Source: Chloroflexota bacterium | GTDB lineage: Bacteria > Chloroflexota > Chloroflexia > Chloroflexales > Chloroflexaceae | Assembly: GCA_030550625.1 (NCBI GenBank) | Contig: JAUQOZ010000066.1 | Span: 1-36,917 of the forward strand | Direction: 5' to 3' | DNA: 36,917 nt | In this document: positions 1 through 36,917 of the stretch, in pieces | Layout of the letters: every line of letters starts with the position of its first letter | Position numbering within the stretch: position 1 is the first letter of the stretch | Translations under genes and position numbers: made by a program | The notes under the pieces: model-generated | Told to the model about the DNA's origin: nothing | Databases searched by the model: none | What the model saw: the letters and a program-made list of their open reading frames with translations, nothing else

Positions 1-21
1 GTTGCTCAGATATACCTTTAT

Positions 22-45
22 GGAGTGCGGCAGTGAAGCTGCCGC
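22..45. repeat. Intergenic palindrome, family A, copy 1
   Basis: GCGGCAG (27-33) and CTGCCGC (39-45) form a 7 bp hairpin with a 5-nt loop. The left flank GGAGT (22-26) continues the arm found complete in the copy at 1637-1665: GGAGTGCGGCAGT here is the exact reverse complement of the right arm there. Copy 1 therefore looks like a decayed member of the same dispersed family. It may act as a terminator for a gene left of the window. Confidence 0.55.
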
Positions 46-108
46 TGGTCACGGCGGGGTACGCCGATCTATATCCATCTACACGGTGGAAGCGCTCATA
101 CAAAACCT

Positions 109-137
109 GTGCAAAATCATTGCAAACGTGGTATGCT
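109..137 (+). promoter_or_regulatory. Possible extended -10 promoter for the 195-1079 gene
   Basis: TATGCT at 132-137 is preceded by TG one base upstream (129-130), an extended -10 arrangement. The hexamer at the -35 position (109-114, GTGCAA) is a poor match with a 17-nt spacer. Two GCAAA direct repeats lie in the spacer. A GGAG ribosome site at 181-184 fits the ATG at 195. Confidence 0.35.
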
Positions 138-194
138 GATTCCAAGCAAACCACGTTTTTCGTTTACCAACCTAACAGATGGAGTATGTGATAG

Positions 195-1079
195 ATGACC
201 GCCACACTGACCGATCCACAGGCTACGCGCCGGTTTGAAATCCGCGAAGAATACCGCAGCGGCCCTGACGGGTTGATGCGGGCTTGGATCTCATCGCCGC
301 AACAAGGCTTGCCGGTGCTACTGATCCACGGCTATGGCGCACTCATCGAACACTGGCGTCCGGTGATGCGTCCTATCGCCAGTGAACACACCCTCTACGC
401 GATTGATCTCTACAATTTTGGCTATTCAGCCCGGCCCGCGGGCCGTCCGAGCCGCGAGCGATGGGCGGCGCAGGCGGCAGCCTTCATTCGCGACACCATT
501 GGCCAGCCTGCCGTGGTAGTTGGCCATTCGATGGGGGGCGTGGTCAGCGCCCAACTGGCCCGCGCCTACCCCGATCTGGTCAAGGCGCTCGTACTGGTCA
601 ACAGTTCAGGCGCGCAGTTGCAGGCCCGCCCGCTCAGCCTCATTGACCGGCTCATGCTCGATGCGATTGGCGCACCATTGATTGGCGAGACGCTAGCCGG
701 TGTCTTCGGCAATCGCTGGGGTGTGCGGCAAGGCTTGCTCTCGGCCTATCACCGCAAAGAGTGCGTCACGCCGGAGTTGGTGGAGACGTTTAGCGGCCCG
801 TTGCGCCGCTATGGCGCCGGTTCGTACCTCAAGGTCAGCCGCGAATTCGCCAATCTCGTGCTCGATCTCACGCCGGGCGAGATTCAGGCGCCCACGCTGC
901 TGATCTGGGGGGCGGAAGACCAGTCGATTCCGCCGGCCCATGCCGAGATCATTAAGAAACGGATGATCCCGCACGCCGAGATCAAAATCATTCCTGATAG
1001 CGGCCATTGCCCCTTCGACGAAACCCCGCAAGCCTTCCTCGACATTCTGTTGCCGTGGTTACGGCAATTGCCCGCTTAA
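195..1079 (+). CDS. Alpha/beta hydrolase
   Basis: A 294-residue serine hydrolase of the alpha/beta fold, without a signal peptide and so probably cytoplasmic. The oxyanion-side motif HGYG lies near residue 45, the nucleophile elbow is G-H-S-M-G-G with Ser112, and the likely acid and base are Asp242 (in GAEDQS) and His271 (in DSGHCP). Length and motif order fit the large esterase/haloalkane dehalogenase-like group. The substrate cannot be told. It is the first of four such hydrolases in the window; the other three lie within the chlorosome cluster, but this one is separated from it by two genes. The ATG at 195 has a GGAG site ten bases upstream. The gene converges on the hemoglobin gene, and both share one hairpin. 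Confidence 0.85.
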   Translation: MTATLTDPQATRRFEIREEYRSGPDGLMRAWISSPQQGLPVLLIHGYGALIEHWRPVMRPIASEHTLYAIDLYNFGYSARPAGRPSRERWAAQAAAFIRDTIGQPAVVVGHSMGGVVSAQLARAYPDLVKALVLVNSSGAQLQARPLSLIDRLMLDAIGAPLIGETLAGVFGNRWGVRQGLLSAYHRKECVTPELVETFSGPLRRYGAGSYLKVSREFANLVLDLTPGEIQAPTLLIWGAEDQSIPPAHAEIIKKRMIPHAEIKIIPDSGHCPFDETPQAFLDILLPWLRQLPA

Positions 1080-1084
1080 TGTTA

Positions 1085-1114
1085 GATCCGTCGTCGTTAC
1101 GGCGACGACGGATC
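1085..1114. terminator. Bidirectional hairpin between convergent genes
   Basis: A perfect 12 bp inverted repeat, GATCCGTCGTCG (1085-1096) and its complement (1103-1114), with a 6-nt loop. It begins six bases after the stop of the plus-strand hydrolase. On the minus strand one arm encodes the last residues (DPSSP) and the loop holds the stop codon of the hemoglobin gene. There is no clear T tract, so it may act through Rho or by protecting 3' ends. Confidence 0.65.
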
Positions 1115-1486
1115 CCACTGGTTCATCATCGCCTGTGCTGCATTACGAAAATATTCGGCCATCACGCTGCGGGCTGGTTCCGGCACGCCAGCCTCATCGA
1201 GCGCGGCCAGCATATGTTCGAGCCATGCATCGCGTTCGGCTGGCCCGATCGGGAACGGCGCGTGCCGCATGCGCAATCGTGGGTGGCCGCGTCGTTCGCT
1301 ATAGGTGCGCGGGCCGCCAAAATATTGCATCAGAAAGAGCCGTTGGTGCTCTTTGCCCGGCTCAAGATCTGCTGGGAACATGGGGCGGAGGCGCGGGTCA
1401 GCCTCCACCCGCGCATAGAAGCTATCAACAATCCGGCGGAAGGTTGGTTCGCCGCCGATCTGCTCATAAATAGTTGGTTCGCTCAT
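1097..1486 (-). CDS. glbO: Truncated hemoglobin, group II (GlbO type)
   Basis: A 129-residue 2-on-2 globin. The distal Tyr (B10) is Tyr24 in DSFYARV, the QYFGGP motif typical of the family is at 54-59, the proximal heme-ligand His (F8) is His75 in RMRHAPF, and the group II Trp (G8) is Trp88 in DAWLE. Group II proteins bind O2 and other diatomic gases tightly and are linked to oxidative or nitrosative stress. In a phototroph that meets oxygen, a protective role is plausible but inferred. The gene stands alone on the minus strand, and its C-terminal codons form one arm of the terminator shared with the convergent hydrolase. The start at 1486 gives the usual length; its ribosome site is weak. 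Confidence 0.9.
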   Translation of the reverse strand: MSEPTIYEQIGGEPTFRRIVDSFYARVEADPRLRPMFPADLEPGKEHQRLFLMQYFGGPRTYSERRGHPRLRMRHAPFPIGPAERDAWLEHMLAALDEAGVPEPARSVMAEYFRNAAQAMMNQWDPSSP

Positions 1487-1636
1487 GGGAATGCCTGCAC
1501 TATATGATCATCGCTGCTGCGCCGGCGACGGCGCTGTTTTTATGCTACCATAAATCTGTTGGTTTGCCCGTATGCTGTCTCATCAAACGATACCAATGAT
1601 CGTTGTGGCGAACCTTGTCAGTAAGCTCTTCACTAT

Positions 1637-1665
1637 GGAATGCGGCAGTTTGACTGCCGCACTCC
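1637..1665. repeat. Intergenic palindrome, family A, copy 2 (best copy)
   Basis: Arms of 13 nt (1637-1649 and 1653-1665) surround a 3-nt centre TTG, with one position that would be a G-U wobble as RNA. The core is TGCGGCAGT / ACTGCCGCA. It lies 20 nt before the start at 1685, so it would sit in that gene's leader or mark the end of an upstream unit. The same core occurs at 27-45. Confidence 0.6.
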
Positions 1666-1684
1666 GTATTAGACACCAGCCACT

Positions 1685-2560
1685 ATGACCTATCCCACCC
1701 TGTCTATTGCTACTGAACGCCTGCGACTCACCGTGCTGGCCGCTGGCGGGCCGCGCATTCTCGGCTTGCAGCTTGACGGCGGCCCCAACCTCTTGGCCGA
1801 AACACCGGCGGCGCGTTGGGCGACACCGTGGGGCGAGTTTGCCTTGCTCGGCGGCCACCGGCTTTGGCATGCCCCCGAAGCCTTTCCGCGCAGCTATTGG
1901 CCCGATCTGGCTGGGCCAGAGGCCGAGCTCATCGATAATGGCGTTATCTTGCGCAGCGCCGTTGATCCGGGCGGGATTGCCAAAACGATCGCTATCACGC
2001 TTGATCCATCACAACCGCGCGTGCATCTGCGCCACACCCTGACCAATCATGGTCTGTGGCCGGTGGAATTGGCGCCATGGGCAATCACCCAACTGGCGCC
2101 GGGCGGGGTAGCGATCTTGCCGCTGCATGATGGCCAGCCGCCGGCGAATCCGCTCGTGCCTGATCGCCAGATCGCCTTGTGGCCATACACCCCGTTGCCT
2201 GACCCACGCCTACGCCTTGCCGCTGATCACATCCTCATCGACACGTCGTTAAGTGGCCCGCCGGCCAAAATCGGCGCGCATAGCCCAGCCGGTTGGTTAG
2301 CCTATCTGCATCATGGCGTAGCGTTTCTCAAGCAGGTTGCCTATCATCCTGATCAAACTTACCCTGATCGCAATAGCAACCTCGAAATCTATTACGACCA
2401 AGGCTGTACCGAATTAGAAACGCTTGCGCCATTGCAGCGCTTAGATCCCGGCGCCGCTGTGACGCACGACGAGGTATGGCTCGTAGCGCCATGCCCAAGC
2501 CACATAGATCGCGAAGATCTTTTCAAAACCCTCGCCAAAATGGCAGCGGAGCTGGTATAA
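1685..2560 (+). CDS. Galactose-mutarotase-like protein (DUF4380-like)
   Basis: A 291-residue protein that looks like the aldose-1-epimerase/mutarotase superfold. The N-terminal third has the typical run of beta strands, with a GGHRLWHAPE motif at about residues 58-67, which I associate with DUF4380-type proteins. A strand-rich middle follows with HTLTNHG and W-A-I-T-Q segments, and a late Asn-Leu-Glu-Ile-Tyr-Tyr segment resembles the substrate-side strand of mutarotases. No signal peptide is visible. The substrate is unknown; a sugar or sugar-like compound is the natural guess from the fold. It stands alone, and a family A palindrome precedes it. The superfamily call is moderately secure; the catalytic role is not. 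Confidence 0.6.
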   Translation: MTYPTLSIATERLRLTVLAAGGPRILGLQLDGGPNLLAETPAARWATPWGEFALLGGHRLWHAPEAFPRSYWPDLAGPEAELIDNGVILRSAVDPGGIAKTIAITLDPSQPRVHLRHTLTNHGLWPVELAPWAITQLAPGGVAILPLHDGQPPANPLVPDRQIALWPYTPLPDPRLRLAADHILIDTSLSGPPAKIGAHSPAGWLAYLHHGVAFLKQVAYHPDQTYPDRNSNLEIYYDQGCTELETLAPLQRLDPGAAVTHDEVWLVAPCPSHIDREDLFKTLAKMAAELV

Positions 2561-2828
2561 TAACGGCGCGCAGTGCAGAGTAATAGCAGATATGACATGG
2601 GCAGGCAGTTGCAGCGCGATGCTGTTCGTGGCGTGATAGCGATTGCCTCGTTGCAAATCATACCACGAGGAATCTTGCTCTCCAGTGCGAAGAAACGGAG
2701 CGATTGAGCCGTTATATTGCAAGAAGCAGCCATGCTGCACTGCGCCAACATGACCGCGATAAGGCGCTGTACATCATCAGAATGCGGTAAGGTTGTGATC
2801 TCTTTCTGATACATATGAGTAACATTTG
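2561..2828. other. Unassigned intergenic stretch before the chlorosome cluster
   Basis: No convincing gene was found here. Reading frames on the minus strand run through it into the opposite strand of the mutarotase-like gene, and the peptide resembles no family I know. The base composition is a little more AT-rich than the neighbouring genes. A short GCAGC/GCTGC palindrome (2715-2745 area) is the only structure noticed. It may be a decayed gene or an upstream regulatory region. Confidence 0.4.
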
Positions 2829-2857
2829 TTGACACTTGCCGATATTCGTGCTACTAT
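2829..2857 (+). promoter_or_regulatory. Sigma-70-type promoter of the chlorosome cluster
   Basis: TTGACA at 2829-2834, a 17-nt spacer and TACTAT at 2852-2857: a consensus -35 and a 5/6 -10. Transcription would start near 2864, about 137 nt before the ATG at 3001. It is the only strong promoter seen upstream of ArsA-like 1 and csmA, so it probably drives the long gene run. Confidence 0.75.
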
Positions 2858-2863
2858 TGCGGT

Positions 2864-3000
2864 ACAGGCCAAAATCAGCCGAATGGTAGCGGGTTTTGGC
2901 TTTTAAGCAAAAACTCCATGTGGTATTCGATCGTAACCTCTGGACGCCGCCACGGCGGCGGTCGATGACAGCCGAGCAGTAAGCTCCTGGAAAGGCCCTG
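2864..3000 (+). promoter_or_regulatory. Structured 5' leader of the chlorosome operon
   Basis: Two hairpins occur in the predicted leader. The first has arms GCCAAAATC (2868-2876) and GGTTTTGGC (2892-2900), 9 bp with one U-G pair. It begins within about five bases of the predicted RNA end and is followed by TTTT. The second is a GC-rich 6 bp stem with a CACG loop (2945-2960). A ribosome site GGAAAGG (2989-2995) follows. The 5' hairpin could stabilise the RNA, or, with its short T run, act as a weak attenuator. No known riboswitch class was recognised. Confidence 0.5.
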
Positions 3001-4200
3001 ATGCGCACTCTGATCTTCACCGGAAAAGGCGGCGTTGGCAAAACAAGCGTCGCGGCAGCAACGGCCCTCCGGGCTGCGGATCGTGGCTTAAAGACGTTGG
3101 TGATGAGCACCGATCCGGCCCACTCGCTGGCCGACTCGCTCGATCTCGAGGGGCCGCTCGGCCCTGAACCCGTTCGGATCACCAAGAACCTTGACGCGCT
3201 CGAGGTCAGCATTTACCACGACATCGAGAGCAATTGGGGCATCGTGCGCGAACACTTCGCTCAGCTCATGGCCGAGCAGGGCGTGCAGGGCATTTTAGCC
3301 GATGAGATGAGCGTCTTGCCGGGCATGGAGGAGGCGTTTCCGCTCATCCGGATCAAGAAGCACAAGGAGCGCGGCGATTACGATCTGCTGGTGATCGACT
3401 GCGCGCCGACCGGAGAGACGCTGCGGCTGCTCTCGGCTCCCGAAACGTTCAAGTGGGCGATTAATATGCTGCGGGGCGCCGAGCGGTTTGTGATCAAGCC
3501 GATCCTCCGCCCGATGAGCAAGATTAATCCGACCCTCAATAAGATGGTCGCGCCGCCAGAGGTGTACGAGGCGGTTGATGATATGTTCCGCCAGTTGGAG
3601 GGCGTGACGGCGACGCTGGCTAACCCGCTTGAGACCTCGATCCGGTTGGTGATGAACCCCGAAAAGATGGTGATCAAGGAGAGCCAGCGGGCGTTGACCT
3701 ACCTGTCGATGTATGGCATGACCGTCGATATGGTGGTGGTCAACAAGATTTTGCCGCTCGATCAAGACAGCGGCTATCTGAACCACTGGCGCGATGTGCA
3801 ACAGCGCTATCTGCAAGATGTCGAGCACTCCTTTGTGCCGTTGCCCATCCGGCGGGTGCCGTACTACCCCGAAGAGGTGGTGGGGCTTGAGAAGTTGCGC
3901 CAAATGGGTGACGACATCTATGGCGACATGGATCCGACCGCTGTGCTCTACGATCGCGCGCCGCTTGATATTTCCAAGGTCGGCGATAAGTATTATCGGG
4001 TCAAGATCCGGTTGCCCTTTGCCGACGTTTCCCAGCTCGATCTGTATCAGAATGGGGATGAGCTGGTGGTGCAGATCGGCGATTTCCGGCGAGTGTTGAC
4101 GCTGCCGACCAGTCTGGCCGGCCTCGAAGCTGGTCAGGCTGAGATGGAGGGCGAGTGGTTGAGTGTGCCCTTCATGGCGCCGCAGATGGCGTCGCGCTAA
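3001..4200 (+). CDS. ArsA/Get3-like ATPase 1 with C-terminal HSP20-like domain
   Basis: A 399-residue deviant-Walker P-loop ATPase of the ArsA/Get3 family. The signature KGGVGKT is at 9-15, switch I contains STDPAHS with Asp38, and switch II is D-C-A-P-T-G at 133-138. The C-terminal 65 residues (from about 330) form a beta-rich module starting YYRVKIRLPF that matches the HSP20-like domain found on some ArsA proteins. The protein has essentially one Cys, inside switch II, and lacks the metalloid-binding cysteines of arsenite pumps; no arsB-like gene is nearby. It is therefore unlikely to work in arsenic export. Get3 relatives deliver hydrophobic proteins to membranes, and this one is the first gene before csmA. 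A role in chlorosome protein targeting is inferred. Confidence 0.85.
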   Translation: MRTLIFTGKGGVGKTSVAAATALRAADRGLKTLVMSTDPAHSLADSLDLEGPLGPEPVRITKNLDALEVSIYHDIESNWGIVREHFAQLMAEQGVQGILADEMSVLPGMEEAFPLIRIKKHKERGDYDLLVIDCAPTGETLRLLSAPETFKWAINMLRGAERFVIKPILRPMSKINPTLNKMVAPPEVYEAVDDMFRQLEGVTATLANPLETSIRLVMNPEKMVIKESQRALTYLSMYGMTVDMVVVNKILPLDQDSGYLNHWRDVQQRYLQDVEHSFVPLPIRRVPYYPEEVVGLEKLRQMGDDIYGDMDPTAVLYDRAPLDISKVGDKYYRVKIRLPFADVSQLDLYQNGDELVVQIGDFRRVLTLPTSLAGLEAGQAEMEGEWLSVPFMAPQMASR

Positions 4201-4223
4201 GGCGGCCTTATGGTGGGGTTTCT

Positions 4224-4239
4224 CGGAGGCATGCCTCCG
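4224..4239 (+). promoter_or_regulatory. Perfect 16-nt palindrome between ArsA-like 1 and csmA
   Basis: CGGAGG-CATG-CCTCCG is a perfect palindrome 24 nt after the ArsA-like stop and 44 nt before the csmA start. As RNA it is a 6 bp stem with a CATG loop; as DNA it is a possible dyad operator. It could mark an RNA processing point that separates csmA message from the upstream gene. No clear -35/-10 pair was seen in this 83-nt gap. Confidence 0.55.
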
Positions 4240-4269
4240 GTGACCTAAATATGGGGAGTTCGCATTGTT

Positions 4270-4277
4270 AAGGAGGT
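4270..4277 (+). promoter_or_regulatory. Near-perfect Shine-Dalgarno of csmA
   Basis: AAGGAGGT at 4270-4277 with a 6-nt spacer fixes the csmA start at ATG 4284 rather than at the in-frame GTG at 4278, which lies just after the site. The csmN gene has an equally strong AAGGAGGTG (16265-16273), consistent with very high translation of chlorosome structural proteins. Confidence 0.85.
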
Positions 4278-4283
4278 GTGTGC

Positions 4284-4526
4284 ATGGCGACGAGAGGCTG
4301 GTTCTCGGAGTCGTCGGCGCAGGTGGCGCAGATCGGCGACATCATGTTCCAAGGCCACTGGCAGTGGGTCTCGAATGCGCTGCAGGCCACCGCGGCCGCG
4401 GTTGACAACATCAACCGCAATGCTTACCCGGGCGTGTCCCGGAGCGGCTCGGGCGAGAGCGGCTTCAGCAGCAGCTCGAGCAATGGCTTCCGTCCGAAGC
4501 GCATCCGCTCGCGCTTCAACCGCTAG
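4284..4526 (+). CDS. csmA: Chlorosome baseplate protein CsmA precursor
   Basis: An 80-residue precursor. After Met removal the protein begins ATRGWFSESS, as in the purified C. aurantiacus protein. The amphipathic helix contains the G-H-W-Q-W motif with His25 (counting Met), the conserved BChl a ligand of CsmA proteins, and NRNAYPG follows near residue 50. The known mature Chloroflexus form is about 51 residues, so the Ser/Gly/Arg-rich tail here (about residues 52-80, ending RSRFNR) is a pro-peptide that must be removed by an unidentified protease. CsmA dimers form the paracrystalline baseplate that passes energy from BChl c to the membrane. The gene lies between a palindrome and a strong 3' hairpin, which probably set its high message level. 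Confidence 0.97.
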   Translation: MATRGWFSESSAQVAQIGDIMFQGHWQWVSNALQATAAAVDNINRNAYPGVSRSGSGESGFSSSSSNGFRPKRIRSRFNR

Positions 4527-4537
4527 GTTGGCGGGCA

Positions 4538-4569
4538 GGCGTGAGGCGCGCTGCTCGCCGCCTCACGCC
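4538..4569 (+). terminator. Strong hairpin just after csmA
   Basis: A perfect 11 bp GC-rich stem, GGCGTGAGGCG (4538-4548) and its complement (4559-4569), with a 10-nt loop, starts 12 nt after the csmA stop. There is no T run, so it is more likely an RNA 3' stabiliser or a partial attenuator than a full terminator, since the next gene begins at 4587 with no promoter between. Confidence 0.65.
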
Positions 4570-4586
4570 GATCCCTTGGGAGCGTT

Positions 4587-5705
4587 ATGATTAACCTGCT
4601 CTATTACAGCCATACCACCGTTCCAGCTCACCTCGAAGAGATTACGCGGCTTGATGTGCTCGATCCTGATGAGCAGGTGCTGGTCGCGGTTGATGGCGTG
4701 CTGCTCGATCGGCAGGGGCGCCGGCTGAGCGGCCCCACGCTGCACGACTATTGCCTGATTACCGATTTGCGGGTGGTGTTGTGGGCGCGTGATTATGGGC
4801 GTCATCTGTGTTTTGCGTTTCCGTTGAGCGAATTGACCTTGATCGATGGCCGGGGCGTTGATCCGATTCACGGGATGGTGACGCTCGGCTTTAGCGCACC
4901 TGATGCCGAAGAGCAAGTCTTTACCCTCACGCTGGTGCCGCAAGCGTATGTGCCGGCGTTGATGATCTTGTTGCGCACGGCGGCTGAAACAGCGCGCGCG
5001 GCGTTGGCTGCCGGCATGGATGCCCGCCAAGCGGCGCCTGAGGTGATGACGGCGCTCGGCGCGGCGATTTATGGTTCCGAAGATGCGTTGCGTCCCGATG
5101 AAATGCCCTATCGTTGGCCCGGTGGTGCGCCCCGCACGCCGGCGACGCCAAATGCGCCCTTTGTGATTGATCCGGCGAATTTGCCGCCTAATCAAATCTT
5201 TACCGCCGGCCGTCTCGCCCGTTCAGCGTGGGATACCCTGCGCCGCACGTTGCGCGAGGCGGATTTGCCGTTTGACTTGAGTCCGGCCAGTATCCGTGAA
5301 TTGACCGAAGCAATCCGTGCTGTTAATGACTTAGTCCAAACTGTGGCCAATAATCCTGCTGCCCAGCAGATGGCGATGGCGTTTTTAAATCGCCAAGCGG
5401 CTGCGCGTCAAGCCCAAGCTGAACCGGCGGCGTCACCGGTCGTCGAGCCACCGGTGGCAGAGCCGCCTCCTGCGCGGCCGGCTGGGCCACGTTATCACGA
5501 AATACCGTTGCGCCGGCGCACTCCGGCGCCACCGGAAACGCCAGCGTCGCAACCGCCAGCGCCAATCCCGCTGGCCAAGCGGGCGCCATCCATCGAGATG
5601 CCGGATCGGCGTGAAATTCCGCTCCGCCGCCGGAGCGCGCCGGTTCGCCGCGCGCCGCTCGCAGCGTTGAGCGGTTCGGGTGATGCCGATCACGATCAAG
5701 CATAG
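4587..5705 (+). CDS. PH-like domain protein with basic Pro-rich tail, paralogue 1
   Basis: A 372-residue protein of unknown function. The N-terminal 130 residues have the pattern of a bacterial PH-like domain: a DPDEQVLVAVDGVLLD strand pair, an RRLSG turn, then LITDLRVVLWARD. The middle (about 205-275) is helical and amphipathic. The tail is Pro/Ala-rich and carries two copies of an EIPLRRR motif (about residues 310 and 345). The gene at 5749 encodes a clear paralogue with the same order. No signal peptide or membrane segment is visible. Lying directly after csmA, it could be a cytoplasmic-side chlorosome protein or assembly factor that contacts lipid or another basic-tail partner; this is inferred from context. 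The ATG at 4587 has a GGGAG site. Confidence 0.75.
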   Translation: MINLLYYSHTTVPAHLEEITRLDVLDPDEQVLVAVDGVLLDRQGRRLSGPTLHDYCLITDLRVVLWARDYGRHLCFAFPLSELTLIDGRGVDPIHGMVTLGFSAPDAEEQVFTLTLVPQAYVPALMILLRTAAETARAALAAGMDARQAAPEVMTALGAAIYGSEDALRPDEMPYRWPGGAPRTPATPNAPFVIDPANLPPNQIFTAGRLARSAWDTLRRTLREADLPFDLSPASIRELTEAIRAVNDLVQTVANNPAAQQMAMAFLNRQAAARQAQAEPAASPVVEPPVAEPPPARPAGPRYHEIPLRRRTPAPPETPASQPPAPIPLAKRAPSIEMPDRREIPLRRRSAPVRRAPLAALSGSGDADHDQA

Positions 5706-5719
5706 CTGTTGTTAGCATT

Positions 5720-5735
5720 GGCGGTCACAACCGCC
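5720..5735 (+). repeat. Small hairpin between the PH-like paralogues
   Basis: GGCGGT-CACA-ACCGCC is a 6 bp stem with a tetraloop, ending 2 nt before the AAGGAG ribosome site (5738-5743) of the next gene. It could tune translation or processing. Its GGCGG/CCGCC core resembles other intergenic palindromes of the window. Confidence 0.45.
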
Positions 5736-5748
5736 CTAAGGAGCAGGT

Positions 5749-7086
5749 ATGAGCCCATTTCTCGGTGTCAATGTGAGCATGGCGAGCGTCGAGGAATTGC
5801 GCCAGCGCGATTTGCTGGACGAAGGCGAGACGCTGCTCGCTCTCTTCGATGGTACGTTGCTCGATGAGAATCGCCGCCGGGTTGGCGGTCTTGCGCTGGC
5901 TGATTTTGTCGCGTTGACCGACCGCCGGCTGATTCTGTGGGCGCGCGGCTTCTTTAACGATACCGTCGATGGTTTTCCTTGGAGCGATGTCGATGTGGTG
6001 CGCGCCGAGACATGGGATCCGTGGCATGGTCGCGTCAGCCTTGCGCTGCGCATTCCGGCGACGCCGCCGCGCAAGCGCCGCGTTGCACTCGGCGAGGTGC
6101 AAGACCCCGGCCAACCTGAGCGGGTGATTGTGAATACGCTCGATTATATGCCGGCGGAAGATGTCGATATGCTGGCCAAGATGGTGGCATGGGTCGGTGA
6201 CCAAGTGTTGGCTGGCGTCAGCGGTGAAGAGCTGGTGAAGGCCTTTGAGGCCGAGTTCCCAGCCGTGGAACGCAAGCCGCTCCCGCCGTTCTTTATGAGC
6301 GAGCCGGCTCCGCCGCCAATGCCGGAACCAGAGCCGAAGAAGCCGGCCAAGAAGCCGTGGTGGAAGTTTGGCGCTGCCGAGGAGGAAGAGCCTGCTCCCG
6401 CTTCACCCAGTAATCTGATCGCAGCCTACGAGAGCCAGCGCGGTGGCGCTCCGGCTGGCGCAGCGCCAGCGCCGGTTGGCCCGTTGCCAACCTTGCCCGA
6501 ACAACCCAATATGTACGAGGTGAGCCGGTCGTTGCGCTTGATGCTTGAGGTGCCACGCGGGTTGGCGCGCGGTCTGCGGCGGGCAAGCGAGATCGTGAGC
6601 GGCGCGACCGAGTTGCTCAACAATATGCAGGATCCGCGCGTGCGCCGTAATGCGATGCGCGGTATCTATTACGCTGCTGCCCAGCAAGAGGCGGAAGGCG
6701 GGCCGTTGGCTCCGGTGGGGCCAGTAGTGCGCGCTGCCGTCCGGTTTGCTGAACCACCCGAACAGCCACAAAGCGCCGAGCAACCGGTGCAGCGCCGGAT
6801 TGCGGTGCGGGCCACGGTACGGCAAGCAACGCCTTCGCCAGCGGCTGCTGAACCAGCGGCATCGCCGGCGCCGGCGGCTGAACCTGCCAGCCCGCAACCG
6901 GTGCGCCGCGCCATTAGCGTGCGCCGGGTTGAGCCGCCTGTCGAGGAGAATGGCTCGTCGATGCCGGTGCGCCGCGTGGTGGTCAATCGCACCGACCGCT
7001 CTGCCGCAGTCAGTGGCAGCGGCGCCGGTATGCCGGCGCGTGAGCCGCTCAATGGCCGATCGGATGATGAGCCGGAAGCGCAGTGA
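5749..7086 (+). CDS. PH-like domain protein with basic Pro-rich tail, paralogue 2
   Basis: A 445-residue paralogue of the preceding protein. The N-terminal domain aligns by eye: LLDEGETLLALFDGTLLDEN, a GGLALADF turn, then LTDRRLILWARG and WSDVDVVRAE. A Pro/Glu/Lys-rich linker (about 180-215) is followed by an amphipathic segment (about 255-310, with RGLRRASEIV and NNMQDPRVRRNA) and a long Ala/Pro tail with repeated basic motifs (RRIAVRA, RRAISVRR, VRRVVVN). No catalytic motif is visible. The two proteins probably arose by duplication and may form a heteromer. The position between csmA and the second ArsA-like gene points to chlorosome biogenesis, but this is not shown by sequence. AAGGAG lies 5 nt before the ATG. 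Confidence 0.75.
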   Translation: MSPFLGVNVSMASVEELRQRDLLDEGETLLALFDGTLLDENRRRVGGLALADFVALTDRRLILWARGFFNDTVDGFPWSDVDVVRAETWDPWHGRVSLALRIPATPPRKRRVALGEVQDPGQPERVIVNTLDYMPAEDVDMLAKMVAWVGDQVLAGVSGEELVKAFEAEFPAVERKPLPPFFMSEPAPPPMPEPEPKKPAKKPWWKFGAAEEEEPAPASPSNLIAAYESQRGGAPAGAAPAPVGPLPTLPEQPNMYEVSRSLRLMLEVPRGLARGLRRASEIVSGATELLNNMQDPRVRRNAMRGIYYAAAQQEAEGGPLAPVGPVVRAAVRFAEPPEQPQSAEQPVQRRIAVRATVRQATPSPAAAEPAASPAPAAEPASPQPVRRAISVRRVEPPVEENGSSMPVRRVVVNRTDRSAAVSGSGAGMPAREPLNGRSDDEPEAQ

Positions 7087-7133
7087 TCGAACGTGGGCGG
7101 GGGAATAAGGTTGCAGCAGGCGAATGAGGCACT

Positions 7134-8357
7134 ATGACGCGAGTCATTATCTATTCCGGTAAGGGCGGTACTGGTAAGACGACGCTCTCGGCGGCGACAG
7201 CAGTGATGCTGGCGCAGTCTGGCCGCCGCACACTGGTGCTCTCGAGCGATCCGGCTCACTCGCTGGCCGATGTGATGGGGATACCGATCAGCCGCGATCG
7301 GCCAACACCGCTGGCTCCCCATCTCTATGGCCTCGAAGTGGATACGATCTATGAGTGGCGCCAGAATCTGGGCGGCTTTCAGCAGTTCGTGACAGCGACT
7401 TATTCGGCTCGTGGCATTGAACGCTCAACGGCTGCTGAACTGGCCAATCAGCCCGGTCTTGATGAAATCCTCGCGTTGCAACGGGTGATGGATGAAGCGC
7501 AGAGCGGTCGTTGGGATGCGATTGTGCTTGATACCGCGCCGACCGGCAATACCTTGCGCTTGTTGGCCTACCCCGAAATGATCATCGGCGGTGAAGCTGG
7601 AAAGCGGTTGTTCCGCGTCTATCGCGGGATCGCTAATGTTGCCCGCCCGTTCCGGCGTGATTTGCCTGATGACCGCTTCTTTGAAGAGGTGGGCAAGCTG
7701 CTCGAACGGATGGATCAACTGGCCAACTTTTTGGTCAGTTCGGCGGTGTCGGTGCGGTTGGTGCTGAATCCGGAACGCTTGCCGTTGCTTGAGACGCGCC
7801 GGGCCTATACCTTCCTCAGTCTGTATGGCCTGCAACTCGATGCGGTGCTAGTGAATAAGATTTTGCCTCACCGCACTGATCTCGGCCCGTACTTTGATTA
7901 CTGGGTCAATCTCCAGCAGCAGTATCTGGCTGAGATTGATGCGAGCTTTGCGCCGACACCGATCTTCCGAACGGTGTTGCAGGGTGGCGAACCGATCGGA
8001 GTGGATGCGCTGTTGCACGTTGGCCGGCTGACCTTCGGTGATGTCGATCCGGGGGCGCTGCTCTACGATGAACGGCCGATCTGGCTCGAACAGTGGAGCG
8101 AAGATGGCGAACCCGGCCAGTATGATCTTTGTTTGCGGTTGCCGTTCCTTGATGCCGGTGAGTCGATCGAAGTAAGCCATAGCGGTCCTGATTTGACCAT
8201 TTCGGTCGGGCGGATCGAGCGCACAATTGCCTTGCCGCGGGTATTGTACGACTGTGTCCTCGGTGAACATCGCTATGAAGATGGCGTGTTGCGACTAGCC
8301 TTCTACGAGGCCAGCGCCGCCCGCGCCAGCGGCAAACAGCAAGTCGAGGCGGCCTAA
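7134..8357 (+). CDS. ArsA/Get3-like ATPase 2 with C-terminal HSP20-like domain
   Basis: A 407-residue paralogue of the ATPase at 3001. The P-loop KGGTGKT is at 10-16, SSDPAHS marks switch I, and switch II is D-T-A-P-T-G at 133-138. An LVNKILP strand matches the VVNKILP of paralogue 1. The C-terminal module (from about 326, YDLCLRLPF onwards) is the same HSP20-like beta domain. All nucleotide-binding motifs are intact, so it should be an active ATPase. The metalloid-site cysteines of arsenite ATPases are absent. Get3-type enzymes work as dimers; with two active paralogues and one degenerate one in the cluster, heterodimers are possible. The gap to the upstream gene is 47 nt and to the next start 66 nt, consistent with one operon. 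Confidence 0.85.
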   Translation: MTRVIIYSGKGGTGKTTLSAATAVMLAQSGRRTLVLSSDPAHSLADVMGIPISRDRPTPLAPHLYGLEVDTIYEWRQNLGGFQQFVTATYSARGIERSTAAELANQPGLDEILALQRVMDEAQSGRWDAIVLDTAPTGNTLRLLAYPEMIIGGEAGKRLFRVYRGIANVARPFRRDLPDDRFFEEVGKLLERMDQLANFLVSSAVSVRLVLNPERLPLLETRRAYTFLSLYGLQLDAVLVNKILPHRTDLGPYFDYWVNLQQQYLAEIDASFAPTPIFRTVLQGGEPIGVDALLHVGRLTFGDVDPGALLYDERPIWLEQWSEDGEPGQYDLCLRLPFLDAGESIEVSHSGPDLTISVGRIERTIALPRVLYDCVLGEHRYEDGVLRLAFYEASAARASGKQQVEAA

Positions 8358-8423
8358 CGTGATTGCAGCCGCCTCTCCGTTGTCTATTCCGGTTGCATTG
8401 CGCACCGGTTGCGAGCACTCTGC

Positions 8424-9527
8424 ATGCGCACGCTGATCTTTACTGCCCATCATCAACTCCAACAGAGCGCGGCTGCGCTCGCGACGGCTTGCCACGCCGC
8501 TCGGCGTGGCTATCGCACCTTGGTGGCTTCGAGCGGCCCCGGCCATCTGATCGGTCATCTGCTACACCAGACACTTGGTTCGCGTCCGCTGGAACTTGAG
8601 CCGAACCTCGCGGCGATGGAGATACATCCCCACGAGGAGGTTGCCCGCCGCTGGGAGCAGGTGCGTCCGTCGCTGCGCAGCGGGCTGGTGGCCCGCCTGC
8701 GCGATCTTGGCCCTGATGAGCTACCGGCCTTCCCCGGCATTGATGCGGTGGCGGCGATGTTGGTCGCCGAACGCGCCCGCCAGTCGGGCCGGTTCGATCT
8801 GTTGATCCTCGATGGCCCGTCACCTGACGCGCTCATCCGGGCGTTGACGTTGCCTGATGTGCTGCGCTGGGCAGTGCGCCTGATCTTTGGCCTTGACCGC
8901 GGTCCCGGCAAGTCGCGCGCTTCGCAAGAGCAGGCGATGATTCCAGCAGCGATTGTGGCGCCTAGCGCGACCGCGCCCTTGCAAGAGTTGCGGATTGAGC
9001 TTGAGCAACAACGCGCCCGCCTCGAAACCGAGAGCGGGGCGCGGGTGCGGATGGTAGCGTTACCGCCAGAGTTGCGCTTGCCGCCGCTGCGTGCGGCGTT
9101 AACTGCCTTTGGCCTGTTTGGGTTGGCTAGCGATGAAGTAATTGTGAATGGCCAGCCTGACCAAGTTGATGACGAAAGCCGCCACGATTTCAGCCATGAA
9201 ACCAGCCGGGCGCGTCCGTTGTTGCGGATTGGTCAGCTTGAGCTGACGCCGGCCAATCGCGATACATGGGCTTTGCGCGGAGCGGCGCTCTACCGTGATG
9301 GTGATGTCTTTGCGTCTGAACCGCCGCGTCCTACCAGTAGCGAGCGCGATCTGCGCCTGTTGATTCCCTTCCTCGATCCCAAATCGCTCGATATTGCATT
9401 GGCAAGCGAAGAGGTCGTCGTCCAACTCGGCCAGTTGCGCCGGCATGTCTTGTTGCCGGGGTTGGTTGATGGCGGTCGCTTACGGGCGCGGGTCGAGGGT
9501 GAATTATTGCGGTTGTGGGTAGAGTAG
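8424..9527 (+). CDS. Degenerate ArsA/Get3-like protein 3 (pseudo-ATPase) with HSP20-like domain
   Basis: A 367-residue protein that starts MRTLIFTA, exactly parallel to paralogue 1, which supports ATG 8424 over the upstream TTG at 8409. The fold and length of the ArsA-like family are kept, and the C-terminal HSP20-like module (about 307-366, RDLRLLIPFLDP onwards) is clear. The nucleotide site is gone. Residues 8-15, where the paralogues carry the P-loop, read AHHQLQQS; switch I STDPAHS is replaced by SSGPGHL; and switch II D-x-A-P-T-G by D-G-P-S-P-D (130-135). The frame is open throughout, so it is a preserved pseudo-enzyme rather than a decayed gene. A structural or regulatory partner of the two active ATPases is the likely role (inference). 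Confidence 0.8.
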   Translation: MRTLIFTAHHQLQQSAAALATACHAARRGYRTLVASSGPGHLIGHLLHQTLGSRPLELEPNLAAMEIHPHEEVARRWEQVRPSLRSGLVARLRDLGPDELPAFPGIDAVAAMLVAERARQSGRFDLLILDGPSPDALIRALTLPDVLRWAVRLIFGLDRGPGKSRASQEQAMIPAAIVAPSATAPLQELRIELEQQRARLETESGARVRMVALPPELRLPPLRAALTAFGLFGLASDEVIVNGQPDQVDDESRHDFSHETSRARPLLRIGQLELTPANRDTWALRGAALYRDGDVFASEPPRPTSSERDLRLLIPFLDPKSLDIALASEEVVVQLGQLRRHVLLPGLVDGGRLRARVEGELLRLWVE

Positions 9528-9541
9528 CGAAGGGGGCGCCT

Positions 9542-10549
9542 ATGTCAGTGCTTGCCCAGCCGTTCCCGATCGAGCGACCGCCGGCGCGACCGATCGATGC
9601 GCCGCCAACGGCTAAGTATATTGAGTATGCCAATGAGGTGGCGACACGCCTTGCTGGCAAGTTGAGCGCCCGCGAACGGCGCCGGCTGGAAGGTGAACGC
9701 GCGCTCTTGGCCCGCGCCCGCTTTATCGAGTTGAACGGCGTGGTGCATCATTATCAAGATGTCGGGCCGCTCGATGGCGAACCGTTGCTGCTCATCCACG
9801 GCTGGGATTGTTCGTCGTTTTGGTGGCATCACGTGATCGATCCACTGGCGCAAGCCGGTTATCGCGTGGTGAGCTACGATTTGAAAGGGCACGGCTTTTC
9901 TGATAGCGATCCGCGCCAAGATTATACGGTGGCCGGGTTTAGCGCCGATCTGCAGGCGCTCTCGCGCGCATTGAATCTCGGTCCGGCTCACGTGGCCGCT
10001 TTCTCGCTCGGTGCGTTTATTGGCTTGCACGTGGCCGCTCATAACCCAGAATTGGTGCGCTCGCTGATCTTCTTTAACTTTAGCTTGCTGCCGTACAATA
10101 AGTTTGCTTCGCAGTTTGTGCCGCGGTTGCTCGATACCGTGTTTAACGGGGTGTTGCGCCCGATCGAGCGGCGTAATCTGTGGTGGCTGCCCTTTATCTA
10201 TGCCCGGCTAGTGATGGCGCAGAACACCCCATCCATTAGCGATATCCGGCTCGGCACGCTCGGTTTGCGCTATTGCGATCCGGCAGCCGTGCGGGTGTCG
10301 GCGACCGAATTGTCTCGTCCCGATATTTTGGCCGCCGTGGCCGAACAAGCCAAGATGATTCAGCAGCCGCTTTTGTTGGTGGCCGGCGCTAACGATCCGA
10401 TTATGCGGCCATCTGATGGGCGCAAATTGGTGGCGCTCGCCCCCAATGGTTCATTTTTAGAAGTGCCGAAGTGCGGCCATCTGATCTTGTTTGAATTGCC
10501 CGAGCACGTCATTCAAATTATGCGCCTCTTCTTGAAAGGCGTTCGCTAG
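9542..10549 (+). CDS. Alpha/beta hydrolase in the chlorosome cluster
   Basis: A 335-residue alpha/beta hydrolase. HGWDCSSFWW supplies the oxyanion segment (about residue 85), the nucleophile elbow is A-F-S-L-G-A with Ser155, where the first glycine of the usual G-x-S-x-G is Ala, and a C-terminal GANDPI (Asp) and CGHLILFE (His) complete a likely triad. The N-terminal 60 residues are an extra, charged extension before the core. ATG 9542 with a GGGGGC site is preferred over the in-frame start at 9515, which lies inside the upstream gene. The substrate is unknown; a lipid, a wax ester or a pigment ester is possible given the neighbours. It lies 14 nt after the degenerate ArsA-like gene and 12 nt before the next gene. 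Confidence 0.8.
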   Translation: MSVLAQPFPIERPPARPIDAPPTAKYIEYANEVATRLAGKLSARERRRLEGERALLARARFIELNGVVHHYQDVGPLDGEPLLLIHGWDCSSFWWHHVIDPLAQAGYRVVSYDLKGHGFSDSDPRQDYTVAGFSADLQALSRALNLGPAHVAAFSLGAFIGLHVAAHNPELVRSLIFFNFSLLPYNKFASQFVPRLLDTVFNGVLRPIERRNLWWLPFIYARLVMAQNTPSISDIRLGTLGLRYCDPAAVRVSATELSRPDILAAVAEQAKMIQQPLLLVAGANDPIMRPSDGRKLVALAPNGSFLEVPKCGHLILFELPEHVIQIMRLFLKGVR

Positions 10550-10561
10550 GGAGGTCGGTGT

Positions 10562-11443
10562 ATGCAGTTGTTGCTTCGTTCCGGCGGCCAACAAATGATC
10601 ATTGATATGGAGCGCGCTGATGACCGCCCGCTGTCGGTCGGCCAGTATACATACCGGCCCCGCCGGTTGGCCGGCAAAGTGCGCCGGCTGGTCGCCAAGA
10701 TGTGGCCTGATATGCCCTCGTCAGTGCTCGATGAGCGCCTGACCTTCGAGGCGCTCGATAACGGGCGCGAGACGGCGTGGGGCGATAGCGGCAGCTTTTC
10801 ACCGCGCTCTGGTTCGACCGTGCTGCTTGGGCGCTGGGATGAAGACGGCAGCGTGGGAATTGCCTTGCACGAGCTGGCCCATGAAATGCACCTACGCCAC
10901 GGTGGCTACGATGATAGCGATGGCGTGGTGCGCGAGGCGCTCGCGATGCTGGCTGAACGCGAGGCTGGCTTGCGCCGCACGTTTGAGCGCGAACCGTACC
11001 ATTCCGCGTGCCAGTTGATTGAGCAGCTCGAGGAGTTGCCGGCTTTTAGCCGGATGGCGTTCAGCAAGCGGTGGGCCGAGGTGGTAAGCGTGACGTCGGC
11101 GGCTGGGTTAGCCGATCTGGTTAACTACTATCTGGATCGCAGCGAGCGGTTGGGGTTGGCGCGTTGGCTTGATCGCCTGACGAAAAATGTTGATGTGCGC
11201 GATCAGTTGTTAGCCCGCTTGGCGAGCACATCGCTGCGTTACAGTTTAGATCTGCGTCGCCACCTGATTAAAAAGCTGGTGCGGTGCAAACCGGAAACGC
11301 CGGTGGAGCAACTCATGTATGTGCTTGACTCGATCGCCACGCTTGACCGGCGCTATCCCAATGATGATCTCGAGCGCATTATCAATTTCTGTTTCGCGCC
11401 GTATGTGCCGCAGCGTCGCCGTCTCTTCGCCTTTGGCTCGTGA
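10562..11443 (+). CDS. Unrecognised protein with HExxH zincin-like motif
   Basis: A 293-residue protein I cannot place in a named family. It contains H-E-L-A-H at 103-107 inside the strand-helix context GIALHELAHEMHLRHGG, and a Glu-rich helix REALAMLAERE about 20 residues later could supply a third zinc ligand, as in gluzincins. No signal peptide or membrane segment is visible, so it would act in the cytoplasm. The C-terminal half is helical with many Arg and Leu residues. CsmA needs removal of a C-terminal pro-peptide by a protease that is not known to me; this protein, eight genes downstream of csmA in the same run, is a candidate by context only. It could equally be a non-catalytic protein that keeps the motif by chance. 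Confidence 0.6.
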   Translation: MQLLLRSGGQQMIIDMERADDRPLSVGQYTYRPRRLAGKVRRLVAKMWPDMPSSVLDERLTFEALDNGRETAWGDSGSFSPRSGSTVLLGRWDEDGSVGIALHELAHEMHLRHGGYDDSDGVVREALAMLAEREAGLRRTFEREPYHSACQLIEQLEELPAFSRMAFSKRWAEVVSVTSAAGLADLVNYYLDRSERLGLARWLDRLTKNVDVRDQLLARLASTSLRYSLDLRRHLIKKLVRCKPETPVEQLMYVLDSIATLDRRYPNDDLERIINFCFAPYVPQRRRLFAFGS

Positions 11444-11458
11444 TAGAGAGGAGCGCGT

Positions 11459-12235
11459 ATGAATCGCTTCGAAGAAGAAAACCCGACTGTTCGTTGGCTG
11501 CCCGGATTTGCGCGCCGGTGGTTTGGTCTGACCAATGAAGATCCCCGTCGCAGGATCAATGCACGGTATCAGTGGATGCCCAGTTGGTTAAAGCGTTTGT
11601 TGAATTTGGATGACGCACCAGTGCCGTATGCCGGCGAAGCGGAGCCTGCTGCGCCGAGCCGGTCATCGTATGGGTATACGCCGCCGCCACGCTCGTATAC
11701 GCCCGGTGCGGCCTCATACACCCCCGGCGCACCCTCGTTTACGCCGCGCAGCTTCGCCCCAGCAAGCTATCAGCCGGCCAGCGAGGAGGCTCCTTCCACA
11801 CCAGCCCGCCTCAGCCTCGCCGGTGATGAGTTGCCGCCTGATGTGCAGCCGATCGGCTATCTGCTGCGTTCGTATGCGCGTGGCGCGCTGCCGCCGCAGG
11901 GGCTTGAGGCCTTTACCCGCGAGGTGCGCACGACAACTGAGAAGGTGCTGAACTTCTACGGCCATTGGATTCGCTTCCAGACCGAGGAGTTGGTGCGCAT
12001 CGGTTGTGACCTGTTTAATGCCGCCGTTGATGCCTTGCCCGGCGAGAAGACCAAGCAACAGCCGCAGACAATCCGGCGGATTAAGGTGGTCGCTGATAAT
12101 GGTAATGGGAATGATGTCGCTTCTGCTGCGGCGGCGCCGGCCCAATCAATGCCATCGACAGTTCCTCCAGCCGCCGAAACGCCAGTGGCTGCGGATGAGC
12201 CTGAGTCTCGTTCCGAAGACAAAGATAAAGAGTAG
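11459..12235 (+). CDS. Pro/Ser-rich protein with a GHW helix
   Basis: A 258-residue protein of unknown function with three parts. An N-terminal basic segment (RWLPGFARRWFG) comes first. A low-complexity stretch (about 60-110) follows, with repeats of the type SYTPGA, SYTPGAP and SFTPRSF. A helical part (about 120-200) contains N-F-Y-G-H-W-I-R followed by an amphipathic segment ending F-N-A-A-V-D-A-L-P-G. The tail is Ala/Pro/acidic. The G-H-W plus downstream A-A-V-D pattern recalls the BChl a-binding helix of CsmA (G-H-W-Q-W ... A-A-V-D), but no other similarity is visible. It has no signal peptide or membrane segment. It sits 15 nt after the HExxH gene and 3 nt before the first tandem lipase-like gene. 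Confidence 0.65.
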   Translation: MNRFEEENPTVRWLPGFARRWFGLTNEDPRRRINARYQWMPSWLKRLLNLDDAPVPYAGEAEPAAPSRSSYGYTPPPRSYTPGAASYTPGAPSFTPRSFAPASYQPASEEAPSTPARLSLAGDELPPDVQPIGYLLRSYARGALPPQGLEAFTREVRTTTEKVLNFYGHWIRFQTEELVRIGCDLFNAAVDALPGEKTKQQPQTIRRIKVVADNGNGNDVASAAAAPAQSMPSTVPPAAETPVAADEPESRSEDKDKE

Positions 12236-12238
12236 ACT

Positions 12239-12922
12239 ATGCCCCGTCCGGTGGTGATTATGGGCGGGTGGCTGTCGTCACCCGCCGATTACTTCGGTAT
12301 GGCGCGCGTGCTAGCCGCGCCGCCATACAATCGGATCGTGTATGTGGTTGATTTCAGCCGGTTAGCATGGGCGCGCTTGCGCGATCCTGATTTCGGGCCA
12401 GCGCTTGATGCGCTCGCAGCGACGGTGCGGATTGCGCTCGCAGAAACCGGCGCTGATAAAGTAGACTTGATCGGCCATAGCGCCGGTGGCCGGATTGCGC
12501 GCGCCTATTTGTCTGATGAGCCGTATCAAGGGGTGCGCTACGCCGGCCATGAGGTGGTGGCAAGCTTAACCACCTTGGGCACGGCCCATGCCACGTCAGA
12601 GATCTGGGTGAAACAGTTTGCCGACTGGCTTGAGGCGCGCTATCCCGGCGCTGCTTTTCCTCACGTCAAGTATCGCGCTGTGGCCGGGAGGAGTGTGCGT
12701 GGCCGTCGTTTCGGCAATCCCGAGGAGATGATTGCCTATCGTTCCTATGAGGTTTCGTTCGGCGATGGGAATCTGATCGGCGATGGGATTGTGCCAACGG
12801 CAGCCTGCTATCTGGCCGGCGCCGACAACTTGATCTTAGAGGGTGCGCGCCATGCACCGTATAACGCGCCGGCGACGTGGTACGGCGCGCGGGATGTAGT
12901 GCCGCTGTGGTTTGAGGATTGA
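12239..12922 (+). CDS. Lipase-like alpha/beta hydrolase, tandem copy 1
   Basis: A 227-residue small alpha/beta hydrolase of triacylglycerol-lipase or cutinase-like type. It starts MPRPVVIMGGWLSSPADY, has the nucleophile elbow G-H-S-A-G-G with Ser81, and ends with the His-bearing GARHAPYN. The loop GDGIVPTAACYLAGA probably carries the catalytic acid. No signal peptide is visible. The neighbour at 12934 aligns along its whole length with Ser at the same residue number, so this is a tandem duplication. The start codon lies only 3 nt after the previous stop, and translation is probably coupled. The substrate is unknown; galactolipids, wax esters or other envelope lipids of the chlorosome are possible targets. 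Confidence 0.75.
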   Translation: MPRPVVIMGGWLSSPADYFGMARVLAAPPYNRIVYVVDFSRLAWARLRDPDFGPALDALAATVRIALAETGADKVDLIGHSAGGRIARAYLSDEPYQGVRYAGHEVVASLTTLGTAHATSEIWVKQFADWLEARYPGAAFPHVKYRAVAGRSVRGRRFGNPEEMIAYRSYEVSFGDGNLIGDGIVPTAACYLAGADNLILEGARHAPYNAPATWYGARDVVPLWFED

Positions 12923-12933
12923 TCAGGAGTGCT

Positions 12934-13647
12934 ATGGCCCGTCCGCTGGTGATTATTGGCGGTTATCTGACTAGTCCGAGCGATTTTGCGGCGCTGGCGC
13001 GGACGCTCGAACAACCACCGTTTGGTTTTCGCGTCTTCGTGACCCCGATCGGTCGTATGCGCTGGGCTTTAACCCGTGATTGGGATTTTCGGCCAGTGTT
13101 GCGGATTGTGCGCGACACGGTGGCTCGGGCCTTGCGCGAAACCGGCGCTGAAACCGTGACTATTCTGGCCCATAGCGTCGGTGGTACGGTAGCGCGCATG
13201 TATCTCGGTGATCAGCCGTACAAAGGTGAAATCTACGGCGGTCACCGGTTTGTGCATCACTTGATCATGCTCGGTACGCCGCACCATAGCCAAGAGTTCT
13301 GGACGCGCCAGACCGTCGGGTTTACTAATCGTTGTTATCCCGGCGCGTATTATGATCATATCCGCTATACCTCGATCATTGGCCGCAGCATTCAGGCCAA
13401 TCGGCAAGGACGCTGGGTTGAGCGGATGGCGTATAACAGCTACGTGCTGATCGACGGCCCTGCCGGCGCGCAGGCGTGGGGTGACGGGATTACAACGCTG
13501 ACCTGCGCAGCGCTAGCCGGCGCCGAGTATTTGGTCGTGCCCGGGTTGCATCACTCGCCCATCCACGGTCGTCCGTGGTATGGCGACCCGGAAGGGTTAA
13601 GAGACTGGCAACGAGTGTTGTTGGGATCCTCATCGGTTGTTGTTTGA
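12934..13647 (+). CDS. Lipase-like alpha/beta hydrolase, tandem copy 2
   Basis: A 237-residue paralogue of the preceding gene: MARPLVIIGGYLTSPSDF at the start, A-H-S-V-G-G with Ser81, GDGITTLTCAALAGAEYLV, and a C-terminal His in GLHHSPIHG. The first glycine of the elbow is Ala here. ATG 12934 with AGGAG at 12924-12928 is chosen over the in-frame start at 12919, which overlaps the upstream gene. The promoter of the next gene starts inside its stop codon. Function beyond a likely ester-hydrolase activity is not known. Confidence 0.75.
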   Translation: MARPLVIIGGYLTSPSDFAALARTLEQPPFGFRVFVTPIGRMRWALTRDWDFRPVLRIVRDTVARALRETGAETVTILAHSVGGTVARMYLGDQPYKGEIYGGHRFVHHLIMLGTPHHSQEFWTRQTVGFTNRCYPGAYYDHIRYTSIIGRSIQANRQGRWVERMAYNSYVLIDGPAGAQAWGDGITTLTCAALAGAEYLVVPGLHHSPIHGRPWYGDPEGLRDWQRVLLGSSSVVV

Positions 13648-13677
13648 AATGTCGCTGATTTGTACTATAATACAAAT
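13644..13677 (+). promoter_or_regulatory. Internal promoter with palindromic operator over the -10
   Basis: TTGAAA (13644-13649), a 16-nt spacer and a perfect TATAAT (13666-13671) form a strong promoter that overlaps the stop codon of the upstream hydrolase. The -10 is embedded in a perfect 7 bp inverted repeat, ATTTGTA (13658-13664) and TACAAAT (13671-13677), with a 6-nt spacer. A protein bound there would block the promoter. The predicted transcription start (about 13678) is within a few bases of the ATG at 13681, so this transcript would be nearly leaderless. It would drive the membrane protein, bchU, bchK, csmN and csmM. Confidence 0.75.
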
Positions 13678-13680
13678 TGC

Positions 13681-14184
13681 ATGAAATCATCGCACATTGA
13701 CCGGTTGATTCTGTACGCTATGGCGGCTGTGTCGGGTGTATCGCTTGCGTGTTATACCGCAGTGCTCTATCTCTGCCGGCAAGAGGTGAATACGCACCAT
13801 CCAGAGCGGGCAGCATTGCGCAATCGGTTAGCGAATATCGCGCATGCGCTCGATTGGCTGATGAACGTAATGGTCGCAGTGGTCGGGATTGGCCGGCTCT
13901 TTCGTGAAGAGCATTTTGGCGGGCAACACCAACCTCGCTGGTTGAAGATCTATTTTATGATCACTGGCCCGTTGCCAACCATCGGTATGGTTGGGGCGAT
14001 GATTACCGGCCATCGTTGGGGCGAGGCGATGCGTGATCATCCGCAGCAGCGCCGGTTACATCGCTTCTTTGCATGGCTGGGGTATGTCAGTTGGTGGCTG
14101 AGCTTTATTCCGATCTTCTTCCAGCCGTGGTTGAACCGGCAGGCGGCAGTATCTAAGCAGGGTTCAGAATCGGTTGTCTCTTAA
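13681..14184 (+). CDS. Small multi-pass membrane protein, unknown
   Basis: A 167-residue protein with about three or four hydrophobic segments: LILYAMAAVSGVSLACYTAVL (about 9-29), ALDWLMNVMVAVVGIG (about 52-67), IYFMITGPLPTIGMVGAMI (about 84-102) and FFAWLGYVSWWLSFIPIFF (about 124-142). Basic loops (HPERAALRNR, HPQQRRLHR) lie between them, and several His residues stand near the membrane edges. I do not recognise the family. The ATG at 13681 is preferred over an in-frame TTG at 13660 because the promoter -10 lies between them. As the first gene of the bchU-bchK-csmNM sub-operon it could have a role in pigment synthesis or chlorosome attachment to the membrane, but the sequence does not show one. 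Confidence 0.7.
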   Translation: MKSSHIDRLILYAMAAVSGVSLACYTAVLYLCRQEVNTHHPERAALRNRLANIAHALDWLMNVMVAVVGIGRLFREEHFGGQHQPRWLKIYFMITGPLPTIGMVGAMITGHRWGEAMRDHPQQRRLHRFFAWLGYVSWWLSFIPIFFQPWLNRQAAVSKQGSESVVS

Positions 14185-14216
14185 GTAACATCGCACTTGT
14201 GCGCGAGGGGGAACGC

Positions 14217-15281
14217 ATGACGACTTCACCTTCGGTTGAACCAACCACGACGGGCGCCGCGGCGCTTGAGCAACAAGACCTATTTGCCGCAACCAACCGC
14301 GCCTATGACATGGTGTTTAAGGGCACGGTGGATTTCTTCGTGATTAAGGCGGCAAAAGATTTAGGGCTGTTTGATCTGTTGGCTGCCGAACCGCGCACGC
14401 TGGCCGATCTGGCAACCTTGACCGAGACGGTGCCGCCGCGGCTCGAGAAGTTCTTGATTACGCTCGAGCAGGTAGGTCTGGCGGCGCGGCAAGATGATCG
14501 CTGGAAGCTGACCCCCTTCGCCGAGCAATTCTTTGCCGATCCCGAACGCCATCGCAATATGACGATGGTGCCGTTTGTGGATTATATTTCCGACCTAATC
14601 GAGAATTACTACCTGCGGTTGGCTGATGTGGTGCGCGGGAAGGTTGACTTTACCAGCATTGTGCCGCATCCGCCGCGCACTCGCGAAGATAGCCTGTTTT
14701 ACGAGACGTTGCACCGCTCGAATATCCAGCTCTTCGTCGAGTTGTTGGTCAAGCGGGCCCGGCTGGCCGATGTGCAGATGCTGATCGATGTTGGCGGCGG
14801 CATTGGTGATATTGCGGCGGCCCTCTGTCAAGCCTTCCCCAATCTCAAGGTGACGTTGATCAACTTGCCTAGTGCGCTCGATCTGGTGCGCGAGAATGTG
14901 GCGGCCAAAGGTCTGAGCGACCGGATTACGCCGGTGGCGGTCGATATGTACCGCGAGCCGTATCCTCCCGGCGATGCGGTGCTCTTCTCGCGCATTCTCT
15001 ACCCGATGAATGCGCAGTTCTGCTCGATGTTGCTCAAGAAGGCCTACGATGCGTTGCCGAGCGGCGGGAAGGTGCTGATCCTCGATATGGTGATCAGCGA
15101 TCCGCAGCATCCAAACTACGATTATCTGACCCATTACCTATGCGCGATTGGGATGGGCTTCTCGGTGCTTGAGTTCAAGGATCATGCGATCTACCCTGAT
15201 CTCCTGCGCCAGATCGGGTTTACCGACGTAACCTTCGATGAGGGGTACGAACACGTTTTGTATCAGGCTGTCAAGCCGTAA
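14217..15281 (+). CDS. bchU: BchU-type bacteriochlorophyllide C-20 methyltransferase
   Basis: A 354-residue SAM-dependent O-methyltransferase-fold enzyme. The N-terminal winged-helix dimerisation domain (about 30-110) contains DFFVIKAAKDLGLFDLL and a DLATLTETVPPRLEKFL segment. The Rossmann core has motif I D-V-G-G-G-I-G-D at 191-198, an acidic residue after the next strand, and GGKVLILDMVISDP. In green bacteria BchU methylates C-20 of the chlorin ring, the step that makes BChl c rather than d. The neighbouring bchK supports this assignment over a CrtF or other O-methyltransferase. ATG 14217 has a GAGGGGGAA site; the GTG at 14199 lies just before it and is less likely. Confidence 0.8.
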   Translation: MTTSPSVEPTTTGAAALEQQDLFAATNRAYDMVFKGTVDFFVIKAAKDLGLFDLLAAEPRTLADLATLTETVPPRLEKFLITLEQVGLAARQDDRWKLTPFAEQFFADPERHRNMTMVPFVDYISDLIENYYLRLADVVRGKVDFTSIVPHPPRTREDSLFYETLHRSNIQLFVELLVKRARLADVQMLIDVGGGIGDIAAALCQAFPNLKVTLINLPSALDLVRENVAAKGLSDRITPVAVDMYREPYPPGDAVLFSRILYPMNAQFCSMLLKKAYDALPSGGKVLILDMVISDPQHPNYDYLTHYLCAIGMGFSVLEFKDHAIYPDLLRQIGFTDVTFDEGYEHVLYQAVKP

Positions 15282-15341
15282 CTGTAAGGTTCAGCCTTGT
15301 GTGACCGGTGCAGCTTCTGCCCGGCAATGCGGTAAGCAACT

Positions 15342-16259
15342 ATGATTTCGACTGAACAGCACGTCTCGCTCAGCCGAAAAATCCGGGCCCATATCGAGCT
15401 TGCCGATCCGGTGACGTGGATTTCGCCGGTGCTGGTCTGTTTCTGTGGCGCACTGGCTTCAGGCTACGAGCGAGGCTTTGACTGGACGCGGCCCGATCAC
15501 TGGTGGCTTATGCTGTTGGGCGCGTTGATGACCGGCCCGCTCGGCACCGGCTTTAGCCAGAGTATTAACGATTATTTTGATCGTGAACTGGATGCGATCA
15601 ACGATCCGCAACGCCCGATTCCGGCTGGGATCATTACGCTGAATGAGGCGCGCTGGAATTGGATTGTACTCGGCACAGCAACTATGCTGGTGTCGCTGGT
15701 CTTTGGCCAGCCGTTGATCGTCTTCTTTGCTTTTGTCGGTATCGTGCTGTCAGTCATTTACAGCATGCCGCCGATTAAGCTGAAGAAACATTTTTGGCTG
15801 GGGCCGCCGGCAGTCGGGTTGGGTTACGTTAGTATGAGCTGGATGGCCGGCCATCTGATCTTTGCGCCGCTGACGTGGCAAAGCGTATTGGTGGCGTTGA
15901 TCAATGGCGGTTTGGCGGCTGGCTTGCTCTTTCTCAACGATATTAAGAGTGTCGAGGGTGATCGCAAGCTGGGTCTGAAATCGCTCACGGTTGCGATCGG
16001 TGTGCAGCGCACGCTAATTGTGGCTTATGCAACGATTAACGGCTTCGAGGCAATGCTGATGATATTGGCTTTGGTGTGGGGGCAATACTGGGTGGCGGCG
16101 TTTATTCTGCTGGCATTGGTAGTGCCGATCTATAATCAGATTAAGCTCTACCGTGAACCAAACCAGCAAAATTACGTGCGTTACCTGCTGGCTTCCAACC
16201 CATTTGTGGCCTTAATCCAGATTGTCTCAGGTTTTCTGGTGGGCGGCTATTTTGGCTGA
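15342..16259 (+). CDS. bchK: Bacteriochlorophyll c synthase BchK
   Basis: A 305-residue polyprenyltransferase of the UbiA family with about eight or nine membrane helices. The first Asp-rich motif N-D-Y-F-D-R-E-L-D is at 76-84, followed by the INDPQRPIPAG signature of chlorophyll synthases. The second motif N-D-I-K-S-V-E-G-D is at 199-207. BchK esterifies bacteriochlorophyllide c with its long-chain alcohol, the last step before pigment packing in the chlorosome. The related BchG adds phytol or geranylgeraniol to BChlide a. The position between bchU and csmN favours BchK. The 60-nt gap to bchU and 19-nt gap to csmN fit one transcript. Confidence 0.88.
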   Translation: MISTEQHVSLSRKIRAHIELADPVTWISPVLVCFCGALASGYERGFDWTRPDHWWLMLLGALMTGPLGTGFSQSINDYFDRELDAINDPQRPIPAGIITLNEARWNWIVLGTATMLVSLVFGQPLIVFFAFVGIVLSVIYSMPPIKLKKHFWLGPPAVGLGYVSMSWMAGHLIFAPLTWQSVLVALINGGLAAGLLFLNDIKSVEGDRKLGLKSLTVAIGVQRTLIVAYATINGFEAMLMILALVWGQYWVAAFILLALVVPIYNQIKLYREPNQQNYVRYLLASNPFVALIQIVSGFLVGGYFG

Positions 16260-16278
16260 CCGTTAAGGAGGTGCGAAG

Positions 16279-16566
16279 ATGACGGAGACTGAAGGTGAGG
16301 TCCGAGTGCGCAGCGTCCCAGTGCGGCGCAGCGACAGCTTTGTCGAGTCGGCGATGGAGTTCGGCGGCGGTGTCGTTCGCCTTGGTTTCTCGGTATTTAC
16401 CATGCCCTTTGCGCTGCTGCCGCCAGAGTCGCGCCAGCACATGCGCAATGCAACCAAGGAGCTGTTGTACGCCTTCGCCTCGTTGCCGCGTGATTTCGCC
16501 GAAATCGCTGGCAAGAGCATCGAGAAGTGGGCGGCTGAGGGCGAAGAAAAGACTGAGGCGAAGTAA
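16279..16566 (+). CDS. csmN: Chlorosome envelope protein CsmN
   Basis: A 95-residue small protein (about 10.6 kDa), matching the size of the 11 kDa chlorosome protein of C. aurantiacus. A short charged N-terminus is followed by an amphipathic to hydrophobic segment (about 20-55: EFGGGVVRLGFSVF, MPFALLPPESRQHMR), a helix FASLPRDFAEIAGKSIEKW and an acidic Lys/Glu tail. Its first 80 residues align with CsmM encoded next door, so the two are paralogues. These proteins sit in the lipid monolayer of the chlorosome. The ribosome site AAGGAGGTG is near perfect and implies strong translation. Confidence 0.88.
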   Translation: MTETEGEVRVRSVPVRRSDSFVESAMEFGGGVVRLGFSVFTMPFALLPPESRQHMRNATKELLYAFASLPRDFAEIAGKSIEKWAAEGEEKTEAK

Positions 16567-16603
16567 CGCCGGTTGCTCTCTGTGAGCAGAGGAGGAGAGT
16601 CGT

Positions 16604-17041
16604 ATGAGCAATGAGACGACCAACGAGCGTGATGGCTTGTTTGAGCTGGCGGCTGGCTTTGTCGGGGGGGCAACCCGGATTGGCCTGACGGTTGCTTCGG
16701 TGCCGCTGGTGCTGCTGCCGCGCAATTCGCGTCGCCGCGTGCGCCGGGCGATGGCTGAGGTGGCGTTGGCAGTGGTGGCATTTCCGAAAGAGCTGGCCAA
16801 TATTTCCGAGCGGGTGGTTGATGATATCGTCGCTGCTGAGCCGCCGCAGATCTCGCTGCCGAGCCCGAAGCAGGTTGGCGAGCAGGTGCGCTCGTTTACC
16901 GAGCGACTGTCGCGCGCGGCGGAAGAGCTTGGCACTAGCTTTAGCCGGGCTGCCGGACGGGCTGCCGATGCGGTTGAGCAGGGTGCAGCCAAGGTTGATG
17001 AGTGGGTTGAGACGCCGCCCAAGACGCCGCCGGCGCCGTGA
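16604..17041 (+). CDS. csmM: Chlorosome envelope protein CsmM
   Basis: A 145-residue protein (about 15.5 kDa, known to run near 18 kDa in C. aurantiacus). Residues 8-75 repeat the CsmN pattern: FELAAGFVGGATRIGLTVAS, PLVLLPRNSRRRVRRAMAEV, FPKELANISERVVD. The extra C-terminal part is an amphipathic helix (about 90-130, SFTERLSRAAEELGTSFSRA) and a Pro-rich end. It is a structural protein of the chlorosome envelope. A run of seven G (16664-16670) lies in the early coding part and keeps the frame. AGGAGGAG precedes the start. It is the last gene before a strong hairpin, so it ends the chlorosome unit. Confidence 0.88.
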   Translation: MSNETTNERDGLFELAAGFVGGATRIGLTVASVPLVLLPRNSRRRVRRAMAEVALAVVAFPKELANISERVVDDIVAAEPPQISLPSPKQVGEQVRSFTERLSRAAEELGTSFSRAAGRAADAVEQGAAKVDEWVETPPKTPPAP

Positions 17042-17062
17042 TCGCGCGGTGGAATTGTGGTT

Positions 17063-17109
17063 GACGCAGAGGCGTGGGATGCGGCGTGACGCACCCATTC
17101 CTCTGCGTC
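17063..17109 (+). terminator. Long hairpin after csmM (family B repeat)
   Basis: GACGCAGAGG (17063-17072) and its exact complement (17100-17109) close a long stem whose interior also pairs in part (TGGG/CCCA and GCG/CGC). The following bases are pyrimidine-rich. It lies 22 nt after the csmM stop and before a new promoter, so it most likely ends the chlorosome operon. The GACGCAGAGG core recurs in other intergenic inverted repeats of the window. Confidence 0.7.
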
Positions 17110-17153
17110 TGTCTCTCGCTGCCAATGATGTGTGATCTGCGCCTGTTGTGCGG

Positions 17154-17181
17154 TTGACCGGCAACCGAGCCGTGGTATTCT
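17154..17181 (+). promoter_or_regulatory. Promoter for the NADH dehydrogenase-like gene pair
   Basis: TTGACC (17154-17159), a 16-nt spacer and TATTCT (17176-17181). Transcription would start near 17188, about 60 nt before the ATG at 17247. Together with the hairpin at 17063-17109 it separates this pair from the chlorosome genes. Confidence 0.6.
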
Positions 17182-17246
17182 GTAAATAGGGGATGTAGCG
17201 TGATCTACACCCGCCTGTCGTGACCAGTCCACGGAGCTTTGTGACC

Positions 17247-18416
17247 ATGCAGATCGTTATTCTCGGCGCCGGCTATGCCGGTTTGCGCACAGCGCTCGAT
17301 CTGGCCCGTTTCCGCCGTGAACAAGGGCTTGATATCACCATCCGCTTAGTTGATCAACATCCGTACCACCAGTTAATCCAGTTGTTGCATTTGACCGCAA
17401 CCGCCGGGATTTCCGATCAGAAGTCGATCTATCAACTCGATCATTTGTTGCAAGGCCGTGATATCGAGCGGGTGGAGGGGCGCGTGACGGCAATCCATCC
17501 GCTTGAGCGCACGGTGACGCTCGCCGATGGCCGGAGCGTGCCGTACGATCGGCTGGTGTTGGCACTGGGCAGTGAGACCTCGTTCAATGCGCCCGGCGCC
17601 CGTGAACATGCGCTGCCGCTTCATACCTTCGCCCACGCCGTCGCGCTGCGCAAACACATCGTCGCTCAATTTACCAAAGCGGCGTCGTTGACCGATCCGA
17701 CCGAATTGCGGATCACGATGACGACCGCGATCGTTGGCGGCGGCTATACCGGTTGTGAGTTGGCCGGCGAGTTGGCGGCATGGGCCGATGATCTGTGCCA
17801 GCAAACCGGCGCACCCCGCAAGGAAGTGCGGATTGCCCTGATTGAACGCGAAGATCATTTGCTGCCTCACCTCGGTGAGTGGGCAAGTCATGAGGCCGTG
17901 CGCCGCTTGGAACGTCTCGGTGTGAATGTGTTTCTTAAAACGCCGGTAACGCAGGTCGAGCCGCAACGCTTGCGCTTTGCCGATGGCCGGATCTTACGCG
18001 CCGGAACGATTGTCTGGGGCGCTGGCGTGCGCGCGCCAGCCCTCTTGGCCGAGGCCGGCTTCCCAACCGATCGGATCGGGCGGGTGCTGGTTGACCGCTA
18101 CTTGCGGGTTCATGGCCAAGCGGTCGTGTTTGCCATTGGCGATTGCGCCGCTGTGTCTGATGGTCGGGGAGGCGTCTTGCCGCCCGCCGCATCATACGCC
18201 ATCCGGCAGGGCGCCCATTTGGCCGCGGAACTGGCGGCTGAAGCGCGGGGAGAAGCGCCAAGGCCCTACGAGCCGGTCGAGCTCGGCGAAGTCGTTTCAT
18301 TAGGGCCGAATGATGCGATCGGGAGCGCATTAGGCGTGCCGGTGATGGGGTATCCGGCGCTCATGCTGAAACGGGGGATTGAAGAGTATTACCGCGCTAC
18401 CATTGAGAGCGCCTGA
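17247..18416 (+). CDS. Type II NADH dehydrogenase-like flavoprotein
   Basis: A 389-residue pyridine nucleotide-disulfide oxidoreductase family protein. The FAD-binding G-A-G-Y-A-G is at 7-12, the NAD(P)H-binding G-G-G-Y-T-G at about 164-169 followed by CELAGELA, and the second FAD motif F-A-I-G-D-C-A at about residue 293. The sequence DQHPYHQLIQLLHLTATAGIS after the first domain is typical of single-subunit NADH:quinone oxidoreductases (NDH-2) and of related sulfide:quinone-type enzymes, but the redox Cys pair of the latter is not evident. It probably passes electrons from NADH to quinone at the membrane surface. ATG 17247 is used because it starts directly before the dinucleotide fold; the GTG at 17220 would add nine residues. 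Confidence 0.8.
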   Translation: MQIVILGAGYAGLRTALDLARFRREQGLDITIRLVDQHPYHQLIQLLHLTATAGISDQKSIYQLDHLLQGRDIERVEGRVTAIHPLERTVTLADGRSVPYDRLVLALGSETSFNAPGAREHALPLHTFAHAVALRKHIVAQFTKAASLTDPTELRITMTTAIVGGGYTGCELAGELAAWADDLCQQTGAPRKEVRIALIEREDHLLPHLGEWASHEAVRRLERLGVNVFLKTPVTQVEPQRLRFADGRILRAGTIVWGAGVRAPALLAEAGFPTDRIGRVLVDRYLRVHGQAVVFAIGDCAAVSDGRGGVLPPAASYAIRQGAHLAAELAAEARGEAPRPYEPVELGEVVSLGPNDAIGSALGVPVMGYPALMLKRGIEEYYRATIESA

Positions 18417-18433
18417 GCGATAGGAGCGTAATT

Positions 18434-18892
18434 ATGATCGTGCAGGAACAGTTTGTTTCCATTAAAGCGCCACCCGCCACTGTCGAGCGTTACTTGACCG
18501 ATCCCGAATTGATGGCGCAGTGGCGCTCGCCGCTGGTGGTGCTCGATCCGATTGAGGGTGATTTGATGGCGTTGGGCAGCAAGCACAAACTGCGCCTCAA
18601 GTCGCTGGCGCTGGCCGGTGCGACCTACACGGTCACCGAGCGCGATAGCGGCCATATCTTGCTGACGATCGATGGTCTGTGGCGCGGCAAGGAACTCTGG
18701 CGTTGGTTTGCTGATGGCGATCGCACGGTTGTGCAAAACCGGGTGGAGTACGAAGTGCCCGATCCTAGTCTGCGGGTGTTTGTTGTAGGACTCGGCCAGA
18801 TCTTTGCCTCACTCGATATGCGTATCCAGCTCGATCGCTTGCGCATGATTATCGAAGGCAGCGGCCAACCGGCAGCGGCCCAGTCGCGCTAA
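18434..18892 (+). CDS. SRPBCC/START-like domain protein
   Basis: A 152-residue protein with the pattern of the polyketide cyclase/START-like fold: FVSIKAPPATVERYLTDPELMAQW at the N-terminus, strands through YTVTERDSGHILLTIDGLW, and a long C-terminal helix LDMRIQLDRLRMIIEG. Such proteins enclose a hydrophobic ligand in a deep pocket. No ligand can be named. It lies 17 nt after the flavoprotein gene and shares its promoter. A hydrophobic quinone, carotenoid or chlorin ligand would fit the neighbourhood, but this is inference. Confidence 0.75.
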   Translation: MIVQEQFVSIKAPPATVERYLTDPELMAQWRSPLVVLDPIEGDLMALGSKHKLRLKSLALAGATYTVTERDSGHILLTIDGLWRGKELWRWFADGDRTVVQNRVEYEVPDPSLRVFVVGLGQIFASLDMRIQLDRLRMIIEGSGQPAAAQSR

Positions 18893-18960
18893 TCGCGGCG
18901 CGATCACCTGCCAGTGATGGCGCGGGGTTAGAAGATGGCCAGAGTAGTACTCGGCATCGT

Positions 18961-18984
18961 AAGGGCGGGTTGAAAACCGCCCTT
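18961..18984. terminator. Bidirectional terminator-like hairpin
   Basis: AAGGGCGG (18961-18968) and CCGCCCTT (18977-18984) form a perfect 8 bp stem with an 8-nt loop, followed by ATTATCTT. It lies 68 nt after the START-like gene and before the next promoter. AT-rich ends on both sides make it a candidate terminator in either direction. Confidence 0.65.
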
Positions 18985-19041
18985 ATTATCTTGTGATCGA
19001 TATTTGCATAAAAGCACAGATATTGCACAAAAACTGCATCG

Positions 19042-19070
19042 TTTCATCCACTACAATGCAATCCGACCCT
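19042..19070 (+). promoter_or_regulatory. Possible extended -10 promoter for the small membrane protein
   Basis: TAGCAT (19065-19070) preceded by TGC gives an extended -10; TTTCAT (19042-19047) is a weak -35 at a 17-nt spacing. This places the start near 19077, ahead of ATG 19125. An alternative TACAAT at 19052-19057 has no well-spaced -35. Confidence 0.35.
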
Positions 19071-19124
19071 GTGCTAGCATACAGTTGTCAGGATGGCAGG
19101 TTCATCAGTGATGAGAGGTTGCGT

Positions 19125-19409
19125 ATGGCGCGACAGCAGCGGTTTAGCCCACGCGATGAGGTCTATCTTGCCAGCACCAGCTTTGAAGTGTATATGGCTG
19201 CCGGCGGGGTGTTCATCGGCCTGTTTGGGTTGCTCTTTGCGATTAGCATTAAAATTAGCTTTGCTTGGTTAGTGTGGCCAGCGTTGTTTGTCTCGATTTT
19301 AGCAGGCTACATTACCCTTAATCGGCTTGAGAAGCGTGAACGCCGGCGCAAGCTGGCCGAGCTTGAGGCCGAGTACGCGGCAAAAGAACGGCGCGTCAAC
19401 GGCGATTAA
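19125..19409 (+). CDS. Small two-helix membrane protein
   Basis: A 94-residue protein with two hydrophobic helices (about 23-43, MAAGGVFIGLFGLLFAISI; about 47-65, FAWLVWPALFVSILAGYI) and a highly charged C-terminal helix (RLEKRERRRKLAELEAEYAAKERR). The family is not recognised. ATG 19125 is preferred: the longer reading from 18993 would begin upstream of the likely promoter and adds 44 residues of poor composition. A GAGAGG site lies a few bases before it. It is probably a single-gene unit ahead of the HTH-M23 gene. Confidence 0.65.
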   Translation: MARQQRFSPRDEVYLASTSFEVYMAAGGVFIGLFGLLFAISIKISFAWLVWPALFVSILAGYITLNRLEKRERRRKLAELEAEYAAKERRVNGD

Positions 19410-19494
19410 GCAGCATTTGTAGGCATCTTGTCATCTTGGGCGCAGCATGGTTGTGTTATCTTCCAACTAACTGTGTTGTGCCAAGAGGATTAAG

Positions 19495-20454
19495 ATGCAG
19501 ACACTTCGCCAGCTTCGCCGCACTCGCGATTTGACCTTTGTTGATTTAGCGCTTCTGACCGGGATCCCGGCGCGGGTTATTGCTGAAGCCGAATATGGCA
19601 TGCGTCGCCTCAGCCGTGGTGAGGCTGAGGCGATTGCGTTGGTGTTAGGCTTGTCACCTGCAGCGTTGTTGCCACCGCCGCCGCGACCATCGCCGCAAGC
19701 GAACGTCTTGCCGCTCGCATTAACAGCAGGGTTAGCTGCGACGCTGGCGGTGGCGCCGCTGGCGACAGACGTTGCGCCCACGTTCCAACGTCAATTGCAG
19801 GCTGCTCTGCTCAATCAGGCTGGTGCACAGCTCATCGCAGCCATCCCTACAGCGGCCTTGCCGGCAGCAGTACCGGCGCAACTAGCAGTGAGTCCTGCGC
19901 GTTCCGTTGCTCTGGCCACCCCCACGCCCGACGCGCTGGCGCCCCTTATCGCTCCCGCGCCGCCACTTGTGCCCAGCCCTACGGCGGTTCCCCAATTCTA
20001 CCTCGATGAAACTGGCCCCCACGGTTGCCCAGTGCAGCCTTCGTCCGGTCAAGTTGTCATCACTCAAGGGTATGGTGTTGGCACCCACACGCCGGCCCAT
20101 ATTTGGGGCGCGATCGATTTGGCGGTTGATGGCGACGGAGATGGGTTGGCCGAGCCGGGGCCGAGCTGGTATGCGCCGGTGGTCGCTACCCACGATGGGG
20201 TGGTAAAGGTGACGATGAATAGCTATCCTGCCGGCAATCACGTCTCGGTAATAACGCTGGATGGAGTCTGGCGCACCGGCTACTCGCACTTGGCGATTGT
20301 GACAGTGATTGACGGGCAGCAGGTGCGCGCCGGCGAGGTGATCGGCTTGATGGGCAGTACCGGCTTTGCCAGTGGCCCGCACCTCGATTATCAAGTCTGG
20401 CGCGGCGATGTCAATATTGATCCGACGGCGTTGGTGGGGTGTGGGGTGAGATAA
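19495..20454 (+). CDS. HTH-anchored M23/LytM-like protein with altered zinc site
   Basis: A 319-residue protein with an XRE-type helix-turn-helix at about 4-56 (QLRRTRDLTFVDLALLTGIP), a hydrophobic segment at about 63-82, an Ala/Pro linker, and a C-terminal M23 (LytM) domain (about 185-315). RodZ-like proteins also combine a cytoplasmic HTH, one membrane pass and an outer domain. In the M23 domain the usual H-x-x-x-D is W-G-A-I-D, with a His two residues earlier, and the usual H-L-H is H-L-D. Two of the canonical zinc ligands are thus changed, so it may be an activator or scaffold rather than an active endopeptidase. The start has an AGAGGATTAAG site. Confidence 0.75.
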   Translation: MQTLRQLRRTRDLTFVDLALLTGIPARVIAEAEYGMRRLSRGEAEAIALVLGLSPAALLPPPPRPSPQANVLPLALTAGLAATLAVAPLATDVAPTFQRQLQAALLNQAGAQLIAAIPTAALPAAVPAQLAVSPARSVALATPTPDALAPLIAPAPPLVPSPTAVPQFYLDETGPHGCPVQPSSGQVVITQGYGVGTHTPAHIWGAIDLAVDGDGDGLAEPGPSWYAPVVATHDGVVKVTMNSYPAGNHVSVITLDGVWRTGYSHLAIVTVIDGQQVRAGEVIGLMGSTGFASGPHLDYQVWRGDVNIDPTALVGCGVR

Positions 20455-20605
20455 TAGCCACAAAAAGACGCAGAAAACACAGAAACAGATGAGATGGGCT
20501 GTTAGATGGGTGTGCTTGCAGTTTTGCTAAACTGCGATTCGTTGATATCTGGCCTTGGGGTCAGCCTACAGTTATTTGTGTTTTCGGTGTCTTTTCGTGG
20601 CTATT
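20453..20605. repeat. Long inverted repeat between convergent genes (family B) with nested hairpin
   Basis: Arms of 34 nt (20453-20486 and 20572-20605) match at 28 positions, reading AATAGCCAC then AAAAGAC and GAAAACACA. They flank the 3' ends of the convergent M23 and ABC permease genes; one arm overlaps the M23 stop. In the 85-nt loop sits a perfect 7 bp hairpin GCAGTTT-TGCT-AAACTGC (20518-20535) that resembles the family A core. The whole could act as a two-way terminator. Confidence 0.7.
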
Positions 20606-20607
20606 CT

Positions 20608-21363
20608 TCACGCCCGCAACGAACGCTGGAAGAGCGACAAGGCGAAGGCCATGCTCGCCGCAGCAAAAACGGCCAGCACCAGACCGCTGGCCCACAGCGG
20701 CAGAGTGGCTTCCACCCCGAACGCCAAAGCGCGCACCGCGTCGATCAGATACGTTGCCGGATTGATGAGCACAATCGCTTGCATCCATCCCGGCAACACC
20801 GATAACGGGTAGAGCGCATTCGAGGCAAACAGCAGCGGCAGGTTAAAGAGGAAAATCATGCCGTGATAGCCGGCGATGCTGCGCGAAATAGCCGCCACGC
20901 CGAGCGCCAGCCCGCTAAAGCCGATGGCAAAGATCGCGAGCAAAACGAGCGCACCCAGCCAGCCAACCGGGTTGATCGCTAGTCGCGCCCCCATGAGTAG
21001 ACCGACAATCAACATCAGCGTCGCTTGAAAGAGCGCTTTGGTTGCGGTACTGGCCGCACTGCCCAACAAAATGCTCAAGCGTGGGATCGGCGCGGCCAGA
21101 TACTCTTTCACAATCCCACGCAGCCGCTCATCCAACAATACCATGCCGCCGCCAACCGCGCCGCCCAATGCGCTGAGGGCAATAATGCCCGGCAGAATAA
21201 ACGACATATAATCACTGCCGCCGACATCGCTAATCATCCCGCGCATGCCGACCCCAAAGAGCACCACCCACAAGACTGACTGCAACGCCAACCCAACTAG
21301 CTCTTCGGTCTGCTGAACGAATTTACGCATGTGCCGCGTCCAGATCACATACGTGGCGTACAT
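20608..21363 (-). CDS. ABC-2 type transporter permease
   Basis: A 251-residue membrane protein with six hydrophobic segments in the ABC-2 pattern. It has the YMSFILPGIIAL segment, the E-loop-like region after DERLRGIVKEYLAAPIPR, and the closing LPGWMQAIVLINPATYLIDAVRAL segment that is typical of DrrB/daunorubicin-type exporters. It pairs with the ATPase 28 nt upstream to export a hydrophobic compound or lipid; the cargo is unknown. ATG 21363 has a GAGGAG site; the 44 residues read upstream of it would overlap the ATPase gene. Confidence 0.85.
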   Translation of the reverse strand: MYATYVIWTRHMRKFVQQTEELVGLALQSVLWVVLFGVGMRGMISDVGGSDYMSFILPGIIALSALGGAVGGGMVLLDERLRGIVKEYLAAPIPRLSILLGSAASTATKALFQATLMLIVGLLMGARLAINPVGWLGALVLLAIFAIGFSGLALGVAAISRSIAGYHGMIFLFNLPLLFASNALYPLSVLPGWMQAIVLINPATYLIDAVRALAFGVEATLPLWASGLVLAVFAAASMAFALSLFQRSLRA

Positions 21364-21391
21364 AGAGTGCTCCTCTAGCAGTGTGAAAGCG

Positions 21392-22339
21392 TTAGTCACG
21401 TAGCGCGGTGCCGGTATAGTGCAAGAACACATCGCCGAGCGACGGGCGGGCAAGCGTGACATCTTCGACGGCGAAGCCGTTGTTGCTGATCGCATTCAGC
21501 ACCGCTGGCAAACGACGGCTGCCGTTGTCAGTATAAATCAGGGCCAAGCCATCGGCTGGGTCAGTCTCGACCCGGCTCACGCCATCAATTGCAGCGGCAA
21601 CCGTGACCAGATGCTGAAAATCACCATTCCCGCGCACCCGGATGACATCAGAACCGAGCGACGCGATCAGATCACCCGGCTTGCCTTCGACAATCAGGCG
21701 ACCGTGATCGATAATGCCTACGAGATCGGCTAAGGCCTCAGCTTCATCCATCGCATGGGTCGTGAGCAAGATGCTCATCCCGCGGCGGCGATTGAGATCG
21801 CGCACATAGCTCCAGATATTAACCCGGTTTTGCGGATCAAGGCCCTGCGTTGGTTCGTCAAGCACCAACACCTGCGGATCGGTCATGAGACCACGGGCCA
21901 GTTCAAGCCGCCGTTTCATCCCGCCAGAATAGCTCTTGACCGGCCGATCGATAGCGTCGGTCAATTGCACCAACTCAACCAATTCAGCAATCCGTTGCCG
22001 GCGCACAGCGGCTGGCAGGCGATAGAGGCGACCGTGAAAATCGAGCGTCTCACGCCCTGTCAGCAACGGATCAAGTACCATCTCTTGAAATGTCACCCCG
22101 ATCCGGCGGCGAACTTCGGCTGCATCGCGCACGACATCGTAACCTAGAATGCGCGCGCTGCCGGAAGTTGGCGGGATCAAGGTGGTGAGAATACTGAGCA
22201 GGGTCGTTTTGCCCGCCCCGTTGGGGCCGAGCAACGCGTAGATCCGCCCGGCCGGCGCTTGGAGATTGACGTGATCGAGCGCCGTTACCGTGCCGTACCG
22301 TTTGACCAGCGCCTGTGTTTCAACAGCTTGTTCGTTCAT
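21392..22339 (-). CDS. ABC transporter ATPase, DrrA-like
   Basis: A 315-residue ATP-binding subunit. Walker A is G-P-N-G-A-G-K-T-T, the ABC signature is Y-S-G-G-M-K-R-R, Walker B is QVLVLDEPTQGLD, and the H-loop is in LLTTHAMDEAE. A C-terminal 80-residue extension is typical of DrrA/CcmA-type exporters. It forms a two-gene operon with the ABC-2 permease. ATG 22339 begins just before the conserved VETQALVKRYG strand; the reading from 22426 would start inside the promoter region. The promoter at 22376-22404 gives a 5' leader of about 30 nt. Confidence 0.88.
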   Translation of the reverse strand: MNEQAVETQALVKRYGTVTALDHVNLQAPAGRIYALLGPNGAGKTTLLSILTTLIPPTSGSARILGYDVVRDAAEVRRRIGVTFQEMVLDPLLTGRETLDFHGRLYRLPAAVRRQRIAELVELVQLTDAIDRPVKSYSGGMKRRLELARGLMTDPQVLVLDEPTQGLDPQNRVNIWSYVRDLNRRRGMSILLTTHAMDEAEALADLVGIIDHGRLIVEGKPGDLIASLGSDVIRVRGNGDFQHLVTVAAAIDGVSRVETDPADGLALIYTDNGSRRLPAVLNAISNNGFAVEDVTLARPSLGDVFLHYTGTALRD

Positions 22340-22375
22340 CACCGTGCCTTGGTCATCAGGCTCCAACTCTTTCAG

Positions 22376-22404
22376 AGCATAACGCGCCTGTGCAGTGATG
22401 TCAA
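22376..22404 (-). promoter_or_regulatory. Promoter of the ABC exporter operon
   Basis: Read on the minus strand: TTGACA (22404-22399), a 17-nt spacer and TATGCT (22381-22376). The start would be near 22369, 30 nt before the ATG at 22339. Confidence 0.75.
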
Positions 22405-22410
22405 GCCCAT

Positions 22411-22428
22411 CTGTGAGAACTATCACAG
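22411..22428. promoter_or_regulatory. CRP/FNR-family type palindrome between divergent promoters
   Basis: CTGTGA-GAACTA-TCACAG contains TGTGA-N6-TCACA, the consensus half-sites and spacing of E. coli CRP. It lies between the two divergent promoters, about 47 to 51 bases upstream of each predicted start, so one bound regulator could act on both the exporter operon and the KimA-like gene. Which Chloroflexus regulator would bind is unknown. Confidence 0.65.
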
Positions 22429-22431
22429 GGA

Positions 22432-22460
22432 TTGACTTTCACCGATGATAGTGCTATGAT
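22432..22460 (+). promoter_or_regulatory. Promoter of the KimA-like transporter gene
   Basis: TTGACT (22432-22437), a 17-nt spacer and TATGAT (22455-22460), with TGC just before the -10 (extended form). Transcription would start near 22467 and give a leader of about 147 nt before ATG 22614. Potassium transporter leaders of this kind carry c-di-AMP riboswitches in some bacteria; I could not recognise one here. Confidence 0.75.
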
Positions 22461-22613
22461 CGCACGGCAAGCGTCAATGACGATGCGCAGGTTGATTGTT
22501 ATCGACCATGCGTTCGACAGCCGACGGAACGCCGACTGCCGCGCGCAGATTGCGTTCCGTCTTTCTATTGCACAAAACTGTTGCGTTCGCACATTAGCAA
22601 GGAACCTGCGGCT

Positions 22614-24464
22614 ATGTTTGCCCAGATCAAGCGCATTCTGGTTGGCCGGCCGATTGCCACCGAACACCAACACCAAGAACGGCTCAGCAAAACGACGGCG
22701 CTGGCAGTCTTTTCATCAGATGCGCTCTCGTCAGTCTCGTATGCAACCGAAGCCATTCTCACTATTCTCATTCTTGGCGGGAGTGCGGCGCTTGGTCTCT
22801 CGTTGCCAATTGCTGCCGCGATTGCGCTGTTGTTGCTGATCGTTGGCTTTTCCTACCGGCAGACGATCAAAGCGTATCCGCAAGGCGGCGGCGGCTACAT
22901 CGTAACGCGCGATAATCTCGGTGATATGCCGGGTTTAGTAGCTGCTGGTGCGTTGCTCATCGATTATGTATTGACCGTCGCGGTCAGCATCTCGGCTGGT
23001 GTCGCGGCAATCACGTCACTGGCAACGAACTGGGGCTTTCCGGCGCTCCGCGATCATGCAGTTGAGATTGCTCTCGTCTGCATTCTGATCGTCACCATTA
23101 CCAATCTGCGCGGCGCGAAAGAGAGCGGCGTGATCTTTTCCATCCCGACGTATGCGTTTATTACCGGCATTCTCTCGATGATCGCCGTCGGTATTGGCCA
23201 TGATCTCGTGTTTGGCGCCGAGCCAGTGACGCATTCAATTGATCCGGACATTCCTCCCACTGGTGAGGCGCTCTCGCTGTGGTTGATTTTGCGCGCCTTT
23301 GCCGCCGGTTGTACTGCCCTGACCGGGATTGAGGCGATCAGCGATGGCGTGCAAGCGTTCAAACCGCCAGAGGCGCGCAATGCGGCGATTACTCTCACGT
23401 GGATGATCTCGCTGTTGGTCACGATGTTTCTAGGCATTACGTGGCTGGCGTATACGCATCAAGCGGTACCGAATGAGTTTACTCACGAGACGATCGTCTC
23501 GCAGATTGCGCGTACGATCTTTGGCGTGGGGCCAGTGTACGTCTTCATTCAGGTGGCTACTGCCTTAATTTTGGTATTGGCTGCGAATACGGCCTTCGCT
23601 GACTTCCCGCGCTTGGCTTCATTCCTCTCGCGTGATCGGTTTCTGCCCCGCCAGTTTGCTTCGCGCGGCGACCGATTGGTCTTCTCGAATGGCATTCTCG
23701 TGCTGGGAATGTTTTCAGCCCTGCTGGTGGTTATCTTTCGGGCCAATGAGATCGCGATGCTGCCGCTGTATGCAGTCGGGGTATTCACCTCATTCACCCT
23801 CTCGCAATCGGGGATGGTGCGACGCCATCTGCGCCTGCGCCAACCGGGGTGGCGGCACAGTGTGATAGTGAATGGTTTTGGCGCCATTCTGACGGCGATT
23901 GTGCTCGTGATTTTGATGGTCACCAAGTTCGTCCATGGCGCGTGGATGGTCATTACGGCCATTCCGATTTTGGTGTTGATGTTCCGGGCCATCAACTTGC
24001 ACTATCGCCGCGTGGCCGAGCAATTGTCGTTAAGCGGCGCTATCTTGCCGCCCGAACTGCGCCGCCATACAGCGATCGTGCTGGTGAGCGGCATTCATCG
24101 CGGCGTATTGCCGGCCTTGCAATATGCGCGCTCGATTGCGCCTGATAACGTGACTGCGGTGTATGTTGATCTTGACCCGGATGCAACCGAGAAGTTACGC
24201 GCGCGCTGGCGCGATTGGGGGTGCGATATTCCGCTGGTCGTGCTCGAATCACCGTTCCGCTCGCTGATCAACCCGATTGTGCGCTACATCGAAGAGGTCG
24301 AGACGCGCTATGGCGATGATGTGATCACGGTGATCTTGCCCGAATTTGTGCCGGCGCGTTGGTGGGAACACCTGTTGCACAACCAGACCGGTTTGTTGAT
24401 CAAGACGACCCTGCGATTACGCGGCAATGTCGTGACCAGTGTGCCGTACCGGTTAGAGCGGTGA
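22614..24464 (+). CDS. APC-superfamily transporter, KimA-like potassium symporter
   Basis: A 616-residue protein with about twelve membrane helices and a C-terminal cytosolic domain. The N-terminus has GRPIATEHQHQERLSKTTAL and the F-S-S-D-A-L-S-S-V-S-Y-A-T-E-A-I-L segment that marks KimA (YdaO) type proteins, followed by YPQGGGGYIVTRDNLG. From about residue 480 a soluble alpha/beta domain begins (HTAIVLVSGIHRGVLPALQYARSI). The length equals that of B. subtilis KimA, a high-affinity K+/H+ symporter; a related amino-acid permease is the alternative. ATG 22614 has an AAGGAA site and is preferred over TTG 22581. The gene shares a CRP-type palindrome with the divergent exporter. Confidence 0.78.
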   Translation: MFAQIKRILVGRPIATEHQHQERLSKTTALAVFSSDALSSVSYATEAILTILILGGSAALGLSLPIAAAIALLLLIVGFSYRQTIKAYPQGGGGYIVTRDNLGDMPGLVAAGALLIDYVLTVAVSISAGVAAITSLATNWGFPALRDHAVEIALVCILIVTITNLRGAKESGVIFSIPTYAFITGILSMIAVGIGHDLVFGAEPVTHSIDPDIPPTGEALSLWLILRAFAAGCTALTGIEAISDGVQAFKPPEARNAAITLTWMISLLVTMFLGITWLAYTHQAVPNEFTHETIVSQIARTIFGVGPVYVFIQVATALILVLAANTAFADFPRLASFLSRDRFLPRQFASRGDRLVFSNGILVLGMFSALLVVIFRANEIAMLPLYAVGVFTSFTLSQSGMVRRHLRLRQPGWRHSVIVNGFGAILTAIVLVILMVTKFVHGAWMVITAIPILVLMFRAINLHYRRVAEQLSLSGAILPPELRRHTAIVLVSGIHRGVLPALQYARSIAPDNVTAVYVDLDPDATEKLRARWRDWGCDIPLVVLESPFRSLINPIVRYIEEVETRYGDDVITVILPEFVPARWWEHLLHNQTGLLIKTTLRLRGNVVTSVPYRLER

Positions 24465-24474
24465 TGTTGCTGGA

Positions 24475-24493
24475 GGGGCGCACAGCGCGCCCC
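24475..24493. terminator. Hairpin between convergent genes
   Basis: GGGGCGC (24475-24481) and GCGCCCC (24487-24493) with a 5-nt loop lie between the KimA-like gene stop and the convergent PfkB gene stop, touching the latter. It probably ends both transcripts. Confidence 0.6.
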
Positions 24494-25344
24494 TACGATG
24501 TTCGCGTGCCGTGATCAACTATTCGGTTATCTCCGGCCATACGCTGAATGATCCGCACCCGATCGGGCAATGCGGCATCACCGACCCCTTCCACAACGCA
24601 GGCCGCAGCGGCAGCGGCGAATCGGGCTGCAGCAAAGGGATCGCCAGTTTCCCACAGCCGGATGAGAAAGGCAGTGGCAAAGACATCGCCGGCGCCGGTG
24701 GGATCGCACTCTTGGGCTTGGTAGGCAGGGATATGGTGGGGCTTGCCGTGCAAGAACATCGTCGCACCGCGCGCGCCGTCGGTAACAATGCCGATCGGCG
24801 TGAGGCTGGCATAATAAGCGGCTAATTCATCATCGCCTCCCACATCTTCGCTGCTGAGACTGATCACAAGCACGCGCTCCAGTTCTTGGGGCGCGGGTCG
24901 CCAGCGGCGTTGCCGAATGGGTGATGGCAAGTCATCGTTCCAATCGCGCAGCCACCCCTGTGCCGTGGCGCCGATCAAGGCACTCGGAAACGCTGCGGCT
25001 AATGCCGGGGGGCATTCATGGACGACCGGGCCGAGCAAGACGATGGGGGCAGTGCGCCAGCCAAGCGGGATAGCGGTCGCGCTAATCGCCGGCGCCACTG
25101 CGTGGAGCCACTGGCGCCGGCCATCAGTTGTGTAGCGGTTTTCAAAGGTTGAACTAGTGTGGGTCGCAATGTTTGCCCATGCCACCCCGGCGGGAGCCGG
25201 TTCGGCGCTAGCGGTGACAATCGCCGGACGCAAGCCAAGCCGTTGGGCCAGTAGCGCAGCGAAGCGAGCGGTACCGCCAGCGGCGGTTGCGCCAGCCGGC
25301 AGCAGATCGCGGGTCACGTGGCCGATAGCAACAAAATCAATCAT
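24493..25344 (-). CDS. PfkB-family carbohydrate kinase
   Basis: A 283-residue ribokinase-like enzyme. The N-terminus VAIGHVTRDLLP and the GGTARFAALLAQRLG segment form the substrate side, and the C-terminal signature D-P-T-G-A-G-D at 214-220 includes the catalytic Asp220 and the anion-hole glycines. It phosphorylates a sugar or nucleoside-like substrate with ATP. The protein is shorter than ribokinase (about 305) and lacks the second PfkB N-terminal signature in clear form, so the substrate is open. It is the last gene of the rpmH-rnpA-yidC-khpB run, 82 nt after khpB, and may be cotranscribed. Confidence 0.85.
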   Translation of the reverse strand: MIDFVAIGHVTRDLLPAGATAAGGTARFAALLAQRLGLRPAIVTASAEPAPAGVAWANIATHTSSTFENRYTTDGRRQWLHAVAPAISATAIPLGWRTAPIVLLGPVVHECPPALAAAFPSALIGATAQGWLRDWNDDLPSPIRQRRWRPAPQELERVLVISLSSEDVGGDDELAAYYASLTPIGIVTDGARGATMFLHGKPHHIPAYQAQECDPTGAGDVFATAFLIRLWETGDPFAAARFAAAAAACVVEGVGDAALPDRVRIIQRMAGDNRIVDHGTRTS

Positions 25345-25426
25345 AGGGCGACAGCGCAGACGTGAAGGCGGGAGGGGTATGACGTGCGAAGCAACGGGGG
25401 CCGGTGGGCAACCAGCCCCCTACCGG

Positions 25427-26092
25427 TTACGATTTTGCCGGATAGATCACAATCTTGCGATTCTCGCCCTCGCCGGAACTCTCGGTATAAATCGTCTTGT
25501 CGTCGCGTAGGGCAAGGTGAACGATCCGCCGCTCGTAGGCAGCCATAGGTTCCAACATAATCGGACGGCCGGTCTGGCGCACCCGTTCTGCCATCCGGCG
25601 GGCAAGGCTTTCGAGCGACTCTTGGCGGCGTTGGCGATAATTGCCCACATCGACCACCAACTGCGGCCATGCATGCACGCGCCGGCTCACCAACAGATTG
25701 AGCAAAAACTGAAGCGAGCGCAGCGTCTCGCCGCGGCGTCCGATCAGCAACCCCATCGCCTCTTCGTCGGCGCCCTCAACGTGCAAGGTAATCGTATCTT
25801 CTGGTTCACCCTGCGGGCCGGGCACCCGCGAGACAACCGCCGTCACATACGCATGGATATCCATGCGTTCGAGCAAATCTTCGAGGATGCGTTGGGCAAT
25901 AGCGCTTACCTTCTCGATGGACGGTCGCTCTTCTTCATCTTCGACAACGGTGACGCGCACCAATGCTTCGTCACCATTCTCGCCCGGATCAAGCACCTCA
26001 ATCGCCACTTCATCGCGATCGCGGCCCAGTTGGGCCAACGCCAGCTCGACAGCTTCGGCGACGGTGCGCGCGCTGATCTCGATGCGCTTCAT
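25427..26092 (-). CDS. khpB: RNA-binding protein KhpB (Jag), KH and R3H domains
   Basis: A 221-residue protein with the Jag N-terminal domain (about 1-50, SARTVAEAVELALAQLGRD), a KH domain with the loop G-R-R-G in LLIGRRGETLRSLQ (about 125-140), and an R3H domain (about 155-215) with the R-x-x-x-H motif in ERRIVHLAL. KhpB binds RNA with KhpA in many bacteria and is tied to cell elongation and division. The gene follows yidC by 47 nt, the usual arrangement. ATG 26092 with GAGAGG upstream is preferred over the GTG at 26098. Confidence 0.88.
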   Translation of the reverse strand: MKRIEISARTVAEAVELALAQLGRDRDEVAIEVLDPGENGDEALVRVTVVEDEEERPSIEKVSAIAQRILEDLLERMDIHAYVTAVVSRVPGPQGEPEDTITLHVEGADEEAMGLLIGRRGETLRSLQFLLNLLVSRRVHAWPQLVVDVGNYRQRRQESLESLARRMAERVRQTGRPIMLEPMAAYERRIVHLALRDDKTIYTESSGEGENRKIVIYPAKS

Positions 26093-26139
26093 AGACACCT
26101 CTCGGTCACTGTGACCGTCTGCTTAAACGTATCTTATCC

Positions 26140-27084
26140 CTAGCGACGGCGACGCGGGTTTGGGTGCTGGCGCGCTGTGCGATGCTCTTCGCCAGCGGTC
26201 TCGCTCGGTTCTACCGGCGCTTCAGTCAACGGCCGCATCACCGACCAGAAATCAACCTTTGGGGTTTCGGGTTGCGCTTCAGCCGCCTGACCCGCAGTTG
26301 CCGGCGCCAACGATAATGCGGGGGCAGGGCGGTTGTCGGGGGGCAGGAAGCGCAGGTAATTGGCCAGCGATCCCCAGCCCGAGGTGAAATACTGCTGAAT
26401 GACGCCAATGACGCTGCTTATGACCCAGTACAGAACTGCGCCAGTCGGGAAGGTAAAGGCAATGTAGCCGAAGACGAACGGCATAATCAACATTGCCTGC
26501 GTAAACGCCTTTTGTTGCGGATCTTGCACCCGCGGCGTCGCCATCAACTGTTGCATCAACTGCAAGACGATCGAGAGCACCGGCAAGATGAGATAGACGA
26601 AGCCGGCGAACCCATTAGGGCCAAATGCTGGAACGCCGAGATCCATGCCAAAGAAGGGGGCGGCAAGGATCTGGGCCAGCCGTTCATCTTTCAGCATTTC
26701 AGCAGCGGCGGCGCTCAGGTTGACCCGCTGTTCAGGCACCATCAGGTGATACACCGCTTGGTACACGCCAAAAAAGATCGGCAATTGCAGCAAGAGCGGC
26801 AAACATCCACCGACCGGGTTAATCTTATGCTCGCGGTAGACGCGCAGCGTCTCTTCTTGGAGGCGCTGGGGATCTTTGCCGTACTTGCGCTGGATCTCCT
26901 TCAAGATCGGCTGCACCTCTTGCATACGGCGGCTCGAACGGAGCGAGCTGAGCGTCAGGGGCAGAATAAAGAGGCGCGCCGCGATCGTGAAGAGCACGAT
27001 GCCCAGCGCCATATTGCCGGTCAATGATGAGAAGAAGAGCAGCAATTGTTCGAGCAAACCAACAAATGCCGACCAAATGTTCAT
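26140..27084 (-). CDS. yidC: Membrane protein insertase YidC/Oxa1
   Basis: A 314-residue Oxa1-type insertase without the large periplasmic domain of proteobacterial YidC, as expected for a lineage with a single membrane. The first transmembrane pair holds FTIAARLFILPLTL with the conserved groove Arg37. Then come the cytoplasmic hairpin (QEVQPILKEIQRKYG), the NPVGGCLPLLLQLPIFFGVYQAV segment and two further helices ending VLYWVISSVIGVIQQY. The C-terminal tail is basic (HPNPRRRR), which in such short forms helps ribosome contact. It inserts membrane proteins with or without Sec. The start overlaps the rnpA stop by four bases (ATGA), so the two are translationally coupled. Confidence 0.95.
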   Translation of the reverse strand: MNIWSAFVGLLEQLLLFFSSLTGNMALGIVLFTIAARLFILPLTLSSLRSSRRMQEVQPILKEIQRKYGKDPQRLQEETLRVYREHKINPVGGCLPLLLQLPIFFGVYQAVYHLMVPEQRVNLSAAAAEMLKDERLAQILAAPFFGMDLGVPAFGPNGFAGFVYLILPVLSIVLQLMQQLMATPRVQDPQQKAFTQAMLIMPFVFGYIAFTFPTGAVLYWVISSVIGVIQQYFTSGWGSLANYLRFLPPDNRPAPALSLAPATAGQAAEAQPETPKVDFWSVMRPLTEAPVEPSETAGEEHRTARQHPNPRRRR

Positions 27085-27482
27085 GATGATCCCCGTTCGT
27101 GTTGTGGATGCGAGGTAGCCGATGCAGTTGATTCGGGTTCCGGCGCGTTCAAGAGGCCGGCCTGTCGCAAGAGTGCGGCAATATCAGCTTGTAACTGGCT
27201 AAAGGGCGCTTCAACCACTTCAGGCGATCGGATGATAAAGACCAAGTCGTAGCCGCTCTGCAATGAGGGCAGCAACAGGCGAACCGCCTCACGGACGCGC
27301 CGGCGAGCCCGATTTCGTTGTACTGCGCCGCCGATTCGCCGTCCCGCGACGAACCCGCAGCGCACCGCATTGCGCCGGCCCGGTGCGGCAGTTAGGGCCA
27401 GCCACGGTGACGTAACGGTGCGACCTTCGTGCCGCACGCGGCGAAATTGTTCGGGCCGGCGGAGCCGATTTGCGCGTCGCAT
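27081..27482 (-). CDS. rnpA: Ribonuclease P protein component
   Basis: A 133-residue basic protein. The N-terminal RLRRPEQFRRVRHEGRT and the RNA-binding signature G-G-A-V-Q-R-N-R-A-R-R-R-V-R-E (about 51-65) identify RnpA, the protein partner of the RNase P ribozyme in tRNA 5' maturation. The C-terminal 25 residues are a non-conserved extension. It starts 92 nt after rpmH, and the gap holds a terminator-like hairpin whose T tract ends four bases before the ATG. No Shine-Dalgarno is visible in that space, which suggests weak or regulated translation. Confidence 0.93.
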   Translation of the reverse strand: MRRANRLRRPEQFRRVRHEGRTVTSPWLALTAAPGRRNAVRCGFVAGRRIGGAVQRNRARRRVREAVRLLLPSLQSGYDLVFIIRSPEVVEAPFSQLQADIAALLRQAGLLNAPEPESTASATSHPQHERGSS

Positions 27483-27486
27483 GGGT

Positions 27487-27561
27487 AAAAAACAAACGGG
27501 CTATCGGCCACAGATGGCGCAATGGCCAGCCGCTGAGAGCGACTCTGTAGGCGATAACCCG
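27487..27561 (-). terminator. Attenuator-like terminator between rpmH and rnpA
   Basis: Read on the minus strand, CGGGTTATCG (27561-27552) pairs with CGATAGCCCG (27506-27497), and after one mismatch seven more pairs extend the stem (around CTACAGA/TCTGTGG). The stem is followed directly by TTTGTTTTTT (27496-27487). This has all parts of an intrinsic terminator and lies ahead of the rnpA start. It would let rpmH message exceed rnpA and yidC message. Confidence 0.75.
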
Positions 27562-27574
27562 TCCCATCCCGTCA

Positions 27575-27748
27575 TTAGCGGTGTCCGCGGCGCACCGCTC
27601 GCCGCTCATCACTCACCGTCAGTTTCCAGCGCCCCTTGAGACGCCGGCGGCGGAGCACTGCGCGCCCGTCTTTGGTCTCCATCCGCGCCCGAAAGCCGTG
27701 TTTGCGGCGGCGCGGGATGCGCTTCGGTTGCCATGTTCGCTTGGGCAT
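27575..27748 (-). CDS. rpmH: 50S ribosomal protein L34
   Basis: A 57-residue, very basic protein. It begins [19 protein letters not shown], and the KRTWQPK...R..KHGFRARM pattern is the L34 signature. L34 is usually 44-46 residues in bacteria; here a C-terminal part (about 45-57, [13 protein letters not shown]) lengthens it. The start is at 27748 and the TAA at 27577-27575. It heads the conserved rpmH-rnpA-yidC-khpB order and is preceded by a consensus promoter. Confidence 0.95.
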
Positions 27749-27796
27749 TGTATTTACTCCTCAGAGATTATCTCTTTATTGACAAAAACTATTGCC

Positions 27797-27826
27797 ATTA
27801 TACTCGTCGCGCTGGATGCATGTCAA
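27797..27826 (-). promoter_or_regulatory. Consensus promoter of the rpmH operon
   Basis: On the minus strand TTGACA (27826-27821), an 18-nt spacer and TATAAT (27802-27797): both hexamers are perfect. The start would lie near 27790, about 42 nt before rpmH. Confidence 0.85.
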
Positions 27827-27832
27827 ATAGTC

Positions 27833-27858
27833 GCCTGCCGGCAACGTCGCCGGCAGGC
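27833..27858 (-). terminator. Terminator-like hairpin after the S1-domain gene
   Basis: GCCTGCCGGC (27833-27842) and its complement (27849-27858) form a perfect 10 bp stem with a 6-nt loop, 26 nt after the stop of the S1-domain gene and directly before the rpmH promoter. Only a short T run follows on the minus strand. Confidence 0.65.
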
Positions 27859-27883
27859 CAGTTAATATCCTTAAGCGACGCGC

Positions 27884-29395
27884 TTATTCATCGTGACCAA
27901 TTTGTTGGAGCGTGCGCCGGATCGCATCGCGCTGACGGCGGTTCGATGGGCGCTCAATCTCATCATCGTCATCATCGTGGTCGCGGCGGCGGCGATCACG
28001 GTCACGATCGCGGCGATTGCTCGGCCCGCCGAACTTTGTCAACAAGTCTTCAAGGGTAGCATTGCCCTCAAAGGTGTCTTCATCTTCCTCGCCGACCACA
28101 TACATTTCAGGGGCCGGTTGGGCATTGCGCCGTTCGCGGCGATCACGCCGCTCGCCGCGTTCGCCGCGCTCGCCACGCTCGCGGGCTGCCTGTGCGGCAG
28201 CGGTGTAGCGGTCAAAGTTACCGCGGCCCCCACGGGCAGGCGCGGCCTCTTCCACCGGCTCGCTCGCCTCAGTGCTCGCCGCCGCTTCCGGCTGCTCCTC
28301 TTCAAGGCGCATGGTCAGGCTGATCCGCTTGCTCTGCTGATCGACGCCGAGCACCTTCACCTTCACCTTATCGCCGACCTTGACCACATCTTCGACCTTG
28401 GCCACGCGGTGCGGGGCGAGCGCCGAGATATGGACGAGGCCATCGCGGCCAACGCCGATATCAACGAATGCGCCGAAGGTGGCGATACCGCTCACGGTGC
28501 CTTCGACAATCTGGCCCGGCTCAAGCTGCTGCATCCGCTGGGTGCGCAGCGCCCGGCGCAGGCTCAGGCTGATGCGGGCAGCCTCGCCGTCAATCTCAAG
28601 CACCTTAAACTGATAGCGCTCACCGATCTTCACCGCATCTTCCGGCTTCTCAACCCGGCCTTCGGCCAGTTCGCTGACGTGGATCAAGCCATCTTTGCCG
28701 ACACCGATATCGGCGAAAGCGCCGAAGGGGGCAAAGCCAGTAATCACGCCTTCGACGACATCACCAACGCGCAGGCTGGCCAGCTTCTCGCGGTCGATCT
28801 CTTGACGACGCGGCTGCGGTTGTTGCTGCGGTTGGCGCGTGCGGCGCGGCGTTTCCGCCCGGGCAGGGTCGCGCATCGTCAAGCTGATCCGGCGCGCATC
28901 GGTATCGATGCTCTTGACCCACACTTTTACCGTATCGCCGATCTGCACCAATTCCGAAGGCGTCTCAATCCGGCGATCGCTCATTTCTGAGATATGGACG
29001 AGACCGTCGCGGCCCACGCCAATATCGACGAAGACGCCGTACAACGCGATCGACGTAATCTTGCCTTCGAGTTCCATGCCGGGTTGCAAATCCTTCAACC
29101 GGCGCGGCTTCTGCGGTTGTTGTTCACCCACCGGCGTAAAACTTGCGCCAGCCGGTTCCGCCTCAGTGGACGCACCCTCTCCCGCGTTGGCTGGAGCCAT
29201 TGCCGCCGGAGCATCAGCAGCCTCCCCTGCGGCGGCGGGCTGGGCCGCCTCCTGCTCAGGGGTAGGCGCTACCGCCTCTGCCGGCTGAGTAAGCGCGGCG
29301 ACGGCAGCCTCAGCCGCCGGAGCAGTAGCTGCCGCGAGAGGCGTGTCAGGCAGCTCGCCCGCAGCGACCTCATCCCTACGTACCTGATCCGTCAT
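27884..29395 (-). CDS. S1 RNA-binding domain protein (ribosomal protein S1-like)
   Basis: A 503-residue protein. An Ala/Pro/Glu-rich N-terminal arm (about 1-95) is followed by three S1 domains at about 100-175, 205-280 and 290-365. Each shows the G-x-V/I-x-x-I-A/T-x-F/Y-G-x-F-V/A-D-I-G-V-G-x-D-G-L-x-H-I/V-S pattern. The C-terminal region is charged and disordered, with RGERGERGERRDRRERR and a D/R-rich end. Ribosomal S1 helps bind mRNA to the 30S subunit; with three domains and an RG-like tail this could be the S1 of this lineage or an accessory RNA-binding protein. The start has a strong AGGAGGAAGG site. It lies 87 nt after the chelatase gene on the same strand. Confidence 0.85.
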   Translation of the reverse strand: MTDQVRRDEVAAGELPDTPLAAATAPAAEAAVAALTQPAEAVAPTPEQEAAQPAAAGEAADAPAAMAPANAGEGASTEAEPAGASFTPVGEQQPQKPRRLKDLQPGMELEGKITSIALYGVFVDIGVGRDGLVHISEMSDRRIETPSELVQIGDTVKVWVKSIDTDARRISLTMRDPARAETPRRTRQPQQQPQPRRQEIDREKLASLRVGDVVEGVITGFAPFGAFADIGVGKDGLIHVSELAEGRVEKPEDAVKIGERYQFKVLEIDGEAARISLSLRRALRTQRMQQLEPGQIVEGTVSGIATFGAFVDIGVGRDGLVHISALAPHRVAKVEDVVKVGDKVKVKVLGVDQQSKRISLTMRLEEEQPEAAASTEASEPVEEAAPARGGRGNFDRYTAAAQAARERGERGERGERRDRRERRNAQPAPEMYVVGEEDEDTFEGNATLEDLLTKFGGPSNRRDRDRDRRRRDHDDDDDEIERPSNRRQRDAIRRTLQQIGHDE

Positions 29396-29482
29396 TGCCT
29401 ACCTTCCTCCTCACGTAAACGATTACCGAAGCTATGGTTGTGGCATCAAGCAACCATGTTGCCGGATGCGCACCGACGTATG

Positions 29483-31573
29483 TTACGAGCGCATTTGCTG
29501 CCGCACCGCGCGGACAAGGCCGTCATCATGCAGATCTTCCAACCGATAGTACACAGCGCGCAAACATTCGGCTAGCCGGCGCGAGAGGCCCCGATCGAAA
29601 TTCGGGTGCTCGGTATCGATCACTATCGAATGGATCTGATGCGCGGCGATCATCTCTGCGATCCGGTACGCCTCTTGCTGGGGCGGCAAGTCAGACAGCG
29701 CCACATTTGCCTGCCCATCTGTTAATAGTACCATCAGCGGTACCACTTCTGTATCACGCCGGCGAGCGCGTTCGAGCAACTCGAAGGCGGTAATCAAACC
29801 GCGCGACAACGGCGTCTTGCCGCCAGTCGGCATCGATTGCAAGCGGCGTTGCGCCAATTCGACGCTGTTGGTCAACGGCAATAGTACGCGGGCATAATCG
29901 CGCTGAAAGCTGACCAAACCCACCTGATCGCGGCGTTGATAAGCATCGCGCAGCAGCGAGAGCACCGCGGCTTTGGTGGCTTGCATGCGCTCTTCGGCAG
30001 CCATGCTCCAACTTGCATCAACCACGAAGCACACCGCATTGCGCGTGCGGCGGACTCGCACTTTTTGGCGGAGGTCTGACCGCTTAATCAACACCTTTGG
30101 ATGCCGGCGATGCGGCGAGCCAATGGTATGCAGCAACTCAGTGCGACGCTTCCGCTGATAGATCGCCGCTTCGCGCAAGGTGGCATCGAGCGCCAAATCA
30201 GTCACGCGCGCGGCGCGACGGCTGGTAATGTAGCGACCTTGCTTGCGCGTCGTGCGCGAGCGCGAGCGGCGACCGGGAGCGCGGCGTTGGAGGCGATCGG
30301 GCGTCGCTTCGAGGCGGCGCGGTTTAAAGATGTCGCCAGCCTTGTATTCGGCGCCGCCGGTTGACTTGTCGTCGGTTGGCGTAGTCGCTTCGGGTGTACC
30401 GGCCCCGCCAACCGGAACCGTGGCGCTGCCGCCGCCGCTCTCATTGCCGCCTTCATCGTTGCCATTGCTCACATCGGTGAGGTCAGGGTTTTTTTTTACT
30501 TCAGCCTGCGCACTGACCTCTTCGACCCGCTTGCCGTATTGGTCAAGGATGCTGGCCATCCGTTGCTCGTCAAGCTTGACTTCGCCGAACGGTTGGCGGC
30601 GCATACGGTGGGGCAGGGCCAGTTCGGCGGCTAGCCGGATATCGTCGGCGAGCAGCATGCGCCGGCCACTCCAAGCCGCGTGGGTACGGGCCGTTTCAAG
30701 GATGGTCAGATCGGCGCGGTGGCCATCAACCCCCATTTCAATGCAGAGACTGGCGACAACCGCCATGTCGGTGCGATCGATCCGCACTTCAGGCAGCAAA
30801 GCGCGGGCAGCGGCAATCCGTTGCGCTAACGCTTCTTCCGCTTCGTGCCATTGCTGGATGAATCCGAACGGATCGGCCTCGTAGGCCATGCGCCGCTCGA
30901 TGACGGCCACCCGGTCATTCACATCGGTCAGGCCAACCACTTCTACCGCCAAGCCGAAACGGTCGAGCAACTGCGGGCGCAATTCGCCTTCTTCGGGGTT
31001 CATCGTGCCGACAAGGATGAAGCGAGCTGGGTGCGACACGCTCACTCCCTCGCGCTCGACGGTGTTCACCCCCATCGCTGCGGCGTCAAGCAGCAGATCG
31101 ACGAGATGATCGTCAAGCAGATTGACCTCATCAACGTAGAGCACACCGCGGTTGACTTGCGCCAGCAACCCCGGCTCAAAGCGGCGTTGGCCTTCGGTAA
31201 TCGCATGTTCGAGGTCGAGCGAGCCTACCACCCGGTCTTCCGAGGCTGAAACCGGCAATTCCACCAGCCGGATCGGGCGCACCATCGTTGGCAGCGGCCC
31301 CTGCGCGAGACGAGCTTGGCAAGAAGCGCACAGTGTCGCCGGTGTGTCGGGATCGCAACTGTAGGGGCAATCAACCACCACTTTGATCGATGGCAACAGG
31401 CGCGTTAGCGCGCGCACCGCGGTTGATTTAGCCGTCCCCTTCTCGCCGCGAATCAGCACGCCGCCAATGCGGGGGTTGATCGCATTGAGAATCAGAGCGC
31501 GTTTGAGCCGCTCTTGGCCGACAATGGCGGAGAATGGATAGACCGGTCGTTGCGGAAGGCTTGTGATATTCAC
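29483..31573 (-). CDS. Fused BchI-BchD type magnesium/cobalt chelatase AAA+/vWA protein
   Basis: A 696-residue protein. The AAA+ module (1-350) has an intact Walker [10 protein letters not shown] at 43-51 and Walker B V-L-Y-V-D-E with NLL. Classical BchD proteins have a decayed ATPase site, so this looks like a BchI-type motor joined to a BchD part. A disordered Gly/Ser/Asp linker (about 362-400) and an Arg-rich stretch lead to a vWA domain (about 510-696) with the MIDAS D-A-S-W-S (Asp519, Ser521, Ser523). Such proteins drive metal insertion into tetrapyrroles; Mg for BChl is likely in this organism, Co for cobalamin possible. The start is GTG 31573, close after an in-frame stop. A run of nine A (minus strand, 30497-30489) lies at the module junction. 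Confidence 0.82.
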
Positions 31574-31731
31574 GACAACAAAAATCTTCTAGCTCAACGC
31601 GAGCCAGAAGCCATAGCAGCAATGCCGCGTAATGTTGGGATGTGGCATCTTCATCATCCGGCGAGCGAACTTGACCTACGGCAATGCTTACGGCGAACAC
31701 GTCCACGTGCTTGCAACGAAGCAGCATAGCA

Positions 31732-31760
31732 ATTGTGTCATAAAGCTGCCGAAAAGTCAA
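31732..31760 (-). promoter_or_regulatory. Probable promoter of the chelatase gene
   Basis: On the minus strand TTGACT (31760-31755), a 17-nt spacer and CACAAT (31737-31732). The -10 is 5/6 of TACAAT. The leader to GTG 31573 would be about 150 nt. Confidence 0.45.
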
Positions 31761-31848
31761 ATGACGCTGTGCGTGATGAGGGGGAATGGGCGCCGAATTC
31801 ACACGGATGCGACGGATTTTAGCCATGTCTGATTATGTTTGGCCGGTA

Positions 31849-31857
31849 TGCTATAAT
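31849..31857 (+). promoter_or_regulatory. Extended -10 promoter of mreB
   Basis: TGC followed by a perfect TATAAT (31852-31857) forms an extended -10; no clear -35 is present. The -10 is part of a GCTATA-A-TATAGC palindrome (31850-31862). The leader to GTG 31944 is about 80 nt. Confidence 0.65.
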
Positions 31858-31943
31858 ATAGCGATTCGATCCGGGCTTATCCCGGTGTTGAGTTTGGTGA
31901 CGGCAGCAGCGGGCTGCCGGCGGGTAAGACGTGGAGTGTACTC

Positions 31944-33023
31944 GTGGGTCTCAACCCCTTCAATACGATTTTTGGCGCTTTTAGCCGCGATCTCGGCATT
32001 GATCTGGGCACTGCCAACACCTTGGTGCATGTGCGCGGCAAGGGCATTGTGATTAGCGAACCATCGGTAGTGGCCATCGATACGCGCACCAAGAAGGTGC
32101 ATGCGGTCGGGGCGGAAGCCAAGGCGATGGTGGGCAAGACGCCGGCCAATATCGTGGCGGTGCGGCCATTGAAGGATGGCGTGATCGCCGATTTCGATGT
32201 GGTCGAGCAGATGCTAGCCTACTTTATCAAGAAGGCGCATGCCTATGCCGCGTTGCCGCTGGTCGATCCCCGTCCGCGAGTGGTGGTCGGCGTGCCATCG
32301 GGCGTGACGGAAGTCGAGAAGCGCGCGGCGCGCGAAGCAGCGTTGAATGCCAAGGCGCGCGAGGCTTACGTGGTGGAAGAGCCGATGGCGGCTGCGATCG
32401 GGGCTGGGTTGCCGGTCGAAGAGCCGATCGGATCGATGATCGTTGATATTGGCGGTGGCACCACCGAGATCGCGGTCATTGCCCTTGGTGGCATTGTCAT
32501 CAATCACTCGATCCGGATCGCCGGCGACGAGATTGACGAGGCGATCATCCAGTTTGCCCGCCGCGAATACAACCTCTTGATCGGTGAACGGATGGCTGAA
32601 AAAGCGAAGATTGCCGCTGGTTCGGCCTATCCGCTTGATGAAGAGATTAAAGTGGTGTTGCGCGGGCGCGATCTGCTGACCGGCTTACCCAAAGCGATCG
32701 AGGTCAGCTCGGTGGAGTTACGCGAGGGCATTGCCGGCCCGGTGAACGCAATTGTCGCCGAGGTGCGGGCTGCGCTCGAAGAGACGCCGCCGGAGCTGGT
32801 GGCCGATATTATGGAGCATGGAATCATGCTGGCCGGCGGCGGCTCGTTGCTGCACGGGCTTGATAAGCGGATTGCGGCTGAGACGCGCATGCCGGTGCAT
32901 ATCGCGCAAGACCCGCTCTCGTGCGTGGCGCGCGGCGCCGGCAAGATGGTCGAACACTTCGATAATAGCGTCTACCAAGATATTCTGACGCGCGCACAAA
33001 CGAGCCGGCGGGTGCGGAGATAG
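31944..33023 (+). CDS. mreB: Rod shape-determining protein MreB
   Basis: A 359-residue bacterial actin. The N-terminus carries DLGIDLGTANTLVHVRGKG (phosphate 1), the middle MIVDIGGGTTEIAVIALGG (phosphate 2), and the C-terminal GIMLAGGGSLLHGLDKRI (adenosine motif). It polymerises under the membrane and directs side-wall peptidoglycan synthesis, as expected for a filamentous rod. GTG 31944 is preceded by GTGGAG seven bases upstream. It is the first gene of mreB-mreC-mreD-mrdA and is followed by mreC after 3 nt. Confidence 0.96.
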   Translation: MGLNPFNTIFGAFSRDLGIDLGTANTLVHVRGKGIVISEPSVVAIDTRTKKVHAVGAEAKAMVGKTPANIVAVRPLKDGVIADFDVVEQMLAYFIKKAHAYAALPLVDPRPRVVVGVPSGVTEVEKRAAREAALNAKAREAYVVEEPMAAAIGAGLPVEEPIGSMIVDIGGGTTEIAVIALGGIVINHSIRIAGDEIDEAIIQFARREYNLLIGERMAEKAKIAAGSAYPLDEEIKVVLRGRDLLTGLPKAIEVSSVELREGIAGPVNAIVAEVRAALEETPPELVADIMEHGIMLAGGGSLLHGLDKRIAAETRMPVHIAQDPLSCVARGAGKMVEHFDNSVYQDILTRAQTSRRVRR

Positions 33024-33026
33024 CGC

Positions 33027-33935
33027 ATGCGCGACTTTCTCGATGATCGCCCACTGAAATTACGCCGTGATCGCAGCGGCGATCGTCATTATTGGCGAGT
33101 AGCCGCGCTAGCGGTTGGGTTAGCATTGATCAGCGTACTGCTGATCGTCCTCGACCGGCAAGGGATTGTGGCGCCGGCGCGGTTGGCGGTGCGCGAGGCG
33201 GTGCAACCGCTGGCCGGCTGGTTGAGCGAGCGCCGCGCGATGATCGAGTCGTGGTGGGCGACACCGCGTGACGTGGCGGCGTTGCAAAACCGGATTGCCG
33301 AACTGGAAGCGGAAAATGCGCGCCTCAACAGCGAAGTGCTGCGACTGGAACAGGCGCGGGTCGAGAATATCTTTTTACGCCAGCAACTGGCTATTACGCG
33401 CACGTATCCATGGAAAATCCTTGGCGCTGAGGTGATGGTGCGCGCGCCGGATGCGGCGCGGCGCGTGTTAACCATTGCGCGCGGGGTTGAGGATGGCGTG
33501 CAAGTGGGCATGGCGGTGATTGGCCAGCAACCGGGCGGCCCGCCGGCGTTGATTGGTGTGGTTGAGTCTGTTGGGCCGCGCACCGCCGATGTGTTGATGA
33601 TTACCGATATTAGCAGCCAGCTCAGCGTGCGAGTGTTGCAGGCCGATGGCGCACCGTTAGGCTTGATGCAAGGTCAATGGCAACGCGGCTCGCGTTTGCG
33701 GGTGGAATTAATCGATCGCAACGTGACGATGCGGGTGGGTGAGCGGGTGGTGACCGCCGGTTTGAGCGGGGCGCTTGATCTGCCGCTCGATCTGGCGGCG
33801 ATGCCGGCAGCCGTGCCGATTGGTACGATCGAGACGGTACAGCAAGAGGGACAGCGCCAGATAGGTGCGATTAGGCCCTTCGTCGATCCGGATCAGGTGC
33901 GCTACGTGTGGGTGATTCTCAGCCAAGACGAATAG
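33027..33935 (+). CDS. mreC: Rod shape-determining protein MreC
   Basis: A 302-residue protein with a basic cytoplasmic N-terminus, one membrane helix (about 28-44, ALAVGLALISVLLIVL), a coiled-coil (about 85-115, LQNRIAELEAENARLNSEV) and the C-terminal beta domain with RGVEDGVQVGMAV and GLSGALDLPL. MreC sits outside the membrane and activates PBP2. Position between mreB and mreD confirms the call. Confidence 0.94.
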   Translation: MRDFLDDRPLKLRRDRSGDRHYWRVAALAVGLALISVLLIVLDRQGIVAPARLAVREAVQPLAGWLSERRAMIESWWATPRDVAALQNRIAELEAENARLNSEVLRLEQARVENIFLRQQLAITRTYPWKILGAEVMVRAPDAARRVLTIARGVEDGVQVGMAVIGQQPGGPPALIGVVESVGPRTADVLMITDISSQLSVRVLQADGAPLGLMQGQWQRGSRLRVELIDRNVTMRVGERVVTAGLSGALDLPLDLAAMPAAVPIGTIETVQQEGQRQIGAIRPFVDPDQVRYVWVILSQDE

Positions 33936-34441
33936 AAGAACGGCTGGCGCGCGAGCTGGGGCTGGCCTTGGTGTTGCTGGCGCTGGCGCTCGTGCAGGTA
34001 ACGTTGCTGACGGGCCTCGCAGGCTTTAGTGTCCCGATCCTGCTGGTACTAGCAATTGCGCGTGCCTTGGTTGGCGCCGGCACTGCCGAACCGGTGCGCG
34101 GGTTGATGCGCGGGTTGTGGTGGGCATTTTATGGTGGGTTGGCGCTTGATGTGTTAGGCACGATGCCGCTCGGCAGCCATGCCGTAGCCCATCTCTTGGC
34201 AGTGGCCATTGTTGGTTTAGCTGCCCGGCGGTTTGCCGTGGAACGTCCACTCGTGCCTTTGCTGGCCGTGGCTATTGGCACTATCATTTACGAAGTAACG
34301 CTGGCCTTGATTACCTCGCCGGCAATCGAAGATTGGCAGAGGTATGGGTTGGTGGTAGTGGCGCCGTCGGTGCTGCTGGCTTTGATTCCAACCCTGCCGG
34401 CGGTGGCGATTGTTCACCGGTTGGTGCGAGCGGATGGGTAG
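33908..34441 (+). CDS. mreD: Rod shape-determining protein MreD
   Basis: A 177-residue membrane protein with five or six hydrophobic segments (for example LALVLLALALVQVTLL and AFYGGLALDVLGTMPLG, which resembles the conserved GLLxDxxxxxxLG of MreD). It is a partner of MreC and RodA/PBP2 in the elongasome. The GTG start at 33908 overlaps mreC by 28 nt, which implies coupled translation; a later start is possible but would shorten the basic N-terminus. Confidence 0.88.
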   Translation: MGDSQPRRIEERLARELGLALVLLALALVQVTLLTGLAGFSVPILLVLAIARALVGAGTAEPVRGLMRGLWWAFYGGLALDVLGTMPLGSHAVAHLLAVAIVGLAARRFAVERPLVPLLAVAIGTIIYEVTLALITSPAIEDWQRYGLVVVAPSVLLALIPTLPAVAIVHRLVRADG

Positions 34442-34466
34442 ACAAGCGAAAGGCTGATGCCCAGTT

Positions 34467-36770
34467 ATGGCGAGAATCATTGCGCTACGGAGTGTCTTGT
34501 TGCTAGTGGTGGTTGTGCTGGTGGCGCGGCTGGCGCAACTGCAACTGGTGCAAACTGATGCGCAGCGGTTTGGCGCTGATATTGAAGTCACTACCCGCCG
34601 GTATCTGACCAACCAACCGCGTCGCGGCGAGATCTTCGATGCGCGCGGGGCATTACTTGCCGAGAGCGTGCCGATCTATAATTTGGCGGTGGTGCCGGGC
34701 CAATTGCCGTCAGCGAGCAGCGCGCCTGAACAGCGGGCGTTGACGTTGGCCCGGCTGGCGCAGATTGCCGGGTTGCCGGCAACGCTCATTATTGATCCTG
34801 CCAGCGCAATTGAAACGACCCCCGGCTTGCGCACCGAGTTAGCAGCATTGGGGACACTGCCTTCGCTCACGTCCACTGAGGCCGTCACACTCACCATTGC
34901 TCCGCCCGATATCTTGCGCGCACTCACGATTAGCCAAACCTATCGCGACGTCGCAATGCTGGCTAATCCGGTCGAACAGCTTTTGCAACAGGCCAACGCG
35001 CGGAGTTACCAGCCGGTCGTGATTAAAGAGGACATTTCGCCGGAGTTGGTGTTAGCATTGCGTGAAAATGCCAATTACCTGCCCGGCGCGCGAGTGATCG
35101 AAGGTTTCCGCCGGCGTTACCCGTTGAGCAGCACCATTCCCTCGCTGTCACACCTGCTTGGCTACGTGGGCCGGATCAATGCCTGCGAGCTGGTGGCCGT
35201 GAATCCGGCCAGCTCGTGGCTGCGAGGTTTGGTTGATATTACGGCCAACGCGCCAACGTGCGGACTGATGGCCAAGCGAATTGACCCGGCCAGCGTTGGT
35301 TTGCCGCCCTATCTGCCGAGCGATCAGATTGGCAAAGATGGCCTTGAAGGTGCGTATGAGCAGGTGCTGCGCGGCCAGATGGGCATCGACTCGTTGCTAG
35401 TCGATGCGTTGCAGCGACCGGTCAGCGATGTCACCACGTTGCGTCCGGTCGCCAATGGCCATGATCTCGTCCTGACCATTGATGCCGAATTTCAGGCTGA
35501 AGTCGAGCGCATCTTGCAGCGCTGGATCAATGAAGGAGAGCAGCGGCGGCAAACGGCGCGCGAGGCGCACAAGCGGGCCTACGATCCGATTGTGGCCGGC
35601 GTCGCGGTAGCGATCGATCCGCGGAATGGACGGGTGTTGGCGATGGTCAGCCTGCCCGATTACGACAACAACATCTGGGTTGATCCGGCGCGGGCCAATG
35701 ATCTGCGGGCATTGCTCGCGCCGCCGAGCGCCGAAGCGCAACGCGAGCTGCAGCGGCTAGCGCCGTTTACCAATCGGGCGATCGCCGGCCAATATCCGCC
35801 CGGATCGACCTTAAAACAGTTTGTCGGTGCAGTGGCATTGCAACAAGGCGTGATCGCCGCCGATACCAAACTGCGCGATCCCGGCCTCTTGCGCCTGATC
35901 GAGCGGAGCGGAGCCGAGTTTATCTTGCCCAATTCGGTGCGCAATCGTGATAATGGTCTGATTGATGTGCGTGATGCGCTGCGCCTCTCGTCAAACGTCT
36001 TTTTTGCTAGTATTGCTGGCGGCAACGATCAGGCGACCAATCTTGATCAGCGCGCCTTGCGGATCACTGGTCTCGGTATTGACCAACTGGTCGAAGGGTT
36101 GTCGTGGTTCAATTTTGGCCGCACCACCGGGATCGATTTAGTTGGCGAGGCCGGCGGGCGAGTGCCGACACGGGCATGGAAAGCGCAGGTCTTGCGCGAA
36201 GCATGGACAACCGGTGATACCTACAATACCGCGATTGGGCAGGGCTATCTCGAGGTGACGCCGCTGCAACTGGCAGTGGCTGCCGGCGCAATCGCGACTG
36301 ATGGCACTCTCTATCGCCCGCACGTGGTTGACCGGATCGTTGATGAGAATGGCCAGCTCGTGCAGCAGATCCAACCCGAACCGCTCGGCAAAGCGCCAAT
36401 CGATCCGCAGCATCTAGCCACGATTCGCCAAGGACTCTTCGCTTCAATCACTGACGGCTTGGGCATCGCGGCGCGCGAGGCCTGTTCGGGCCTGCGCATT
36501 GCTGGTAAAACCGGCACGGCTGAGTTTGGGCCGTTGCTGACCACCGCCGATGGCCGGCTGGTGCGGCAGAGCCATGCGTGGTTCGCCGGCTTTGCGCCCT
36601 ATGAGAACCCTGAAATCGTGGTGGTCGTGCTGGTGGAAGGCGTCGGCGACCTCAACGACGGTTCATCGACGATTGCGGTGCCGGCGGTGACGCAGATTAT
36701 GCAAGCGTACTTTGGCGTGAATCCGCCTGAAAATCCGCCGTCGTTCTGTCCGGTGCTGCCGCGGTCGTAG
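34467..36770 (+). CDS. mrdA: Penicillin-binding protein 2 (MrdA), peptidoglycan transpeptidase
   Basis: A 767-residue class B PBP. One N-terminal membrane anchor (about 5-22), the dimerisation domain with QPRRGEIFDARGALLAES (about 50-68), then the transpeptidase domain with S-T-L-K (in YPPGSTLK, about 445-450), S-S-N (in RLSSNVFF, about 510) and K-T-G-T (in IAGKTGTAEF, about 680). It cross-links side-wall peptidoglycan in the elongasome with RodA. It is longer than the E. coli protein (633) because of extra sequence between the anchor and the catalytic domain (about 100-270). It ends the mre operon. Confidence 0.93.
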   Translation: MARIIALRSVLLLVVVVLVARLAQLQLVQTDAQRFGADIEVTTRRYLTNQPRRGEIFDARGALLAESVPIYNLAVVPGQLPSASSAPEQRALTLARLAQIAGLPATLIIDPASAIETTPGLRTELAALGTLPSLTSTEAVTLTIAPPDILRALTISQTYRDVAMLANPVEQLLQQANARSYQPVVIKEDISPELVLALRENANYLPGARVIEGFRRRYPLSSTIPSLSHLLGYVGRINACELVAVNPASSWLRGLVDITANAPTCGLMAKRIDPASVGLPPYLPSDQIGKDGLEGAYEQVLRGQMGIDSLLVDALQRPVSDVTTLRPVANGHDLVLTIDAEFQAEVERILQRWINEGEQRRQTAREAHKRAYDPIVAGVAVAIDPRNGRVLAMVSLPDYDNNIWVDPARANDLRALLAPPSAEAQRELQRLAPFTNRAIAGQYPPGSTLKQFVGAVALQQGVIAADTKLRDPGLLRLIERSGAEFILPNSVRNRDNGLIDVRDALRLSSNVFFASIAGGNDQATNLDQRALRITGLGIDQLVEGLSWFNFGRTTGIDLVGEAGGRVPTRAWKAQVLREAWTTGDTYNTAIGQGYLEVTPLQLAVAAGAIATDGTLYRPHVVDRIVDENGQLVQQIQPEPLGKAPIDPQHLATIRQGLFASITDGLGIAAREACSGLRIAGKTGTAEFGPLLTTADGRLVRQSHAWFAGFAPYENPEIVVVVLVEGVGDLNDGSSTIAVPAVTQIMQAYFGVNPPENPPSFCPVLPRS

Positions 36771-36796
36771 AGCTGCGAGGGCTGGGTGACGTTTTA

Positions 36797-36879
36797 CCGC
36801 AGGGGGCGCGGAGGGCGCAGAGGATGAGCGCCATCCCCAACCATCTTTGCGTGCTCTGCGGAGCCGGACAGCCGTCCGG
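36797..36879. repeat. Inverted repeat after mrdA (family B-like) with second hairpin
   Basis: CCGCAGGGGGCGCGG and GGGCGCAGAGGATG (36797-36825) pair imperfectly with CATCTTTGCGTGCTCTGCGG (36842-36861). A perfect hairpin CCGGAC-AGCC-GTCCGG follows (36864-36879). The CGCAGAGG core matches the hairpin after csmM. It probably terminates the mre operon. Confidence 0.55.
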
Positions 36880-36917
36880 TGCTCCTGCGCCTTTGTCGTT
36901 GGCCCTCACCCCCCAGT

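Follow-up and report, generated by a model that had tools for sequence, protein, structure and literature searches.

A selectively maintained, Get3d-like pseudo-ATPase in the chlorosome operon of Chloroflexaceae

The window, that is, the whole stretch of 36,917 nucleotides analysed, belongs to a genome whose nearest relatives are Chloroflexus islandicus and Chloroflexus MAGs. It contains a chlorosome operon, all genes of which lie on the + strand with a spacing of -13 to 83 nt, including two overlaps. The first gene, arsA1 (3001..4200), encodes a Get3d-type ATPase and is followed by csmA (4284..4526; PF02043, 8e-31), the gene for the BChl-binding protein of the chlorosome baseplate. Next are the paralogues orfB (4587..5705) and orfC (5749..7086), which have no assigned function and no match in Pfam or NCBIfam. 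Their products are candidate chlorosome proteins, adjoining csmA even in a genome of the same class and another order (G335, see below). The likeness between the two lies in the N-terminus (38% over 92 aa), and both have Pro-rich tails. A second Get3d-type ATPase gene, arsA2 (7134..8357), precedes psA (8424..9527), the subject of this analysis. Every sequence of these two ATPases has its P-loop (24/24 distinct arsA1 and 30/30 arsA2 sequences), both switches and the A-loop intact. The end of psA overlaps by 13 nt with abh1 (9515..10549; PF00561, 8e-30), the first of three alpha/beta hydrolase genes. Then follow orf7 (10562..11443), conserved in the operon, and the fast-evolving orf8 (11459..12235), neither with an assigned function, the hydrolase genes abh2 (12239..12922) and abh3 (12919..13647), and orf11 (13660..14184), which encodes a small protein with hydrophobic stretches. 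The series ends with bchU (14199..15281; TIGR02716, 592 bits), for bacteriochlorophyllide d C-20 methyltransferase, and bchK (15342..16259; TIGR01476 chlorophyll synthase, 427 bits), for BChl c synthase, which sits behind bchU as in C. aurantiacus (PMC3150298). An ORF of 145 aa behind bchK (16604-17041) is a CsmM/CsmN candidate by position only.

The operon, arsA1-csmA-orfB-orfC-arsA2-psA-...-bchU-bchK, is conserved across the csmA-bearing Chloroflexaceae. The order from arsA1 through csmA, orfB, orfC, arsA2, psA, abh1, orf7 and orf8 to abh2 is found again in the Chloroflexaceae loci that were compared, with abh3, orf11 and bchU absent from some of them. The window order also matches that of C. 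aurantiacus, which runs from csmA (Caur_0126) to bchU (0137) and bchK (0138) (PMC3150298); counting from csmA, psA would be Caur_0130. A literature search with the presumed C. aurantiacus locus tags and with chlorosome plus ArsA/Get3 returned nothing on psA. Nothing points to arsenic resistance as a function: the annotated genes around psA include none for it, and no ArsA-pump signature was found. A tail-anchored client encoded within the operon was considered and rejected: none of the operon proteins has a single C-terminal TM helix, so a classical tail-anchored client is not evident.

The psA product is a putative pseudo-ATPase of 367 aa that combines the ArsA/Get3d fold with a C-terminal alpha-crystallin (HSP20-like) domain. 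The open frame extends from 8409 to 9527 (372 aa), with a conserved ATG start codon at 8424 (MRTLIF...). In Pfam, the protein matches ArsA_ATPase (PF02374, 4e-24) from profile position 15 onwards, past the P-loop, and ArsA_HSP20 (PF17886) at 3.8e-7, above the cut-off of that family. The alpha-crystallin domain occupies about codons 303-367 (9330..9524; PF17886 on residues 313-367 of the 372-aa frame). The frame is thus full-length and the HSP20-like domain retained, as the preliminary description of this DNA had it. The same cannot be said of the nucleotide-binding site. The former P-loop (codons 8-15, 8445..8468) reads AHHQLQQS; in the alignment, TAHHQLQQSA of psA stands against SGKGGTGKTT of arsA2 and TGKGGVGKTS of arsA1, HHQLQQS replacing the core KGG[VT]GKT. 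Orthologues were gathered from whole genomes within the order. In the 32 distinct sequences (12 genera), residue 14 is Gln in 27 and Arg in five but never Lys, and Ser15 is found in 27. A GK[ST] motif within the first 45 residues occurs in 0/32 psA sequences and in 0/26 sequences of psB, an unlinked relative described below, as against 83/83 active paralogues (24 arsA1, 30 arsA2 and 29 of two further paralogues), so its loss reflects neither chance nor sequencing error. The deviant Walker A motif, with both lysines (the second may be Arg), is likewise absent (0/32 psA, 0/26 psB). In the former switch I (codons 38-42, 8535..8549), GPGHL replaces DPAHS: the catalytic Asp is Gly in all 32 psA orthologues and in 21/26 psB sequences, and His41 is retained in 31/32 psA. 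The former switch II (codons 130-135, 8811..8828) reads DGPSPD for DTAPTG; its core is gone, while Asp130 is retained in 30/32 and Gly131-Pro132 in 32/32. The A-loop (NKILP) and the stretch behind it are missing, and no psA orthologue has a CxxC zinc motif (0/32). The earlier claim that all nucleotide-binding motifs have been replaced therefore holds for the P-loop and for the Asp of switch I, but is slightly too strong for switch II, which has been remodelled with its Asp kept. Motif loss on this scale predicts that psA has no ATPase activity.

Conservation is found elsewhere in the protein. A signature shared by psA and psB, DxxRWxxRLxxGLDRGPGrSxxS...P (codons 145-174, 8856..8945), lies in the helical client-binding region. 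Residues common to both proteins, which active ArsAs have rarely or not at all, fall mostly between positions 137 and 190 (L137, D145, R148, R152, D158, G162, S167, P174, Q187 and R190), and arginines 148, 152, 159, 190 and 197 are conserved in psA. In all, 86 psA positions are at least 94% conserved, and the frame is open across the 12 genera. Within Chloroflexus (Nei-Gojobori, 8 sequences, 28 pairs), dN/dS is 0.027 for psA, as against 0.022 for arsA1, 0.019 for arsA2 and 0.035 for bchK; with a median dS of ~1.5, synonymous sites are near saturation and these ratios are rough, yet far from one. The pN/pS ratio is 0.061 over the first 40 codons and at most 0.13 in every 40-codon block. Between genera psA evolves faster than its neighbours: its identity to the copy in the window is 46-67%, that of arsA1/arsA2 71-88%. 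P-loop loss common to all 32 orthologues, a dN/dS of 0.027 and a place kept in a conserved operon agree with the preliminary description of psA as a selectively maintained pseudo-ATPase, a reading that the sequence comparisons support. Neither of the two findings named there as contrary to it, an orthologue with an intact P-loop or a dN/dS near one, was encountered.

The distribution of psA follows phototrophy and, less strictly, the chlorosome. Both csmA and psA were found in 33/82 genomes of the order; 30 genomes have both, and reaction-centre genes are present in all 33 genomes with psA. Nearly every csmA-bearing Chloroflexaceae genome has two Get3d-type ATPases and one pseudo-ATPase in its csmA operon. 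Three psA genomes gave no csmA match: G020, which is 71% complete and in which the psA contig begins just before arsA2; G025, which is 84% complete and has psA at a contig end; and G019, a phototroph that yielded no match for csmA, bchK, arsA1 or arsA2. The G019 orthologue (L056:8093-9196; about 45-47% identity) lies at an unrelated locus. Conversely, three genomes have csmA without psA. In G029 the contig ends just past arsA2 and in G031 it breaks downstream of csmA, so that both absences are probably assembly gaps. In G038, by contrast, the operon is intact and arsA2 (end L094:9249) is followed directly by abh1 (start 9323); this clean gap (L094:9249-9323) represents either a natural deletion or the state before insertion of psA. 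The link of psA to the chlorosome is thus not absolute, with G038, G019 and G335 as exceptions. G335, which we presume may be a Chlorohelix-like bacterium, shows the same succession of arsA1 (61%), a csmA-like gene (31%), orfB and orfC (L148:8406-14360), with an arsA2 orthologue (56%) elsewhere in the genome. A P-loop is present in each of its four ArsA proteins, and no pseudo-ATPase was found in this genome. Because G335 has the core without a pseudo-ATPase, arsA1-csmA-orfB-orfC looks like the ancient part of the locus, to which psA was added later. In a PF17886 search of Chloroflexota, ArsA-type alpha-crystallin domains occurred in 216/251 genomes, including families without reaction-centre genes, and the combined architecture is therefore not confined to phototrophs.

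The window genome encodes six ArsA-type proteins, and one that is not linked to the operon, psB (G000:C273:9456-10559, locus L002), is also a pseudo-ATPase. The psB family is set apart by score (>350 bits; no other protein exceeds 240). It was found in 41/82 genomes of the order, all of which have reaction-centre genes except G029 (csmA present, 88% complete), and in none outside the order among 400 genomes drawn from the phylum; psB thus occurs only in phototrophic Chloroflexales. These include Roseiflexus-like phototrophs (a name inferred from reaction-centre genes without csmA), which have a single active ArsA and neither arsA1 nor arsA2. A short-chain dehydrogenase gene adjoins psB in two checked loci, L078 and L060 (psB loci, L060-L079), and a lyase/fumarase gene is its immediate upstream neighbour in L071. 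The two pseudo-ATPases are 28-35% identical and share the Get3d-like architecture and the client-domain signature; unlike psA, psB lies outside the chlorosome operon and has a glycine-rich loop in some members. Since the loop persists in these members (TGNGGTGIALA, TGSGGIGISVA) although neither lysine does, loss of the lysines appears to have preceded that of the glycines.

The origin of psA was assessed in a tree from which the four catalytic motifs had been cut out. Together, psA and psB form one side of a branch with 99.8% support. Descent of psA as a decayed tandem copy of arsA2 or arsA1 was rejected by the AU test (psA+arsA2, p-AU 0.011; psA+arsA1, p-AU 0.024). Addition of the divergent Get3d proteins of Nostoc and Arabidopsis, which have very long branches, lowers support for psA+psB to 66, as against 99.8 when they and the motif columns are left out; a single origin of the two is therefore likely but not proven. 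On these trees, psA is likely to belong to an older branch of pseudo-ATPases within the Get3d family, made up of psA and psB.

The conservation of psA without its ATP-binding parts suggests a new task in antenna construction and not decay. In phototrophic Chloroflexales, the pseudo-ATPase branch has shed the two catalytic lysines together with the Asp of switch I. From genomic context and fold, we infer the following function. Since psA retains the fold of Get3d along with the helical domain for client binding and the alpha-crystallin domain, but not the engine, an ATP-driven cycle is presumably impossible, and the protein may serve as a holdase, scaffold or adaptor that needs no nucleotide. 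Its client would be hydrophobic and chlorosomal, whether protein, lipid or pigment. The protein would work alongside its operon neighbours ArsA1 and ArsA2, which depend on ATP, and may hand the client over to them or form a complex with them, in this way contributing to chlorosome assembly. On balance, we consider it probable that psA is a Get3d-branch pseudo-ATPase of the chlorosome operon with such a role. More tentative, and somewhat short of probable, is the wider scenario in which the pseudo-ATPase branch of Get3d arose in phototrophic Chloroflexales, psA was recruited to the csmA operon, and psA, ArsA1 and ArsA2 came to form a dedicated machine for chlorosome assembly. The main new result is the context: a chlorosome operon and an older pseudo-ATPase family of phototrophs. 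Budding and aggregation models of chlorosome assembly were still being weighed in a proteomics paper of 2022 (PMC9316378), and Get3d was tied to photosynthesis in 2023 with no known native client (PMC10248533). A csmA operon with Get3d-type proteins ties the question of chlorosome assembly to that of the Get3d client.

Other readings of the same data assign psA different partners or ligands. The protein could be a stand-alone carrier, in which a homodimer holds a small hydrophobic molecule (a BChl c precursor, carotenoid, quinone or glycolipid) in the Get3d chamber and needs neither nucleotide nor partner. Consistent with this are the molecules of about 750 Da that co-purify with AtGet3d (PMC10248533), the presence of bchU, bchK and three alpha/beta hydrolases in the operon and of no tail-anchored protein, the conserved arginines of psA, and the retention of psA in G019 without ArsA1 or ArsA2. 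However, G019 also lacks csmA and bchK, so that the ligand, at least there, would not be chlorosome-specific, and the reading is unlikely. An asymmetric heterodimer of psA with ArsA2 or ArsA1, having one working ATP site and timing client release, was suggested by the preliminary description, which envisaged pairing with the active paralogues; we give it only a small probability. The genes are adjacent in one operon, PDB 6bs3 is a two-protein ArsA-like entry (Rv3679 with 'Anion transporter'), and P-loop NTPases of the ArsA/Get3 class are dimeric with a lysine acting in trans (PMC10248533). Against it, psA has no trans-acting lysine, and a mixed dimer would weaken the partner's site too. Moreover, strict co-occurrence with an active partner was not found. 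G038 has arsA1 and arsA2 without psA, and G019 has psA without either, which breaks the pattern in both directions; psB is present in Roseiflexus-like genomes without arsA1/arsA2. Because of this distribution, obligate pairing of psA with ArsA1 or ArsA2 is not supported; a facultative complex in Chloroflexus is possible. Far less probable is cryptic binding, at a remodelled site (Gln14-Ser15, His41 and Asp130), of a nucleotide or some other phosphate-containing ligand: the frequent retention of these residues (27/32 for Gln14 and Ser15, 31/32 for His41, 30/32 for Asp130) would fit, but neither lysine is left, the glycines of the P-loop have disappeared, all 32 orthologues carry Gly for the Asp of switch I, and there is no A-loop. 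That psA is a former ATPase drifting to a pseudogene is scarcely credible and is rejected, its faster evolution between genera than arsA1/arsA2 and its absence from G038 being outweighed by the 86 conserved positions, the frame open in 12 genera, pN/pS values of at most 0.13 per block and a dN/dS close to that of its active neighbours.

Several known systems bear comparison with psA. With the ArsA arsenite pump ATPase, psA shares the superfamily (PF02374) but has a single nucleotide-binding half and no P-loop; its score against the pump model TIGR04291 is 18 bits (cut-off, 650), with one half instead of two. The BagAB proteins (Rv3679/Rv3680, PDB 6bs3), two ArsA-like proteins in one solved entry, provide a precedent for hetero-assembly; neither of their models (BagA, BagB) recognises psA. 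ArsA1 and ArsA2 have the same fold, alpha-crystallin domain and operon as psA, but their P-loop, switches and A-loop are intact. The closest known proteins are those of the Get3d family (AtGet3d, 8elf; NosGet3d/All4481, 3igf and 8egk). The best PDB sequence match of psA is NosGet3d (3igf/8egk, 2e-17), and the top Foldseek matches are 8egk, 3igf and 8elf, obtained with a low-confidence model (11-row alignment, mean pLDDT 51, pLDDT <50 for residues 133-270) of which the fold match alone is used. The best NCBIfam match is the NosAFP equivalog NF050088, at 84 bits below a cut-off of 325. Like psA, Get3d proteins combine the ArsA/Get3 fold with a C-terminal alpha-crystallin domain, have no CXXC motif and are linked to photosynthesis, and some members have a degenerate A-loop and switch I. 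In the account of Get3d given in PMC10248533, the proteins bind tail-anchored clients and have a hydrophobic chamber, and their P-loop is well conserved, with the lysine kept in green nonsulfur members; the text searched contains no mention of chlorosomes or of a P-loop-less branch. As described there, Get3d has Walker A (Lys, Arg in Nostoc) and ATPase activity, whereas psA and psB have no Walker A. Because the full definition of Get3d fails on this motif, psA is called here a pseudo-ATPase branch of Get3d, in which a natural mutation would separate client binding from ATP hydrolysis within the Get3d fold.
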